This document shows, piece by piece, positions 1 through 64,000 of a stretch of 64,000 nucleotides of DNA. The stretch is taken from positions 3,968,001 to 4,032,000 of the forward strand of contig NZ_CP035913.1 of assembly GCF_004209755.1 (NCBI RefSeq), in the 5' to 3' direction. A program made the translations under genes and the position numbers. Positions within the stretch are counted from its first letter, which is position 1. Each line of letters begins with the position of its first letter. A model generated the notes under the pieces. It had not been told where the DNA came from. It searched no databases and saw nothing but the letters and a program-made list of their open reading frames with translations. The DNA is from Pseudoduganella lutea (lineage in GTDB: Bacteria > Pseudomonadota > Gammaproteobacteria > Burkholderiales > Burkholderiaceae_D).

Positions 1-17
1 ACCTTGGACTGTTGTCC

Positions 18-332
18 CTACACTGAAAGGTATCCTGAACACCAACCATCAACCAATGACTGAATACTGTCGGCCATGAATTTGAACTCCTCATCAATGG
101 GATAAAAAGCCCAAAGTCCCGAGTGATGTTTCCGGTAACCAAAATCTATGCCGTCCGTTCCCGAACGCCCCACGGCAAAGAAGGCTTTCTTTCTAAGCAC
201 GTAGGTTTCGCTCAAGGGAACGACCAACAACATCTGTGAATCGTCATGGAAGAACCCGTCTTCCGGCCATTTGCCCCGGAAGTAATCTTCGCATTCATAA
301 GCAGCATACTTGTCGGGGATTTTCGGTGCCAT
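18..332 (-). CDS. SMI1/KNR4 (SUKH)-like small protein, possible immunity protein
   Basis: Predicted 104-residue soluble protein. Its C-terminal half shows FFAVGRSG, DGIDFGYR and GLWAFYPID before a short helical tail, a pattern I associate with the SMI1/KNR4 (SUKH) superfamily. Bacterial SUKH members often neutralise polymorphic toxins. I chose ATG at 332; an in-frame TTG at 341 is the alternative and neither has a clear ribosome binding site. Base composition is lower in GC than the housekeeping genes further right, which suits an accessory gene. The window begins 17 bases past the stop, so a partner toxin could lie outside. The family call is from motif memory only. Confidence 0.55.
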   Translation of the reverse strand: MAPKIPDKYAAYECEDYFRGKWPEDGFFHDDSQMLLVVPLSETYVLRKKAFFAVGRSGTDGIDFGYRKHHSGLWAFYPIDEEFKFMADSIQSLVDGWCSGYLSV

Positions 333-467
333 CGTGATCAAAAATATTGTAAGAATATAAAGGATGCATTTGGCCGTTTGCTGCCGTACAGTGTACGTCA
401 GCTTTCACCCCCCCAAAACAGCCGGGTGCAATTGAGCCGGTAGTAATCATTTTGACGGAGAAAGCCG

Positions 468-767
468 CTACCGGCGTGTAGTCTGCAGTCGGCGTATTGC
501 AGCAATTCCGGCCTCCATCTTTTCCCGCGCTGAGCTATTGGCAGAGTGCACGTGAATCAGCGGTGGAATGAAACCTCGCAGTGCCACTGCTTCCTCAATC
601 CAGAGCACTACGTCGTAGCCTGTGCCACGCTCATCATTGCCTAAATCGTGATCAAGACTGAGCTCCACGACATTCCCGGTCGATAGCAGCGTCACGGCCT
701 CATCAGGCCAATAGACCCGAACCCAGCCATCTGGCGTAGCTCTTTCATCGTCGAGATAGACTTTCAT
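468..767 (-). CDS. cyclic-phosphate processing receiver-like domain protein
   Basis: Single-domain protein of 99 residues. It opens with MKVYLDDERATPDGW, then has a central LSLDHDLG and GYDVVLWIEE, and later PLIHVHSANSSAR. This arrangement (DDER near the N-terminus, DHDLG, HVHSAN) matches the receiver-like family annotated as cyclic-phosphate processing receiver domain, predicted to act on cyclic phosphate ends or cyclic nucleotides. It is not a normal response regulator: no DNA-binding domain and no kinase are near. ATG at 767 is preceded by an AAGGG about ten bases upstream. Its role here is unknown. Confidence 0.6.
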   Translation of the reverse strand: MKVYLDDERATPDGWVRVYWPDEAVTLLSTGNVVELSLDHDLGNDERGTGYDVVLWIEEAVALRGFIPPLIHVHSANSSAREKMEAGIAAIRRLQTTRR

Positions 768-977
768 TTTTGGTGCCCTTGCAAGGTCCGATCTTAGTTG
801 AAAACGGTCGACTACAGTGCCTCAATGTAAGGGGTTGTTCCTATCAGAACAAGCTATGGGTTCGTCGGGCGCTATCAAGCCGCTTTTTACTTGTGGCGAT
901 ATCGGAAGCCTGCCCGGCCGCAAACTGCCTCGAACTGACAGCGATATGCTTTCCTGACGTTAACTACAGGAGGGAAC

Positions 978-1400
978 ATGTCCGACTTTTATCGCTATTT
1001 CAAGGAGAACATGGATGGGCTTGGCTTACCAGCACCGGAATCCCTGTATGGGACGTGCCAAACGGCCGTAGCCAATGCCGCGGTTCTGCTCGGCCAAGTC
1101 GACAAATTTGGACGGAAGGTTACGATCAGGGAGCTCATTGTCGCGGGCACCCGGCTGGAACAACTTGCCGTGATTGGCGCGCTGTCAGCCGCCTTCTACG
1201 TTGGTGCGGTTATTGGCAGTATTGCAGTCGCCGCCGGGCGAGTACTGGGCAACGGAACTTCGCTAGCCGACGTGCTGCTGCTGGCCCACCAGAAACATCT
1301 GGGCAGGCCGTGGCTTCGTGCCACGCTTCAACGCTGGCCAGGCACCTATCAAGAAGCGCCAGGCCGCAACATGTATCGACAGGCAGCGACACAGCGATGA
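978..1400 (+). CDS. small membrane protein of unknown function, glycine/alanine-rich membrane segment
   Basis: Unrecognised protein of 140 residues. A strong AGGAGG-type ribosome binding site lies just before ATG 978, so this start is well supported. Residues about 60-90 form one long hydrophobic stretch rich in Gly and Ala (LAVIGALSAAFYVGAVIGS), a glycine-zipper-like membrane segment; the N-terminus is polar and the tail is basic. The stop overlaps the ATG of the next small gene by four bases (ATGA), which suggests coupled translation. Short membrane-active proteins of this shape occur in toxin or accessory loci, but no function can be assigned. Confidence 0.6.
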   Translation: MSDFYRYFKENMDGLGLPAPESLYGTCQTAVANAAVLLGQVDKFGRKVTIRELIVAGTRLEQLAVIGALSAAFYVGAVIGSIAVAAGRVLGNGTSLADVLLLAHQKHLGRPWLRATLQRWPGTYQEAPGRNMYRQAATQR

Positions 1401-1582
1401 AGGACAGGATCCTTCTTATTCTGGCCGCACTGGGATGCTCGTTGGCTGCCTGGGCATTCTGGCATTACATGGACCAGAATGCACTCGAGGTGCTTGTCCT
1501 GGTGGCTCTGATCGCCGCAATCGGGGACAACTGGCGGTTGCGTCGCGCCCTGCGATCAGCCGGGGACGGCACGAAGCCTTGA
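1397..1582 (+). CDS. small membrane protein, 61 residues, unknown
   Basis: Starts at ATG 1397 inside the stop of the preceding gene (ATGA overlap). It has two hydrophobic segments: residues about 4-22 (ILLILAALGCSLAAWAFWHY) and residues about 29-43 (EVLVLVALIAAIG). A basic tail (WRLRRALR) follows, consistent with a two-pass inner-membrane protein with a cytoplasmic C-terminus. Coupling to the upstream membrane protein suggests the two act together. No family recognised. Confidence 0.5.
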   Translation: MKDRILLILAALGCSLAAWAFWHYMDQNALEVLVLVALIAAIGDNWRLRRALRSAGDGTKP

Positions 1583-1676
1583 TGATGAGGCGATGAAGCG
1601 ATCCTCACTCGAGAACGCCAACCTCGACGGCTTGGCGTCCTTGTTCGTGATGATTCGCCTGCTTGGCCCTCCCAGC

Positions 1677-3770
1677 TTACTTCCAGATAAACCGCGTCCC
1701 ATCCCCGCTCTCGGTCAACGGCCCCGCGCTGTCGACCGATACCTTGCCGCTGGCCGGATCCACCCGCACAAAGCGGTTGTTGGCCAGCGCCATCAGCACC
1801 AGCTCCCCGGTCGGCGTCTCGATCCACTGGAAGCTCTGCGCCTCGCCCGGTGCGCCGTCGGCCAGCGACAGGGCGCCATCGGCGCCGACCGTCACATACT
1901 GTTTACCGGCCCGCAGCGCGACGCGGCCCAGCTTCATGTCTTCGACTGTGAACCTGGACGGCGTGCCAGCCGACAAGCGGCCATCGCCGGCGTGCAGCCC
2001 GGTCTTCGCATCAAAAGAGGTCAACGTCACCGATCTACCGAACGGGATCGCCCGCATCAATCCATGCGGATAGGGCTGGTAGACGTCGACGCTGTCGAAG
2101 TCGGCCACGCCGCCCTCGGCACCGGCCGTGTTGTAATTGAACAGGGCATAGCGCACGCCCTGGAACGTCACGAGCTGGAAGATCATCGTGAACTCGTCGC
2201 CGACCGGCACGAAGGTCTTGCCGTCGAACGAGTACGAGAAGCGCGCCTTTTCCGTGAGGAAGTCGGCATCGGCGCGCAGCCAGATGCGTGGAGCATTGGC
2301 ACTGAGCTTCACCGCGACCCGCTTCGTCGTGTTGCGCGCCTGGTCGAAGACGGCGATCGACAGCCCGCTGGCGGTCTTTTCCACGCCCAGTGTCGCGTAC
2401 GGCAGGTTCAGCAGCGCCAGGCCGGCCACGTCGCCATCTTTCAGGCCGCCGGCATCCAGCACGACGGTTGGCGAGGAGCGAGGTCCGATGGCTCGCTGCG
2501 TGAGGCTGTTCTTCGCTTCCCAGAACGACTTCGCCGGCAGCGCATGCAGGCGCAGGTAACCCGGCCGCTCGGCCAGCGACCACTTGCCGTCCACCGGCAC
2601 ATGGTTCCACTGCCAGACCGGTTTCAGCGCCGAGCCTGAAAAGTCGTCGCTGCGCTCGTAGGGAACGCGCGCCGGCTGCGGTTCGGCCGTCTTCGGCTTG
2701 ACCCACGTGCGCGGGTTGCGGCCCAGGTTGCCGGGCAGGCCGAAGTACGGCCAGCCATCCTGCCACGTGACCGGCGACAGCGACAGCAGCCGGCCCACCG
2801 AGTTGTAGTCCATCATCGAGTAGCCCCACCATTCGCCGGCCGGCGTGAACACGATGCCGCCCTGGTGGATCGCGGTGGAGTCGTGTCGCTTCGGATTGCC
2901 GGGGACCACCTCGAAGGGGGGCGTGTTCTTTTTCAGCCGGTTGCCCTCGGCCATGCCGAAACCTTCGTTCGTGCTGATGGAGTGGTTTACTTCCCAAGGA
3001 CCAAACGGGGTGTCCGCGCGCGCCGCCGGCATGCGGAAGCCGCCGGCGTAGTTCGCGCTGAGGATGTAGTACTTGCCGTCGATCTTCAGGAAGTGGGCAC
3101 CTTCGCCCATGCCCTGGTCCTTCGTGAAGACCACCTTCTCGGTGCCGGGCACCAGGTCGGTCAGGTCGGCGGTCAGCTGGGCCACCTTCATTTCCTGGTG
3201 GTCCCACACCACGTAGACCTTGCCGTCGTCGTCGAACAGCACCGACAGGTCATGCAGGCTGCGCTTCATCTCGCGGTGGGTCCATGGGCCTTTCGGGTCG
3301 GTGGCCGTATAGATCTGCGTGCCGCGGCCGTTGACGTTGGAGAAGATGTAGAAGGTGCCGTCGTGGAAGCGGAAGCTGGGCGCCCAGATGCCCCGGCCGT
3401 AGATCCCCTTGCCGTCTTCGAGCCGATAGGCCGGGCCGAAGTCGAGCTTCGGCGTGGCGTAGCTCAGGAACTCCCAGTTCACCAGGTCCTTCGAGCGCAG
3501 CACCGGCAGGCCCGGCATCGCGTGCATCGTGGTGCCGGTCAGGTAGAACCAGTCGCCCACGCGGATCATGTCCGGGTCGGAGAACTCGTCGTAGAACAGC
3601 GGGTTGGTGAAGGTGCCGTTGCCGTTGTCCGGCGTCCAGGTCTTCGTCGACAGGCCTTGCGCCGGGCGCGCTTCGTGCTGGGCCATGGCGGGCGCGGTGA
3701 GCAAAGTAGAAGACAGGGTGGAAGACAGGGCCAGCGCGATGGCGAGGCGCAGGGAGCGGGGAGTCGGCAT
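1677..3770 (-). CDS. secreted glycoside hydrolase family 43 protein (beta-xylosidase/arabinosidase type)
   Basis: 697-residue exported glycosidase. A signal peptide (residues 1-30, ending AMA before Q) is followed by a five-bladed GH43 catalytic domain. The three acidic residues of the family are visible: Asp65 in SDPDM, Asp174 in HDLSVLFDDDG and Glu223 in GEGAHFL. A second beta-sandwich domain (about 380-590, starting SDDFSGSAL) resembles the C-terminal module of GH43 xylosidases, and the last 80 residues look like a beta-trefoil/fascin-like module. The frame stays open to 3854, but ATG 3770 places the signal peptide at the N-terminus. Likely substrate is arabinoxylan-type polysaccharide; the exact specificity is not readable. 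The gene stands alone, without a sugar transporter beside it. Confidence 0.88.
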   Translation of the reverse strand: MPTPRSLRLAIALALSSTLSSTLLTAPAMAQHEARPAQGLSTKTWTPDNGNGTFTNPLFYDEFSDPDMIRVGDWFYLTGTTMHAMPGLPVLRSKDLVNWEFLSYATPKLDFGPAYRLEDGKGIYGRGIWAPSFRFHDGTFYIFSNVNGRGTQIYTATDPKGPWTHREMKRSLHDLSVLFDDDGKVYVVWDHQEMKVAQLTADLTDLVPGTEKVVFTKDQGMGEGAHFLKIDGKYYILSANYAGGFRMPAARADTPFGPWEVNHSISTNEGFGMAEGNRLKKNTPPFEVVPGNPKRHDSTAIHQGGIVFTPAGEWWGYSMMDYNSVGRLLSLSPVTWQDGWPYFGLPGNLGRNPRTWVKPKTAEPQPARVPYERSDDFSGSALKPVWQWNHVPVDGKWSLAERPGYLRLHALPAKSFWEAKNSLTQRAIGPRSSPTVVLDAGGLKDGDVAGLALLNLPYATLGVEKTASGLSIAVFDQARNTTKRVAVKLSANAPRIWLRADADFLTEKARFSYSFDGKTFVPVGDEFTMIFQLVTFQGVRYALFNYNTAGAEGGVADFDSVDVYQPYPHGLMRAIPFGRSVTLTSFDAKTGLHAGDGRLSAGTPSRFTVEDMKLGRVALRAGKQYVTVGADGALSLADGAPGEAQSFQWIETPTGELVLMALANNRFVRVDPASGKVSVDSAGPLTESGDGTRFIWK

Positions 3771-3917
3771 GGTGGGGGCGGCGGGCGCGGTCGATATGGG
3801 GAGCCCAACATAACCCCAACGGCGGTCGATCGCCAATGAATTTTTGTGGCTCATCCATATGAACTTCGGTATGCCCGCGGCCCGGTGTCCCGGCGCTGAA
3901 GTTCGTTCATCCCCGAG

Positions 3918-4682
3918 TCAGGTCGCCAGGGGGAAAACGATGCCCTCGCTGCGCCATCCGGCAGGCGCGGGTGCCGTATAACCTTCGAGGAGCAGGCCGC
4001 CATGCGGTGCCAGCGTGCGCCGCGCGGCCGTGTCGAACAGCGCCTTGCCGGCCGCCGGGTCGGCCGCGAGCGCCGCCATCGCGGCCACGAGGTCGGTGGC
4101 CAGCGCGGGGTCCACGGCGCGCAGTCGCCGCGCCAGATGCTTGCCGTCGCCGGTCCATGCGCCGGCCGCGCGCAGCGCGAACAGGGCCAGCGTGTCGTAC
4201 AGCTTGACGGCCGTGGCCAGCGTCTCGTCGGGCGCGGTGCCATCGATCAGGTCTTCGAGCAGCGTGGTGATCGCGTAGCGGTGACCGGCAAGCATCGCCG
4301 GTGTCGGTGCCGGCGGGCCGAGATCGAACAGCTCACGCGCATGAGTTCGCAGCCATGCGGCGGCACCGGTATCGGGCAGCAGGCTCACGCCATCGAGCAC
4401 CATCTCGACCAGCGGCATGCGCCCGGCGGGCCGGTCGACGGTGCGGCAGAAGTAGTCGAACGTGGCGGGGTCATGGCCGAACAGCTCGACCGTTTGCGCA
4501 CCCACTTTGAACGTGTCGCGCCATGCGTGGTCGACGCGGTCGAACACGAGCAGCAGGTCGATGTCCGACGTCGGCGTGGCTTCGCCGCGCGCGATCGAAC
4601 CGCCGATGATCGCCACCTTCGCATCGGGCCAGCGCGGCAGCAGGTGACGGGTGACGAGGTGGCGTGCGGCGTCGATATGCAT
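3918..4682 (-). CDS. nucleotidyltransferase domain protein
   Basis: 254-residue cytoplasmic protein. The N-terminus carries the polymerase-beta-type nucleotidyltransferase signature: GGSIARGE (residues 27-34) followed by TSDIDLLLVF, giving the G-S and D-x-D metal-binding residues. The rest is helical, with an extended alanine-rich C-terminal half that may bind the acceptor substrate. Relatives include antibiotic- and tRNA-modifying transferases and many of unknown substrate; nothing here identifies the substrate. It stands alone between the GH43 gene and the long gap on its promoter side. Confidence 0.75.
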   Translation of the reverse strand: MHIDAARHLVTRHLLPRWPDAKVAIIGGSIARGEATPTSDIDLLLVFDRVDHAWRDTFKVGAQTVELFGHDPATFDYFCRTVDRPAGRMPLVEMVLDGVSLLPDTGAAAWLRTHARELFDLGPPAPTPAMLAGHRYAITTLLEDLIDGTAPDETLATAVKLYDTLALFALRAAGAWTGDGKHLARRLRAVDPALATDLVAAMAALAADPAAGKALFDTAARRTLAPHGGLLLEGYTAPAPAGWRSEGIVFPLAT

Positions 4683-4983
4683 GGGTCGTCTTTCGATATG
4701 AGAAGCGGGCAGTGTAGCCCGCGCGCGGCGCGCTCGCGCAGGCTCGCGGTGGCCGCACCAACGCCGCTACATCAACGCCGAGTACGTTCGCGAGAACGTC
4801 CGCATCGAGCATGCCGCGGCACGCACGGCACCTCGCGCGGCCTGTCGCATCGCCCTTTCGGGCAAGCGTGCGCACGGTTGCGCCACATTTTTTTCAAGTG
4901 CGGCGTCATCCATGTCGTGGCCTCGCGACGACGCGTCGACACCGCTCCTGCATGCCGGCTCAAGCATGCGGCGATGTTTGACT

Positions 4984-5023
4984 GCTTTGCATAGCGCCCT
5001 TACCTAAAGGTGGTATGCAAAGC
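4984..5023. repeat. inverted repeat, 10-bp arms
   Basis: GCTTTGCATA at 4984-4993 is the exact reverse complement of TATGCAAAGC at 5014-5023. The 20-base interior carries a smaller ACCT/AGGT pair, so the RNA could form one extended hairpin. It has no run of T after it and does not look like an intrinsic terminator. Candidate operator or structured RNA. Confidence 0.6.
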
Positions 5024-5647
5024 GAGGTGTGTGGGGGATCGTCGCGAAGTGCATGCGTTCGATGGCGCGTGGCGTGCGCGATGCACTCGGCTATGTGCGT
5101 TACCTCGCGCAGCCCGGTAAAAAAAGAGTGCGAAATGCATGCGTGCCGGTTGCGCATCATAAAGGTTTTCGTGTACTTTACGAGCTTGAAAAGACCGTGA
5201 TTTGCAAGCACTCTTTTTCGAGTGTGCCGCTCCGGCGAAAACCCAAGAACAACAGGACAAAAGTTCGCACAGATATGCACGACGACCACACGGTTATCTG
5301 GTATGCCGCCTCGCCTGAACATCGTCGGGCCGGGCGGTTTTTTCTTTGAGCGCCAGAACACGATGTGAGCAAATGCTGGGTTCGGAGCTGAGTGCGCGCC
5401 CGTCCCTGGAGACACAGAACAAGAATTTTCAGACCGGCGCCGCGCGCCCGTGCCAGGAGCACGAATGAAAGCGGTGGCGTCGATCGAATGGCTGAAGTGC
5501 TGCAGTCGTGAGGAGCTGCAGCAGTTCAGCCGGGTGCCGAATTCATTAGTGCAAACACCGCGATGCTTGTGCCGATGAATAATTCGCCCTGTGTACCGAC
5601 GGGTATGCCGGACGGGTTTCAACTATGTGCGTAATTTCATCCCGGAT

Positions 5648-5656
5648 GAAGGAGAA
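5648..5656 (+). promoter_or_regulatory. ribosome binding site of the histone H1-like gene
   Basis: GAAGGAGAA lies seven to ten bases before ATG 5662, a near-ideal Shine-Dalgarno sequence. It follows directly on the small TTCATCC/GGATGAA palindrome, which could partly mask it in the RNA. Confidence 0.6.
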
Positions 5657-5661
5657 ATAAA

Positions 5662-6870
5662 ATGGCTACCGCCACGAAGAAGACCGATACGAAGAAGCCA
5701 GCCGCCACCAAGGCCGCTGCTGCTCCTGCCAAGAAAGCCGCGACTGCGAAGTCGTCCGAGAAGTCCGCCGCCGCCAAGCCGGCTGCGAAGAAAACCACCG
5801 CGGCTGCCAAGCCTGCTGCGGCGAAGAAGACCACGGCCGCGGCGAAACCTGCTGCAGCGAAGAAGACCACGGCGGCTGCGAAGCCGGCGGCAGCGAAGAA
5901 GTCCACCGCGGCAGCAAAACCGGCTGCAGCGAAGAAGACCACGGCCGCAGCAAAGCCGGCAGCGAAGAAGTCGGCGACCGCAACGAAGTCGACCGCAAGC
6001 AAGTCCACCGCAGCGAAGTCGACGGCAAGCAAGTCGACGGCAAGCAAGTCCACGGCAGCAAAGTCGACGGCAGCGAAGAAGTCGGCAACGCCAAGCAAGT
6101 CCACCGCAGCGAAGAAGTCGACGGCAACCGCAGCCAAGCCGGCAGCGAAGAAGTCGGCAACCAAGACCGCCGCCGCCAAGCCTGCAGCCAAGAAGGCCGC
6201 GACCAAGACCGCCGCCGCCAAGCCTGCAGCCAAGAAGGCCGCGACCAAGACCGCCGCCGCCAAGCCTGCAGCCAAGAAGGCCGCGACCAAGACCGCCGCC
6301 GCCAAGCCTGCAGCCAAGAAAGCCGCGACCAAGACCGCCGCCGCCAAGCCTGCAGCCAAGAAAGCAGCAGCGACCAAGACCGCCGCCGCCAAGCCTGCAG
6401 CCAAGAAGGCCGCGACCAAGACCGCCGCCGCCAAGCCCGCCGCCAAGCAGGCCGCGACCAAGTCCGCCACCGCCAAGCCTGCAGCCAAGAAAGCTGCAAC
6501 GAAGTCGGCAGCCGCCAAGCCGGCAGCTTCGGCAGCCAAGCCGGCAGCAAGCAAGTCCGCTGCCAAGCCAGCCGCTAAACCAACCGCCAAAAAGGCCGCA
6601 GCAAAAAAGCCTGAGGCCGCGCCGGCTACCGCCCCGGCAGCGACTACGGCCGACAAGCCCGCGGAACAACCAGTAGCAAAGAAAGCCGCTGCGCCGAAGA
6701 AGGCGGCAGCGAAGCAGGATGGCGCAGCCAAGAAAGATGGCGCAGCGAAAAAGGAAACGCCGGCTGCAGCACCGGCAGCGGCTTCGTCCGCCGCTACCGT
6801 GCCGTCGGCAAAGACGACGCTGGCACCGGCGGCCGCATGGCCGTTCCCGACCAGCACCCGTCCTTCCTGA
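5662..6870 (+). CDS. histone H1-like (AlgP/Hc-type) Lys/Ala/Pro-rich DNA-binding protein
   Basis: 402-residue, extremely basic, low-complexity protein made mainly of Ala, Lys, Pro, Thr and Ser. It resembles the bacterial histone H1-like proteins (AlgP/AlgR3 of Pseudomonas, Hc2 of Chlamydia), which bind DNA without sequence specificity and help condense the nucleoid. Three repeat zones are visible: a 12-residue TAAAKPAAAKKT type near the N-terminus, a KST-rich centre, and about eight copies of a 14-residue unit (TKTAAAKPAAKKAA). The C-terminus is richer in Pro and Ala. Start ATG 5662 has a strong ribosome binding site and the gene ends before an intrinsic terminator. Repeat number probably varies between strains. 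All other frames here are also open because of the composition; they are not genes. Confidence 0.88.
   Translation: MATATKKTDTKKPAATKAAAAPAKKAATAKSSEKSAAAKPAAKKTTAAAKPAAAKKTTAAAKPAAAKKTTAAAKPAAAKKSTAAAKPAAAKKTTAAAKPAAKKSATATKSTASKSTAAKSTASKSTASKSTAAKSTAAKKSATPSKSTAAKKSTATAAKPAAKKSATKTAAAKPAAKKAATKTAAAKPAAKKAATKTAAAKPAAKKAATKTAAAKPAAKKAATKTAAAKPAAKKAAATKTAAAKPAAKKAATKTAAAKPAAKQAATKSATAKPAAKKAATKSAAAKPAASAAKPAASKSAAKPAAKPTAKKAAAKKPEAAPATAPAATTADKPAEQPVAKKAAAPKKAAAKQDGAAKKDGAAKKETPAAAPAAASSAATVPSAKTTLAPAAAWPFPTSTRPS
6160..6498 (+). repeat. tandem repeat, about eight 42-bp units inside the histone H1-like gene
   Basis: The unit ACCAAGACCGCCGCCGCCAA... begins at 6160, 6202, 6244, 6286, 6328, 6373, 6415 and 6457. 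Spacing is 42 bp except for one 45-bp unit. The first five units are nearly identical at the DNA level and the later ones diverge, as expected from recent unequal exchange or slippage. Each unit encodes 14 residues, so copy changes keep the frame. Confidence 0.9.
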
Positions 6871-6967
6871 GCGGCGAAGGGCGGGGCCGGTACCGTGCCG
6901 GCACCCGTCCCGGTCGTCGATCTCCATCGGTGCCGTCGATACCATTGACGGCCTGATGGGCGCGAAT

Positions 6968-7002
6968 ACCGCCGTGTGAGACAATCGCACGGCGGTTTTT
7001 TT
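6968..7002 (+). terminator. intrinsic terminator after the histone H1-like gene
   Basis: ACCGCCGTG (6968-6976) pairs perfectly with CACGGCGGT (6988-6996) around an 11-base loop and is followed by a run of seven T. It lies only a few bases before the ribosome binding site of the YggT gene. Confidence 0.85.
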
Positions 7003-7009
7003 ATGGAGA

Positions 7010-7540
7010 ATGCTCGTGCTTAGTATTGTGATGCTGATCGTCGATACCGTTGCTGTCCTGCTCGGCGGTGTGCTGCTGCTGCGGTTCTGGATGCAGGCGA
7101 CTCGGGTGCGGCCGCCGTCGTCGGTGGCGCAATTTACCTTCCAGTTGTCCGACTGGCTGGTGCGCCCGATGCGCCGCATCGTGCCTGGCGTGGGTGGCTA
7201 CGACTGGGCCAGCCTGCTCGGCGCGTTCCTGATCGTGGTGCTGGCCACGTCGGTGCGCTGGTTTGCCGGCTATTCGTTCGACATCATCATGCTGATGGCG
7301 CTGCACCGTTTTCTGCAATGGATCCTCTATGGCTTCATGATCCTGCTGGTGGTCGAGGCGATCTTCAGCTGGGTCAACCCGCATGCGCCGCTGGCGCCGT
7401 TCGTCCGGGCACTCAACGAGCCGATCCTGAAGCCCGTGCGCCGCGTGGTGCCCCTGGTGGGCAACCTCGACCTGTCGCTGCTGGTGGCGCTGGTGCTGCT
7501 GCAGATCGCCCAGCTCGTGCTGGACATGCTGTTCCGGTGA
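7010..7540 (+). CDS. YggT family integral membrane protein
   Basis: 176-residue membrane protein with the two-fold YggT pattern. Each half has hydrophobic helices followed by a P-x-R-R motif: VRPMRRIVPGVGGYDW in the first half and EPILKPVRRVVPLVGNLD in the second. YggT proteins sit in the inner membrane and are linked to osmotic or ion stress and to cell division or membrane organisation in some bacteria; the exact role is unsettled. GGAG at 7005-7008 is too close to ATG 7010 but seven bases before GTG 7016, so the true start may be the GTG two codons later. There is no room for a promoter between the terminator hairpin and this start. Confidence 0.88.
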   Translation: MLVLSIVMLIVDTVAVLLGGVLLLRFWMQATRVRPPSSVAQFTFQLSDWLVRPMRRIVPGVGGYDWASLLGAFLIVVLATSVRWFAGYSFDIIMLMALHRFLQWILYGFMILLVVEAIFSWVNPHAPLAPFVRALNEPILKPVRRVVPLVGNLDLSLLVALVLLQIAQLVLDMLFR

Positions 7541-7558
7541 GGCTTTGATGAGCCAATG

Positions 7559-7582
7559 AAAAAAGGCGCCTCGGCGCCTTTT
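7559..7582 (+). terminator. intrinsic terminator after yggT, probably bidirectional
   Basis: A run of A, then GGCGCC-TC-GGCGCC, then a run of six T, shortly after the YggT stop. The A-run and T-run make it usable from both strands, which fits the convergent PfkB gene. Confidence 0.8.
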
Positions 7583-7644
7583 TTGTTTTTGGGGGTGATG
7601 CGGGATGTCGAGAGAGCGTCCGCGTCGCAGGGGGCGTAGCAGGG

Positions 7645-7699
7645 GTTTCGAGGAGCATGCTCCTCGCCTGCGTAGCGGTGAACCCTTGCAAGGGTTCAC
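7645..7699. repeat. two-palindrome intergenic element, copy 1
   Basis: A shared lead GGTTTCG runs into a perfect 18-bp palindrome CGAGGAGCATGCTCCTCG (7649-7666). A CGCCTGCGTAGCG linker and a perfect 22-bp palindrome (7678-7699, GTGAACCCTTGC and its complement) follow. A second copy of the same architecture is at 53213-53272. Confidence 0.8.
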
Positions 7700-7753
7700 T
7701 CCTTCCTGTCCCCGCCAGTTGTTGGCAAGGAGCAGAGTTGTGGACCGTGATCG

Positions 7754-7819
7754 AGGGGACTGACCCCGGTTTTTGCTGGAGTTTCGACAGCGCCAGCAGA
7801 AAACCGGGGTCAGTCCCCT
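7754..7819. repeat. long hairpin with GGGGTCAGTCCCC-type arms
   Basis: AGGGGACTGACCCCGGTTTT (7754-7773) is the exact reverse complement of 7800-7819. The inner GCTGG/CCAGC extends the stem. A related GGGGACAGACCCC follows at 7860-7872. With the neighbouring palindromes it fills the gap 7541-7913 between the convergent yggT and PfkB genes; no gene is seen there. Confidence 0.8.
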
Positions 7820-7913
7820 TGGTTCAAGCGAACGGCAAAGAGCGAAGCTGACGACTGGCGGGGACAGACCCCTGATACGCTACTGCCAACCGCGACATCA
7901 AGCCATCAAATCC

Positions 7914-8849
7914 TTAAAACCGGTACCCGAACGCCTTCTCGAACCGGTCCGCGATCTCTTCCCGCGTGAACTGGTGGTTTTGCGCGCCCTTGTGGGCGAT
8001 CTTGATGGCGCCCAGCAGGCTGGCCAGCCGGCCGGTGGTTTCCCAGCCCAGGTCGTGCGTCAGGCCGTACAGCAGGCCGGCGCGGTAGGCGTCGCCGCAG
8101 CCGGTCGGGTCCAGCACGGCCGCTTCCACGGCCGGGATGTCGATCCGCTTGCCTTCGGTATAGATCTCGGAACCCTTTTCGCCGCGCGTGACGATCAGCG
8201 CCTGCACGCGGGCCGCGATGTCTTCCAGCGCCAGGCCGGTGCGATCCGTCAGCAGCTCGATTTCATAGTCGTTGCAGGTCACGTAGGTGGCTTGGTCGAT
8301 GAAATTGATCAGCTGCTCGGGCGTGAACATCGGCAGCTGCTGGCCCGGGTCGAACACGAACGGGATGCCCAGGCGCGCCAGGTCCTCGGCGTGCTTCAGC
8401 ATGCCCAGGTGACCGTCCGGCGAGATGATCGCGATGCGGGCGGGGCCGGCAGCTTCGATGTCGTTTTCGTGCGCGAACGACATGGCGCCCGGGTGGAAGG
8501 CGTTGATCTGGTTGTTGTCCGAGTCGGCCGTAACGAAGCACTGGGCGTTGTACGCATCCTTCTTGATGAGGATGTTCTGCGTGCTGATGCCCAGCGTCTG
8601 CAGCCGCTCCAGGTAGGCCGCGCAATCCTGGCCCATCACGCCGACGATGCGGGGATCGCCGCCGAGCAGTTTCAGGTTGTAGGCGATGTTGCCGGAGCAG
8701 CCGCCGAATTCGGTGCGCATCGTCGGCACCAGGAACGACACGTTCACCTTGTGCAGCTGGTCGGCCAGCAGCGTGTCGCCGAAGCGACCCTCGTATTGCA
8801 TGATGATGTCGATGGCGAGCGAGCCGCAGATCAGGGAAGTCTGGTTCAT
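7914..8849 (-). CDS. PfkB family carbohydrate/nucleoside kinase
   Basis: 311-residue ribokinase-fold kinase. The C-terminal PfkB signature DPTGCGDAYRAG contains the catalytic Asp and the anion-hole glycines, and an N-terminal GGCSGNIAYNLKLLGG is the other family motif. PfkB enzymes phosphorylate sugars or nucleosides with ATP; the N-terminal SLAIDIIMQYEG resembles adenosine-kinase-like members, but the substrate is not certain. ATG 8849 is the first start and the next gene upstream is 52 bases away on the same strand, so it may share the DUF3426 transcript. It is the last gene of the minus-strand block. Confidence 0.88.
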   Translation of the reverse strand: MNQTSLICGSLAIDIIMQYEGRFGDTLLADQLHKVNVSFLVPTMRTEFGGCSGNIAYNLKLLGGDPRIVGVMGQDCAAYLERLQTLGISTQNILIKKDAYNAQCFVTADSDNNQINAFHPGAMSFAHENDIEAAGPARIAIISPDGHLGMLKHAEDLARLGIPFVFDPGQQLPMFTPEQLINFIDQATYVTCNDYEIELLTDRTGLALEDIAARVQALIVTRGEKGSEIYTEGKRIDIPAVEAAVLDPTGCGDAYRAGLLYGLTHDLGWETTGRLASLLGAIKIAHKGAQNHQFTREEIADRFEKAFGYRF

Positions 8850-8901
8850 GGGAGTAGGGAGTCGAATCCGGGTAAAGATCGGGTAAAGATCGGGAAAAAT
8901 G

Positions 8902-10152
8902 TCAGGGATGGAAAATGGCGATGCGGTAGCCGGAGGCGCGCAGCCCGTCCAGCTTGAAATACAGTTTCACGGCCTGTTCGCTGCGCGGCCGGAAGCCCTG
9001 CGCCAGGGCGCCCTTGCCCAGGTAATCGCGCGGCGCGAACACGCGGCGCAGCACGGGCTTGTCGGCACCATTGTTCAGCACCAGCTCGATGTGCGGCCAT
9101 GCCTGCACGGAGCGTGACTGGTTGCGCAGCACGGTGATGAAACTGTACGTGTCCGGCGCCAGCGTTTGCAGCTCGCCTTCCTCGATCGCCAGCGCGTCGA
9201 TCCGGCGCGGCAGCTCGACCGTGCAGCCCAGCGGCGCGCACAGCGCCTGCAGCGCCGGTTTCATGGCCGGGTAGTCGGCGGCCAGCCCGTTGCGCAGCGT
9301 GAAGACAGTCTGGCCCAGCAGCACGAAGGCCAGGAGCGGGATGCCGGCGATCATCGCCAGGCGCGTGATGGAGCGCGTGCGTTCGCGGCGTTCGGCCTGG
9401 CGGACGAATTCCGGTTCATCGTCCAGCGCGGCGTGATCGTCGGTTGCGGCCGCGGCGGTACCGGTGCCGGCCGCCAGCAGCGCGCCTTCCGGCGCGGCCG
9501 TCAGCAGGTCGGCGGCGGCCGCATCGTCGGACGTGCGCTCCGCGGCCTCGTTCGCGGCGTGGTCGGACGTCTCCTTCGGTGCCGGAGCAGGCGTGACCGG
9601 CTCGGGGTCGTCGTCGAAGTGGTGCAGGTCATCCAGCGCAACGGCCACGATGTGCTCGGACGGCATGTCGAACGCGGGTTCGCGGCGGTGGGGATCGGCA
9701 GGCCGCGGTTCGGGAATCGGCTCTGATATCCGCTCCGATACTGGCTCGGGTATCGGTTCGGGAATCGGCTCGGGTTCAGGTTCGGGTATCGGCTCGTCAG
9801 CCTGCGCCGTATCGCCAGCGCGCGCGTCGGCGGTTTCAGCGATGCCGTTGGCAGGGGAGCGGTCAGGGGCCGGATCTTCGCGTTCGGACACCGGTTCCGG
9901 TACCTCGGGCGAAGGTGAGGGCAATGCGTCCCTGGCCTGTACCGCCACGTCATCCAGGTCCAGCTCGAGATCGAGCTTCGGCACAGCGGGCGGCGCGACC
10001 ACGATGGGCGCGGCCGGTTCCACCAGCGCGGCATTGCCGTTGAAGATTTCATTGCAGGCGCCGCAGCGCACAATGCCCCCACGCAGCTTCAACTGGTCCA
10101 GGGCGACCCTGAACACGGTATGGCAGTGGGGGCATTTCGTGGCGAGCGCCAT
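8902..10152 (-). CDS. zinc-ribbon DUF3426 membrane protein
   Basis: 416 residues. The N-terminus has an MJ0042-type zinc ribbon (CPHCHTVF about residues 8-15 and CGACNEIF about 31-38). A long acidic Pro/Glu-rich linker follows with many PIPEPE-type repeats (about 120-165), then one membrane helix near residue 290 (LAMIAGIPLLAFVLLGQTVF). The final 120 residues are the DUF3426 domain, expected in the periplasm. The gene lies directly after prmA, an arrangement common in betaproteobacteria. Function is unknown; the repeat linker may vary in length. Confidence 0.85.
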   Translation of the reverse strand: MALATKCPHCHTVFRVALDQLKLRGGIVRCGACNEIFNGNAALVEPAAPIVVAPPAVPKLDLELDLDDVAVQARDALPSPSPEVPEPVSEREDPAPDRSPANGIAETADARAGDTAQADEPIPEPEPEPIPEPIPEPVSERISEPIPEPRPADPHRREPAFDMPSEHIVAVALDDLHHFDDDPEPVTPAPAPKETSDHAANEAAERTSDDAAAADLLTAAPEGALLAAGTGTAAAATDDHAALDDEPEFVRQAERRERTRSITRLAMIAGIPLLAFVLLGQTVFTLRNGLAADYPAMKPALQALCAPLGCTVELPRRIDALAIEEGELQTLAPDTYSFITVLRNQSRSVQAWPHIELVLNNGADKPVLRRVFAPRDYLGKGALAQGFRPRSEQAVKLYFKLDGLRASGYRIAIFHP

Positions 10153-10161
10153 GCGGTGCGG

Positions 10162-11103
10162 TTAGCCTTGGCGTGGAGCGGGAGCGCTATCGCTGCCCTT
10201 GCGGCCGTAAAGGGCCACCCAACCTTCGTGTTCGGCCCACACGGACAGCTGGATGAATGGCGCATACGCGGCCGCCACTTCATCGGCCTGGCGCGCCAGC
10301 ACGCCGGACAGCACCAGCGCGCCGCCGTCGGCCACGCGGCCCGACAGCATCGGCGCCATCAGCTTCAACGGCGATGACAGGATGTTGGCGACGACGATAT
10401 CGAACTGCGCACCGGCATGGGCCGATTGCGCGAAGTCGTCCGGCACGAAGTATTCGATGTCTTCGACCTTGTTGCGCACGGCATTGTCGCGTGCCGACTC
10501 GATCGCCTGCGGGTCGATGTCCACGCCGGCCACGGGGGCGGCGCCCAGCTTGCGCGCCACTATCGCCAGGATGCCGGAGCCGCAACCGTAGTCGAGCACC
10601 GTCTTGCCCGGTGCCGGGTGGGCTTCCAGCCATTCCATGCACAGGCGGGTGGTCGGGTGGCTGCCGGTGCCGAAGGCCAGGCCCGGGTCGAGTTCCAGGA
10701 TCAGCGCGGATGGATCCGGCGCTTCGTGCCAGCTCGGCACGACCCAGATGTTCTTGCCGATATGGATCGGCTCGAACTGCGACTGCGTGAGGCGCACCCA
10801 GTCTTCATCGGCCACGCTGCGGGTGGTGTAGGCCGGCAGGGACTTCAGCCCCACCGCCTGGGCCGCGGCGGCCACGATGAACGAATGATCGGCATCGACG
10901 TCGGCCAGGGCGACGACGCGGCTGTGTTCCCACGCCGCTTCCTTCGGTTCCATGCCCGGCTCGCCGAACAGCGGCTGTTCCGCTTCCGTGCCTTCGTCCG
11001 CATCCTCGACGGACACGGACAGCGCGCCCGCTTCCATCAGGGCATCGGACAGCGCCTCCGCGTGCTCGCGGGCGACTTCGATGACGATTTCGTTCCAGCT
11101 CAT
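10162..11103 (-). CDS. prmA: ribosomal protein L11 methyltransferase
   Basis: 313-residue SAM-dependent enzyme that trimethylates ribosomal protein L11. The methyltransferase motif I is [18 protein letters not shown] (about residues 175-192), followed by [15 protein letters not shown] and the catalytic-loop motif VANILSSPL. The upstream [19 protein letters not shown] is the PrmA-specific substrate-binding segment. ATG 11103 overlaps the accC stop by four bases (ATGA), so it is translated with the biotin carboxylase operon. The open frame upstream to 11451 is inside accC and is not part of the protein. Confidence 0.95.
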
Positions 11104-12458
11104 GAACCTGCCTTGGGCATTGCCGCCAGTTTCTGTTCCAGGTAGTGGATGTTCGTGCCGCCCTCGATGAAGCGGGCATCCACCATCAGCTCGCGGTGCA
11201 GCGGGATGTTGGTGAGGATGCCCTCGACCACCATTTCCGACAGCGCGATCTGCATGCGGCGGATCGCCTGCTCGCGCGTGGCGCCATAGGTGATGACCTT
11301 GCCGATCATCGAATCGTAGTGCGGCGGTACATAGTAACCCGCATACGAATGGGAGTCGACGCGCACGCCAGGGCCGCCCGGCACGTGCCACGACGTGATG
11401 CGGCCCGGCGAAGGCGTGAACTTGAACGGGTCCTCGGCGTTGATGCGGCATTCGACCGCATGGCCGGACAGCATCACGTCGCGCTGGCGGAAGCGCAGGC
11501 GCTCGCCGGAGGCGATGCGAATCTGTTCCTGCACGATGTCGATGCCGGTGATCATTTCGGTGACCGGGTGCTCGACCTGCACGCGGGTATTCATTTCGAT
11601 GAAGTAGAACTCGCCGTTTTCATACAGGAATTCAAACGTGCCGGCGCCGCGGTAGCCGATCTTGCGGCACGCCTCGGCACAGCGGTCGCCGATCTTTTCG
11701 ATCAGCTTGCGCGGAATGCCCGGTGCCGGCGCTTCCTCGATCACCTTCTGGTGGCGGCGCTGCATCGAGCAGTCGCGCTCGCCCAGCCACACGGCGTTCT
11801 TGTGCTCGTCGGCCAGGATCTGGATTTCCACGTGGCGCGGATTTTCCAGGTACTTCTCCATATAGACTTCCGGATTGCCGAACGCCACGCCCGCTTCGCT
11901 CTTCGTCATCGTGACGGCATTGAGCAGCGCCGCTTCGGTATGCACCACGCGCATGCCGCGTCCGCCACCGCCGCCGGCGGCCTTGATGATGACCGGATAG
12001 CCGACCTTGCGGGCAATTTGCACGATCGCCTTCGGATCATCCGGCAAGGCGCCGTCCGAACCGGGCACGCACGGCACGCCGGCCTTGATCATCGCCTGCT
12101 TGGCCGACACCTTGTCGCCCATCAGGCGGATCGAGTCGGAACGGGGGCCGATGAAGACAAAGCCGGATTTTTCCACGCGTTCGGCGAAGTCGGCGTTCTC
12201 GGACAGGAAGCCATAGCCCGGGTGGATCGCCTCGGCATCGGTCACTTCGGCCGCGCTGATGATGGCCGGCATGTTCAGGTAGGACAGGCTCGACGACGCC
12301 GGGCCGATGCAGACGGATTCATCGGCCAGTTTGACGTATTTCGCGTCCTTGTCCGCTTCGGAGTGCACGACGACCGTCTTGATGCCCATCTCGCGGCATG
12401 CGCGCTGGATACGCAGCGCAATTTCACCACGGTTGGCAATGAGGATTTTTTCAAACAT
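11100..12458 (-). CDS. accC: acetyl-CoA carboxylase, biotin carboxylase subunit
   Basis: 452-residue ATP-grasp enzyme that carboxylates the biotin on AccB, the first half-reaction of malonyl-CoA formation for fatty acid synthesis. It starts [17 protein letters not shown], as in E. coli AccC; the in-frame start at 12482 adds eight residues and is less likely. The glycine-rich ATP loop [11 protein letters not shown] and the active-site stretch [16 protein letters not shown] are intact. It lies 133 bases after accB, with a hairpin (12477-12501) in the gap, and overlaps prmA. Confidence 0.97.
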
Positions 12459-12476
12459 GGCTAGTTCTATGTTTGC

Positions 12477-12501
12477 GAACACCCGGACTTGCCGGGTGTT
12501 C
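12477..12501 (-). promoter_or_regulatory. hairpin in the accB-accC gap
   Basis: GAACACCCGG (12477-12486) pairs exactly with CCGGGTGTTC (12492-12501) around a five-base loop, just before the accC start. There is no T-run after it on the coding strand, so it is unlikely to be a strong terminator; it may be a processing or partial attenuation site that sets AccB:AccC ratio. Confidence 0.5.
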
Positions 12502-12591
12502 TTGTAGAAGAGGGGAGCTTAGTGGCGGCGGCGCCGCCGCACCGGCAGAGATTCGGTGAATATCGGCCGATGAAGGTTCAGCCAATGATGA

Positions 12592-13056
12592 TCAGCCGAT
12601 GATGAACAGCGGCTGGCCGAATTCGACCGGCTGGCCATTCTCGACCAGGACCTGGGTAATCGTGCCAGACTTGTCGGAATCGATTTCGTTCAGCAGCTTC
12701 ATCGCTTCGATGATGCACAGCGTGTCGCCTTCCTTCACGGTCGCGCCCACTTCGACGAATGGCGCGCTGCCCGGCGAGGACGAACGGTAGAACGTGCCGA
12801 CCATCGGCGACTTGACGACGTGGCCGGTCGGTTCGGCAGCGGCAGCCGGCACGGCAGGTGCGGCGGCGGCCGGCGCTGGCGCGGCGGGTGCGAACTGGGT
12901 CGGAGCGCCAGCTTGCGGCATCATCACGACCTGGTTTTGCGGCATGGCGGAGGACTTGACGATGCGTACCTTGCTCTCGCCTTCAGTCACTTCGAGTTCT
13001 GCAATATCCGATTCGGCAACCAAGTCAATCAATGTCTTGAGCTTGCGTAGATCCAT
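12592..13056 (-). CDS. accB: acetyl-CoA carboxylase, biotin carboxyl carrier protein
   Basis: 154 residues. The N-terminal helix [13 protein letters not shown] is followed by an Ala/Pro-rich flexible linker (about 55-80), then the biotinyl domain with the biotin-accepting lysine in [11 protein letters not shown]. It carries carboxyl groups from AccC to the carboxyltransferase. GGGAGT just before ATG 13056 is the ribosome binding site. aroQ lies 102 bases upstream on the same strand, the usual aroQ-accB-accC order. Confidence 0.96.
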
Positions 13057-13158
13057 CTGAGACTCCCGTCTAATCTTGTTTTGTGAATGTTGGCGCGGCT
13101 GCCAATCGAGCTGTCAATATTAAGCGATAACGCGGTAAATAGCGCGAGATCGCGTAGA

Positions 13159-13596
13159 TTAACTGCTTTTTAATGCAAAGTCGATGGCAAAGCGGTATCC
13201 CTCGGTGCCGAGGCCGCAAATCGTTCCTTTGGCAATCGCGCTAAGAAATGAGTGGTGGCGAAAGCTTTCGCGCTGATAAATATTCGATATATGGACTTCG
13301 ACGAACGGTATCGCCACGCCGGCCAGCGCATCGCGCAGCGCCACGCTCGTGTGGGTATAGCCGCCGGGATTGATGACGATGAAGTCCACCCCTTCGTCGC
13401 GCGCGGCATGGATGCGATCGATCAGCGCGCCTTCATGATTACTCTGGAAGGCCGCCAGTTGCGCTCCGGCCGCCGCGGCCTGGTCCCGCGCCGCCTGTTC
13501 CACCTGTGCCAGTGTCGTCGCCCCATAGATACCGGGCTCGCGGGTGCCCAACAGGTTCAGATTGGGGCCGTTCATCAGCAGCAGGTGTTTTGCCAT
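13159..13596 (-). CDS. aroQ: type II 3-dehydroquinate dehydratase
   Basis: 145-residue enzyme of the shikimate pathway, forming 3-dehydroshikimate from 3-dehydroquinate as a dodecamer. The family N-terminus is clear: [21 protein letters not shown], with the catalytic Tyr after [17 protein letters not shown] and [16 protein letters not shown] are the substrate-binding blocks, and [19 protein letters not shown] carries the catalytic His. It heads the aroQ-accB-accC-prmA run. Confidence 0.96.
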
Positions 13597-13648
13597 GTCG
13601 TGACCTTAGTCCAGCGAAAGTTCCGCATTTTGCCGCCTGACGCGACTA

Positions 13649-13675
13649 TTTGGCAAGAAAAAAGAACTTGCCAAA
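13649..13675. repeat. perfect 9-bp-arm hairpin upstream of aroQ
   Basis: TTTGGCAAG (13649-13657) and CTTGCCAAA (13667-13675) flank an A-rich 9-base loop, between the TlpA-like gene and aroQ. It lacks a trailing T-run on the minus strand. It may be an operator or the 5' leader of aroQ. Confidence 0.5.
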
Positions 13676-13734
13676 CAGTAAACTGAGTCGTTACCCGGGT
13701 GGGGGTGGGCAAGGCGTGCCATGCGCTGGCGTGC

Positions 13735-14295
13735 TCAGAGCGCGGCCAGGTCCTGGTGCAGCTGGTCGAACTTCAGCAAGCCCAGGTAGGTCTTCTTGAC
13801 TTGCCCATCGGCGCCGATCAGCACCGTAAACGGCAGGCCGCCCTGGGTATTGCCGAACTGGCGCGACAGTTCGGTGCCGGCCACGCCATCCACGTAGAGC
13901 GGATAGCCGATCTGGAATTTCTTCGTGAATTCGGCGATGTTCGAGGGCGAGTCGATGCCGATGCCGATCACTTGCAAGTCCTTGTACTTGCCGCTGGCCT
14001 GCAGCGCGGACAGTTCCGGCATTTCCTTCACACACGGCGCGCACCACGTGGCCCAGAAGTTCACGAGCAGCGGCTTGCCTTTCCATTGCGCCAGCGCTTG
14101 CCGGGTGCCCCCCGCGTCGGCCATCGTGCGGGCCAGCAGGTCGTTGACGACGGCACTGCCGGCGGCGGCTTGTTCGGGCGGGATGGTGGTGGTGATCGGT
14201 GGAGCGGGTTCTTTCCTGTTGATGCCGACCCAGGCGCCAACGGCGCCGAAGAGGAGGGCGATGGCGCCGCAGGCCAGCAGATGGGATGTCTTCAT
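13735..14295 (-). CDS. TlpA-like membrane-anchored thioredoxin-fold protein
   Basis: 186 residues. One N-terminal membrane anchor (LLACGAIALLFGAVGAWVGI) places the thioredoxin domain in the periplasm. The active site is WATWCAPCVKEMPEL, a CAPC redox pair of the TlpA/ResA type, and later GLPFTVLIGADG contains the cis-Pro region. Likely role is reduction or delivery of thiols, for example in cytochrome c maturation, though no ccm gene is near. ATG 14295 overlaps the stop of the upstream gene by four bases; the open frame above it is low-complexity Arg-rich sequence and not coding. Confidence 0.9.
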   Translation of the reverse strand: MKTSHLLACGAIALLFGAVGAWVGINRKEPAPPITTTIPPEQAAAGSAVVNDLLARTMADAGGTRQALAQWKGKPLLVNFWATWCAPCVKEMPELSALQASGKYKDLQVIGIGIDSPSNIAEFTKKFQIGYPLYVDGVAGTELSRQFGNTQGGLPFTVLIGADGQVKKTYLGLLKFDQLHQDLAAL

Positions 14296-14945
14296 TCGTT
14301 TCCGTGTTCGGTATGTTCGGTATGTTCGGTGGCGATCAGGGCGCGCAGTTCGGCGATGTCGGCGCGCACGGGGCGCTCGCCCGCCTTCTGTTTCTTTGCC
14401 CCGCGCAGGTCGTGCTGCTCGTAGAGTTCCACGTGCACGCCTTCGCCGTGCCACAGGAAGCTGACGGTCTCGACCGGATCGTGGCGCGGCCCCCTGAAAT
14501 GCTCGCTTTCCGAGATCTCTATATTGACGTTCTTATTCAGCAGGAAGATCTGCACCTCTTTCGCGCTGTCGGCGAACAGTTGCAGGCGGATGTCGTCATG
14601 CTCGCCCGCGCTGCCGTTCAGCACGGCGCCGGTGAGGAACGGGTGATATTCTTCCAGCCGCTCCATCACTTCCAGCGCGATCGTGCGCAGCTTGTGCAGC
14701 CGCGCCGGCTGCGTGCCGGCACTGAACACCGCGTGATACTGGCGCACTTCTTCCTCGATCTGCGCGTTGTCCGGCAGTGCGTCGCGCAGGGCGTTGGCCT
14801 GTGCCTCGCCGAGGATGCGACGGGCCGCCTTGCGCTTGGCGGTGCCGTAATCGGCGCCGTCCTGCGCAACCATCCGGGCCGCCGCGGCGGCGATTTCGGC
14901 GCGCAACTGCGCTACCTGGTCGTTGGCATCATGGTTCGACATCAT
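14292..14945 (-). CDS. conserved protein of unknown function, possible divergent nucleotidyltransferase fold
   Basis: 217-residue soluble protein starting at ATG 14945 (or 14942, MMSNHD). An Ala-rich helical N-terminus (about 10-60) is followed by a mixed domain with TGAVLNGSAGEHDDIRLQLF, which recalls the G-S and D-x-D core of nucleotidyltransferases but is not a clean match. The C-terminus ends in a TEHTEHTEH tail encoded by a 9-bp tandem repeat. The stop overlaps the TlpA-like gene (ATGA), so the two are co-translated. Divergent from mpl. Confidence 0.7.
   Translation of the reverse strand: MMSNHDANDQVAQLRAEIAAAAARMVAQDGADYGTAKRKAARRILGEAQANALRDALPDNAQIEEEVRQYHAVFSAGTQPARLHKLRTIALEVMERLEEYHPFLTGAVLNGSAGEHDDIRLQLFADSAKEVQIFLLNKNVNIEISESEHFRGPRHDPVETVSFLWHGEGVHVELYEQHDLRGAKKQKAGERPVRADIAELRALIATEHTEHTEHGNE
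14305..14331. repeat. 9-bp tandem repeat, three copies
   Basis: TGTTCGGTA, TGTTCGGTA, TGTTCGGTG in a row at the 3' end of the unknown gene, giving a Thr-Glu-His repeat in the protein. A change in copy number would keep the frame. Confidence 0.8.
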
Positions 14946-15034
14946 GGCCGGAATGATACTCTGAACCGGCCGAAGCCAGCGCGTCGGGTAAAATCGCGCC
15001 TTCGACCACGGAGCACGACGGAGCACAATCGACC

Positions 15035-16414
15035 ATGCACATTCACATCCTCGGCATTTGCGGCACCTTCATGGGCGGCCTCGCGGTGCTCGCCAAGGAA
15101 GCCGGCCACAAGGTGACCGGCTGCGACGCCAATGTCTACCCGCCGATGAGCACCCAGCTGGAAGCCCAGGGCATCGAGCTGATCCAGGGCTTCGACGCGG
15201 AACAGGTCAAACTGAACCCGGACCTGTACGTGATCGGCAACGTCGTCTCCCGGGGCAACCCGCTGGTCGAGGAAATCCTGAACCGCAGCCTGCCTTATGT
15301 ATCCGGCCCCCAGTGGATCGGCGAACACATCCTGCGTAACAAATGGGTGCTGGCGGTGGCCGGCACGCATGGCAAGACCACGACGTCGTCGATGCTGGCA
15401 TGGATCCTCGAAGACGCCGGCTATGCGCCGGGCTTCCTGATCGGCGGCGTGCCGATGAACTTCGGCATCTCGGCAAGGTTGTCCGCGCCCGGCAAGGAAT
15501 CCGATTTCTTCGTGATCGAAGCCGACGAATACGATACGGCGTTCTTCGACAAGCGCAGCAAGTTCGTGCACTACCATGCCAAGACGGCGATCCTGAACAA
15601 CCTGGAATACGACCACGCCGACATTTTCCCGGACATCGGCGCGATCGAAACCCAGTTCCACCACCTGGTGCGCACGGTGCCCGGCATCGGCCGCGTGATC
15701 GTCAACGGCGACGAAGAGTCCTTGCAGCGCGTGATCCGCCGCGGCTGCTGGAGCGAGAAGGAAAGCTTCGGCAACGACGGCAACGCCAACTGGACGCTGA
15801 AGGAACACCCGGACGGCAGCTTCGACGTGCTCTTCAACGGCAAGTTCGAAGCGCTGATCAACTGGAAGCTCACCGGCCGCCACAACCGCTACAACGCGCT
15901 GGCCGCGATCGCCGCCGCGCGCAACGTGGGCGTGCCGATCGCCCAGGCCGCGAAGTCGCTGGAAGCGTTCGAGAGCGTGAAGCGGCGCATGGAAGTGCGC
16001 GGCGTGGTCAACGGCGTGACGGTTTATGACGATTTCGCGCATCACCCGACTGCGATCGCCACCACGGTGGGCGGCCTGCGCCAGAAGCTGGGCGCCGACA
16101 CGCGCATCCTTGCCGTGCTGGAACCGCGTTCCAATACGATGAAGCTGGGCGCGATGAAGGATGCGCTGCCCGCCAGCCTGAAGGATGCCGATTCCGTGTT
16201 CGGCTTCGGCAGCGAGAAGGCGCTGGGCTGGAGCCTGGGGTCCACGCTGGCGCCGATGGGGTCGAAAGCTTCGGCGTATGAAGACATCGACCTGATGGTG
16301 AAGGCCATCGTCGGCCAGGCGCGGCCGGGTGACCATGTCGTCGTCATGAGCAATGGCGGCTTTGGCGGCGTGCACGGCAAGCTGCTCGACGCCTTGCAGG
16401 CACTGAAGGTCTGA
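15035..16414 (+). CDS. mpl: UDP-N-acetylmuramate:L-alanyl-gamma-D-glutamyl-meso-diaminopimelate ligase
   Basis: 459-residue Mur ligase that attaches recovered tripeptide to UDP-MurNAc during cell-wall recycling. The N-terminus HILGICGTFMGGLAVLAKE is characteristic of Mpl (GTFMGG rather than the MurC pattern). The ATP loop is AGTHGKTTTSSMLAWIL, and DDFAHHPTAI and LEPRSNTMK mark the C-terminal domain. It starts the plus-strand block and is followed three bases later by the YqiA-type hydrolase. Confidence 0.95.
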   Translation: MHIHILGICGTFMGGLAVLAKEAGHKVTGCDANVYPPMSTQLEAQGIELIQGFDAEQVKLNPDLYVIGNVVSRGNPLVEEILNRSLPYVSGPQWIGEHILRNKWVLAVAGTHGKTTTSSMLAWILEDAGYAPGFLIGGVPMNFGISARLSAPGKESDFFVIEADEYDTAFFDKRSKFVHYHAKTAILNNLEYDHADIFPDIGAIETQFHHLVRTVPGIGRVIVNGDEESLQRVIRRGCWSEKESFGNDGNANWTLKEHPDGSFDVLFNGKFEALINWKLTGRHNRYNALAAIAAARNVGVPIAQAAKSLEAFESVKRRMEVRGVVNGVTVYDDFAHHPTAIATTVGGLRQKLGADTRILAVLEPRSNTMKLGAMKDALPASLKDADSVFGFGSEKALGWSLGSTLAPMGSKASAYEDIDLMVKAIVGQARPGDHVVVMSNGGFGGVHGKLLDALQALKV

Positions 16415-16416
16415 GC

Positions 16417-17007
16417 ATGATTCCCGCAGTTAAGATCCTGTATCTGCACGGCTTCCGCTCGTCGCCGCTGTCGATGAAGGGCCGGCTGCTGGGCGAGCGG
16501 ATGGCGCAGCTGGGCCGCACGGCCGACTATGTGGCGCCGCAGTTGCCACCGTCGCCGCAGCTGGCGATGGAACAGGCGATGGCGCTCGTACAAGGCGTGC
16601 CGGCCAGCGAGCTGGCGATCATCGGCTCGTCGCTGGGCGGTTACTATGCCACGTGGATGGCCGAGCAGCTGGGCTGCCGCGCCGCGCTGCTGAACCCCGC
16701 CGTCACGCCGCTGACCAGCCTGGAACGCTACGTGGGCATGACGACCATGTTCCACAGCGGCGAGCCGTTCGAGTTCAAGCGCGAGTACATCGCCGAGCTG
16801 GGCGAGCTCGCGGTACCGGCGATCACGCGGCCGGAACGCTATTACCTGATGGCCGCGACCGGCGACGAGGTACTGGACTGGCGCGACATGGTGGCCCATT
16901 ATCCCGGCGCGCGGCACCACGTGATCGACGGTTCCGACCATGGCATCGCCGAATTCGCGCACTACGTCGATGAAGTGCTGGCCTTCTGCGGAATCGGGGC
17001 CGGATGA
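16417..17007 (+). CDS. YqiA/YcfP family alpha/beta hydrolase
   Basis: 196-residue esterase-type hydrolase. The N-terminal LYLHGFRSSPLSMKG and the nucleophile elbow IIGSSLGGYYATWMAE (Ser in GSSLGG) are the family hallmarks. The late IDGSDHGIAEF supplies the catalytic His. Natural substrate unknown; E. coli YqiA hydrolyses short acyl esters. ATG 16417 is two bases after the mpl stop and the stop overlaps ubiC by four bases. Confidence 0.9.
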   Translation: MIPAVKILYLHGFRSSPLSMKGRLLGERMAQLGRTADYVAPQLPPSPQLAMEQAMALVQGVPASELAIIGSSLGGYYATWMAEQLGCRAALLNPAVTPLTSLERYVGMTTMFHSGEPFEFKREYIAELGELAVPAITRPERYYLMAATGDEVLDWRDMVAHYPGARHHVIDGSDHGIAEFAHYVDEVLAFCGIGAG

Positions 17008-17594
17008 GGGAACATTCGCTGCGCCGGGCCAACTGGCACCGGCACGTGCTGGCCGTGAATGCGCCGGCCGCGCTGGCGCGCTGGCTCGTCTCCGGCGGTT
17101 CGCTGACGGCGCGGCTGAAAGCCCATGCCGACGCGTTCCGCGTGCAGGTGCTGGGCCAGCGGCCCGCGCCGTGCCTGGCGGACGAGGCGGAGGCATTTGG
17201 GCTGCGCAAACCTGCCCGCTGCTGGGAACGGGAAGTGCTGCTGCGGTGTGATAATACGCCGGTGGTGTTCGCGCACACCGTGGTGCCGATGAGCGCGACC
17301 GCGGCCGACTGGCCGCTGTTTTCCGCGCTGGGCGAGCGGTCGCTGGGCACCACGCTGTTCGGCGATCCGATGGTGGCGCGCGGGCCGCTCGAATATGCGC
17401 GGCTGCGCGCCAGCCATCCGCTGGCGCGGCGCGCCCGTGCCGCATTGTCGGGCCAGGGAATGGCGATTCCCGAAGAACAGATACTGTATGCACGGCGCTG
17501 CCTGTACCGGCGGCGCCGGGGCACGCTGCTGGTGACCGAGGTGTTCCTGCCACGGGTCGCGGCGCTGGTGCCGAAAACCCCCAACACGAGATGA
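17004..17594 (+). CDS. ubiC: chorismate lyase
   Basis: 196-residue cytoplasmic enzyme that splits chorismate to 4-hydroxybenzoate and pyruvate, the first step of ubiquinone synthesis. Recognised by CWEREVLLRC in the centre, the SLGTTLFGDPMVARGPLEYAR stretch (UbiC-type Gly/Arg/Glu active-site residues) and the C-terminal LYARRCLY...LLVTEVFLP. It overlaps the genes on both sides by four bases, so the mpl-yqiA-ubiC-RNB genes are translationally coupled. Confidence 0.9.
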   Translation: MREHSLRRANWHRHVLAVNAPAALARWLVSGGSLTARLKAHADAFRVQVLGQRPAPCLADEAEAFGLRKPARCWEREVLLRCDNTPVVFAHTVVPMSATAADWPLFSALGERSLGTTLFGDPMVARGPLEYARLRASHPLARRARAALSGQGMAIPEEQILYARRCLYRRRRGTLLVTEVFLPRVAALVPKTPNTR

Positions 17595-19663
17595 ACATGA
17601 ATGTCTTTTTTGAAGAATCCGGCGATTTCAAGGTCGGAAGCGTGCTGTCCACCGCCGGCGAGGCTTACCAGGTGGAGATGGCCAGCGGCAAGCGCAGCAA
17701 GGTAAAGGCCAAGGACGTGCTGCTGCAGTACGAGAAGCCGGCGCCCGAGGAGCTGCTCGAGCAGGCGCGCGCGGTGGCGGCCGATGTCGACCTGGATTTC
17801 CTGTGGGAGGTGGCGGGCCAGGAAGAATTCGGTTTCGCGGAACTGGGCGCCGAGTACTTCGGCCATGCGCCGCTGCCGGCCGAGGCGGCCGGCCTGATCC
17901 TGGCGCTGCACACGGCGCCCGTGTACTTCCACAAGAAGGGCCGCGGGCGCTACAAGGCCGCGCCCGAGCAGACCCTGAAAGCGGCGCTGGCCGGCATCGA
18001 GAAAAAGAAGCAGCAGGCAATCGTCCAGCAGGGCTACGTGGACGAGCTGAAGGCCGACCGCCTGCCCCCTTCCATGGCGGGCATCGTGCACCAGCTGCTG
18101 TTCAAGCCGGACAAGAACACGATCGAATACAAGGCGCTGGAGGCGGCGTGCAATGAATTGCACACCACGCCGGCGCGGCTGATGCTGGCCGTGGGCGGCA
18201 TCGGGTCCGCCAAGGACCTGCACATGGCGAAGTTCCTGTTCGAGTCGTTCCCGCGCGGGCATGGCTTCCCGGAGGTGACGGTGCCGCAGCCGCCGGCCAA
18301 CCTGCCGGTGGCCGACGTGGAAGCCTTCTCGATCGACGACGTGACCACCACCGAGATCGACGATGCGATCTCGATCGTCCACCTGGACGACGGCAAGGTG
18401 CGCATCGGCATCCACATCGCGGCGCCGGGGCTGGCCATCCGCCCGGACGATGCGATCGACAAGATCGCGCGCGCGCGGCTGTCCACCGTCTATATGCCGG
18501 GCGACAAGATCACGATGCTGCCGGATGCCGTCGTCGACGCATACACGCTGGCCGAGGGCAAGACGTGCCCGGCGCTGTCGCTGTATGCCACGCTCGACAT
18601 GGCCGACTGGACCGTGGTCTCGACCGAGACGCGGGCCGAGATGGTGCCGATCGCGAACAACCTGCGCCACAACGACCTCGATGACGTGGTGAATGAAGAA
18701 ACCCTCGCCAGTGGCGAGGGCGACTATCCGCGCAAGGCCGAGCTGACCTTGCTGTGGGGCTGGGCGCAGCACCTGGAAGCGGGGCGGATGGCCAAGCGCG
18801 AGGCGTTCGGCCTGCGGCCGGAGCAGAACAACCGCGTCGACTTCAACTTCTACGTGGAAGACGACGTGGTCACGATCACGCGCCGCAAGCGCGGCGCGCC
18901 GCTCGACAAGATCGTGGCCGAGCTGATGATCTTCGCCAACAGCACGTGGGGCAAGCTGATGCATGACCACGGCGTGCCGGGCATCTACCGCAGCCAGGGC
19001 CGCGGCGTGGGCGGCTGGAACGCGAAGATGCAGGTGCGCATGCTGACGCACGCGGCGCCGCACGAAGGCCTCGGTGTCGACCAGTATGCCTGGAGCACGT
19101 CGCCGCTGCGCCGCTATACGGACCTGGTCAACCAGTGGCAGATCCTGGCCGTGGCCGAGAAGGGCGTGATGGCGCCGCTCGTTGCGCCGTTCAAGCACAA
19201 GGATGCGAACCTGTTCGCGATCGTCTCCGCGTTCGACGCCGCATATGCCGCGTATGCCGACTTCCAGGCCAATATGGAACGCTACTGGTGCCTGCGCTGG
19301 CTGGGCCAGGAAGACAAGCACCAGGTCGAGGCCGTGGTGCTGAAGGATGAAGTGCTGCGCCTGACCGACATCCCGCTCGTGATCCGGCTGCCCGGCATGC
19401 CATCGGCCCCGCGCGGCGCCGCCGTCAAGCTCGACGTGCTCCGTTGGGACGAAGTCGACCTGTCGATCGAAACGCGCCTGCTGGAAATCGAGGCAGCGGC
19501 TCCCGCTGCCGTCGACTTCGAGGAAGACGAGGAAGAGGACAAGACGCTGGCCGGCGAAACCGTGCCGGAACTGGTACCCGATCCCGACCAGCCGGCCGAC
19601 GAGAAGGTGGAAGTGGCCGAGGCTGCCGACGACGTCGACGCCGCGCCCCCCGCCGCTGTGTAA
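17591..19663 (+). CDS. RNB-domain exoribonuclease (RNase II family)
   Basis: 690-residue 3'-to-5' exoribonuclease relative. A small N-terminal domain (about 1-60) precedes the RNB catalytic domain, whose metal-binding Asp cluster is in DDVTTTEIDDAISIVHLDDG (about residues 248-267). RSQGRG and YAWSTSPLRRYTDLVNQWQI are further RNB motifs. The last 60 residues are acidic and probably disordered, so a C-terminal S1 domain is not obvious. Distinct from classical rnr and rnb by its N-terminus. ATG 17591 overlaps the ubiC stop. Confidence 0.9.
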   Translation: MNMNVFFEESGDFKVGSVLSTAGEAYQVEMASGKRSKVKAKDVLLQYEKPAPEELLEQARAVAADVDLDFLWEVAGQEEFGFAELGAEYFGHAPLPAEAAGLILALHTAPVYFHKKGRGRYKAAPEQTLKAALAGIEKKKQQAIVQQGYVDELKADRLPPSMAGIVHQLLFKPDKNTIEYKALEAACNELHTTPARLMLAVGGIGSAKDLHMAKFLFESFPRGHGFPEVTVPQPPANLPVADVEAFSIDDVTTTEIDDAISIVHLDDGKVRIGIHIAAPGLAIRPDDAIDKIARARLSTVYMPGDKITMLPDAVVDAYTLAEGKTCPALSLYATLDMADWTVVSTETRAEMVPIANNLRHNDLDDVVNEETLASGEGDYPRKAELTLLWGWAQHLEAGRMAKREAFGLRPEQNNRVDFNFYVEDDVVTITRRKRGAPLDKIVAELMIFANSTWGKLMHDHGVPGIYRSQGRGVGGWNAKMQVRMLTHAAPHEGLGVDQYAWSTSPLRRYTDLVNQWQILAVAEKGVMAPLVAPFKHKDANLFAIVSAFDAAYAAYADFQANMERYWCLRWLGQEDKHQVEAVVLKDEVLRLTDIPLVIRLPGMPSAPRGAAVKLDVLRWDEVDLSIETRLLEIEAAAPAAVDFEEDEEEDKTLAGETVPELVPDPDQPADEKVEVAEAADDVDAAPPAAV

Positions 19664-19688
19664 TTCGAGCAACCCAACGGCAGAAGCC

Positions 19689-19715
19689 GGGGTCAGACCC
19701 AACGGGTCTGACCCC
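19689..19715. repeat. GGGGTCAGACCC palindromic element
   Basis: GGGGTCAGACCC (19689-19700) and GGGTCTGACCCC (19704-19715) form perfect 12-bp arms around AAC. It lies between the RNase gene and the tonB-like gene and shares its core with elements at 7754-7872 and 62293-62422. It could act as a transcription terminator or operator. Confidence 0.8.
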
Positions 19716-19735
19716 AGGGTTGCCGTGGGGGTAGA

Positions 19736-20653
19736 ATGAATAATTTCGCCTTGCCTTTCAGCCCTTTTTGCGTGAAGTATTTACAAGAAAACCGGTTCCT
19801 CGCGATTGCCCTGGCCGTGTCGGTGCTCGCGCATGCGGCCTTGCTGGCGGTGCGCTTCGTGGCGCCGCTGGAATTCAAGGCGCCGCCCACCGATCCGGCG
19901 CTGGAGGTCATCCTCGTCAATGCCAAGCACGCCAACCGGCCGCTGAAGGCCGAGGCGCTGGCGCAGGCAAACCTCGATGGCGGCGGCATGGCCGACCAGG
20001 GCCGGTCGAAATCGCCCTTGCCGGACATGCGCCGGGTGGCCGACGGCGACAGCATCGAGGCTTCGCGCCGCCGCATCCAGCAGCTCGAAGAAATGCAGAA
20101 GAAGTTGCTGACGCAGGTGAAGACCACGCCCTATCGCGCCGCGCCCGTTACCGAGAATGCCAAGCCCGATCCCACGTCCACGGGCGCGGAGCTGATGGAA
20201 AGCAGCAAGGCCATCGCGCGCATGGCGGCCGAGATCGCGCAAACGATCGAAGACCAGAACAAGCGCCCGCGCCGCACCTACATCACGCCCAGCACGCAGC
20301 AGGTGGGCTACGCGATGTACTACAAGACGTTCCAGCGCAAGGTGGAGGAAGTGGGCACGCTGAACTTCCCGCAACAGAATGGCCGCAAGCTGTATGGCGA
20401 GCTGGTGCTGTCGATTCCGATCTTCCAGGATGGTACGCTGTATACAAAGGAGGGCGGCATCACGGTGCAGACCAGTTCCGGCAACCGCGCGCTGGACGAC
20501 GCGGCGATCGCGATCGTGCGCCGTTCGGCGCCGTTCGGCAAGTTCCCGCCGAACATGCTGTCGAACGACCGTGACGACCTGTGGGTCATCATCACCCGCT
20601 TCAAGTTCACCCGTGAACAAAAACTCGAAGCCATCCTTGGCGGAGCAAAATAA
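19736..20653 (+). CDS. TonB family protein (energy transducer-like)
   Basis: 305 residues. One N-terminal membrane helix ([21 protein letters not shown], about 22-42) anchors it in the inner membrane. A helical periplasmic spacer rich in Gln and Lys (about 100-190) follows, and the last 100 residues form a TonB C-terminal domain ([17 protein letters not shown]...[19 protein letters not shown]). No exbB or exbD is beside it, so it may transmit energy with partners elsewhere or have a structural role. ATG 19736 has a G-rich Shine-Dalgarno very close by; a later in-frame start is possible. It is followed immediately by aroE. Confidence 0.85.
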
Positions 20654-20658
20654 AAAAC

Positions 20659-21468
20659 ATGGACAAATACTGCGTCTTCGGCAACCCGATCGCCCACAGC
20701 AAATCGCCCGACATCCACGCCGCGTTCGCGGCCGCCACGGGCCAGCAGCTGACTTATGAAAAGCGCCTGGCGCCGCTGGACGCCTTTGCGCAAGCGGTGC
20801 AGGCGTTCATCGCCGAAGGCGGCAGGGGCGCCAACGTGACCGTGCCGTTCAAGCTGGAGGCTTACCGGCTGGCCAATGCGCTGACGGTGCGCGCGCAGGC
20901 CGCCGGCGCCGTCAACACGCTGCTGTTCGACGAACATGGCATCACCGGTGACAACACCGACGGCGCCGGCCTCGTGGCGGACATCACCGCCAATGCCGGC
21001 GTGCCGATCGCCGGCAAGCGCGTGCTGCTGCTCGGGGCCGGCGGGGCCGCGCGCGGCGCCGTGCTGCCGATCCTCGAGCACCGCCCCGCGGCGCTGGTGA
21101 TTGCCAACCGCACCGTCGCCACCGCCGAAGCGCTCGTGCAGCAGTTTGCGCCGCTGGGCGGCGAAGGTGTCGTGTCGGCGTGCGGCTTTGCCGGGATCGA
21201 CGGCCGCTTCGATATCGTCATCAATGCCACGTCGGCCAGCCTGCAGGCCGACCTGCCGCCCATTCCCGCCTCCGTCTTCCGCGAGGGCACGCTGGCGCTG
21301 GACATGATGTACGGGAAGGAGCCGACCGTGTTCATGCAGTTCGCCGCGGCCCATGGCGCCATCGTGCGCGATGGCCTGGGCATGCTGGTGGAACAGGCCG
21401 CCGAGGCGTTCCATGGCTGGCGCGGCGTGCGCCCGGCCACGGCGGAGGTGCTGGCGAAGCTGCGATGA
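20659..21468 (+). CDS. aroE: shikimate dehydrogenase (NADP+)
   Basis: 269-residue enzyme that reduces 3-dehydroshikimate to shikimate. N-terminal [20 protein letters not shown] binds shikimate through the Ser pair, [12 protein letters not shown] contains the catalytic Lys, and [10 protein letters not shown] the catalytic Asp. The NADP-binding loop is [17 protein letters not shown]. The stop overlaps the mtgA start (ATGA). It acts two steps from aroQ, which is also in this window but in another operon. Confidence 0.96.
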
Positions 21469-22190
21469 TGACCAGGGCGACCAAGGTGACCAGGGCTCCC
21501 GGGCGCTATGCCTGGATCAAGTGGGTATTCATCATTCCCGTCGTGCTGTTCATCGCGGTGCAGCTGTACTTCCTCGCGCAGATCTGGTGGTGGCGCGACC
21601 ATGAGCCGGGCATGACGGCGTTCATGCGCCAGCAGCTGTCGGTCATGCAGGAAAAGAACCCGGATGCACAGATCGTCCAGAAATGGGTGCCTTACGAGCG
21701 CATTTCGACGAACCTGAAGCGGGCCATCATCGCTTCCGAGGATGCGAATTTTTCCGACCATGATGGCGTGGACTGGGAAGCGCTGGAAAAGGCCTACGAG
21801 CGCAATGAAAAGCGCAAGAAGGTCACGCACGGCGGTTCCACGATCACGCAGCAGCTGGCGAAGAACCTGTTCCTGTCCGGCTCGCGCAGTTACCTGCGCA
21901 AGGGCCAGGAGCTGATCATCGCCTACATGCTGGAAACGGTGCTGGACAAGCGCCGCATCTTCGAGATCTACCTGAATGTCGTCGAATTCGGCCGCGGCGT
22001 GTATGGCGCCGAAGCGGCGGCGCGGCATTACTACAAGGTGCCCGCGTCGAAACTGGGCGCGTCGCAGGCGGCGCGGCTGGCCGTGATGCTGCCGAATCCC
22101 CGGTATTACGATGCCCACCGCAACACGCGTTACCTGAATCGGCGCACGCAGATTATCCTGCGGCGCATGGGGTCGGCCGAGCTGCCGTGA
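21465..22190 (+). CDS. mtgA: monofunctional biosynthetic peptidoglycan transglycosylase
   Basis: 241-residue inner-membrane enzyme that polymerises lipid II into glycan strands. One membrane helix at about 17-40 ([20 protein letters not shown]), then a GT51 domain with the catalytic Glu in [15 protein letters not shown] and the second conserved block [16 protein letters not shown], followed by [20 protein letters not shown]. No transpeptidase domain, as expected for MtgA. Start ATG 21465 overlaps aroE; ATG 21468 is an alternative. Confidence 0.95.
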
Positions 22191-22266
22191 ATTTCGCAGC
22201 ATAATTACCGCAACGACCGGTTCCTCCTGTAAAAAGTGGTCCTGCGGTCTGGTCCCGCCGGGGCCT

Positions 22267-22295
22267 TTGCCTGTACACTTGCGCTGTTTTATTTT
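22267..22295 (+). promoter_or_regulatory. putative sigma-70 promoter of corA
   Basis: TTGCCT (22267-22272), 17-base spacer, TATTTT (22290-22295), about 45 bases before the corA start. Sequence match only. Confidence 0.35.
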
Positions 22296-22340
22296 TTGCT
22301 TCTTGCAAGTATCCAGAATGCCAGTCGGCTGAGAGTGCCT

Positions 22341-23306
22341 ATGATCAATGTCTTCGTTCTACAAAATGGCCGGCTGAACCAGGTTCCCATCGAAACGCGC
22401 GAAGACCTTGAACAAGTGGCACCTGTCTGGGTCGACCTGACCGATCCGGAAGACGACGAGCGTGCCTGGGTCAAGGCGATCTACGGCGTGACCCTGCCGG
22501 GCGAGGACGAAGTCAAGGATATCGAAGCCTCGGCCCGCTACTACGAAGCCGAGAACGGCGACCTGCACCTGCGCACGGATTTCCTGCTGGAAGAAGACGA
22601 TGGCCCGTCGCGCATCGTCACCGTGGCCTTCATCCTGGCCCGCAAGATGCTGTTCTCCGTCCACACGGACGACTTGCCCGTGTTCCGCCTGGTACGCATG
22701 CGCGCCCGCTCCCGGCCCGGTTCCATCGTCGACTACATGGACGTGCTGCTGGACCTGTATGCCACCGATGCCGAATACTCGGCCGATGCGCTCGAAGGCA
22801 TCTACCAGAACCTGGAAGAGGTGTCGTTCCGCGTGCTGCAGGAAGAGTTCACCGACAAGGACGCGGCCGATGCGCTGTCGGCCATCGCCCACGAGGAAGA
22901 CTTGAACGGGCGCATCCGCCGCAACATGATGGATACGCGGCGCGCGGTCAGCTTCCTGATGCGCGGCCGCCTGCTCAATTCCGAGCAGTTCGAGGAGGCA
23001 CGGCAGATCCTGCGCGACATCGAATCGCTCGATGGCCACACATCCTTCCTGTTCGACAAGATCAACTTCCTGATGGATGCCACCGTCGGCTTCATCAACA
23101 TCAACCAGAACAAGATCATCAAGATCTTCTCGGTGGCCAGCGTGGGCTTCCTGCCGCCGACCCTGATCGCCAGCGTGTACGGCATGAACTTCAACTTCAT
23201 GCCGGAACTGAACTGGACGTTCGGTTACCCGTGGGCATGGGGCCTGATGATCACGAGCGCCATCGCGCCTTTCCTGTATTTCCGGCACCGGGGCTGGTTG
23301 AAATAG
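22341..23306 (+). CDS. corA: magnesium/cobalt transport protein CorA
   Basis: 321-residue divalent cation channel of the CorA family, a pentamer in the inner membrane. A large acidic cytoplasmic domain is followed by two C-terminal membrane helices. The selectivity signature YGMNFNFMPELNW lies in the loop between them, and the protein ends with the basic HRGWLK. The start at ATG 22341 (MINVFVLQNG) is preferred to the open frame from 22236, which would add a spurious hydrophobic leader. A second CorA-type protein lies at 61264-62277. Confidence 0.95.
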   Translation: MINVFVLQNGRLNQVPIETREDLEQVAPVWVDLTDPEDDERAWVKAIYGVTLPGEDEVKDIEASARYYEAENGDLHLRTDFLLEEDDGPSRIVTVAFILARKMLFSVHTDDLPVFRLVRMRARSRPGSIVDYMDVLLDLYATDAEYSADALEGIYQNLEEVSFRVLQEEFTDKDAADALSAIAHEEDLNGRIRRNMMDTRRAVSFLMRGRLLNSEQFEEARQILRDIESLDGHTSFLFDKINFLMDATVGFININQNKIIKIFSVASVGFLPPTLIASVYGMNFNFMPELNWTFGYPWAWGLMITSAIAPFLYFRHRGWLK

Positions 23307-23315
23307 ACTGCAATG

Positions 23316-23341
23316 AAAAAGCGGCCGCGGCCGCTTTTTTT
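23316..23341. terminator. bidirectional intrinsic terminator after corA
   Basis: Five A, the perfect palindrome GCGGCCGCGGCCGC (23321-23334), then seven T. It serves corA and, read from the other strand, the convergent heme-copper-like gene. Confidence 0.85.
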
Positions 23342-23360
23342 ACCGCCGTGCCCAATACCA

Positions 23361-23819
23361 TTACGCGCCGCGGGGCGACACGTCCGGCGCCATCCCGGCC
23401 GCTGCCGTTTCCTTCCTGTTCTGCAGGTTCAGGAAGATGTTGGCCGTCATGGCCAGGATCGATACCGCGGCGGATATCTCTGCGATCACCAGCGCCGGCA
23501 AGATCTGCACGTCCCCCGTCAGCAGCACGTAGGCGAGCGAACCCATCATGAGTGGCAATGCCAGGTTCAGCAGCCAGAAATGGATGCGCGCCAGCCTGGT
23601 GGTGCCCGTCTGCGGGAAGACCGTATAGATGAGTCCGGAAATGGCCAAGGTCGCCCAGCCCAGCAGGTTGACGTGCGCATGAATGGGCCGCAGCGTGAAG
23701 TCCTGGCTGGCGCCCATGCCGATGCCGATGGCCACACCGACCACCAGATAGAGCACGGCCAGCTTGATCCAGACGATGCCGGGCTGTGCCTGTTCCTGTT
23801 GAGCCGAATGACTATGCAT
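23361..23819 (-). CDS. small four-helix membrane protein related to heme-copper oxidase subunit I
   Basis: 152 residues with four hydrophobic segments (about 18-36, 47-67, 80-102 and 108-130). The stretch RPIHAHVNLLGWATLAISG has the His-x-His-x-N-L-x-G-W pattern of the cytochrome oxidase subunit I superfamily (cbb3/NnrS-like), which binds heme or copper. The protein is far shorter than a catalytic subunit I, so it cannot be a complete oxidase; it may be a heme- or copper-binding accessory or sensor. A clear AAGGAGA precedes ATG 23819. It stands alone, next to the tetrapyrrole gene hemL. Confidence 0.75.
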   Translation of the reverse strand: MHSHSAQQEQAQPGIVWIKLAVLYLVVGVAIGIGMGASQDFTLRPIHAHVNLLGWATLAISGLIYTVFPQTGTTRLARIHFWLLNLALPLMMGSLAYVLLTGDVQILPALVIAEISAAVSILAMTANIFLNLQNRKETAAAGMAPDVSPRGA

Positions 23820-23953
23820 GATGATTTCTCCTTCCGATCTGGTGAAGCAGCGGATTGTAAAGATCGGATGTCATCGAAATGTCGGAACATTGTCAGGTAA
23901 GGAGTTTTCAGAACGAGAGCGAATTCGCAGGGTGATTTGCTGAAACATTGCGT

Positions 23954-23980
23954 GAAAAATGGGGACGTACCCCATTTTTC
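23954..23980. repeat. GAAAAATGGGG palindrome
   Basis: GAAAAATGGGG (23954-23964) and CCCCATTTTTC (23970-23980) form perfect 11-bp arms around ACGTA. The core GGGGACGTACCCC resembles the GGGGTCAGACCCC-type elements elsewhere in the window. Confidence 0.75.
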
Positions 23981-23987
23981 AGGCAAC

Positions 23988-24014
23988 AAAAAAGGACGGT
24001 TGCCCGTCCTTTTT
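23988..24014. terminator. intrinsic terminator of hemL
   Basis: AAAAAAGGACGG (23988-23999), loop TTGC, CCGTCCTTTTT (24004-24014). Read on the minus strand, the A-run becomes the U-tract after the hemL stop. Confidence 0.85.
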
Positions 24015-24033
24015 GATTGCAGCGAAGCGGTGC

Positions 24034-25320
24034 TTACTTCAGCCGCGCAAACACCCGCCGTGCCGCTTCGATGGTTTCGTCAACGACCGCATCGTCATGA
24101 GCGGCCGAAACAAAACCGGCTTCGAACGCGGCCGGGGCGAAATACACGCCTTCGTCCAGCATCGCGTGGAAGAACTCGTTGAACTTCGCGCGGTCGCCGG
24201 CCATCATCTCGGCATAGTTGCGCGGCGGTTCGGCGCTGAAGTACAGGCCGAACATGCCGCCTTCGTAATCGGCGCAGAACGTGACGCCTTCCTGGAAGGC
24301 GGCATCGGTCAAGCCTTCGGCCAGGCGCTTCGCGGTGGCCGTCAGGCGGTCATAGAAGCCCGGTGCCTGGATCAGTTTCAGCGTGGCCATGCCGGCGGCG
24401 ACGGCGATCGGGTTGCCGGACAACGTGCCCGCCTGGTAGACGGCGCCGACCGGCGACATATTGCCCATCAATTCGGCGCTGCCGCCGAAGGCCGCCACGG
24501 GCAGGCCGCCGCCGATGACCTTGCCGAGCGCGGTGAGATCGGGCTTGATGCCGTACAGCGCCTGGGCGCCGGCCAGGCCGACGCGGAAGCCGCACATCAC
24601 TTCGTCGAAGATCAGCAGCGCGCCATGGCGCGTGCACAGGTCGCGCAGCGCCTGCAGGAATTCCGGCGACGCCTTGATCAGGTTCATGTTGCCGGCCACG
24701 GGCTCGACGATCACGCAGGCGATCTCGTCGCCGAATTCGTCGAACGCTTCCTCGACCCCGGTCACGTCGTTATAGTCCAGCACGAGCGTGTGCTTGACGA
24801 AATCTTCCGGCACGCCGGCCGACGTGGGATTGCCGAACGTGAGCAGGCCGCTGCCCGCCTTCACCAGCAGGGAATCGGCGTGGCCGTGGTAGCAGCCCTC
24901 GAACTTGACGATCTTGTCGCGGCCCGTGGCACCGCGCGCCAGGCGCAGCGCGCTCATCGTGGCCTCCGTGCCGGACGAGACCAGGCGCACCTGCTCGATC
25001 GACGGCACGATGCGGGCGATTTCCTCCGCCATCTCCACTTCGCCCTGGGTGGGCGTGCCGAAGGACAGGCCGCGGGTGGCCGCATCCTGCACGGCCTGCA
25101 CCACCTGAGGGTGGGCGTGGCCGACGATGGCCGGACCCCAGGAACCGATGTAGTCGATATAGCGCTTGCCGTCGGCATCCCAGAAATACGGGCCCTCGGC
25201 ACGGGTGATGAAGCGCGGGGTGCCGCCCACGGAGCGGAAGGCGCGCACCGGCGAGTTGACCCCGCCGGGCGTGGTCTTCTGCGCGCGTTCGAACAGTACA
25301 TCGTTTTGCGAAATCGTCAT
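24034..25320 (-). CDS. hemL: glutamate-1-semialdehyde 2,1-aminomutase
   Basis: 428-residue PLP enzyme that makes 5-aminolevulinate, the start of heme synthesis by the C5 route. The N-terminus has [20 protein letters not shown] sequence (visible as [20 protein letters not shown]), the cofactor region is [13 protein letters not shown], and the PLP lysine is in [19 protein letters not shown]. The stop of the upstream ThiD-like gene overlaps the hemL ATG by four bases, so the two are cotranslated; a terminator follows hemL. Confidence 0.97.
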
Positions 25321-26168
25321 TGCTTATCCTTTTTCGGTTTCTCCGCCACCGCATGGAAGCGGTTCGGCACCAGCCTGCCCATGCCGTAGCGCTGGGCATG
25401 GCGCAGGGCGCCGAAAGTATATTGCTGGGCAAGGTCGACGGCTTGCGGCAGTGCCAGGCCGCGCGCCATGTAGGCGGCAATCGCGGCCGACAGCACGCAA
25501 CCGGCGCCAACGAACGGGCCGGGCAGGTGCTGCCAGCGGTCATGGCGGATCACGCCGCCGTCGCCATACAGCGTGTTGGCACGCAGGCCCGTTTCGGCGC
25601 GCGAGCTGCCGGCGGGCGTGCCCGTCACCAGCACATACTCGCAGCCCAGGTCGATCAGGTGCTGGGCATCGTCGCCCATCGTCTCGCCATTCGACAGGTC
25701 GCGCCAGGTTTCCGCCATGCGCCCCAGTTCCACCTGCGACAGCATCAGCAGCGTGGCCTGCGGCACCAGCAGCTGGCGCAGCACCGTGAGCAGTTCCTCG
25801 GGATCGGTCTGTTCGGACAGCGGCGGCAACTGCGAGCCGAATGGATCGAGGATCAGCGGCGCATCCGGATAATCGGACACCACTTCGGCGATCGAGGAAA
25901 TGTGTTCCATCTGGTCGACCGCGCCGATCTTGAACGCGGCCACCTGCACGTCTTCCAGCACCACGCGGGCCTGGTCGGACACCCAGTCCGGTTCCACATG
26001 CTGCTGTTCCTCCACGCGGGCACTGTCGCCGATGAGCAGGGCGGTGGTGACGGACAGGCCCTGGCATCCGAGCGCGGCGAACACGCCGATGTCGGAATGC
26101 ACGCCCACTGCGCCGATCGGATCGGCCACGCCGAAAGTCAGGATGAGGGGTGATGTTTGGTTTTGCAC
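25317..26168 (-). CDS. ThiD-like hydroxymethylpyrimidine/phosphomethylpyrimidine kinase
   Basis: 283-residue ribokinase-fold protein of the ThiD family, which phosphorylates HMP and HMP-P for thiamine synthesis. Two family motifs are altered: the N-terminal substrate loop reads [16 protein letters not shown] where ThiD usually has a Ser-Gly-Gly-Ala-Gly pattern, and the anion hole is [17 protein letters not shown] rather than GTGC. Activity or substrate may therefore differ. GTG 26168 is the only reasonable start. It overlaps hemL by four bases and diverges from the rubredoxin gene, an arrangement typical of this lineage. Confidence 0.8.
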
Positions 26169-26224
26169 GGCCAGTAGATTAAGATACCCGATTCAGCATT
26201 TTACTTGATTGAAGGTGGCAGAAC

Positions 26225-26440
26225 GTGAGCAGCAATAATGTAGAAAATAGCGCCCGGCAAAATGCCGGTGGCGAGTTCAAGAGCTGGATGTGCCTGATCT
26301 GCGGCTGGATCTATGACGAAGAAGCGGGCCTGCCCGAAGAGGGCATCGCACCGGGAACCCGCTGGGAAGATGTGCCGATGAACTGGACCTGCCCGGAATG
26401 CGGTGCCCGCAAGGACGACTTCGAAATGGTCGCCCTGTAG
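26225..26440 (+). CDS. rubA: rubredoxin
   Basis: 71-residue small electron carrier. Two CxxC pairs, MCLICGWIYDEE and WTCPECGARKDDF, bind a single iron. The central GIAPGTRWEDVPMNW is the family core. A polar N-terminal extension of about 18 residues precedes the fold. Start is GTG 26225 with AAGGTGG about eight bases before it. Its redox partner is not in the window. Confidence 0.95.
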   Translation: MSSNNVENSARQNAGGEFKSWMCLICGWIYDEEAGLPEEGIAPGTRWEDVPMNWTCPECGARKDDFEMVAL

Positions 26441-26448
26441 TAGGACCT

Positions 26449-26554
26449 CGATAAACCTATTGCGCGGCCCGGGCTGCTGGTCTGCGATGCTCACCGTACT
26501 AAAGTACGGCTCCGCGTCTCAACCAGATCCCGGACCGCTCATTACGGTTTCTCG
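26449..26554. repeat. 106-nt imperfect inverted-repeat element, copy 1
   Basis: Nearly symmetrical about 26501-26502. CGATAAACC opposes GGTTTCTCG, GCGGCCCGGG opposes CCCGGACCGC, CTGGT opposes ACCAG, and the tip is CCGTAC-TAAA-GTACGG. A smaller CTCG/CGAG hairpin follows. It fills the rubA-pilG gap. A related element with the same ends lies at 49266-49389. Confidence 0.75.
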
Positions 26555-26658
26555 AGGCCCCGAGACGCTCGTAAGCGACCTCAATTTCCGCAGGGATTTA
26601 ACGTCCGCCCCATCAATTTTCCCTGTGCTATCGTAAGTGAAATGGGTGGATACAATAT

Positions 26659-27090
26659 ATGACGACAACGCCGCAAGCGACCGGTTTGACCATTATGGTG
26701 ATCGATGACAGCAGTACGATCCGCCGGTCCGCCGAGATCTTCCTGGGTGGGGCCGGGTATCACGTGGTGCTGGCAGAGGATGGCTTCGATGCGCTGGCCA
26801 AGATCGTCGATCACCAGCCCGCCCTGATCTTCTGTGACATCCTGATGCCCCGGCTGGACGGTTACCAGACCTGCGCGCTGATCAAGAAAAGCGCGAAATT
26901 CCATGCCACGCCCGTGCTGATGCTGTCGTCCAAGGATGGCCTGTTCGACCGTGCGCGCGGCGCGATGGTCGGCTCGGCCGCCTACCTTACCAAACCCTTC
27001 AGCAAGGACAGCCTGCTGGCCGCGGTGCGCGAGCACACCGGCCCGGGCCGTCATAACGAGAGCACGCCATGGCCATCCACCGCATCCTGA
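26659..27090 (+). CDS. pilG: twitching motility response regulator PilG
   Basis: 143-residue single-domain CheY-type receiver. IMVIDDSSTIRRSAE supplies the acidic pocket, CDILMPRLDGYQTC the phospho-accepting Asp, and LTKPFSKDSL the conserved Lys. In Pseudomonas PilG is phosphorylated by ChpA and promotes pilus extension and cAMP synthesis. The tail extends past the fold and overlaps pilH by 22 bases. First gene of the pilGHIJ-chpA operon. Confidence 0.92.
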   Translation: MTTTPQATGLTIMVIDDSSTIRRSAEIFLGGAGYHVVLAEDGFDALAKIVDHQPALIFCDILMPRLDGYQTCALIKKSAKFHATPVLMLSSKDGLFDRARGAMVGSAAYLTKPFSKDSLLAAVREHTGPGRHNESTPWPSTAS

Positions 27091-27434
27091 TCGTCGACGA
27101 TTCGCCGACCGAACGTTATTACCTGTCCGATATCCTGGCCCGCAACGGCTATGAGGTATCGACCGCCGAGAGCGGCGAAGAGGCACTGGCGCGCATCCGT
27201 ACCGAGCAGCCCGAACTGATCCTGATGGACGTGGTGATGCCGGGCGCCAACGGCTTCCAAGTTACCCGTTCGATCGCCCGCGATCCGGCGCTGCAGCACG
27301 TGCCGGTCATCATCTGCTCGTCGAAGAACCAGGAAACCGACCGTATCTGGGGCTTGCGCCAGGGCGCCAAGGATTACCTCGTCAAGCCCGTCAGCGCAGC
27401 CGAGCTGCTGTCGAAGATCGAAGCGCTGGGCTGA
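27069..27434 (+). CDS. pilH: twitching motility response regulator PilH
   Basis: 121-residue single-domain receiver: ILIVDDSPTERYYLSDIL, phospho-Asp in LILMDVVMPGANGFQVTR, and YLVKPVSAAEL. PilH is the second receiver of the Chp system and is thought to damp signalling or favour retraction. The GANGF loop in place of the usual MDGF is typical of PilH. It overlaps pilG at its start and shares TGATG with pilI. Confidence 0.93.
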   Translation: MAIHRILIVDDSPTERYYLSDILARNGYEVSTAESGEEALARIRTEQPELILMDVVMPGANGFQVTRSIARDPALQHVPVIICSSKNQETDRIWGLRQGAKDYLVKPVSAAELLSKIEALG

Positions 27435-27997
27435 TGGCGGACACGGAACACGATACCGGCGAACGCCGCAGCCGGCTGCGGCAGTACCAGGTGCAGTTAC
27501 TGGAACGGATGCAGGCCGCGCAGGGTGCCGGCACAGCGGCCGCCCGCGAGCTGGGCGTGCTGGTCGGCGCGCGCCACTGCCTGCTGGACCTGACCCAGGT
27601 CGGCGAAATCGTGCCGTTCCAGTCCGCCACGCCGGTGCCGCTCACGCAGCCGTGGTACCTGGGCCTGGCCAATGTGCGCGGCACCCTGGTCGGCGTGGTG
27701 GACCTGGCCGCCTACCTGGGTGATCATTTTGGGGACAACGCGCAGGCCGTGGGCACCGAGGCCCGCCTGCTGACGTTCGCCGCCGGCATCGGCCTGCCCT
27801 GCGCGCTGCTGGCGCACCGCGTGCTGGGCTTGCGCCGGCTGGCCGACATGCACGCCGATGGCAGCGACGCGGCGGCACCTGGCTGGTGCGCCGAACGGCA
27901 CGTCGACAGCGAGGGCCAGCCCTGGACCCGCCTGGACCTGGCACTGCTGGCCCGTGAAGCCGGCTTCCTGCAGGTGGGCCGGGGGACCGGCGCCTAG
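27434..27997 (+). CDS. pilI: CheW-like adaptor PilI
   Basis: 187-residue CheW-domain protein that links the receptor PilJ to the kinase ChpA. Recognised by GEIVPFQSATPVPLTQPWYLGLANVRGTL-type CheW core (visible in pieces: GEIVPF, WYLGLANVRG, VVDLAAYLG) followed by a second beta barrel half. The start ATG overlaps the pilH stop by one base. Position between pilH and pilJ confirms the call. Confidence 0.9.
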   Translation: MADTEHDTGERRSRLRQYQVQLLERMQAAQGAGTAAARELGVLVGARHCLLDLTQVGEIVPFQSATPVPLTQPWYLGLANVRGTLVGVVDLAAYLGDHFGDNAQAVGTEARLLTFAAGIGLPCALLAHRVLGLRRLADMHADGSDAAAPGWCAERHVDSEGQPWTRLDLALLAREAGFLQVGRGTGA

Positions 27998-28012
27998 CCG
28001 GGGAGCACGAGC

Positions 28013-30286
28013 ATGGGATTCAAGTTTCCCCCACGCGAACGGCAGGCGCCGCCACCGGATTCCCGCTTCGCCGATGGCGTCGATTCGCAGTTCGCCCATG
28101 GCGGCGCTGAGGCGGAGTCGCCGCTGCGCCTGCGCGATGCCCTGCCGCGCCGCGGCAACGCCACCGCCGCGCCGCCACCCGTGGCCTTGCGGCTGCCACT
28201 GATCGGCCACCTGCCACCGCAGCGGCAGCTCAGCTATCTCGTCACCGCGCTGGCTGTCGTGCTGGCGCTGTCGGCCGGCCTGGTGGCCCTGTATGCGAGC
28301 CGTGGCGCGGCCGATGCCGCCGCCACGCAGCTGGCCGGCGACGCGCTGATGCACTCGCAGCGCATCGGCAAGGCGGCACCGAATGCCTTGCAAGGCAATG
28401 AAGATGCGTTCCGCCAGCTCGAGGAGAGCCGCCGCGAGCTGGAGGGCGACCTGGCATTGCTCGACGATGGCGGCAGCTACCGGGGGCGCGGCGTGGCCGC
28501 CGCATCCGGCGCGCGGCAGGCGGCGATCGAGGATGCCCGCGCGAAATGGGCCGCCACCGCGCAGGCGGCGGACACGATCGTGCGCCATCGCGGCGACCTG
28601 GCCGATATCGACAAGTCGCTGCGCGCGCTCAATGTGCTGGCGCCCCAGCTGCTGGCCCAGGCCGAAGCCATTGCGGCGCTGCGGCTGGAGCGCGGCGCGG
28701 GCGCGCGCGAGACTGCCGCGCTGGCTCGCCTGACGATCCTCGTGCAGCGCATGAGCCTTGGCGCGGCCGAGTTTGCCGCCGCGAGCGGCATCCGCTCGGA
28801 AACGGCATTCCAGCTGGGCCGCGACATCACCGCCTTCCGTACCACGGTCGAGGCGCTGCGGCAGGGGAGCGTCACGCTCGGCATCGCCGCCGTGCGCGAT
28901 GCGGACGTGCGCGCGCGCCTCGATGCGCTGCTGGCCGGCTTCGAGGAGTACCAGACGCAGGCCGGCAGGATTCTCGGCCGGCTCGACCGCCTGCTGGCGT
29001 CGCGCAACGCCGAGCGCCTGATCTTCAACCAGAACGAACCCCTGCGCCAGAGCCTCGTCCGGCTGCTGGACGGCTACCGGAGCGCGCAGGAATCGCTGAA
29101 CTGGACGTTCTGGCTGATGGTGGCCGGCGGCATGCTGGTATTGCTGACGGGCGCCGCGATCGGGCGCGTGCTGCTGCAGGATTCCCACGACCGCACGCGC
29201 GGCGCCGAGCGCCGGCGCCAGCAGGCCGACGAGCTGCGGCAGCAGGCGCAGCGGCAGGAAGAGGAAGCCAAGGCCGCCAACGCGCAGAACCAGGCAGCGA
29301 TCCTGCGCTTGATGAACGAGCTGCAGGAAGTGGCCGATGGCGACTTGACGGTGCAGGCCACGGTTTCCGAGGACATCACCGGCGCCATCGCCGATTCCGT
29401 GAATTACACGGTCGAGGAATTGCGCGCCCTGGTGGGCCGCGTGACGGCCACGGCCGAGCAGGTGACGGCCGCGTCCAGCCGGGCGCAGGATATTTCCACG
29501 GCGCTGCTGGCTGCCTCGCAGGAGCAGGCCCGCGAAATCCGCGATACCAGCACGACGGTGCTGCGCATGGCCTCCGAGATCACGCACGTGTCGACCTCCG
29601 CTGCCGAGTCGGCCGACGTGGCCCGCCGCTCCGTGGCGGCGGCGCGCCAGGGCGCGGCCGCCGTGCAGGATGCGATCGTGGGCATGAACGAGATCCGCGA
29701 GCAGATCCAGGAAACAAGCAAGCGTATCAAGCGGCTGGGCGAGTCGTCGCAGCAGATCGGCGAAATCACGGAACTGATCTCCGACATCACCGAGCAGACC
29801 AATGTACTGGCGCTGAACGCGGCGATCCAGGCCGCCTCGGCGGGCGAGGCGGGCCGCGGCTTTTCCGTGGTGGCCGAGGAAGTGCAGCGGCTGGCGGAAC
29901 GGTCGGCCGACAGCGCCAAGCAGATCGGCGTGCTGGTGCGCACGATCCAGGCCGACACGCACGACGCGGTGGCGGCGATGGAACGGTCCACGCGCGGCGT
30001 GGTCGAAGGCGCGCGTTTGTCCGACGCGGCCGGCACGGCGCTGGACGACATCGAACGCGTGTCGCACCAGCTCGCGGACCTGATCGCCGGCATGTCCCGG
30101 GCGACCGGCACGCAGGCGGCATCGGCCAGTGGCGTGGCGCAGCAGATCGGCCATATCCTGCAGGCCACGGAAGAGGCGCAGGCCGGCACGCAGCAGACGG
30201 CGCAATCGGTGCGCCAGCTGTCGGTGCTGGCCCAGCAACTGAAGGATTCCGTGTCGCGCTTTCGCATCGGCAACCCAACAACCTGA
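28013..30286 (+). CDS. pilJ: methyl-accepting chemotaxis protein PilJ
   Basis: 757-residue chemoreceptor of the Chp system. Membrane helix 1 at about 75-95, a periplasmic sensing region of about 280 residues (PilJ-type helical), and membrane helix 2 near 370-390 ([15 protein letters not shown]). Then a HAMP-like region and the signalling coiled coil with hairpin tip [17 protein letters not shown]. The N-terminal 60 residues are a basic, Pro-rich cytoplasmic extension. GGGGAG precedes ATG 28013. It senses pilus or surface contact in relatives. Confidence 0.94.
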
Positions 30287-30297
30287 ACACCGAGACC

Positions 30298-33200
30298 ATG
30301 AGCGAGACCGATTACCCGACCCACTCCTTCGATCCCGGCCCCCTGTCATGGGTGATGGGCGAGATCCGCGAAGCGCTCGGCCGCTCGCGCACGGCATTGT
30401 TCGAGGCGGGCGGGCTGGAGCCCGAAGACCAGGCCACCGCGCTGCGGCTGGCCAAGTCGCACCTGCACCAGGCACATGGCGCGCTGCAGATGGTGGACGC
30501 CGATGGCGTGGTCGCGATCACGCAACTGGCCGAGGAAGCGCTGGACCGCTTCAAGGATGGCAGCGTGAAATGCAGCGCCGACCATGTGGCGGTGATCGGG
30601 CGGCTGTATGGCGCGCTGGTCGAATACCTGGAAGAGCTGCTGGAAGGGGCGCCGTTCCAGCCGGTGCGGCTGTTCCCGTATTACGCGGCGGTGCAGCAGA
30701 TGCTGGGGGCGGCGCGGATCCACCCGGCCGACCTGTTCTTCCCGGACCTGGCCCGCGAACCGGCGCTGCCGGTGGGCGATGGCGGGGAGGACACGGACGC
30801 CGACGTGCGCACTGCACTGCACGCCGACATCGACTATGGCGCCCTGCGCCAGCGTTTCGAACGGGCGCTGCTGCCTTACCTGAAATCCGGCGATCCGGCG
30901 CAGGCCGCGCCGCTGGCCGAGGTGATTGCCGAGGTGGCCTCAGCCCAGGCGGCGCCGCGCGGCCACGTGTTCTGGCTGGCGCTGCAAGCCTTTGCGGAGC
31001 TGGTGGTGCAGGGGCACGTGCCCGGTGGTGTGTACGTCAAGCAGCTGTTCGGCGCGGCCAACCTGCAGATGCGCCGGCTGGCGCAGGGCGCACCGGAATA
31101 CCCGGACACGGTGCTGCGCGATGCGCTGTTCTTCGTGGCCGCGGCCGAACCGGCGCACCTGGCGCCACTGGCCCGTGACTTGCGGGCCGGCTTTGCGCTG
31201 GATGGCATGGTGCCGCCCGATTACGCGGCCGAACGCTACTGCCGTATCGACCCGGAAGCGCTGGCGCGCGCAAAGGAAGGGCTGGCCGAGGCGCGTGCCG
31301 CGTGGCAGCGGCTCGAAGCGGGTGACACCGCTGCGCAAACCGCATTCGGCCAGGCGGTGGCGCTGGTGGCCGCCGCCGTCGACAAGCTGGGCATCACGCC
31401 GCTGGCCGGCCTGATGCGGCAGCTGGTCGTCGTCGCGGAGGCTGGCCGGAACGAGGCGCTCGGGCTGGAAATGGCCACCGCGCTGCTGTTTGCCGGCCAT
31501 GGCCTGGACCAGGTCCGCCACTTGCCGGATGACTTCGCGGCGAGCGCCGCCACGATCGGCGCGCGGCTCGAAGCGCTGGCGGCGGGGCAGGAACCCCCGG
31601 AGCCGGCGCAATGGCAGCAGGGCCTGGAGCAGCGTCTGCGGCAGGATGACACCGTGGCGGCGCTGGCGCAGCAAATGAAGGTGGCGCTGCGCGACGTGGA
31701 GCGCGTGCTGGACGAATTCGCGACCGATCCGGCGGCCCGGCCGCCGCTGGCGGACCTGGATCGCGTGCTGCACCAGCTCGAGGGCGCGCTGGCGATCACC
31801 GACCAGCCGGATGCGCAGGCCGCCGCGGCGCATGTGCGCCGGCAGGTGGCGGCACTTGCCGGCGGCAGCGGCGCGGACGATCCGGCGCAGCTCGATCGCA
31901 TCGCCCAGAACGTGGGCGCGTTGGGCTTCTTTGTCGACATGCTGGCGCAGAACGCGGCTGGTGCACGCGAGCGTTTCGCCTTCGATGCCGGCCAGGGCAC
32001 GTTCCGCGCGGTACCGCTGCGCAAGATCGCCGGGCCGGAATCGATCCCCGTGCTGGACGAGGAAGTGCCGGCGCCGCCCGAACCGGCTCCTGCCGCCACC
32101 GCCCCGGTGGCGCAGGGCGCCAGCGACGCGGCCATCGAGGAGGAATTGCTGGAAATTTTCATCGGCGAGGCACGCGAAGTGCTGGCCTTCGTCGATGGCC
32201 AGCTGGCCACGCGGGAAGCGGGGGAGCCGGACAGCCTGGCGCTGCTGCGCCGGTCGTTCCACACGCTCAAAGGCAGTGGCCGGATGGTCGGGCTGAACCA
32301 GTTCGCCGATGCCGCGGCCGCGCTCGAAAAAGTGCTCAATGCATGGCTGGCCGATGGCCGTTCCGCCAACGAAGCGCTGCGCGGCTTGCTGGAATGGACC
32401 GCGGCGGAACTCAATGCCTGGGTCGGCGAGCTGGTGGCAAAAGGTATTTCGCCGCGCAGCGCCGCGCCATTGGTGGCTGCGGCCGCACGGGTGCTGGAAG
32501 GGCAGCCGTTCGTGTCGCCGGACAAGTCGCCGGACGGCGCACCGGACACGCAGGCGGCAGCGACCGAACCACCGCCAGCTGAACCGTATGTGACCGACGA
32601 AAACCGGACGGCGGAAGCAGTAACCGATGAGGCAGCGGTCGGTGAAGCAGTAGTCGATGAAGCAGTGACCGACGAAGCAGTGGCCGAGGAAGCAGTGGCC
32701 GCTGAACCAATGGCTGATTCGTCGCTGGCGGAACCGGGTGGGGCCGCCACGCTCGAACCGGCCCCCGTGCCGGCCGACGAAGGCATGCGCTTCGTCGGCC
32801 GCCTTGCCGTGCCGGCTCCGCTGTTCGACATCTACGTGGCCGAAGCCACCGCGCTTGCCCAGGCGCTGGCGCGCGACTTCGCCACGTGGCGCCGCCAGGG
32901 CGAGCTCGACCCGGAAGCGCTGCACCTGGCGCATACGCTGGCCGGCACGTCGGGCACGGTCGGCTTCAAGGCGCTGCGCGAGCTGGCCTTCGCGCTTGAA
33001 ACCACGCTGCAGGCCGCGCCGGCCACGCTGCACGACCCGGCGCACCATGACCTGTTCGAGCTGGCCATCGGGCGTGCCGGCGACATGGTGGCCAGTTTTG
33101 CCGCTGGCGAGATGCCGGCCGATCAGTCGGAGCTGATCGCGGCGCTGGAACGGCTGCGCGATGAACTGGCCCGCGCGCATGCCGCCGGCGCGGATGTGCA

Positions 33201-35874
33201 GGCGCGGCTGGATGGCATGCCGGCGGTGCCGGACGTGGCCGATGAGCCGCTTGATGAGCCGCTTATCGACCCGCTTGCTGAGCTGCTCGACGAGCCGGTC
33301 GACGAGCTCGCGGTCCGCCTCGACACGCTGTTCATGGATACCTATCACGCGCTGCTTGCCGATCCGCCGCCGGCGCCTGAGCGGGGCGCGCCGCTGCCGC
33401 TGCGCCCGCAACTGGCAACGCAGGATGAGTCGATCGACGACCTCTTCAACGCCGCGTTCGACGATGCGTTCACGGCACCGCCGACGGCGCAGGTCCCGGC
33501 ACCGCAGTTGTCACTCGTGCCGCCGCCCGAACCCGACGCGTCAGCGCCGGCACCGGAGGCCGAACAAGCCGATACGCAAGCCGATGAGCAAGTTGATGAC
33601 CAAGCCGATGCGCCGGACGTGCAGGCCGTGCCGCTCCCCGAGCCGGAGGCGGATATCCCCACCGTGGCCGATGAACTCGACCCGGACTTGCTGCCCGTGT
33701 TCCTGGAAGAAGGCGCGGACCTGCTGCCGCAGGTGGGCGCCACGTTGCGGGCCTGGCAGCATGCGCCGGCCGATACGACCCACCCGGCCACATTGCAGCG
33801 GGTGCTGCACACGCTGAAGGGCAGCGCAAGAATGGCGGGCGCGATGCGCCTTGGCCAGCATGCGCACGAGATGGAAACCCATGTCGAGGCCATGGGCATG
33901 CCGGAGCCGGCGGCATTCGAGGGCTTGCTGGCCCATTATGATCACGCGCTGCTGCTGTTCGACCAGTTGCAGCACCCGCCCGCGGACCAGCATGCCGCGG
34001 TGGCGGCCGCACCGGCCGACACCGAGGCCGCAGCCGCCCAGGCACCGCTGGTGCGCGTGCGCGCCGACATCCTCGACCGCCTCGTCAACCAGGCCGGCGA
34101 GGTGGCAATCACCCGTTCGCGCCTGGAGAACGAAGTGGCGGCGCTGCGCACCGCGCTGGCCGACTTCGGGGACAACCTCGCCAGGCTGCGCCAGCAATTG
34201 CGCGAGGTGGAGATGCAGGCCGAATCACAGCTGAGTTCTCAACTGACACCGCAAAGCGCGTCGCGGCAGCCGGCGCCGGGCGAACGGGAATTCGACCCGC
34301 TTGAATTCGACCGCTACACGCGCCTGCAGGAATTGACGCGGATGATGGCCGAGAGTGTCGACGACGTGGCGTCGTTCCATGCCGGGCTGCGGCGTTCGGT
34401 CGACAGCGCCAGCGACGACCTGGTGCAGCAGGCGCGCATGACCCGCGAATTGCAGCGCGACCTGCTGCGCGTGCGCATGGTGCCGTTCGCCAGCATCGCC
34501 GAGCGCCTGTACCGCGTGGCGCGGCAGGGCGCCAAGGAGATGGACAAGCGCGTCAACCTCGATATCCGCGGCGGTTCCGTCGACATGGACCGCAGCGTGC
34601 TGGAGCGCATGGCCGCGCCGTTCGAACACCTGCTGCGCAACGCGGTCGTGCATGGCATCGAGGCGCGGGAAGACCGTATCGCCGCCGGCAAGCCGGAAAC
34701 CGGTGAAGTGGTGGTGCAGGCCAGCCAGCAGGGCAACGAGATCGTGCTGGAATTTTCCGACGACGGAGCCGGGCTGGACCTGGCGCGTATTCGGGCCCGG
34801 GCGCGCGAACGGGGGCTGCTGGAGGACGGACACGATGCCGACGATGCCCTGGTGGCGAACCTGATCTTCGAGCCCGGCTTTTCCACGGCGAACGCCTTGA
34901 CGGAGCTGGCTGGCCGCGGCGTGGGCATGGATGTGGTGCGTTCGGAAACGCAGGCACTGGGCGGGCGCATCGACACCCAGACGGTGCCGGGGCAGGGCAC
35001 GCGATTCACGATCCACCTGCCGCTGACACTTGCCGTCACCCAGGTCGTGCTGCTGGCCGCGGGCGGCCGCACGCATGCGGTGCCCGCAGCGCTGGTGGAA
35101 CAGGTGCTGCAGGTGAAAGCCGAGGCGCTGGATGAAGCTGCCGGGCGCGTGGACGTGGCTGGCCAGTCGCTGCCGCTGCACTACCTGCCGGCGCTGCTGG
35201 GCGACGCCCGCGCGAAGCCGCTGACGCAGCGGTCCGTGCCGGTGCTGGTGCTGCGTGCCGGCACCGACCGGCTGGCGCTGCGGGCCGATGAAGTGCTCGG
35301 CAACCGCGAGGTGGTCGTCAAGAACATCGGGCCGCAGCTGGCGCGCGTGCCCGGCATTGCCGGCGCCACCGTGCTGGGTTCGGGCGAGATCGTGCTGATC
35401 CTGAACCCGGTCGTGCTGGCCCAGCAGATGGCACAGCAGGAGACCGGGCAAGCCCGGCTCCACGCGCCGCCGGCCGTGCATGTGGCGGGCGGTACCATCA
35501 TGGTCGTCGACGATTCGCTCACCGTGCGCAAGGTTACGCAGCGGCTGCTCGAGCGGGAAGGGTATGTGGTGCTGCTGGCCAAGGACGGCGTCGACGCGCT
35601 CGAACAGATCGCCGTCCACCGGCCGGACCTGATGCTGGTCGATATCGAAATGCCGCGCATGGATGGCTTCGACCTGGTGCGCCACGTGCGCGCCGATGCC
35701 GCCACCGGCGAAATCCCGATCATCATGATCACCTCGCGCAGCGCCGACAAGCACCGCAACCTGGCGTTGCAACTGGGCGTGAACGCGTATTTCGGCAAGC
35801 CTTACCAGCAGACGGTGCTGCTGGGGGCGATCGCCGGCCTGCTCCCGGCGCAAGGGGAGTCGGGCGAGCGGTGA
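30298..35874 (+). CDS. chpA: hybrid chemotaxis histidine kinase ChpA/PilL
   Basis: 1858-residue CheA-type kinase. Histidine phosphotransfer motifs are at about His655 (HTLKGSGRM), His879 (HTLAGTSGTV) and His1171 (HTLKGSARMAG); an N-terminal Hpt-like segment near residues 55-60 (HLHQAHGAL) may be degenerate. A CheA dimerisation helix (about 1255-1275), an ATPase domain with N-box NAVVHGIE (Asn about 1448), a CheW-like domain (about 1575-1700), and a C-terminal receiver with phospho-Asp about 1782 (LVDIEMPRMDGF) follow. Acidic Pro/Ala linkers separate the Hpt domains. Start ATG 30298 lies 11 bases after pilJ; the frame is open far upstream inside pilJ but is not coding there. Confidence 0.95.
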   Translation: MSETDYPTHSFDPGPLSWVMGEIREALGRSRTALFEAGGLEPEDQATALRLAKSHLHQAHGALQMVDADGVVAITQLAEEALDRFKDGSVKCSADHVAVIGRLYGALVEYLEELLEGAPFQPVRLFPYYAAVQQMLGAARIHPADLFFPDLAREPALPVGDGGEDTDADVRTALHADIDYGALRQRFERALLPYLKSGDPAQAAPLAEVIAEVASAQAAPRGHVFWLALQAFAELVVQGHVPGGVYVKQLFGAANLQMRRLAQGAPEYPDTVLRDALFFVAAAEPAHLAPLARDLRAGFALDGMVPPDYAAERYCRIDPEALARAKEGLAEARAAWQRLEAGDTAAQTAFGQAVALVAAAVDKLGITPLAGLMRQLVVVAEAGRNEALGLEMATALLFAGHGLDQVRHLPDDFAASAATIGARLEALAAGQEPPEPAQWQQGLEQRLRQDDTVAALAQQMKVALRDVERVLDEFATDPAARPPLADLDRVLHQLEGALAITDQPDAQAAAAHVRRQVAALAGGSGADDPAQLDRIAQNVGALGFFVDMLAQNAAGARERFAFDAGQGTFRAVPLRKIAGPESIPVLDEEVPAPPEPAPAATAPVAQGASDAAIEEELLEIFIGEAREVLAFVDGQLATREAGEPDSLALLRRSFHTLKGSGRMVGLNQFADAAAALEKVLNAWLADGRSANEALRGLLEWTAAELNAWVGELVAKGISPRSAAPLVAAAARVLEGQPFVSPDKSPDGAPDTQAAATEPPPAEPYVTDENRTAEAVTDEAAVGEAVVDEAVTDEAVAEEAVAAEPMADSSLAEPGGAATLEPAPVPADEGMRFVGRLAVPAPLFDIYVAEATALAQALARDFATWRRQGELDPEALHLAHTLAGTSGTVGFKALRELAFALETTLQAAPATLHDPAHHDLFELAIGRAGDMVASFAAGEMPADQSELIAALERLRDELARAHAAGADVQARLDGMPAVPDVADEPLDEPLIDPLAELLDEPVDELAVRLDTLFMDTYHALLADPPPAPERGAPLPLRPQLATQDESIDDLFNAAFDDAFTAPPTAQVPAPQLSLVPPPEPDASAPAPEAEQADTQADEQVDDQADAPDVQAVPLPEPEADIPTVADELDPDLLPVFLEEGADLLPQVGATLRAWQHAPADTTHPATLQRVLHTLKGSARMAGAMRLGQHAHEMETHVEAMGMPEPAAFEGLLAHYDHALLLFDQLQHPPADQHAAVAAAPADTEAAAAQAPLVRVRADILDRLVNQAGEVAITRSRLENEVAALRTALADFGDNLARLRQQLREVEMQAESQLSSQLTPQSASRQPAPGEREFDPLEFDRYTRLQELTRMMAESVDDVASFHAGLRRSVDSASDDLVQQARMTRELQRDLLRVRMVPFASIAERLYRVARQGAKEMDKRVNLDIRGGSVDMDRSVLERMAAPFEHLLRNAVVHGIEAREDRIAAGKPETGEVVVQASQQGNEIVLEFSDDGAGLDLARIRARARERGLLEDGHDADDALVANLIFEPGFSTANALTELAGRGVGMDVVRSETQALGGRIDTQTVPGQGTRFTIHLPLTLAVTQVVLLAAGGRTHAVPAALVEQVLQVKAEALDEAAGRVDVAGQSLPLHYLPALLGDARAKPLTQRSVPVLVLRAGTDRLALRADEVLGNREVVVKNIGPQLARVPGIAGATVLGSGEIVLILNPVVLAQQMAQQETGQARLHAPPAVHVAGGTIMVVDDSLTVRKVTQRLLEREGYVVLLAKDGVDALEQIAVHRPDLMLVDIEMPRMDGFDLVRHVRADAATGEIPIIMITSRSADKHRNLALQLGVNAYFGKPYQQTVLLGAIAGLLPAQGESGER

Positions 35875-35950
35875 CGTGTTTATGTCATTGCGACATGTTA
35901 TTGCCATCCTCCCGATGTCGATGGGATAATGCGAGGCGACTTTCGCCCGG

Positions 35951-36484
35951 ATGCCGCCTGCGCGATGCAACCGGCCGGCCGGAGTGGATGAAGGGGAGCG
36001 CGCAACGCCCCTTCATGCTGCCGAGTACTTGCGTCAGAGAGGAAGCTGGGTGCTCATGGACGAAGAATACAAAGCGTGCCGACGCAAGAATTATGTCCAC
36101 GCCGCTTATGTCGAGGCGGCCATTCACATCAACAAGGTGCTGGGCTCGGACCGCGCCTACTGGATACTGCTCCGCGAAAACGTGCCCGCGGAGGTCATCG
36201 AGCGGATCATCAAGGGCAAGGATGGCAGGCTGCGGCGGAAGGATCGCCGCTATGCCACCCGCCGCGCGTCGATTACCGGGGCCGAGCTGGATCCCTTGTC
36301 CGATGACCAGCGCGCGGACCAGCTGACGTCCCAGCGCATCGAGGTGGCACTGGTCTTCCAGACGATGCTCGGCACGGATGCCGCCGCGGAATACCTGCGC
36401 AATTCCGGCATACCCATCTGGATAACGGCCCGCGTGCTCGGCTCCGCGAAAAGGAGACCGACGCCGGCGCTGGTCGCCGAGTAA
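35951..36484 (+). CDS. unknown protein with two copies of a 36-residue motif
   Basis: Unrecognised soluble protein, up to 177 residues. It contains two ungapped copies of one motif: nt 36110-36217 (VEAAIHINKVLGSDRAYWIL onward, ending VIERIIKG) and nt 36338-36445 (IEVALVFQTMLGTDAAAEYL onward, ending TARVLGS). A third related copy is in the convergent gene just downstream. The predicted pattern is helix, Pro turn, helix with a conserved Arg, followed by basic residues. ATG 36056 (142 residues) is an alternative start; the in-frame AAEYLR at 36017-36034, repeated at 36383-36400, argues that some upstream sequence is coding. It follows chpA but probably has its own promoter. Confidence 0.6.
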   Translation: MPPARCNRPAGVDEGERATPLHAAEYLRQRGSWVLMDEEYKACRRKNYVHAAYVEAAIHINKVLGSDRAYWILLRENVPAEVIERIIKGKDGRLRRKDRRYATRRASITGAELDPLSDDQRADQLTSQRIEVALVFQTMLGTDAAAEYLRNSGIPIWITARVLGSAKRRPTPALVAE

Positions 36485-36497
36485 TGGTCCGGGATCG

Positions 36498-36701
36498 TCA
36501 CATCGTGTGATCCGAACCGTGGCTGTCCCGCCAATGCATGACTCTGCGTTCCGAAGGACTGCCCGACAACACTCTTTCGATCACGTCGCGCGGCACCGCG
36601 CCCGATGACAACAGCGCTCGCGCATAGGAGAGGTGAAAAACTTCTTTCAGGATAATCGCAGCATCGACAAGCGCCGCGAGTCCAGCATCCTGGCGTATCA
36701 T
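36498..36701 (-). CDS. unknown 67-residue protein with one copy of the same 36-residue motif
   Basis: Small unrecognised protein. Residues 12-47 (VDAAIILKEVFHLSYARALL onward, then VPRDVIERVLSG) align without gaps to both motif copies of the convergent upstream gene, with about 14 of 36 identities to the first copy, including VP..VIER. A GGAG six bases before ATG 36701 supports this start; an in-frame TTG at 36731 is weaker. The two genes end 13 bases apart, tail to tail, so they look like an inverted duplicate pair. Basic residues follow the motif. Confidence 0.6.
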   Translation of the reverse strand: MIRQDAGLAALVDAAIILKEVFHLSYARALLSSGAVPRDVIERVLSGSPSERRVMHWRDSHGSDHTM

Positions 36702-36834
36702 TTTGGGCTCCGGTAAAAAACCGTGCGCCAAGACCGACGGTCACTTCCTTTCAACGAGAGGAACGGTCAACTGGTTGACATATTTATCATAAATGCCCAT
36801 CCGCTCGACAGCGGCGGCGATCGGGCAGGCGCGT

Positions 36835-38271
36835 TCAGCCGCGTGCCTTGACGACCTCGAAGCGCGCCAGCGTGCGTTGCCGCGCTTCGGCGTGATCGAC
36901 GACCGGCGGCGGGTAGCCCGCCACGCCGCCATGCAGCCATGGTGCATGGATTTCCCTGGCGGACAGGTCGGCCAACCGCGGCAGGAACTTCCGGATGAAC
37001 TCGCCATCCCGGTCGAAGCGCTCCGACTGGGTGACCGGATTGAAGATCCGGAAGAACGGCTGGGCATCGCAGCCGCTCGACGCCGCCCACTGCCAGCCGC
37101 CATTGTTCGAGGCCAGCTCGTAATCGTTCAGCTTCAGCGCGAAATACGCTTCGCCACGCCGCCAGTCGATGCCCAGGTCCTTGCACAGGAAGCTTGCCGT
37201 CACCATGCGCAGCCGGTTGTGCATGAAGCCGGTGGTGTTGAGTTGCGCCATCGCGGCATCGACGAGCGGGTAGCCGGTGCGGCCTTCGCACCAGGCGGCG
37301 AACAGTTCATCCGCGGCGGGCCCGGTTTCCCAGTCGACCTTGTCGTACACGGGCTTGAACGACGTGCCCACCACGTGCGGGTTGTGGAACAGGATCATCT
37401 GGTAGAAGTCGCGCCAGACCAGTTCCGAGAGCCAGGTGGCACCACCGTCGCCGGCCTGGCCGCGGGCCGACAGTTGCAGGGCGGTGCGCACGAGGTGGCG
37501 GATCGACACGGTGCCGAAACGCAGGTGCAGCGACAGGTGCGACGTGCCGTCGCGCGCCGGGAAGTCGCGCGCGTTGTCGTAGTCGGGCAATTGCGGCTGG
37601 AAGGTGTCGAACAGGGCACTGCCGCCGGCCATGCCGGGTGTCACGCCGACGTCGGCCAGGTCGGCGCCATCGAAACCGATGTCCTGCAATGCCAGCAACC
37701 GCGACTTGCCGGCTGCAAATGCCGCCGCATGCGGCTCGATGTGCCACGGTGCCAGGGCGTCCGGCTGCGCTTCGAGCCGCTTCATCCATGCCTTCTTGTA
37801 GGGCGTGAACACGCCAAGCGGCTTGCCGGCCTGCGACAGCACTTCGCTCCTGGCAAAGATCACGTGGTCCTTGAACAGTTTCAACGCCCGGCCGTCCGAT
37901 TCCAGTGCGGCAAGCACCGCTTCGTCGCGGGCAATGGCGGCCGGATCGTAATCCTCGTTCGCGTACACGGCCGCAACACCGAGCTCGGCGGCCAGTGCCG
38001 GAATCGCGGCGCGGGCGTCGCCATGGCGAACGAGCAGGTGTCCGCCCAGCGCTTCGAGTTCGTCCGCCAGTTCCGCCAGCGAGGCATGGATGAAGGCGAC
38101 GCGGCGGTCGTCGCGCGGCAATCCCGCCAGGATCGGACTGTCGAAAATAAAGGCACAGTAGACGGGGGTGTCAGCCAGCAGGGCGTGGTGCAGGGCGGCG
38201 TGGTCGAAGGCGCGCAGGTCGCGGCGAAACCACACCAGGGCGCCACGGGGATCGGAATTGCTTTGAGGCAT
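36835..38271 (-). CDS. phrB: deoxyribodipyrimidine photolyase (CPD type)
   Basis: 478-residue light-driven DNA repair enzyme. N-terminal LVWFRRDLRAFDHAAL is the photolyase alpha/beta domain for the antenna pigment. The FAD-binding half has GTSHLSLHLRFGTVSIR, SELVWRDFYQMIL and the C-terminal WRRGEAYFALKLNDYELASNNGGWQW, the last containing the electron-transfer tryptophans. ATG 38271 (MPQSNSDPRG) is chosen; the frame is open to 38505 but that part is not family-like. Divergent from yqgE. Confidence 0.95.
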   Translation of the reverse strand: MPQSNSDPRGALVWFRRDLRAFDHAALHHALLADTPVYCAFIFDSPILAGLPRDDRRVAFIHASLAELADELEALGGHLLVRHGDARAAIPALAAELGVAAVYANEDYDPAAIARDEAVLAALESDGRALKLFKDHVIFARSEVLSQAGKPLGVFTPYKKAWMKRLEAQPDALAPWHIEPHAAAFAAGKSRLLALQDIGFDGADLADVGVTPGMAGGSALFDTFQPQLPDYDNARDFPARDGTSHLSLHLRFGTVSIRHLVRTALQLSARGQAGDGGATWLSELVWRDFYQMILFHNPHVVGTSFKPVYDKVDWETGPAADELFAAWCEGRTGYPLVDAAMAQLNTTGFMHNRLRMVTASFLCKDLGIDWRRGEAYFALKLNDYELASNNGGWQWAASSGCDAQPFFRIFNPVTQSERFDRDGEFIRKFLPRLADLSAREIHAPWLHGGVAGYPPPVVDHAEARQRTLARFEVVKARG

Positions 38272-38431
38272 GTTCAAGCTCAAGTCGGAGGATGGATTAT
38301 TGCCTACTATCAGTTTACAGAGCGCCAGCGTCGTTTGATGGCCGTTCCGGCAATTCATAGTAAACTGTCGATGTGGCGTGCGTTTCCGCACGTCATTAAC
38401 TACTACAACAGTCCAGCGAAGAGAGCAGCTT

Positions 38432-39097
38432 ATGAAGAAGAGCAAAGTGAGCAAACCGCTACCTGTGCCCGGGCTGTTACAGGAAAGCGAGTCACCGCTG
38501 CACAAGATGGAATCGAAGGATACCTCCGCGACGCCAGCGCTGAACCTGGCAAATCACTTCCTGATCGCGATGCCGTCGATGCAGGATCCCGTCTTTGGCG
38601 GCGCTGTCGTGTATGTCTGCGAGCACAATGAAAACGGCGTGCTCGGTGTCATCATCAACAAGGCAACCGACATGACGATGGACGTGTTGTTCGAGCGCAT
38701 CGACCTTGAGGTCACGGCCGCGAACGACCAGATGACGAGAAAGCCCATCATGCTCGGCGGGCCTGTGCAGGACGACCGCGGCTTCGTGCTGCACACGCCT
38801 GGCGCGCGCTATTCGTCGTCGCTGACGGTGACCGACGAAGTGGCATTCACCACGTCGATCGACGTGCTGGAAGCCGTCGCCAAGGGCGCCGGCCCGCAGC
38901 GCATGCTGGTGTCGATCGGTTACTCGGGCTGGAGCCCGGGCCAGCTCGAGGACGAGATCAGCCGCAACGGCTGGCTGACCGTCAATGCCGATCCGGCCGT
39001 GCTGTTCGAGGTGCCGATCGAGGAACGCTATGTGGCCGCGATGAAACTGCTGGGCATCGATCCATTGATGCTCACTTCCGAAGCGGGCCATGCTTAG
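38432..39097 (+). CDS. YqgE/AlgH family protein
   Basis: 221-residue soluble protein of the YqgE (AlgH) family. Diagnostic pieces: NLANHFLIAMPSMQDPVFGG, VYVCEHNENGVLGVIINK, GGPVQDDRGFVLHTP and GYSGWSPGQLEDEI. Function unsettled; AlgH is linked to alginate or stress control in Pseudomonas. It has an extra N-terminal 45 residues, Lys/Ser-rich, before the usual family start, so ATG 38507 could also be used. It overlaps ruvX by eight bases, a widespread pairing. Confidence 0.92.
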   Translation: MKKSKVSKPLPVPGLLQESESPLHKMESKDTSATPALNLANHFLIAMPSMQDPVFGGAVVYVCEHNENGVLGVIINKATDMTMDVLFERIDLEVTAANDQMTRKPIMLGGPVQDDRGFVLHTPGARYSSSLTVTDEVAFTTSIDVLEAVAKGAGPQRMLVSIGYSGWSPGQLEDEISRNGWLTVNADPAVLFEVPIEERYVAAMKLLGIDPLMLTSEAGHA

Positions 39098-39497
39098 TCC
39101 GGGAAATGCGCCGGAAACCTTGTTCGGCTTTGACTTCGGCATCAAACGTATCGGCGTAGCGATGGGAAACACGATGATCGGCCAGGCCAGCCCGCTGGCC
39201 GTCATCAAGGCCATCGACAATCAATCCCGCTTTGCGGAAATCAAGACCCTGATCGACAAGTGGGGCCCGACCAGATTCATCGTCGGGCTGCCGCTGCATC
39301 CGGACGGCGCCGAGCACGAGATGACGGCGCGCTGCCGCCGCTTTGCCAACCAGCTGCATGGCCGCTTCGACATTCCTGTCGAGCTCGTCGACGAACGCTA
39401 TTCTTCCGCCGTGCTGTCCCAGAAGCGGGGCGAGGTGATCGACGACCGCGCGGCGGCCGTCATCCTGCAACAGTATTTCGACCAACATCCAAATTAA
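39090..39497 (+). CDS. ruvX: Holliday junction resolvase-like RuvX (YqgF)
   Basis: 135-residue RNase H-fold nuclease required for 16S rRNA 5'-end processing and proposed to cut Holliday junctions. FGFDFGIKRIGVAMGN has the first catalytic Asp, FIVGLPLHPDG the second strand, and LVDERYSSAVL the catalytic Glu. Compact family length. It starts inside the yqgE 3' end and is followed two bases later by pyrR. Confidence 0.94.
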   Translation: MLSPGNAPETLFGFDFGIKRIGVAMGNTMIGQASPLAVIKAIDNQSRFAEIKTLIDKWGPTRFIVGLPLHPDGAEHEMTARCRRFANQLHGRFDIPVELVDERYSSAVLSQKRGEVIDDRAAAVILQQYFDQHPN

Positions 39498-39499
39498 TC

Positions 39500-40021
39500 A
39501 TGTCTCACACTGACCCAACCTTGCTGGACGCCGAGGCGCTGTACGCCGCGCTGCTTGACCAGGTGAAGGCCGGCCTGGCCGGCGCGCACGAGCCGGCGAT
39601 CGTCGGCATCCATTCCGGCGGCGCCTGGATCGCCGAACGCCTCGCGCACGATCTCGGCATGCAGGACCGCTGCGGCGTGCTCGACGTGTCGTTCTACCGC
39701 GACGACTATGCCAAGAAGGGCTTGCCCGCCGAAGTGAAGCCCACCAATATCGGCTTCGAGGTGGCCGGTGCCACGATCCTGCTGGTGGACGACGTGCTGT
39801 ACACGGGCCGCACCACGCGTGCCGCGATCAACGAACTGTTCGACTATGGCCGCCCGGCGCGCATCCTGCTGGCCGCGCTGGTCGACCGGGGCGGGCGCCA
39901 GCTGCCGGTGGCCGCCGACTTCGTGGCCGCGCACACGCGCGTCGCTCCCGGTGAAGCCCTGCGCCTGAAACAGACCGACGACCGACGATTCCATCTCACC
40001 ATCGAACACGAATCCGCGTAA
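39500..40021 (+). CDS. pyrR: bifunctional pyr operon regulator / uracil phosphoribosyltransferase
   Basis: 173-residue phosphoribosyltransferase. The PRPP loop ILLVDDVLYTGRTTRAAINE (two acidic residues then TGRT) is diagnostic, with IVGIHSGGAWIAERL and LDVSFYRDD upstream. In Gram-positives PyrR binds pyr mRNA; in proteobacteria it is mainly a uracil phosphoribosyltransferase relative and its regulatory role is uncertain. I saw no clear PyrR-binding attenuator around the operon. It directly precedes pyrB. Confidence 0.93.
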   Translation: MSHTDPTLLDAEALYAALLDQVKAGLAGAHEPAIVGIHSGGAWIAERLAHDLGMQDRCGVLDVSFYRDDYAKKGLPAEVKPTNIGFEVAGATILLVDDVLYTGRTTRAAINELFDYGRPARILLAALVDRGGRQLPVAADFVAAHTRVAPGEALRLKQTDDRRFHLTIEHESA

Positions 40022-40027
40022 ACTTTT

Positions 40028-40993
40028 ATGCTCAATCCGCAATTGAACAAACACGGTGAGCTGCAGCACCTGCTGTCCACCGAAGGCCTGCCCAAGGCCA
40101 TCATCAACCAGATCCTCGATACCGCCAGTTCCTTCGTCAGCGTTTCCGACCGCGAAGTGAAGAAGGTGCCGCTGCTGCGCGGCAAGAGCGTGTTCAACCT
40201 GTTCTTTGAAAATTCCACGCGCACGCGCACCACGTTCGAGATCGCGTCGAAGCGCCTGTCGGCGGACGTGATCAACCTGAACATCTCGGCATCGTCGGCC
40301 AGCAAGGGCGAATCGCTGCTGGACACGATCGACAACCTGGCCGCCATGCATGCCGACATGTTCGTGGTGCGCCACGCACAATCCGGCGCGCCGTACCTGA
40401 TCGCCAAGCACCTGCAGGACACGAAGCAGAACCACGTCCACGTGGTGAATGCGGGCGATGGCCGCCACGCGCACCCCACGCAGGGCCTGCTCGACATGTA
40501 CACGATCCGGCACTACAAGAAGGATTTCACGAACCTGCGCGTGGCGATCGTCGGCGACATCCTGCACAGCCGGGTGGCCCGCTCGGACATCCACGCGCTG
40601 ACCACGCTGGGCGTGCCCGAGATCCGCGCGATCGGCCCGCACACGCTGCTGCCGGGTGGCCTGGAACAGCTGGGCGTGCGCACGTTCACCAACATGGACG
40701 AAGGCTTGAAGGACGTGGACGTGATCATCATGCTGCGCCTGCAGAACGAACGGATGAGCGGCGCGCTGCTGCCTTCGGCGCAGGAATACTTCAAGAGCTA
40801 CGGCCTGACGCCGGAACGCCTCGCGCTGGCGAAGCCGGATGCCATCGTGATGCACCCGGGCCCGATGAACCGCGGCGTGGAGATCGACTCGGCGGTGGCC
40901 GATGGTCCGCAGGCCGTGATCCTGCCGCAGGTCACATTCGGGATCGCGGTGCGCATGGCCGTGATGAGCATTGTCGCAGGGACTCAAGGATAA
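40028..40993 (+). CDS. pyrB: aspartate carbamoyltransferase catalytic subunit
   Basis: 321-residue enzyme that joins carbamoyl phosphate and aspartate, the committed step of pyrimidine synthesis. The carbamoyl phosphate loop is [13 protein letters not shown], with [12 protein letters not shown] as the mobile loop and [11 protein letters not shown] and [10 protein letters not shown] as further signatures. No pyrI regulatory subunit follows; instead a dihydroorotase-like protein starts eight bases after the stop, as in class A ATCase complexes of Pseudomonas. Confidence 0.97.
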
Positions 40994-41001
40994 GTATCAG
41001 G

Positions 41002-42309
41002 ATGAGCAATCTTCACATCAAGAACGGCCGCGTGATCGACCCGGCCAACGGCGTCGACGCCGTGCAGGACCTGTATATCGTCGACGGCAAGGTGGCCGCG
41101 CTGGGCGCGGCCCCCGAAGGTTTCACGGCGGCGCGCACGATCGATGCGAGCGGCCTGGTGGTGGCCCCCGGCCTGGTGGACCTGGCGGCGCGCCTGCGCG
41201 AGCCGGGCTATGAATACAAGGCCACGCTGGAATCGGAAATGCAGGCCGCCCTGCATGGCGGCGTGACGAGCCTCGTGTGCCCGCCGGACACCGATCCCGT
41301 GCTCGACGAGCCGGGCCTGGTGGAAATGCTGAAGCACCGGGCGCGCAGCCGCAATGGCGCGCACGTGCATCCGCTGGGGGCGCTGACGATGGGCCTGAAA
41401 GGCGAAGCATTGACGGAGATGGCCGAACTGACCGAAGCGGGCTGCATCGGCTTCGCGCAGGCCGAGATGCCGGTGACGGACACCAACGTACTGCTGCGCG
41501 CGCTGCAATACGCGAAGACGTTCGGCTTCACCGTGTGGCTGCGCCCGCAGGACGCCTACATCGGCAAGGGCGGCGTGGCCCACAGCGGGCCGCTGGCCTC
41601 GCGCATGGGCCTGTCCGGCGTGCCGGTGATGGCCGAAACCATCGCGCTGCACACGATCTTCGAACTGGTGCGTTCCACCGGCGCGCGGGTGCACCTGTGC
41701 CGGCTGTCTTCCGCCGCCGGCCTGGAACTGGTGCGCGCGGCAAAGGCCGAAGGCTTGCCGGTCACCTGCGACGTGGGCGCGCACCACGTGCACCTGACCG
41801 ATGCCGACATCAACTTCTTCGATCCGAATGCGCGCTTGACGCCGCCATTGCGCTCGCAGCGCGACCGCGATGCGATCCGCGCCGCGCTGGCCGACGGCAC
41901 GGTCGACGCGATCTGCTCGGACCACACGCCGGTCGACGACGATGAAAAACTGCTGCCGTTCGCCGAAGCGTCGCCGGGCGCCACGGGCCTTGAACTGCTG
42001 CTGTCGCTGGCGATCAAGTGGAGCGAAACGCTGGGCAATGGCCATGCGGCGGGCGACAAGCACCTGTTCAAGGCGCTGCAGCGCGTCACGTCCGACCCGG
42101 CCCGCGTGGCTGGCCTCGATGCCGGCCACCTGCGCGTGGGTGCGAGCGCCGACGTGGTGCTGTTCGATCCGGCCGAGCGCTGGCTGGTCGAGGCGGGCGC
42201 ACTGGCCAGCCAGGGCAAGCACACGCCATTCCTCGGCTACGAAATGCCGGGTCAGGTCAAGGCCACGATCGTGGCTGGCCGGGTCGCCTACGAACGGAAA
42301 GCCGCCTGA
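41002..42309 (+). CDS. pyrX: dihydroorotase-like protein, probably non-catalytic partner of PyrB (PyrX/PyrC' type)
   Basis: 435-residue amidohydrolase-fold protein. At the position of the metal-binding His-x-His of active dihydroorotase it reads GLVDLAARLREPGYEYK: both His are replaced. Later regions are better kept (GAHHVHLTD, AICSDHTPVDDDEKLLPF). This is the pattern of PyrX/PyrC', an inactive subunit that holds the ATCase dodecamer together in Pseudomonas. An active pyrC must then exist elsewhere in the genome. It lies eight bases after pyrB and four bases before plsC. Confidence 0.85.
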   Translation: MSNLHIKNGRVIDPANGVDAVQDLYIVDGKVAALGAAPEGFTAARTIDASGLVVAPGLVDLAARLREPGYEYKATLESEMQAALHGGVTSLVCPPDTDPVLDEPGLVEMLKHRARSRNGAHVHPLGALTMGLKGEALTEMAELTEAGCIGFAQAEMPVTDTNVLLRALQYAKTFGFTVWLRPQDAYIGKGGVAHSGPLASRMGLSGVPVMAETIALHTIFELVRSTGARVHLCRLSSAAGLELVRAAKAEGLPVTCDVGAHHVHLTDADINFFDPNARLTPPLRSQRDRDAIRAALADGTVDAICSDHTPVDDDEKLLPFAEASPGATGLELLLSLAIKWSETLGNGHAAGDKHLFKALQRVTSDPARVAGLDAGHLRVGASADVVLFDPAERWLVEAGALASQGKHTPFLGYEMPGQVKATIVAGRVAYERKAA

Positions 42310-42313
42310 GTCG

Positions 42314-43171
42314 ATGATCCTCGCATTGCGCATCGCGCGGCTCGTCTTCCACCTGCTGTCCGGCATGGCGATCTGCGCGCTGTTCTTCCCGTGGATCGAT
42401 CGCGAGGCACGGGAAATCCACATCCGCCGGTGGTCGCGCCACCTGCTGGGCATCTGCAATGTGCACGTGCAGATCACCGGCGGCAGCGCGGCACCGCGCG
42501 CCCAGGCGCTGGTGGTGGCCAACCATGTCTCCTGGCTGGACATCTTCGTGCTCAACGCGCTGTATCCATGCCGCTTCGTGGCCAAGGCCGAGATCCGCGC
42601 CTGGCCGCTGGCCGGCTGGCTGGTCGAGCAGGCCGGCACCGTGTTCATCGCGCGCGGCAACCGGCGCGACCTGCGCCGCGCGTTCGAAGGACTGGTGACG
42701 GCGCTGAAGACCGGCGAGCGTGTGGCGTTCTTCCCGGAAGGGACGACGGCCCCGCAAGGCACCCTGCTGCCGTTCCACGCCAACCTGTTCGAGGCCGCGG
42801 TGGACGCGAAATCGCGCGTGCAGCCGTATGCGATCCGCTACATCGACCATGAGCGCAAGCCGCATCCCGCCGTGGAATTCATCGGCGACATGACGTTCGT
42901 GCAGAGCGTGCTGGCGATCCTGTCGGGCAAGGCGATCCACGCCCGCGTGACGATCCTGCGTTCGATGAAGAGCGAAGGCGTGGGCCGGCGCGACCTGGCC
43001 GAGCGCTCCTACCAGGCGATTCGCGAAGCGCTGAAGATTCCCGCGCCGCCAGGCGCCGAACCTGGTCCCGATGCCAGCCCGGATGCCGGCCCGGATGCCG
43101 ACCCCGATACCGGCCACGATGCCGCAGAGGCCGAACGAAAACCGGTGACAGGCTCCGATTGGCAGAAGTGA
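42314..43171 (+). CDS. 1-acyl-sn-glycerol-3-phosphate acyltransferase (HX4D type)
   Basis: 285-residue PlsC-family enzyme that acylates lysophosphatidate to phosphatidate at the inner membrane. An N-terminal hydrophobic segment (about 2-25) is followed by the acceptor motif VANHVSWLDIFVL (canonical H-x4-D) and the glycerol-phosphate motif FFPEGTTA. The C-terminal 35 residues are a low-complexity tail of repeated Pro-Asp-Ala units (PDASPDAGPDADPD), encoded by a degenerate 12-bp repeat. It is last in the yqgE-pyr run. A second family member is at 54253-54993. Confidence 0.88.
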   Translation: MILALRIARLVFHLLSGMAICALFFPWIDREAREIHIRRWSRHLLGICNVHVQITGGSAAPRAQALVVANHVSWLDIFVLNALYPCRFVAKAEIRAWPLAGWLVEQAGTVFIARGNRRDLRRAFEGLVTALKTGERVAFFPEGTTAPQGTLLPFHANLFEAAVDAKSRVQPYAIRYIDHERKPHPAVEFIGDMTFVQSVLAILSGKAIHARVTILRSMKSEGVGRRDLAERSYQAIREALKIPAPPGAEPGPDASPDAGPDADPDTGHDAAEAERKPVTGSDWQK

Positions 43172-43184
43172 AAGCCCTGCTTCA

Positions 43185-44045
43185 CTACCGGTGTTCAGCC
43201 TTGCCCTTGGCCCGCTGAAACTCCGGGCACTCCACCTGCAACAGTGACCGGTCGTCCAGGCAGACGGCCGACAGTTGCCCACCCCATACGCAGCCGCTGT
43301 CGAGCGCGATGTATTGCGGCGTGATGCGCAAGCCCAGCGCCGACCAGTGGCCAAAGACCACGGACACATCCTGCGTGCGGCGCCCCGGCACCTCGAACCA
43401 CGGCATCAGCCCGGTGGCGGAATCGACGGTGGCACTTTCCTTCAGCTTGAAATCCATCTCGCCGTCGGCGCTGCAAAAGCGCATGCGCGTCAGCGCGTTG
43501 ACGATGCAGCGCAGCCGTGCCGCGCCGCGCAGGTCGTCGTCCCAGCGGTCCGGCTGGTTGCCGTACATTTCAGCCAGGAAGCCCGCCCAGTCCGGACTGC
43601 GCAGGGCTGTTTCCACTTCGCCGGCCAGCGCGACCGCCTGCGCCGCGCTCCATTGCGGCAGCACGCCGCCATGCACCAGCAGGTGACCCTTCGTGAAAAG
43701 TGCCAGTGGCCGCTCGCGCAGCCAGTGCAGCAGCGCGTCGCGATCCGGTGCGGCTAGGATCGTGTCGAGGGTGTCCGAACCGGATTCCGGCCGGATACCG
43801 TTGGCGACGGCCAGCAAGTGCAGGTCATGGTTGCCCAGCACGGCATCGATGCGCCCGCCACTGCCCTGCGCCAGCGCCTGCACATAGCGCAGCGTGGACA
43901 GCGAGTCGGGGCCGCGGTTGATCAGGTCGCCGCAGAACAGGATGGCCGGCGGTGCATTGCCATGCTCGCGTTCAAGGATGCGCTCGACCAGCGCGACAGT
44001 TTCGGCATGGCATCCTTGCAGGTCGCCAATCGCATAAGTCCGCAT
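43185..44045 (-). CDS. apaH: bis(5'-nucleosyl)-tetraphosphatase, symmetrical
   Basis: 286-residue calcineurin-like phosphatase that splits Ap4A into two ADP and also decaps Np4-RNA in E. coli. Metal-binding motifs are all present: [35 protein letters not shown] and [11 protein letters not shown]. It is convergent with plsC (13 bases between stops) and divergent from rfbB, sharing a 112-base promoter region. Confidence 0.96.
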
Positions 44046-44157
44046 ACTTCTCCATCGTGGTGCCGCCGCGCCGCGCCGTATCGTAACCGTAGGCTGCCGG
44101 GCGCTTTGCCATTACAATCAGTGTTATCAAAAATTACTTGCTGGACAGGGATACTAA

Positions 44158-45243
44158 ATGATTTTCGTGACTGGCGGGGCCGGGTTCATCGGCTCGAACT
44201 TCGTGCTGGACTGGCTCGCGCAATCGGACGAGCCCGTGCTCAACTTCGACAAGTTGACCTATGCCGGCAACCTGAACAACCTGGCAGCGCTGAAGGAAGA
44301 CGCGCGCCACATATTCGTGCGCGGCGACATCTGCGACGGCGAACAGGTGCTCGGCCTGCTGCAGGAACACCGGCCGCGCGCCATCGTGCACTTCGCCGCC
44401 GAGAGCCACGTCGACCGGTCGATCCATGGCCCGGCAGAATTCATCAACACGAACATCAACGGCACGTTCGCGCTGCTCGAAGCGGCGCGGGCCTACTGGA
44501 GCACCTTGCCGGACGCGGAAAAGGCGGCCTTCCGCTTCCTGCACGTGTCCACCGACGAGGTATATGGCACGCTGGGTCCGGACGATGCGCCGTTTTCCGA
44601 AACCACGGCCTATGCGCCGAACAGCCCCTATTCGGCGTCGAAGGCGGCATCGGACCACCTGGTGCGGTCCTACCATCACACCTATGGCTTCCCCACGCTG
44701 ACGACGAACTGCTCGAACAACTACGGCCCGTATCACTTCCCTGAAAAGCTGATTCCGCTGATGATCGCCAACGCGCAGGCCGGCAAGCCATTGCCGATCT
44801 ATGGTGACGGCCAGCAGATCCGCGACTGGCTGTATGTATCCGACCATTGCACCGCGATCCGCCGCGTGCTGGCTGATGGCGTGCTGGGCGAAACCTACAA
44901 CGTGGGCGGCTGGAACGAGATGGCGAACCTGGATGTGGTGCACACGCTGTGCGACATCCTCGACAGCCTCAAGCCAAAGGCCGACGGCAGCAGCTACCGC
45001 ACCCAGATCGCGTATGTAAAGGACCGTCCGGGCCACGATCGCCGCTATGCGATCGACGCGCGCAAGCTCGAGCGCGAGCTGGGCTGGAAGCCGGCCGAAA
45101 CGTTCGAGACCGGCATCCGCAAGACGGTGCAATGGTATCTCGACCACGCGGACTGGGTGGCGGACGTGCAGTCCGGCGCCTATGCCAAGTGGGTCGAGAC
45201 CAATTACTTCAACCGCGACGCGACAGGGAGCAGCGCATCATGA
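44158..45243 (+). CDS. rfbB: dTDP-glucose 4,6-dehydratase
   Basis: 361-residue short-chain dehydrogenase-type enzyme, second step of dTDP-L-rhamnose synthesis. NAD-binding loop [20 protein letters not shown], active-site [10 protein letters not shown] and the catalytic [13 protein letters not shown] are visible, then [17 protein letters not shown]. First of four genes rfbB-rfbA-rfbC-rfbD joined by ATGA overlaps, so they are made together. Confidence 0.97.
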
Positions 45244-46145
45244 GCATCGATCCGATCAGCGCACGCAAGGGCATCATCCTGGCCGGCGGTTCCGGTACCC
45301 GGCTGTATCCGGTGACCACCAGTGTCTCCAAGCAGCTGCTGCCGATCTACGACAAGCCGATGATCTACCATCCGCTGACCACGCTGATGCTGGCCGGCAT
45401 GCGCGAGATCCTGGTCATTTCGACGCCGCAGGATACGCCGCGCTTTCGCGAACTGCTGGGCGATGGCAGCCAATGGGGCCTGCAGCTCTCGTATGCCGTG
45501 CAGCCTTCGCCGGACGGCCTGGCGCAGGCATTCATCATCGGCCGCGACTTTGTCGGCGACGCGCCGTCCGCGCTGATCCTGGGCGATAACATCTACTATG
45601 GCAATGACCTCGATGCGCTGTTGCGCAGCGCGGCCAGCCAGCCCGACGGGGCAACGGTGTTCGCCTACCACGTGCACGATCCGGAGCGCTATGGCGTCGT
45701 GGAGTTCGACGGCAACCGGCGCGCGGTCAGCATCGAGGAAAAACCGGCGCTGCCGAAATCGAACTACGCGGTGACGGGCCTGTATTTCTACGACAGGCAG
45801 GTCTGCGACATCGCCGCCTCGATCAAGCCGTCGGCCCGCGGCGAACTGGAAATCACCGACGTGAACAAGGCCTACCTGGAGCAGGGCGACCTGCGCGTGG
45901 AACTGATGGGGCGCGGCATGGCCTGGCTCGATACGGGCACCCATGAATCGCTGCTCGATGCGTCGCAATTCATTGCCACGATCGAGAAGCGCCAGGGCCT
46001 GAAGGTGGCCTGCCCGGAAGAAATCGCCTATCGAAAGGGCTATATCGATGCCGAGCACCTGCGCCGCCTCGCCGAGCCACTGAAGAAGAACGGTTACGGC
46101 CAATACCTGATGCAGATCTTGCAGGATAAAGTGATTCCACGATGA
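45240..46145 (+). CDS. rfbA: glucose-1-phosphate thymidylyltransferase
   Basis: 301-residue enzyme that forms dTDP-glucose, first step of the rhamnose pathway. Nucleotide loop [14 protein letters not shown], then [17 protein letters not shown] with the catalytic Lys, and [11 protein letters not shown] binding the metal. The first nine residues extend slightly beyond the usual N-terminus. The start lies inside the rfbB stop and the stop inside the rfbC start. Confidence 0.97.
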
Positions 46146-46687
46146 AAGTTATTACTACGCCGATCGAAGGCCTGCTGATCATCGAGCCCACCGTGTTCGG
46201 CGATGAACGGGGCTTTTTCTATGAGAGCTTCAATGCACAGCGCTTTGCCGAGCTGACCGGCGTGCAGTTGCCGTTCGTGCAGGACAACCACTCGCGCTCG
46301 GCCCGTGGCGTGCTGCGCGGCATGCATTACCAGATCCGGCAGGCGCAAGGCAAACTGGTGCGCGTGACCGCCGGCAGCGTGTTCGACGTGGCCGTCGACC
46401 TGCGCAGGCGTTCGCCCACGTTCGGCCAGTGGCATGGCCTGGAGCTGTCGGCCGAGAACAAGCGCCAGTTCTGGATCCCGCCGGGCTTCGCGCACGGCTT
46501 TGCCGTGACCAGCGAATTTGCCGAGTTCCTGTACAAGACCACCGATTACTATGCGCCCGAGCATGAGCGCTCGATCGCGTGGAACGACCCCGCCGTCGGC
46601 ATCGAGTGGCCGGTCGAGGGGATGCCACTGCTGTCCGCCAAGGACCGCAACGGTGTGCCGCTGGCCGATGCGGAAGTGTTTCAATGA
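46142..46687 (+). CDS. rfbC: dTDP-4-dehydrorhamnose 3,5-epimerase
   Basis: 181-residue cupin-fold epimerase, third step of the pathway. [34 protein letters not shown] (catalytic His in RGMHYQ) and [14 protein letters not shown] are the family blocks. Overlaps rfbA and rfbD by four bases each. Confidence 0.97.
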
Positions 46688-47541
46688 AGATCCTGCTCAC
46701 CGGCAGTACCGGCCAGGTCGGCTATGAACTGGAACGCAGCCTGCAAGGCCTGGGCGAGGTGATCGCCGTCGATCGCGGCCGGATGGATCTGGCCGATCTC
46801 GACCAGGTGCGCGACGTGATCCGGGCGGTGCGGCCGCAACTGATCGTCAATCCGGCCGCCTACACGGCGGTGGACAAGGCGGAAAGCGAACCGGACCTGG
46901 CGCACCGGATCAATGCCGAAGCGCCGGCCGTCATGGCCGCCGAAGCCAGGGCGCTGGGCGCGGCGCTGGTGCATTACTCGACCGATTACGTGTTCGACGG
47001 ACGCATGGCCGATGCGCGCGTGGAAAGCGATGCCGTTGGGCCATTGAACGTCTATGGCGCCAGCAAGCTGGCCGGTGAAAGGGCGATTGCCGCGTCCGGC
47101 GTACCGCACCTGATCCTGCGCACCAGCTGGGTATACGGCATGCGCGGCAAGAACTTCCTGTTGACGATGCTGCGCCTGGCACGGGAGCGCGATGAATTGC
47201 GCATCGTCGACGACCAGCATGGCGCGCCCACCTGGAGCCGCACCATTGCCGATACCACGGCGCTGATCCTGGCGCAGGCGCGTGCCGGCGGCCAGCCCTG
47301 GTGGGAGGAGAACGGCGGCATCTATCACCTGTCCAGCCAGGGGCGCACCACGTGGTGCGGCTTTACTGCCGCGATCCTGGAAGAGGCGGGCATCGACTGC
47401 AAGCTGGTGCCGATCACGACCGACCAATATCCATTGCCGGCTGCCCGCCCCCGGTATTCGGCACTCGATTCCAGCCGGCTGCAGGAGCGCTTCGTGCGCC
47501 TGCCAGAATGGCGCGAGGCGCTACATCTGTGCCTGCGTTGA
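46684..47541 (+). CDS. rfbD: dTDP-4-dehydrorhamnose reductase
   Basis: 285-residue NADPH-dependent reductase, last step to dTDP-L-rhamnose. ILLTGSTGQVGYELERSL binds the cofactor, VNPAAYTAVDKAE and the STDYVFDG / YGASKLAGE blocks give the catalytic Ser-Tyr-Lys. Last gene of rfbBACD. The product supplies rhamnose for O-antigen or exopolysaccharide; no rhamnosyltransferase is in the window. Confidence 0.96.
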   Translation: MKILLTGSTGQVGYELERSLQGLGEVIAVDRGRMDLADLDQVRDVIRAVRPQLIVNPAAYTAVDKAESEPDLAHRINAEAPAVMAAEARALGAALVHYSTDYVFDGRMADARVESDAVGPLNVYGASKLAGERAIAASGVPHLILRTSWVYGMRGKNFLLTMLRLARERDELRIVDDQHGAPTWSRTIADTTALILAQARAGGQPWWEENGGIYHLSSQGRTTWCGFTAAILEEAGIDCKLVPITTDQYPLPAARPRYSALDSSRLQERFVRLPEWREALHLCLR

Positions 47542-47681
47542 TCGCTTTTGCTGCGCCCATTCATCCACGCGCTATCGGCCAGATGTTTCCAATAGTAAAT
47601 GATTTCAGGCAGCTTGCCTGACGGTTGTAGAATCCGGCATTTTTCCGAGGCCCTGGCTATTACCCGGGGCCAGCCTGATTT

Positions 47682-47711
47682 TCCGAGTTTCTAATTATTA
47701 ATCCGGTACAA
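47682..47711 (+). promoter_or_regulatory. putative promoter of the WecA-type gene
   Basis: A TACAAT -10-like box at 47706-47711 lies in an AT-rich stretch (TTTCTAATTATTAATCC) after the rfbD gap. The -35 match is weak. Sequence impression only. Confidence 0.3.
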
Positions 47712-47783
47712 TCGCTGGTTGGCATGCAGACAACGCCCGTTGCTGCAGTGCGGCATCGCCTGACCACGACCGATTTACGATAC

Positions 47784-48881
47784 ATGTTTTCTTTCCTTGT
47801 AAGCTTTGTCGCTTCGGCCTTGCTGACCCTGCTGGTCATCAAGGAGGCGCGGCTGCACGGTCCTGCGCTGGATGCCGATTTCAATGGCGTCCAGAAAGTG
47901 CATTCGCACAGCGTGGCCCGGATCGGCGGGCTGTCGATCTTTATGGCCGTCGCGCTGTCGGCGTGCATTTCCGTCTGGCGCGTACCGGCATTGACCACCT
48001 GGATGCTGTCGCTCATGGCGTGCAGCGCCTGCGCATTTGTCGGCGGTATTGTCGAGGATTACACCGGGCGGGTATCCGCCGCGCGTCGCCTGCTGTTGAC
48101 GATGGTCGCGGCGCTGCTTGGCTATTACCTGCTCGATGCCAGGATCGATCGTATCGACTGGATCGATGCGGTCTGGCCGCTTCCCTATATCTGGCTGACG
48201 CTGCCGCTGACCGTATTATCGGTGGCCGGCATTGCCAATGCCGTCAATATCATCGACGGATTCAATGGCCTGGCCAGCGTCGTAACGATATGCATGCTGC
48301 TTTCCCTCGGTTATGTGGCATTGCAGGTCAACGATATGTTCGTGCTGGTGGCCGCGCTGATGGTGGCCGGCGCCACGGCCGGATTCCTCATCTGGAATTA
48401 TCCGGTCGGCCTGATATTCCTGGGCGATGGCGGGGCATACTTCATCGGATTCATGCTGGGCGAGCTGGCCCTGCTGCTCGTGATGCGCAATCCCCAGGTG
48501 TCCACGTGGTATGCGGCGCTGCTGTTGATCTATCCGGCATTTGAAACGCTGTTTTCCGTGTATCGCCGCATGTTCATCCGCGGCAAGTCGCCGGCGATGC
48601 CGGACGGCATTCACCTGCACAGCCTGATATTCAGGCGCGTCGTGCAATGGGCGGTCGGGCACAAGGATGCCCGCGCGCTAATGCGCCGCAATTCACTGAC
48701 ATCACCTTATCTGTGGATGTTCTCACTGATGGCTGTAATACCGGCCACCGTGTTCTGGCGCTATACCGGCGTGCTGATGCTATTTTGCCTGCTGTTCGTT
48801 ATCAGTTATGTCTGGTTATATGTACGCATCGTCCGATTTAAAGCGCCACGTTGGATGATTCGCCACAAAAGAAACCAGTGA
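47784..48881 (+). CDS. WecA/MraY-type undecaprenyl-phosphate sugar-1-phosphate transferase
   Basis: 365-residue polytopic membrane enzyme of the MraY/WecA family, which moves a sugar phosphate to undecaprenyl phosphate to start glycan synthesis. About ten hydrophobic segments. Cytoplasmic motifs: HSHSVARIGG near the N-terminus, NIIDGFNGLASVVT, the metal-binding LGDGGAYFIGFMLGEL and GIHLHSLIFRRV. The sugar is not readable; GlcNAc- or QuiNAc-type is typical. ATG 47784 (MFSFLVSF) begins with a membrane helix; an in-frame ATG at 47724 is the longer alternative. It sits after rfbD, fitting O-antigen initiation. Confidence 0.88.
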   Translation: MFSFLVSFVASALLTLLVIKEARLHGPALDADFNGVQKVHSHSVARIGGLSIFMAVALSACISVWRVPALTTWMLSLMACSACAFVGGIVEDYTGRVSAARRLLLTMVAALLGYYLLDARIDRIDWIDAVWPLPYIWLTLPLTVLSVAGIANAVNIIDGFNGLASVVTICMLLSLGYVALQVNDMFVLVAALMVAGATAGFLIWNYPVGLIFLGDGGAYFIGFMLGELALLLVMRNPQVSTWYAALLLIYPAFETLFSVYRRMFIRGKSPAMPDGIHLHSLIFRRVVQWAVGHKDARALMRRNSLTSPYLWMFSLMAVIPATVFWRYTGVLMLFCLLFVISYVWLYVRIVRFKAPRWMIRHKRNQ

Positions 48882-48948
48882 ATACAAAGTTGGTGTATAT
48901 TTCGCACAGAAACACGTTTCCCCGATCATTTTTACAAAGGAATAGACG

Positions 48949-49257
48949 ATGGATCTGTCGAATTTGTCCGCCTCGGAATTGCGCAATCTGCAGGAACAGG
49001 TCAAGCGTGAACTGAAAAAACGCGAGTCGCAGGACCTGCAAAAAGCAAAGGATGAGATTCTCGCCATTGCACAGCGCGTCGGCTTGCCGCTGAAGGAATT
49101 GATCGCATCCAATTCGCGCGGTAAAGGCGGTACCGTTGCGGCGCGTTTCCGCAATCCCGGGGATTCGGGCCAGCAATGGACCGGCCGTGGCCGCCAGCCG
49201 AAATGGGTCAAGGATTGGGTGGATTCGGGTAAATCCATCGACGATCTGCGGATCTGA
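48949..49257 (+). CDS. H-NS family nucleoid protein
   Basis: 102-residue xenogeneic silencer type. N-terminal coiled coil (about 5-45, LRNLQEQVKRELKKRE) for dimerisation, a linker, then the DNA-binding domain ARFRNPGDSGQQWTGRGRQP ending with KWVKDW. Core motif TGRGRQP inserts into AT-rich minor grooves. AAGGA lies before ATG 48949. Its place inside a polysaccharide cluster suggests it may control these genes, but this is inference; several paralogues per genome are normal in this lineage. Confidence 0.93.
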   Translation: MDLSNLSASELRNLQEQVKRELKKRESQDLQKAKDEILAIAQRVGLPLKELIASNSRGKGGTVAARFRNPGDSGQQWTGRGRQPKWVKDWVDSGKSIDDLRI

Positions 49258-49265
49258 TGAAACCC

Positions 49266-49389
49266 CGATAAACCTGTTGCGCGGCGCCAGCCGCTGGCCG
49301 GCGGTATGCCGCGGCGGGCGACCCGGTCGTACATTCAGTACGACCCCTGTTCTCTCAAGCAGGCCTGGCGTCGCCATGATGGTTTCGCG
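49266..49389. repeat. imperfect inverted-repeat element, copy 2
   Basis: Same ends as the element at 26449-26554: CGATAAACC at 49266 opposes GGTTTCGCG at 49381. The left side continues TGTTGCGCGGC as in copy 1. The tip is a perfect GGTCGTAC-ATTCA-GTACGACC hairpin (49325-49345). It fills most of the 290-base gap between the H-NS gene and pgm; no gene is seen there. Confidence 0.7.
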
Positions 49390-49547
49390 AGACCCCAGGA
49401 TCACTGCCACAGCGAGTCGGGCATATCACGCGAGCGATTGTGCGTGGCAGCAAGCCGAGCTTGCCTGCGGAGGGCAACGCACTTACTATACCGGTTGTTT
49501 CCATTTCATAAAGCCGGCTGCCCGATCAGCCTGGGCTCCCGACATTC

Positions 49548-50930
49548 ATGGTCTCCCTCTCCAAATCAATTTTCAAAGCCTACGACATCCGCGGCATCAT
49601 CGATAAAACCCTTGACGCAGGCATCGCCCGCCAGATCGGCCACGCATTCGGCGCCGCCGCGCTGGCGAAAGGCGAGCGCAGTGTCGTGATCGGCCGCGAT
49701 GGCCGCCTGTCCGGGCCGGCACTGGCTGCCGCGCTGGCGGAAGGCCTGCAAGCGGCGGGCGCGGATGTGATCGACCTGGGCGTGGTCGCCACGCCAATGG
49801 TGTACTTCGGCACGAATGTGCTGGAAACGAAATCGGGCATCATGGTCACGGGCAGCCACAATCCGCCCGACTACAACGGCTTCAAGATGGTGCTCGCCGG
49901 CGAAGCGATCTATGGCGACGCGATCACCGGCCTGTACGAGCGCATTGCCGCGGACGACCTGCCAGTGGCTGCCGAGCCAGGCAACTACCGCACGCACGAC
50001 ATTCGCGCCGCCTATCTCGAGCGCATCATCGGCGACGTGAAGATTGCCCGCCCGATCAAGATCGCCGTCGACTGCGGCAACGGCGTGGCCGGCGCGTTCG
50101 CGGGCGACCTGTACCGCGGCATGGGCTGCGAAGTGATCGAACTGTTCTGCGAAGTGGATGGCAACTTCCCGAACCACCACCCGGACCCGGCCCACCCGGA
50201 AAACCTGCAGGACCTGATCCGCTGCCTGCAGGAGACCGATGCCGAGATCGGCCTGGCATTCGATGGCGACGGCGACCGGCTCGGTCTCGTCACGAAGGAT
50301 GGCCAGATCATCTACCCGGACCGCCAGATGATGCTGTTCGCGGCCGACGTGCTGTCGCGCGTGCCGGGCGAACAGATCCTGTACGACGTGAAGTGCACGC
50401 GCCACCTGGCGCCGTATATCGAGAAATCGGGCGGCAAGCCGCTGATGTACAAGACCGGCCATTCGCTGGTCAAGGCCAAGCTGAAGGAAACCGGCGCGCC
50501 GCTGGGCGGCGAGATGAGCGGCCACATCTTCTTCAAGGAACGCTGGTATGGCTTCGACGACGGCCTGTATGCCGGCGCGCGCATGCTGGAAATCCTGACG
50601 AAGGAAACGGATCCTTCCGCGCTGCTCAATTCCCTGCCGCAGTCCGACAGCACCCCGGAATTGCACCTTCACCTGAAGGAAGGGGAGAACTTTGCGCTGA
50701 TGGACACGCTGCGCGCGCAAGCGACCTTCCCTGGCAACGAACGCATCATCACGATCGACGGCCTGCGCGTTGAATACGCCGACGGCTTCGGCCTGGCGCG
50801 CTCGTCGAACACCACGCCGGTGATCGTGCTGCGCTTCGAAGCCGAAACGCCGCAAGCGCTGGCACGCATCCAGGGCCAGTTCCGCGATGTGATCCTGACT
50901 GCGAAGCCGGACGCCGAGCTGCCGTTCTGA
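49548..50930 (+). CDS. phosphomannomutase/phosphoglucomutase
   Basis: 460-residue alpha-D-phosphohexomutase (AlgC/ManB type) that interconverts hexose 1- and 6-phosphates, feeding sugar nucleotides including dTDP-glucose. FKAYDIRGIIDKT starts the fold, the phosphoserine loop is MVTGSHNPPDYNGFKM, the metal loop LAFDGDGDRLG, and the sugar-binding loop GGEMSGHIFFKERW. Likely supplies glucose-1-phosphate to RfbA. Followed five bases later by waaC. Confidence 0.94.
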   Translation: MVSLSKSIFKAYDIRGIIDKTLDAGIARQIGHAFGAAALAKGERSVVIGRDGRLSGPALAAALAEGLQAAGADVIDLGVVATPMVYFGTNVLETKSGIMVTGSHNPPDYNGFKMVLAGEAIYGDAITGLYERIAADDLPVAAEPGNYRTHDIRAAYLERIIGDVKIARPIKIAVDCGNGVAGAFAGDLYRGMGCEVIELFCEVDGNFPNHHPDPAHPENLQDLIRCLQETDAEIGLAFDGDGDRLGLVTKDGQIIYPDRQMMLFAADVLSRVPGEQILYDVKCTRHLAPYIEKSGGKPLMYKTGHSLVKAKLKETGAPLGGEMSGHIFFKERWYGFDDGLYAGARMLEILTKETDPSALLNSLPQSDSTPELHLHLKEGENFALMDTLRAQATFPGNERIITIDGLRVEYADGFGLARSSNTTPVIVLRFEAETPQALARIQGQFRDVILTAKPDAELPF

Positions 50931-50935
50931 GTTAG

Positions 50936-51910
50936 ATGAACATCCTGCTGGTGCGCGTCTCCTCGCTGGGAGACGTGCTGCACAACATGCCCATCGTGGC
51001 GGACATCCGCCGCCACTTCCCCGACGCGAACATCGACTGGGTGGTGGAAGAGGGCTATGTCAGCCTGGTTCGCCTCAATCCCGATGTGCGGCACGTCATC
51101 CCGTTCGCGCTGCGCCGATGGCGCAAGAACCTGGGCGACAAGGCTGTACGGGCCGAGATCAAGGGATTCTTCCGCCGGCTGCGCGAAGTCGAATACGACT
51201 ACGTGTTCGACACGCAGGGCCTGCTGAAGACCGGCATCATCATGGGGGCCGCGCGCATCCGCAAGGGCGGCAAGAAGGTGGGCCTGGCGAACGGCAGCGA
51301 AGGCTCCGGCTACGAAGGCATTTCCCGCATCTTCCACACCGACAGCATTCCGCTCGACCCTCGCACGCACGCGGTCGCACGCGGCCGGCTTGTCGCCGGC
51401 GCTGCACTTGGCTATGCGGTCGACACGCCGGCCGATTTCGGTCTGCCCGAAGTTGCAGCCGACGAACCGCGCCCGGACTGGCTGCCCGCCGGACACTATG
51501 CGGTGTATTTCCACGGCACCGCGCGCGACGCGAAGAAATGGGCGCCGGCCAACTGGATTGCGCTGGGCCGCGAGCTGGCACCCATGCCGATCCTGCTGCC
51601 ATGGGGCTCGCCCAAGGAAAAGGCGGAAGCCGAGGCACTGGCGGCGGCCATCCCGAATGCGCGCGTGCTGCCGAAACTGCCGATGGCCGATGCGGTGATG
51701 CTGGCGCGCCGCGCCGCGCTCGCGGTCGGTGTCGACACGGGGCTCACGCACATCGCCGCCGCGTTCAGCCGGCCGGTGGTCGAGATCTATTGCGACTCGC
51801 CGCGCTGGAAGACGGAAGGCAACTGGTCGCCGAAAATCATCAACCTGGGCGACCGGGGCAATCCGCCATCCGTTGCCGAAGTCGCGGCGGCCGCCAAGAG
51901 CCTGCTGTGA
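50936..51910 (+). CDS. waaC: lipopolysaccharide heptosyltransferase I
   Basis: 324-residue GT9 glycosyltransferase that adds the first heptose to Kdo2-lipid A on the cytoplasmic face. ILLVRVSSLGDVLHNMPIV is the family N-terminus, FDTQGLLKTGII is typical of WaaC, and the donor site is LAVGVDTGLTHIAAAFSRPV. It pairs with waaA directly downstream, and gmhB (heptose synthesis) is 3 kb away. Confidence 0.94.
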   Translation: MNILLVRVSSLGDVLHNMPIVADIRRHFPDANIDWVVEEGYVSLVRLNPDVRHVIPFALRRWRKNLGDKAVRAEIKGFFRRLREVEYDYVFDTQGLLKTGIIMGAARIRKGGKKVGLANGSEGSGYEGISRIFHTDSIPLDPRTHAVARGRLVAGAALGYAVDTPADFGLPEVAADEPRPDWLPAGHYAVYFHGTARDAKKWAPANWIALGRELAPMPILLPWGSPKEKAEAEALAAAIPNARVLPKLPMADAVMLARRAALAVGVDTGLTHIAAAFSRPVVEIYCDSPRWKTEGNWSPKIINLGDRGNPPSVAEVAAAAKSLL

Positions 51911-51920
51911 AGGTGCCGGC

Positions 51921-53207
51921 TTGATCCGCTTCCTGTATTCACTGGCATGGCGACTGGCGCTGCCGCTGGTGCTGGCGCGCCTGTGGTGGCGCGGCCGCCA
52001 GGAACCGGGCTACCGCCAGTTCTGGAACGAGCGCCTGGGCATCTACGGCCGCAGGGCCGCCAACGACGAACCGCTGACGATCTGGGTGCACGCCGTGTCG
52101 GTGGGCGAAACACGCGCCGCCGAGCCGCTGGTGGAAGCACTGCTGAAACGCCATCCGCGCGGGCGCATCGTGCTCACGCACATGACGCCGACCGGCCGCG
52201 CCACCGGCAAGAGCCTGTTCGGCAAGCACGGCGCACGCGTCGTGCAATCCTACCTGCCATACGACCTGCCGGCGCTGGTGCAGCGTTTCATCGCCCATTT
52301 CGAGCCGCGCGTGTGCATCCTGATGGAAACCGAGGTCTGGCCAAACCTGATCCATGGCTGCAACCGGCGCGACGTGCCGGTGGTGCTGGCGAACGCGCGG
52401 CTGTCGGAACGTTCGCTGCGCAAGGCGCGCAAGCTGGGCCGCCTGATGGCCGACGCGGCGCGCGGCATTTCGCTGGTGGCCGCCCAGACGAAGGACGATG
52501 CGGAGAGGGTGCGGGCACTGGGCGTTGCCAACGTGGCCGTTACGGGCAGCATCAAGTTCGACGTGGTGGTGCCGCCGGCCGCGCTGGCAACCGGCGCGCA
52601 GCTGAAGCATCGATTCGATGCGGCGCGCCCCGTGCTGCTGTGTGCCAGCACGCGCGAAGGCGAGGAGGAAGCGATCCTCGACGCGTTCAAGGCGGCCGCG
52701 TTGCCGCAAGGGACGCTGCTGCTGCTGGTACCGCGCCACCCGCAGCGCTTCGACGCCGTCGAGGCGATGGCGCGCGAGCGCTCGCTTGCCGTGCAGCGGC
52801 GCTCGGCGCTGGCCGAACCCGGCGCGCGGGTCGATGCATCGACCCGCGTCGTGCTGGGCGATTCGATGGGAGAGATGTTCGCGTACTACGCCACCTGCGA
52901 CGTCGCCTTCATCGGCGGCAGCCTGGCGCCGCTGGGCGGCCAGAACCTGATCGAGGCGGCGGCGCTGGCCAAGCCCGTGCTGATCGGCCAGCACACGTTC
53001 AACTTCGCCCAGGTGACCGATGACGCGGTGGCTGCCGGCGGCGCCCTGCGCATCGCCGATGCGGCCGACCTGATGGCGCAGGCTGCCCGGCTGCTGTCCG
53101 ACGACAGCGCCCGCGCCGCGATGGGCCAGGCAGGCCTGGCATTCGCCAACCAGCACCGCGGCGCTACCGCCCGCACACTCGACCTGCTGCCGCCGCTGGA
53201 CCAGTGA
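51921..53207 (+). CDS. waaA: 3-deoxy-D-manno-octulosonic acid transferase
   Basis: 428-residue GT30 enzyme that adds Kdo to lipid A precursor. A short N-terminal membrane anchor (FLYSLAWRLALPLVLARLWW) precedes ERLGIYG and WVHAVSVGE, the acceptor-side motifs; later CIMETEVWPNLI-type sequence (MLMETEVWPN region) and LLCASTREGEEEAIL and GGSLAPLGGQNLIEAAALAK mark the donor site. The start is TTG 51921 with GAAGG eight bases upstream; the frame is open further up inside waaC but is not coding. Confidence 0.94.
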   Translation: MIRFLYSLAWRLALPLVLARLWWRGRQEPGYRQFWNERLGIYGRRAANDEPLTIWVHAVSVGETRAAEPLVEALLKRHPRGRIVLTHMTPTGRATGKSLFGKHGARVVQSYLPYDLPALVQRFIAHFEPRVCILMETEVWPNLIHGCNRRDVPVVLANARLSERSLRKARKLGRLMADAARGISLVAAQTKDDAERVRALGVANVAVTGSIKFDVVVPPAALATGAQLKHRFDAARPVLLCASTREGEEEAILDAFKAAALPQGTLLLLVPRHPQRFDAVEAMARERSLAVQRRSALAEPGARVDASTRVVLGDSMGEMFAYYATCDVAFIGGSLAPLGGQNLIEAAALAKPVLIGQHTFNFAQVTDDAVAAGGALRIADAADLMAQAARLLSDDSARAAMGQAGLAFANQHRGATARTLDLLPPLDQ

Positions 53208-53212
53208 CACCG

Positions 53213-53272
53213 GGGTTTCGCGGAGCATGCTCCGCGCCGGCGGAACGGGCGGTCACCTGCATGTGACCGCCC
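53213..53272. repeat. two-palindrome intergenic element, copy 2
   Basis: GGGTTTCG leads into a perfect 18-bp palindrome CGCGGAGCATGCTCCGCG (53219-53236). A CGG-rich linker follows, then GGGCGGTCAC / GTGACCGCCC (53247-53272). The layout and the GGAGCATGCTCC core match the copy at 7645-7699. Both copies lie between convergent genes. Confidence 0.8.
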
Positions 53273-53281
53273 CGGCGAGAC

Positions 53282-54307
53282 TTATCCAAACAGCACCGGC
53301 AGCTCCTGCGAGCGGCGTCGCAGCAGCTGTTTCGCTTCCTCGTATTGCGGATAGACACGCCCCACGTGCGCCCAGAAGCGCGGGCTGTGGTTCATTTCAT
53401 GGATGTGCGCCAGCTCGTGCGCCACCACGTAATCGATCAGCGGCAGCGAGAAGAACATCAGCTTCCAGTTCAGCCGGATCACGCGCCCGATCGTGCACGA
53501 GCCCCATCGCGCATCGGCCGAGGAGACCGACATCGATGCGTACTGCACGCCCACGCGTGGCGCATACAGGTCGAGCCGCTGGGCGAACAAGCCTTCAGCC
53601 TGCTGCTTGTACCAGTTCTTCACGCGTTCCTTGACCAGCAGCTCGGTGGCGCCCTGCACGAGGCCCAGCGCCAGTTCCCCGGCCTGGGGATCGAATGCGG
53701 TGCGGTTACGCGCCGCATGGTGCAGCCGCAGCGTGATCTCGCCGCCCAGGTAAGGCAGTTTCGCGCCATCCTTCCATTCGATCGGCGGCTTGTCCAGCCG
53801 CGCGGCGCGGCGCTGGCGCCGATCGTCCAGCTTCGACAGGATCCAGCTCTGCTTGGCGCGGATCGCGTTCTCGATGTCGGCCAGCGTGCAGCGCTTCGGT
53901 GCGGTCACGCGCAGCCCGTTGTCGTCGACCATGAAGCCGATCGAGCGGCGCGTGGAGCGCCGCAGCGCATATTCCAGGATGAAGCTGCCCACCAGCACCT
54001 GGCGGCGTTCCATGCCGTCGGCCGGCGGCAACACGGGGGATGGATCCGGCCGGCGCAGCGGCACCGGGGGGCGCAGCAGGTTGACGGTGGCCGGCGCCGC
54101 GATGGGGAACGACGATGCCGGGAACGGGGAAGGAGGAGAAGGAGGTGCCGTCGGCGCTTCGGCTGGTGCGGCGCCGCCGGCGAATAAATCGAGTTGGAGG
54201 TCGGCTTGAGCGGCGCCTTCGCCGCTCCTTTCACTGGCCTGGGTGCTGTTTTCTAGCCAGCGCTGTAGGCGTGGGGCGAAATGACGCGCATTTCTGATTC
54301 TATCCAC
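53282..54307 (-). CDS. M48/YgjP-type metallopeptidase (SprT-like DUF45)
   Basis: About 341 residues. The C-terminal part is a zinc peptidase of the YgjP family: DARWGSCTIGRVIRLNWKLM is followed by VVAHELAHIHEMNHSPRFW with the HExxH zinc site. The N-terminal 100 residues are variable and Pro-rich after an AQADLQLDLF motif. The start is uncertain: GTG 54307 includes the AQADLQLDLF part and overlaps plsC by 55 bases; ATG 54013 would give the bare peptidase. The open frame above 54307 runs inside plsC and is not coding. Substrate unknown. Confidence 0.8.
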   Translation of the reverse strand: MDRIRNARHFAPRLQRWLENSTQASERSGEGAAQADLQLDLFAGGAAPAEAPTAPPSPPSPFPASSFPIAAPATVNLLRPPVPLRRPDPSPVLPPADGMERRQVLVGSFILEYALRRSTRRSIGFMVDDNGLRVTAPKRCTLADIENAIRAKQSWILSKLDDRRQRRAARLDKPPIEWKDGAKLPYLGGEITLRLHHAARNRTAFDPQAGELALGLVQGATELLVKERVKNWYKQQAEGLFAQRLDLYAPRVGVQYASMSVSSADARWGSCTIGRVIRLNWKLMFFSLPLIDYVVAHELAHIHEMNHSPRFWAHVGRVYPQYEEAKQLLRRRSQELPVLFG

Positions 54308-54993
54308 TGTTCCACCTGTTCCATCATGCCGTCGGGAGTTTGTCCTTCGGAAGATATCGGCTTGCCCACAGAAACCGTGATCTTGCCCGGATACTTGATA
54401 AACGAATTCTTTGGCCAGCACTCGCCCGAGTTGACGGCGATCGGTATGACCGGAACGCCGGTATCGATTGCGAGACGCGTGCCGCCGCTCTTGTACTTGC
54501 CCGCCTGGCCCACCGGGATGCGCGTGCCTTCCGGGAACATGATAATCCATTGGCCGTCTTTCAGGCGACGCTTTCCATGGGCAACCACCATCCGGAACGC
54601 GTTCTTGCCCTGCTTGCGGTCGATCGGGATCATGCGCAGCAGCGCGATGCCCCAGCCGAAGAAGGGAATGTACAGGATCTCCTTCTTGAACACGAAGACG
54701 AGGGGCCGCGGCAGGTTCGCCAGCAGGAAGATCGTTTCCCATGCCGACTGGTGCTTCGACAGCACGATGGCCGGGCTGTCGGGAAAATTCTCGTAGCCCT
54801 TGAATTCGTAATGGATGCCGCAGACGACCTTCGCCAGCCAGATGACGAACACGTTCCAGCGCGACGTGACGTAGTAGCGCTTGTTGTAGGGCAGCGGCGC
54901 CGCCAGCATGCAGACAAACGACCAGATTACCGTGGCAATGGCCATCACCACGGTGAAAACGAGGGAACGCAGGAACAGGACAGCTTTACGCAA
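54253..54993 (-). CDS. plsC: 1-acyl-sn-glycerol-3-phosphate acyltransferase (HX4E variant)
   Basis: 246-residue inner-membrane acyltransferase of phospholipid synthesis. A membrane helix (about 8-35) precedes the acceptor motif SKHQSAWETIFLL, which is H-x4-E instead of the usual H-x4-D, and the intact IIMFPEGTRIPVG. This Glu form appears typical of one betaproteobacterial subgroup. The start is TTG 54993 with GGAG seven bases upstream. It lies between gmhB and the peptidase in a heptose/lipid operon. Confidence 0.92.
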   Translation of the reverse strand: MRKAVLFLRSLVFTVVMAIATVIWSFVCMLAAPLPYNKRYYVTSRWNVFVIWLAKVVCGIHYEFKGYENFPDSPAIVLSKHQSAWETIFLLANLPRPLVFVFKKEILYIPFFGWGIALLRMIPIDRKQGKNAFRMVVAHGKRRLKDGQWIIMFPEGTRIPVGQAGKYKSGGTRLAIDTGVPVIPIAVNSGECWPKNSFIKYPGKITVSVGKPISSEGQTPDGMMEQVEQWIESEMRVISPHAYSAG

Positions 54994-55008
54994 CGCGGTA
55001 CTCCAGAT

Positions 55009-55566
55009 TCAAGATTGGGGCGTGGATTTCAGGATGTGCTGCACGGTGGCCGCCAGGTCGGGGAACGTGAGCGTGCCGGGCGGCAGGCCGCCGGTCACTT
55101 CGGTCTTTTCGCCCTTGCCGGTGCGCACCAGGTACGGCACGCAGCCGCTGATGAAGCCCGACTGCAGGTCGCGCAGGGAATCGCCCACGGTCGGCACGCC
55201 TTTCAGGCTGACCTGGTAGCGCTTCGAGATCTCGGCGAACATGCCCGGTTTCGGCTTGCGGCAGTCGCAGTTGTCGGCCGCCGCGTGCGGGCAGAAGAAC
55301 ACCGCCTCGATGTCCGCGCCCACCTGCAGGGCGAGGCGGTGCATCTTGGCGTGGATCGCGTTCAGCGTGGTGATGTCGAACAGTTGCCGCGCGATGCCGG
55401 ACTGGTTCGAGGCGATCACCACGCGGTAATTGGCCTGGTTCAGGCGGGCGATCGCTTCGAGCGAGCCGGGGATGGGGATCCACTCGTCGGGGGACTTAAT
55501 GAAGTCCGGCGAATCGTGGTTGATCACGCCATCCCGGTCCAGGATGATCAGTTTCGGCTGCGGCAT
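55009..55566 (-). CDS. gmhB: D-glycero-beta-D-manno-heptose 1,7-bisphosphate 7-phosphatase
   Basis: 185-residue HAD phosphatase of ADP-heptose synthesis, which feeds waaC. ILDRDGVINHDSPDF has the nucleophile Asp pair, VIASNQSGIARQLF motif II, and CPHAAADNCDCRKPKPGMF the zinc-binding Cys/His set that marks GmhB, with the motif III Lys. PTVGDSLRDLQSG is motif IV. It sits ten bases after glyS, the usual glyQ-glyS-gmhB-plsC order. Confidence 0.95.
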   Translation of the reverse strand: MPQPKLIILDRDGVINHDSPDFIKSPDEWIPIPGSLEAIARLNQANYRVVIASNQSGIARQLFDITTLNAIHAKMHRLALQVGADIEAVFFCPHAAADNCDCRKPKPGMFAEISKRYQVSLKGVPTVGDSLRDLQSGFISGCVPYLVRTGKGEKTEVTGGLPPGTLTFPDLAATVQHILKSTPQS

Positions 55567-55576
55567 CCGGGTTTCC

Positions 55577-57679
55577 TCAGGCGGCCAGCTTCGAGATGTC
55601 CGCCACGCGGTTCATCATTCCGTGCAGCGAAGACAGCAACGCCAGGCGGTTGTTGCGCAGCGCGATGTCCTCGGCCATCACCATCACGTCGTTGAAGAAC
55701 GCATCCACGTCATCGCGCAGTTGCGCCAGCGTCTTCAGGGTGCCGGTGAAGTCGCCGGCAGCAAATGCCGCGTCGACTTCCGGCTGCACGCGGGTCACGG
55801 CGGCGGCCAGGTTCTTCTCCGCCTCGTCCTGCAGCAGGGCCGGGTTCACCGTGCCGGCCTGGGCCAGCGCTTCCTCGTTCTTCTTGAGGATATTGGTGAT
55901 GCGCTTGTTGGCGCCGGCCAGCGACGCCGCTTCCGGCAGCGCGGCAAAGGCCTGCACCGCTTCCAGGCGCTGCACGATGTCGTCCAGCCGGTCCGGATTC
56001 TGGGCAACGACGGCTTCGATCTCGTTCGGTGTGAAGCCGCGTTCGCGCAGGATGCCGCGCAGGCGGTCCATGAAGAACGCCGTCACGTCGGCGGTCGGAT
56101 CCTTGAAGCCTGGCACGGAGGCGAACTGCGCCACCGCATCGGCCAGCACGTCGGAGATCGCCAGCGGCAGGCGCTTCTCGATCAGCATGCGCAGCACGCC
56201 CAGTGCATGGCGGCGCAGCGCGAACGGATCCTTGTCGCCGGTCGGCTGCAGGCCGATGGCCCAGATGCCCACCAGGGTTTCCAACTTGTCCGCCAGCGCG
56301 ACGGCGGTGCCGGTCTGCGTGGACGGCAGCGCATCGCCGGCAAAGCGCGGCTGGTAATGCTCGGAGGCGGCCAGCGCCACTTCCTCGTTCTCGCCGTCGT
56401 GGCGGGCGTAGTACGTGCCCATGATGCCTTGCAGCTCGGGGAACTCGCCCACCATGTCCGTCAGCAGGTCGGCCTTCGACAGGCGCGCGCCGCGTTCGGC
56501 CAGCGCAGCATCGGCACCGAGGCGTTTCGCGATGGCCGTGGCCAGCGCGGTCACGCGGTCGCTGCGCTCGGCCTGCGTGCCCAGCTTGTTGTGGTAGACC
56601 ACGTTCTTCAGCAGCGGCAGGCGCGACTCCAGCGTCTTTTTCTTGTCCTGCTCGAAGAAGAACTTGGCATCCGACAGGCGCGGGCGCACCACGCGCTCGT
56701 TGCCGCCCACGATCGCTTGCGGCGTGTCGGTGGCGATGTTCGAGACAATCAGGAAACGCGAACGCAGCTTGCCGTTCGCGTCCGTCAGCGCGAAGTATTT
56801 CTGGTTGGTTTGCATCGTCAGGATCAGGCATTCCTGCGGCACGGCCAGGAATTCATCCTCGAAGCGGCATTCGTACACCACCGGCCATTCGACCAGCGAC
56901 GCCACTTCTTCCAGCAGCGCCTCGGGCATCAGCACCTTGTCGTCGCCAGCCTTGGCCAGCAGTTCCTGGCGGATCTGCTCCTTGCGGGCTTCGAACGACG
57001 GGATCACCCTGGCTTTTTCCACCAGCGTGTCGGCATACGCATCGGCGTTCGGCACGGTCACGGCGCGCTGGCCCGGCGCTGTGAGGAAGCGGTGCCCTTG
57101 CGTGACGTTCGACGCGGTCAGGCCCAGCAGGGTGAGCGGCAGCACCTTGTCGCCGAACAGCGCGATCACGCCGTGCGCGGGGCGCACGAACTGCACGGTG
57201 GCGCCGTCCGGGCGCTGGTAGCTCATCACCTTCGGGATCGGCAGCTTGGCCACCGAATCCTCCAGCGCGGCCTGCAGGCCGGTTTCCAATTGCGAGCCGG
57301 GTGCGGTGTACGTGTAAAAGAACGATTCGGCCTTGCCGTCCTGCGCGCGTTCCAGGTCGCTCACCTTCAGGTCGGGGAAGCCCAGCACCGCCAGCTTTTT
57401 GGCCAGGGGCGCTGTTGCTTGTCCCTCACTATTCAGTGCCACTGTTACCGGCAGAACCTTTTCGCGGATCGACTTGTCCGGCGACACGTCGCGCACCCTG
57501 GTGATGGAAACGGCCAGGCGGCGCGGCGTGGCATACGAAGTGGCGACGCTGTCTTGTTCGAGGAAGTCGCGCGACTTCAGGCCGTTGACGATGCCGGCAG
57601 CGAACGCGGCGCCCAGTTTCGACAGTGCCTTCGGCGGCAGTTCTTCGGTCAGCAGTTCGATCAGGAGAGTTTGAGTCAT
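55577..57679 (-). CDS. glyS: glycine--tRNA ligase beta subunit
   Basis: 700-residue subunit of the bacterial alpha2beta2 glycyl-tRNA synthetase. N-terminal [17 protein letters not shown] is the family start; MRWG-type and [29 protein letters not shown] and the HD-like and anticodon-binding helices follow ([26 protein letters not shown]). Full length and unbroken. It follows glyQ by five bases. Confidence 0.97.
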
Positions 57680-57684
57680 GGCGA

Positions 57685-58590
57685 TTATTCTTGTGCTTGG
57701 GCGGCCATCGGGAAGCCGAGGCGTTCGCGGGAATCGTAATAGGCTTGGGCGACGAGGCGCGACAGCGTGCGCACGCGGCCGATGTAGGCGGCGCGTTCCG
57801 TCACGGAGATGGCGCCGCGCGCGTCCAGCATGTTGAAGCTGTGCGATGCCTTCATGATCTGTTCATAGGCCGGCAGCGTGAGCTGCAGCTCGACCAGGCG
57901 CTTGGCTTCCGATTCATGGTTCGCGAACTGGGCGAACAGCAGCTCGGTGTTGGCGTGCTCGAAGTTGTAGGTGGACTGTTCCACTTCATTCTGGTGGAAC
58001 ACGTCGCCGTATTTCAGCACCTTTTTCTGGCCCGCTTCTTCCCACTCCGTCCATACCAGGTCATACACGTTCTCGACGCCCTGCAGGTACATGGCCAGGC
58101 GCTCGATGCCATAGGTGATCTCGCCCAGCACGGGCTTGCAATCGAGGCCGCCCACCTGCTGGAAGTAGGTGAACTGCGTGACTTCCATGCCGTTCAGCCA
58201 GACTTCCCAGCCCAGGCCCCAGGCGCCCAGCGTGGGGCTTTCCCAGTCATCCTCGACGAAGCGCACGTCGTTCTGCTTGAGGTCCAGGCCCAGTGCTTCC
58301 AGCGAACCGAGGTACAGGTCGAGGATGTTTTCCGGCGCCGGCTTGAGCACCACCTGGTACTGGTAATAGTGCTGCAGGCGGTTCGGGTTTTCGCCATAGC
58401 GGCCATCCTTCGGGCGGCGCGACGGCTGCACGTAGGCGGCGCGCCACGGCTCGGGGCCGATTGCGCGCAGGAAGGTACCGGTGTGGAACGTGCCCGCGCC
58501 GACTTCCATGTCGTACGGCTGGAGCAGGGCGCAACCCTGCTTGTCCCAGTAGGTTTGCAGGGTCAGGATGATTTGTTGGAATGTCAGCAT
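57685..58590 (-). CDS. glyQ: glycine--tRNA ligase alpha subunit
   Basis: 301-residue catalytic subunit. [40 protein letters not shown] and [20 protein letters not shown] are class II motifs of GlyQ, followed by [20 protein letters not shown]. It is cotranscribed with glyS; a 104-base space separates it from the broken lnt gene upstream. Confidence 0.97.
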
Positions 58591-58694
58591 CGTGTTCTTT
58601 TAGGGGCGTGCAGGACGCGCAAGCATGATCAGGAGAGCAGCGTGGTTCGCTGAAACGGCTCATTTTAGCGGTTTTTGCAACGGACCAGTAGGGT

Positions 58695-60253
58695 TCAGCG
58701 GGTTGCCTTCCTGCGGCGGGAGAGCAGCCAGGCGGCCAGCACGCTTGCCGCGGCCAGCGCGAGGATCAGGCGGTTCTGCAGCACGATGTAGGGCGTGTCG
58801 CCCGTCATGCCCTGCACGGTGGCCTTCAGCACGCCGGCCTGGTAGTACGGCAGGCTCGCCCGGATCACGCCGCGGTGGTCGATGACGACAGTGGCGCCGT
58901 TGTTCGTGGCCGCCAGCATCGGGCGCCCTGTTTCCAGGGTACGCATCTGCGAGATCTGCAAGTGCTGCGGGATCGCCACCGATTCGCCGTACCAGGCCAG
59001 TTCGGAGACATTCAGCAGCACGGTGGCGCCGGAACCCGCAATTTTCCCATTACTCAATTGCGCCGCGATCTCTTCGCCGAAGTTGTTTTCGTAGCAGATG
59101 TTCGGCAGTACGCGCTGGTCCTTCACGGCAAACGACGGCTGCAATGTTTCGCCGCGGGTCTGGTCGCCCAGCGGGATGCGCATCATGTCGGTGAACCAGC
59201 GGAAGCCGAGGGGGATGAATTCGCCGAACGGCACGAGATGATGCTTGTCGTAGCGGTAGGGTTTGGCCAGTGTGGGCCCCAGGCCCATCACGCTGTTCGC
59301 ATAGCGGGTAGGGCTGTCGGCGAACGGCATGCCCAGCACCACGGCGCTGCCGGTCTTGCGGGCGAACTTGCCGTAGGCGTCCAGGTAGCCCGCCGGCAGC
59401 TGCTGCGGGAACAGCGGGATGCCTGTTTCCGGGATCGCGATCAGGTCGGCCGGTTCGGCCAGCACGATTTCCTGGTAGCGCCGCAGCGTGTTGCCGATAT
59501 GGTTCGGGTCGAACTTGGTCTGCAGCGGGATGTTGGCCTGCACCAGGCGCACCGTCAGCGGCTTTCCGGTCGGCGTGGTCCAGTCGATCCACTGCAGCGA
59601 CCAGCCGCCGACCCACAGTGCGGCGATCAGCGACAGCGCTGGCTTGCGCACCGGGTGCATCAGCAGCAGCAGGGCGCCGGCGGTGATGGCCACGATCCAG
59701 CCGATACCGAACACGCCCAGAACGGGGGCATATCCAGCGAGGGGGAGGCATTGTGCGCATAGCCGCTGGACGCCCACGGGAAGCCCGTGAACAGCCAGCC
59801 GCGCGTCCATTCGGAAACGGCCCACAGCGCCGGCAGCACAAGCAAGTTCGCGGCCGGCAGCGACAGGCCCCAGCGCTTGCGCAGCCAGGCGGCGGCACCC
59901 ATCGCGGCAGCGCAGTGCGCGCCCATGTAGACCGCCAGCAGGGCAATGGCAATCCAGGCCAGCGGCAGCGGCAGGCCGCCGAACCGCGAGATCGCGATCG
60001 TCAGCCAGTGCACGCCGGCCAGGCACCAGCCGAAGCCGAATGCCCAGCCGATGAACGCCGAGGCCTTGACGGATTCGGCGCGCAGCACCTGGTAGAACAG
60101 GATCGCCAGCGTGAGCAGCTGGATCGGCCACCAGCCGAGCGGCGCGAACGACAACACGCTCGCGCCGCCGGCAATGGCGGCGATGAGCATGCGGCTCTTG
60201 GTGCTGCGGGGCGGGGCGGGCGGTGCGCCGGGCGCGGCGCGGCGAAAACGCAT
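58695..60253 (-). pseudogene. lnt: apolipoprotein N-acyltransferase, reading frame broken by one base
   Basis: Lnt adds the third acyl chain to lipoproteins in the inner membrane. The N-terminal membrane half reads correctly from ATG 60253 to GFPWASSGYAHNASP. The rest, beginning LAGYAPVLGVFGIGWIVAI, is in the next frame. Adding one C to the five-C run at 59741-59745 (G on the plus strand) restores a 519-residue protein, the normal size. The nitrilase domain keeps its three catalytic sites (IPETGIPLF, KHHLVPFGEF, PNICYENNFG). As written, the gene yields only a truncated membrane protein. Since lnt is usually essential, a base-calling error is likely, but a real lesion is not excluded. It overlaps corC by one base (TGATG). 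Confidence 0.88.
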
Positions 60254-61130
60254 CAATCCTGCTCGTCGATGGCGGGTGGCAGTTTCTCGACCGTCAGCAC
60301 GTGGATCTGGCGGGCATCGGCACGCAGGACTTCGAAGCGCAGGTTGTCGATGTCAAACACGTCTCCCTTGTGGGGCATGCGGGCCAGGTGCTTGGCAACG
60401 AAGCCGCCGATGGTGTCGACGTCGTCGTCTGGCAGGTCGGCGTCCAGTTCCTCGTTGAACTGGCCGATCTCGGTCAGTGCCTTGACGCGCCAGCGCGGAC
60501 CCAGCTGCCCTTCGCGGATGGAAAGGATGTTGTCTTCCTCTTCATCGAAATCGTATTCATCCTCGATGTCGCCGACGATCTGTTCCAGCACGTCCTCGAT
60601 CGTGATCAGGCCGGCCACGCCGGAATACTCGTCGACGACGATCGCCATGTGGTTGTGGTTGGCGCGGAAGTCGCGCAGCAGCACATTCAGGCGCTTCGAC
60701 TCGGGGATGAAGATTGCCGGGCGCAGCATGCTGCGCACGTCGAACGACTCTTCGGCATAGTAGCGCAGCAGGTCTTTCGCCAGCAGGATGCCGACAACCT
60801 TGTCACGCTCGCCCTCGATGGCCGGGAAGCGCGAGTGCGCCGTTTCCAGCACGAGCGGCATCCACTCTTCGATGGGCTTGGTGATGTCGATGACGTCCAT
60901 CTGCGAGCGGGGCACCATGATGTCGCGCGCGGACAGGTCGGATACCTGGAACACGCCCTCGATCATCGACAGGGCGTCGGCATCGATCAGGTTGCGTTCG
61001 TGGGCTTCGTGCAGAACATCGAGGAGCTCGGAGCGGTTTTCCGGCTCGGGGAGATCAGGGCGGTAAGTCGCTCGAGAAGTGAGCGGTGGGGTTTAGCGTC
61101 ATTCCTGACGCTAGTAGAGTGCTCTTGCAT
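60253..61130 (-). pseudogene. corC: HlyC/CorC family transporter accessory protein, reading frame broken near the N-terminus
   Basis: CorC-type protein with two CBS domains (from DIMVPRSQMDV to EDVLEQIVGDIEDE) and a C-terminal transporter-associated domain (DTIGGFVAKHLARMP), linked to Mg/Co homeostasis. From ATG 61130 the frame reads MQEHSTSVRNDAKPHRSLLE and on to LTALISP, then shifts. The continuing sequence EPENRSELLDVLHEAHERN is in another frame. Adding one C to the four-C run at 61048-61051 restores 292 residues, the family length. Without it, only an internal ATG at 60966 (MIEGVFQVSDL) could give a shortened protein. This is the second one-base lesion in the same operon. Confidence 0.85.
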
Positions 61131-61263
61131 AGCAGGCATAAAGCCATTTGTTTCGAAGGGATACAGGATACACCAAACGGAAGGGAAGGGCGGTTTTTAT
61201 CAAAAAGTCATCGGCAGCGTGCCGATGTCATCGTCATCTGGTAGGCTTGCGCCGGGAGGAAGC

Positions 61264-62277
61264 ATGCAGGCGCTGGAATATGGGTCGGATCAGAATGGAT
61301 TGGTGTGCGGCTACCTGTTCGGGCGCGGCCCGGCGGCCGTGCCAATCGGGGCGGCCGAGGCTGCCGCATGGGTGCGGGAAAACGCCGGCCAGCCGGGCGA
61401 ATTCCTGTGGCTGCACTTCAACCTGGCCAACACGGCCAGCGAAAAATGGCTGCGCGAACATGCGCGGCTGTCCGACGAATTCTACGATTGCCTGCACGAA
61501 GGTTCGCGCTCGACCCGCATCGAGCAGGCCGACGATACGCTGGTGGCCGTCGTCAACGACGTGCTGCGTGATTTTTCATTCGAGCCGTCCGACATCTCCA
61601 GCCTGTATTTATCGGTGGATCGGCAACTCGTGATCAGTGCACGGCGCAGCCCGCTCCAGGCGGTGGAGCGGCTGCGCCAGGCCGTGCGCCGCGGCGAACC
61701 GATCGCTTCCTCGGTGGTGCTGCTGACCCACCTGCTGCGCGACCAGGCGGACGTGCTGACCCGCATCGTGCGCGTGGCCACGGGCAAGGTCGACAATATC
61801 GAGGACAACCTGCTGTCGGGTCAGCTCAAGTTCAAGCGCGCCGACCTGGGCGCGCTGCGGCGGGTGCTGGTGCGGCTGCAGCGGCTGCTGGCGCCGGAGC
61901 CGGCCGCCATGTTCCGCCTGTTGCAGCGGCCACCCGGGTGGGTGACCGTGCAGGACCGGCAGGAATTGCGCGAAGCGAGCGAGGAATTCGCCGTCACGCT
62001 GAACGATATCGCCACCTTGCAGGAACGCATCAAGCTGCTGCAGGAAGAGATCGCTGCGCTCGTCAACGAAGGCAACAACCGCAGCCTGTACACATTGACG
62101 ATCGTCACCGTGCTGGCGCTGCCGATCAACATCATCGCCGGCCTGCTGGGCATGAACGTGGGCGGCGTGCCGCTGGCCACGGACGCCTCCGGCTTCTGGA
62201 TCATTGCCGGAATCGTGGCGGTATTTACCATTGTTGCCGGGTGGGTGGTCATGCGCCGGCGGCGGGAACTGGATTGA
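61264..62277 (+). CDS. zntB: CorA-superfamily cation transporter, ZntB-like
   Basis: 337-residue CorA-fold membrane protein. A large cytoplasmic domain with a long helix (about 240-290, NDIATLQERIKLLQEEIAAL) precedes two C-terminal membrane helices and the signature LLGMNVGGVPLA (GMN). The tail WVVMRRRRELD is basic. ZntB relatives move zinc; the metal is not provable here. GGGAGG before ATG 61264 is a strong ribosome binding site. It is inserted on the opposite strand between ybeY and corC, which are neighbours in many relatives. Confidence 0.88.
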   Translation: MQALEYGSDQNGLVCGYLFGRGPAAVPIGAAEAAAWVRENAGQPGEFLWLHFNLANTASEKWLREHARLSDEFYDCLHEGSRSTRIEQADDTLVAVVNDVLRDFSFEPSDISSLYLSVDRQLVISARRSPLQAVERLRQAVRRGEPIASSVVLLTHLLRDQADVLTRIVRVATGKVDNIEDNLLSGQLKFKRADLGALRRVLVRLQRLLAPEPAAMFRLLQRPPGWVTVQDRQELREASEEFAVTLNDIATLQERIKLLQEEIAALVNEGNNRSLYTLTIVTVLALPINIIAGLLGMNVGGVPLATDASGFWIIAGIVAVFTIVAGWVVMRRRRELD

Positions 62278-62292
62278 TCGACGGTGCATCAA

Positions 62293-62347
62293 GGCCGAGC
62301 CCGTGTCCACCTTGGGGTCAGGCCCATTTTCGGACACGGGCTCGGCC
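62293..62347. repeat. 16-bp-arm hairpin carrying GGGGTCAGGCCC
   Basis: GGCCGAGCCCGTGTCC (62293-62308) and GGACACGGGCTCGGCC (62332-62347) are exact reverse complements. The loop holds GGGGTCAGGCCC (62314-62325). It lies between the convergent zntB and ybeY genes. Confidence 0.85.
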
Positions 62348-62383
62348 ATGGTTCGCGCCAATTGCTGCGCTTTATAGCGGAGT

Positions 62384-62422
62384 CCGTGTCCACTTCGAGG
62401 CCTGACCCCATGGTGGACACGG
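62384..62422. repeat. second hairpin, same family in opposite internal orientation
   Basis: CCGTGTCCAC (62384-62393) pairs with GTGGACACGG (62413-62422). The loop holds GGCCTGACCCC (62399-62409), the reverse complement of the motif in the first hairpin loop. The two units look like an inverted tandem pair. Confidence 0.8.
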
Positions 62423-62445
62423 GTTGAACAGTTAGGTCGTAAAGC

Positions 62446-62916
62446 TTACTTCTCGGCGGCGTAAGGATCGGCGTAGCCAAGGCCTTCGAGCAGTTCGGTT
62501 TCCAGGCTTTCCATTTCCTCGGCCTCGTCGTCCTCTTCGTGGTCGTAGCCCTGCGCATGCAGCACGCCGTGCACGATGAGGTGGGCCGTGTGTTCCTCGA
62601 CCGACTTCTTTTGTTCTGCCGCTTCCCGCTCCAGCACGTCGGTGCACAGGATGATGTCGGCGCGCGTGGGCTCGTCGTCGGCAATCTCTTCGCCTTCGTT
62701 GTAGGCGAACGTGAGCACATTGGTGGCATAGTCCTTGCCGCGGTAGGCCAGGTTCAGCTGCTGGCCCTCGGCCGCATCGACGAAGCGGATCGTCAGCTCG
62801 GCCGGGGCGAACAGCGCGGCCTTCACCCACTTGCGGATCTGCGGGCGGGTGATGGTTTCCTGCAGGCGCGTATCGGCGTACTGCACCGACAAGGTCAACT
62901 TATTTTTTTCGGACAT
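62446..62916 (-). CDS. ybeY: rRNA maturation RNase YbeY
   Basis: 156-residue zinc endoribonuclease for 16S rRNA 3' maturation and ribosome quality control. The zinc site is IVHGVLHAQGYDHEEDD (H-x3-H-x5-H). ATNVLTFAYNEG and DIILCTDVLE are family blocks. The C-terminal acidic stretch is usual. Its start overlaps phoH by 17 bases, the conserved phoH-ybeY pairing. Confidence 0.95.
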   Translation of the reverse strand: MSEKNKLTLSVQYADTRLQETITRPQIRKWVKAALFAPAELTIRFVDAAEGQQLNLAYRGKDYATNVLTFAYNEGEEIADDEPTRADIILCTDVLEREAAEQKKSVEEHTAHLIVHGVLHAQGYDHEEDDEAEEMESLETELLEGLGYADPYAAEK

Positions 62917-63955
62917 TCCGGGCGGGGGTCTTGACGGGTTTCAGCAATGGGGCGATGTCGGCGGTGCTCTGGTGGGCGCTGTCGTAGGCATCGACGATGC
63001 GGGCCACGAGCGGGTGGCGCACCACGTCTTCGCTGGAAAAGTGCGAGAACGCGATGCCGCGCACGTCGCGCAGTACCTGGATCGCATCGACGAGGCCGCT
63101 CTTCTGGTGTTTCTGCAGGTCGACCTGGGTGACGTCGCCGGTGACGACGGCCTTGCTGCCAAAGCCGATACGCGTCAGGAACATCTTCATCTGTTCGACA
63201 GTGGTGTTCTGCGCTTCGTCGAGGATCACAAAGGCGTGGTTCAGCGTGCGGCCCCGCATATAGGCCAGCGGCGCGATCTCGATCACCTGCTTCTCGAACA
63301 TCTTCTGCGTGCGGTCGAAGCCGAGCAGGTCATACAGCGCGTCGTACAGCGGGCGCAGGTAAGGGTCGACCTTCTGCGCCATGTCGCCCGGCAGGAAGCC
63401 CAGCCGTTCCCCGGCCTCGACGGCCGGGCGGCACAGGATGATGCGCTTGACGGCATCGCGTTCCAGCGCATCGACGGCGCAGGCCACGGCAAGATAGGTC
63501 TTGCCCGTGCCGGCCGGGCCCACGCCAAAGCTGATGTCGTGTTCGAGGATGTTGCGCAGGTAGCGGATCTGGTGCGGCGTGCGGCCGCGCAGGTCGCTTC
63601 GGCGTGTCTTCAATACGGGGCTGGCGATTTCGGGATCGTTGAACGGCGGCTCTTCCTCGTCGTCGCCATCCGGCACCGCCTGGCTGGTGCGCTGTTCGAC
63701 GAGGCCCAGCTGCACCTCTTCGATCGGCACGGCCTTGTCGGCCACCGCATAGAATTTTTCCAGGATCTGCACGGCGCGCTCGGCATTGGTGCCGCTGACG
63801 ATGAACCGCTCGCCGCGCCGGAAGATCGTTACATCGAGCGCCGCAGAAATCTGGCGCAGGTTTTCATCGAGGGGGCCGCACAGATTGGCCAGCCGCGTAT
63901 TGTCCAGCGGTTCCGGCGTGAAGTAGTGCGGTTGAACGGGAGTCTTTGTTTTCAA
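62900..63955 (-). CDS. PhoH family ATPase
   Basis: 351-residue cytoplasmic ATPase linked to phosphate stress and RNA metabolism with YbeY. Walker A is [19 protein letters not shown] and Walker [29 protein letters not shown] and TGDVTQVDL are further PhoH signatures. The N-terminal 100 residues form the usual KH-like extension. The only start in the window is TTG 63955 with no clear ribosome binding site; relatives I recall begin Met-Lys-Thr-Lys, matching this codon position. The next upstream gene is outside the window. Confidence 0.93.
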
Positions 63956-64000
63956 TGTTTGGTCAGGGCAGAGTGGCGCGGCGTGCGTGAATGTTCAGAT

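Follow-up and report, generated by a model that had tools for sequence, protein, structure and literature searches.

Homopolymers are where deletion errors accumulate in long-read assemblies, mostly in runs of 4–5 bases, and in the MinION profile A/T deletions are about twice as common as G/C deletions, according to the excerpted text of PMC12007338; in the corresponding part of PMC8011154, Racon-Medaka R9.4 assemblies contained 151–5298 pseudogenes versus 12–136 in the true genomes. For lnt, the excerpted part of PMC7240156 indicates that Betaproteobacteria have just one lolF gene and that lnt appears nonessential in species with LolF, and PMC11784454 agrees in the part considered, limiting lnt essentiality to species with LolC and LolE.

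The locus described here has features of both systems. As in the excerpts on long-read homopolymer errors (PMC12007338, PMC8011154), its genes are broken by one-base deletions at homopolymers of about 4–5 bases, but, unlike in the MinION assembly of PMC12007338, no A/T runs are affected, and the number of broken genes (70–110 when scaled) is lower than in the Racon-Medaka R9.4 assemblies (151–5298 pseudogenes; PMC8011154). PMC8812927 is a further entry on homopolymer indels in such assemblies. As in the LolF species for which the excerpt of PMC7240156 gives lnt deletions (Neisseria gonorrhoeae, Francisella tularensis and Helicobacter pylori), LolC/E-family genes over the family cut-off are present, here in a betaproteobacterium. 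In contrast to those strains, which according to the same excerpt were tested gene deletions, this is a bare one-base lesion known from the assembly alone, and, unlike the LolF species described there, the genome has two adjacent LolC/E-family genes.

The corC-lnt locus and its two frame breaks

The analyzed window is a 64,000-nucleotide stretch (positions 3,968,001–4,032,000) of a single contig of 7,504,849 bases. The gene order on the minus strand is corC followed by lnt, with the lnt start overlapping the corC stop, and the following features were recognized:

60987..61139, minus strand: corC 5' open frame, 50 residues, from ATG to a premature stop (read from the sequence)
61048..61051, minus strand: four-C run, corC frame break, one base short of the family frame
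60253..60966, minus strand: corC 3' piece, 237 amino acids, from ATG 60966 to 60253
59746..60253, minus strand: lnt 5' piece in the family frame, ATG at 60253, overlapping the corC stop
59741..59745, minus strand: five-C run, lnt frame break, one base short of the family frame
58695..59738, minus strand: lnt 3' piece, 347 amino acids, in another frame, with a CN_hydrolase (nitrilase-fold) domain

The initial annotation had located the breaks at minus-strand CCCCC 59745–59741 in lnt and CCCC 61051–61048 in corC, and both positions proved exact. Its proposal that one base would restore 519 and 292 residues also held: the lnt span (60253–58695, 1,559 nt) and the corC span (61130–60253, 878 nt) are each one base shorter than 519 and 292 codons plus stop, respectively, and relatives of these lengths were among those listed (P0001 with 519 amino acids for lnt and P0121 with 292 for corC). 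The corC 5' frame has an ATG at 61139 and a second one at 61130 and ends with the stop at 60989–60987, while the 3' piece shares CBS and transporter-associated domains with the relatives listed for it and is 97% identical to Pseudoduganella umbonata. In G003, the nearest relative, the lnt ortholog at the same locus scored 285.5 bits to the Lnt model TIGR00546 (cut-off 132.9), and the best match of the corC ortholog was CorC NF011675 with 254.1 bits, below the model's cut-off of 379.

Relatives and genome-wide survey

The nearest named relatives belonged to Pseudoduganella and other Oxalobacteraceae. A scan for relatives of CorC found 584 stretches, from which the best 80 (named) were kept. Among these, corC was open through the site in all 80, in a frame of 295 codons or more that reaches 58 codons or more upstream of the 237-residue piece, and both lnt halves lay in one open frame in all 79 relatives holding both, the stretch of the remaining one ending before lnt; neither lesion was shared with any of these best 80 of 584 (0/80 for corC and 0/79 for lnt). 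Intact second copies, which the initial annotation had thought worth seeking elsewhere in the genome, did not emerge: the search for a second lnt in the genome found none, and that for a close second corC yielded other CorC-domain proteins with at most 31% identity. The 120 best clusters listed per gene showed no unbroken, nearly identical protein from a second assembly of the strain, although clusters at 90% identity could hide one, and a search for literature on the strain found none.

Using G003 as the reference, a persistent frame change inside the gene was scored gene by gene over 800 kb of the window's genome (3.44–4.24 Mb) and a further 400 kb (6.43–6.83 Mb, with 70 kb aligned). Sufficient alignment was available for 588 G003 genes (624,114 nt; 525 in the first region and 63 in the second), of which 11 were internally broken in the window's genome: six in the first region and five in the second. 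All 11 lesions were one-base losses at G/C runs reading 3–5 bases in the assembly, with neither a gain nor a break at an A/T run among them (p 0.001 for 11/11 losses if gains and losses are equally likely); A/T runs of 5 and 6 bases numbered 257 and 48 in the first-region coding sequence, versus 275 and 46 G/C runs. Within the window, 51 tested genes lay wholly inside and the broken ones were lnt and corC. The nine broken genes away from the operon (G000:C1 near 3718971, 3818750, 3883403, 3921450, 6511676, 6519086, 6524856, 6802503 and 6814723) included a VC_2705-family symporter, a hybrid histidine kinase, a LysR-type regulator and a phospholipase-A-like protein (the matches of the kinase, regulator and phospholipase being below the models' own cut-offs), four genes without a family match, two of which may be NTF2-like and M64-peptidase-like, and one outside the family scan. 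None of the ten broken genes besides lnt was clearly essential. Scaled to the genome, some 70–110 genes would be broken alike.

The reverse comparison, with G003 tested in the same way, gave two internal breaks of other kinds. Near position 511603 of G003:C2 a two-base loss breaks a gene that is open in the window's genome (340 codons), and near 637838 of G003:C1 one extra base in a seven-C run breaks a gene that is open there over 697 codons. The first region produced 11 G003-referenced flags, five of which were dropped because the frame drifted at a gene edge or ahead of the start, while all five from the second region were retained. The reverse flags comprised ten in the first region (three repeats of the region's own lesions, six edge or non-coding cases and one kept) and six in the second (four repeats, one edge case and one kept).

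The lesion rate was uneven, with six in 562,627 nt of the first region versus five in 61,487 nt of the second (p 0.003), which fits patchy consensus quality; alignment was poor in the second region, however, which may be accessory DNA. Within 6430001–6830000, only 70 of the 400 kb could be aligned with the G003 stretch expected there, and 200 genes were called versus 289. Together with the more numerous frame changes, this points to either accessory DNA or a poorer consensus.

Three other methods were less sensitive. A strict coding-phase test on alignment gaps found 1 versus 1 breaks, with neither lnt nor corC detected; tblastn gave 2 versus 2 frame changes over the first 400 kb, with corC found and lnt flagged only in the reverse direction; and a reference-free frame model, which gave 35 versus 29 frame changes (800 kb each) and 42 versus 18 in the second region, was too noisy for lesion counts. 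In-frame stops were equal between the two genomes in the first region (10 versus 10), mostly in the last codons.

In both genes the incomplete codon is that of a proline, the third base of which varies among the five relatives shown. At the corC site, five C are present in two of these five, versus four in the window, while in lnt the codon directly opposite the incomplete one is CCG, the commonest proline codon of the window's genome, in three of the five. Because of this variable third base and the prevalence of CCG, the missing base is not nameable. The initial annotation had taken it from the C run itself: the frame is indeed lost at the run, and the run is a plausible source, not a certain one base by base. 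The opposite possibility, that an interrupting base was lost rather than a member of the run, was considered since 9 of the 11 sites differ in G003, but was rejected, as ordinary G/C runs of equal length would give 9.05 of 11.

Origin of the breaks

Both lesions are very probably residual one-base consensus errors and not gene loss, as far as can be read from the sequence. The consensus of the single-contig genome sequence would retain one-base deletion errors at short G/C runs, with both corC and lnt being whole in the bacterium itself. We infer that the cause was base calling or polishing and not mutation. Sequencing error is the most likely source because the same one-base gap occurs in nine other genes and the relatives are unbroken; true gene loss takes many forms, whereas here only one lesion form is in excess, recurring across unrelated genes of the same assembly (11/588, all one-base losses at G/C runs). 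Of the two readings offered by the initial annotation, it is thus the consensus error that was borne out, by these further genes and by an intact selection pattern in corC and lnt. Several points count against it: the closeness of the two lesions (with six breaks in 800 kb, the chance of a pair 1.3 kb apart is about 0.05 by hand arithmetic), the lack of a clearly essential gene among those broken, the equal in-frame stops, the little or no excess found by the three less sensitive methods and the lack of an A/T-run lesion.

The selection pattern was evident in the codon positions. Compared with G003, first and second positions differed by 1.0% in corC, which is among the most conserved 4% of genes, and by 4.7% in lnt, while third positions differed by 19.5 and 20.9%, respectively. 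Each gene had its one frame break, with no further break or in-frame stop in either. Judged by these substitutions, both genes still evolve as genes under selection do. Broken and unbroken genes were equally constrained (Mann-Whitney p 0.28 and 0.54), in line with errors that strike genes irrespective of constraint, although with 11 lesions the test is weak.

That both genes suffered real and very recent one-base losses in the sequenced culture is unlikely. G/C runs also slip in natural mutation, and a recent loss would not yet have altered the substitution pattern, which makes the constraint result compatible with it. Such a culture would have no Lnt, with diacylated lipoproteins sorted by LolF-type transporters, and its CorC would at best be a shortened 237-residue form. 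The initial annotation regarded lnt as usually essential in proteobacteria: this stands for species with LolC and LolE and appears not to apply to those with LolF, as far as the excerpts of PMC7240156 and PMC11784454 go. LolC/E-family genes are present in this genome, and, with Betaproteobacteria carrying LolF and lnt appearing nonessential there according to these excerpts, a real lnt loss would be less startling than previously held. On the other hand, recent loss needs a separate lesion in each of two genes, and the same kind of lesion, always a loss and never a gain, is present in nine others. A mutator strain was also considered and rejected: mutS and mutL are both full length, and their integrity gives no sign of a mutator.

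The single-LolF rule itself may not carry over unchanged, since two LolC/E-family genes occur here and in some relatives. The adjacent genes at G000:C1:6997167-6998405 and 6998505-6999743 are 67% identical over 423 residues. Two such genes over the cut-off were present in 7 of the 25 genomes searched, the window's genome included, and were adjacent in five of the seven; the pair is possibly a LolF duplication. It is unlikely that two one-base deletions in one operon have only lately deprived a free-living relative or member of Pseudoduganella of Lnt and of the CorC front part, with its diacylated lipoproteins now carried by two tandem LolF-type genes.

Programmed frameshifting or run-length switching, restoring both proteins from the DNA as written, is highly improbable. 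In its favor, the downstream frames are still open and conserved, but the genes are in one frame in the relatives compared, the same lesion is present in nine unrelated genes, and run-length switching would call for runs longer than four or five. The other reading of the initial annotation, a real decay of lipoprotein acylation, is not supported. In its older form, in which the operon fell into disuse long ago, it agrees with both genes reading as broken, but is already contradicted, as far as sequence can tell, by the low divergence at first and second codon positions relative to third ones and the lack of further frame breaks or in-frame stops.

Implications for gene content

If real, the loss of lnt would, by analogy, be one that the cell can survive, and its interest would be moderate. 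On the preferred reading of residual consensus errors, the locus illustrates that two such errors a short distance apart can make an important envelope pathway look lost, and, since by scaling some 70–110 genes would be broken alike, any claim of gene loss based on this record should first be checked against reads.
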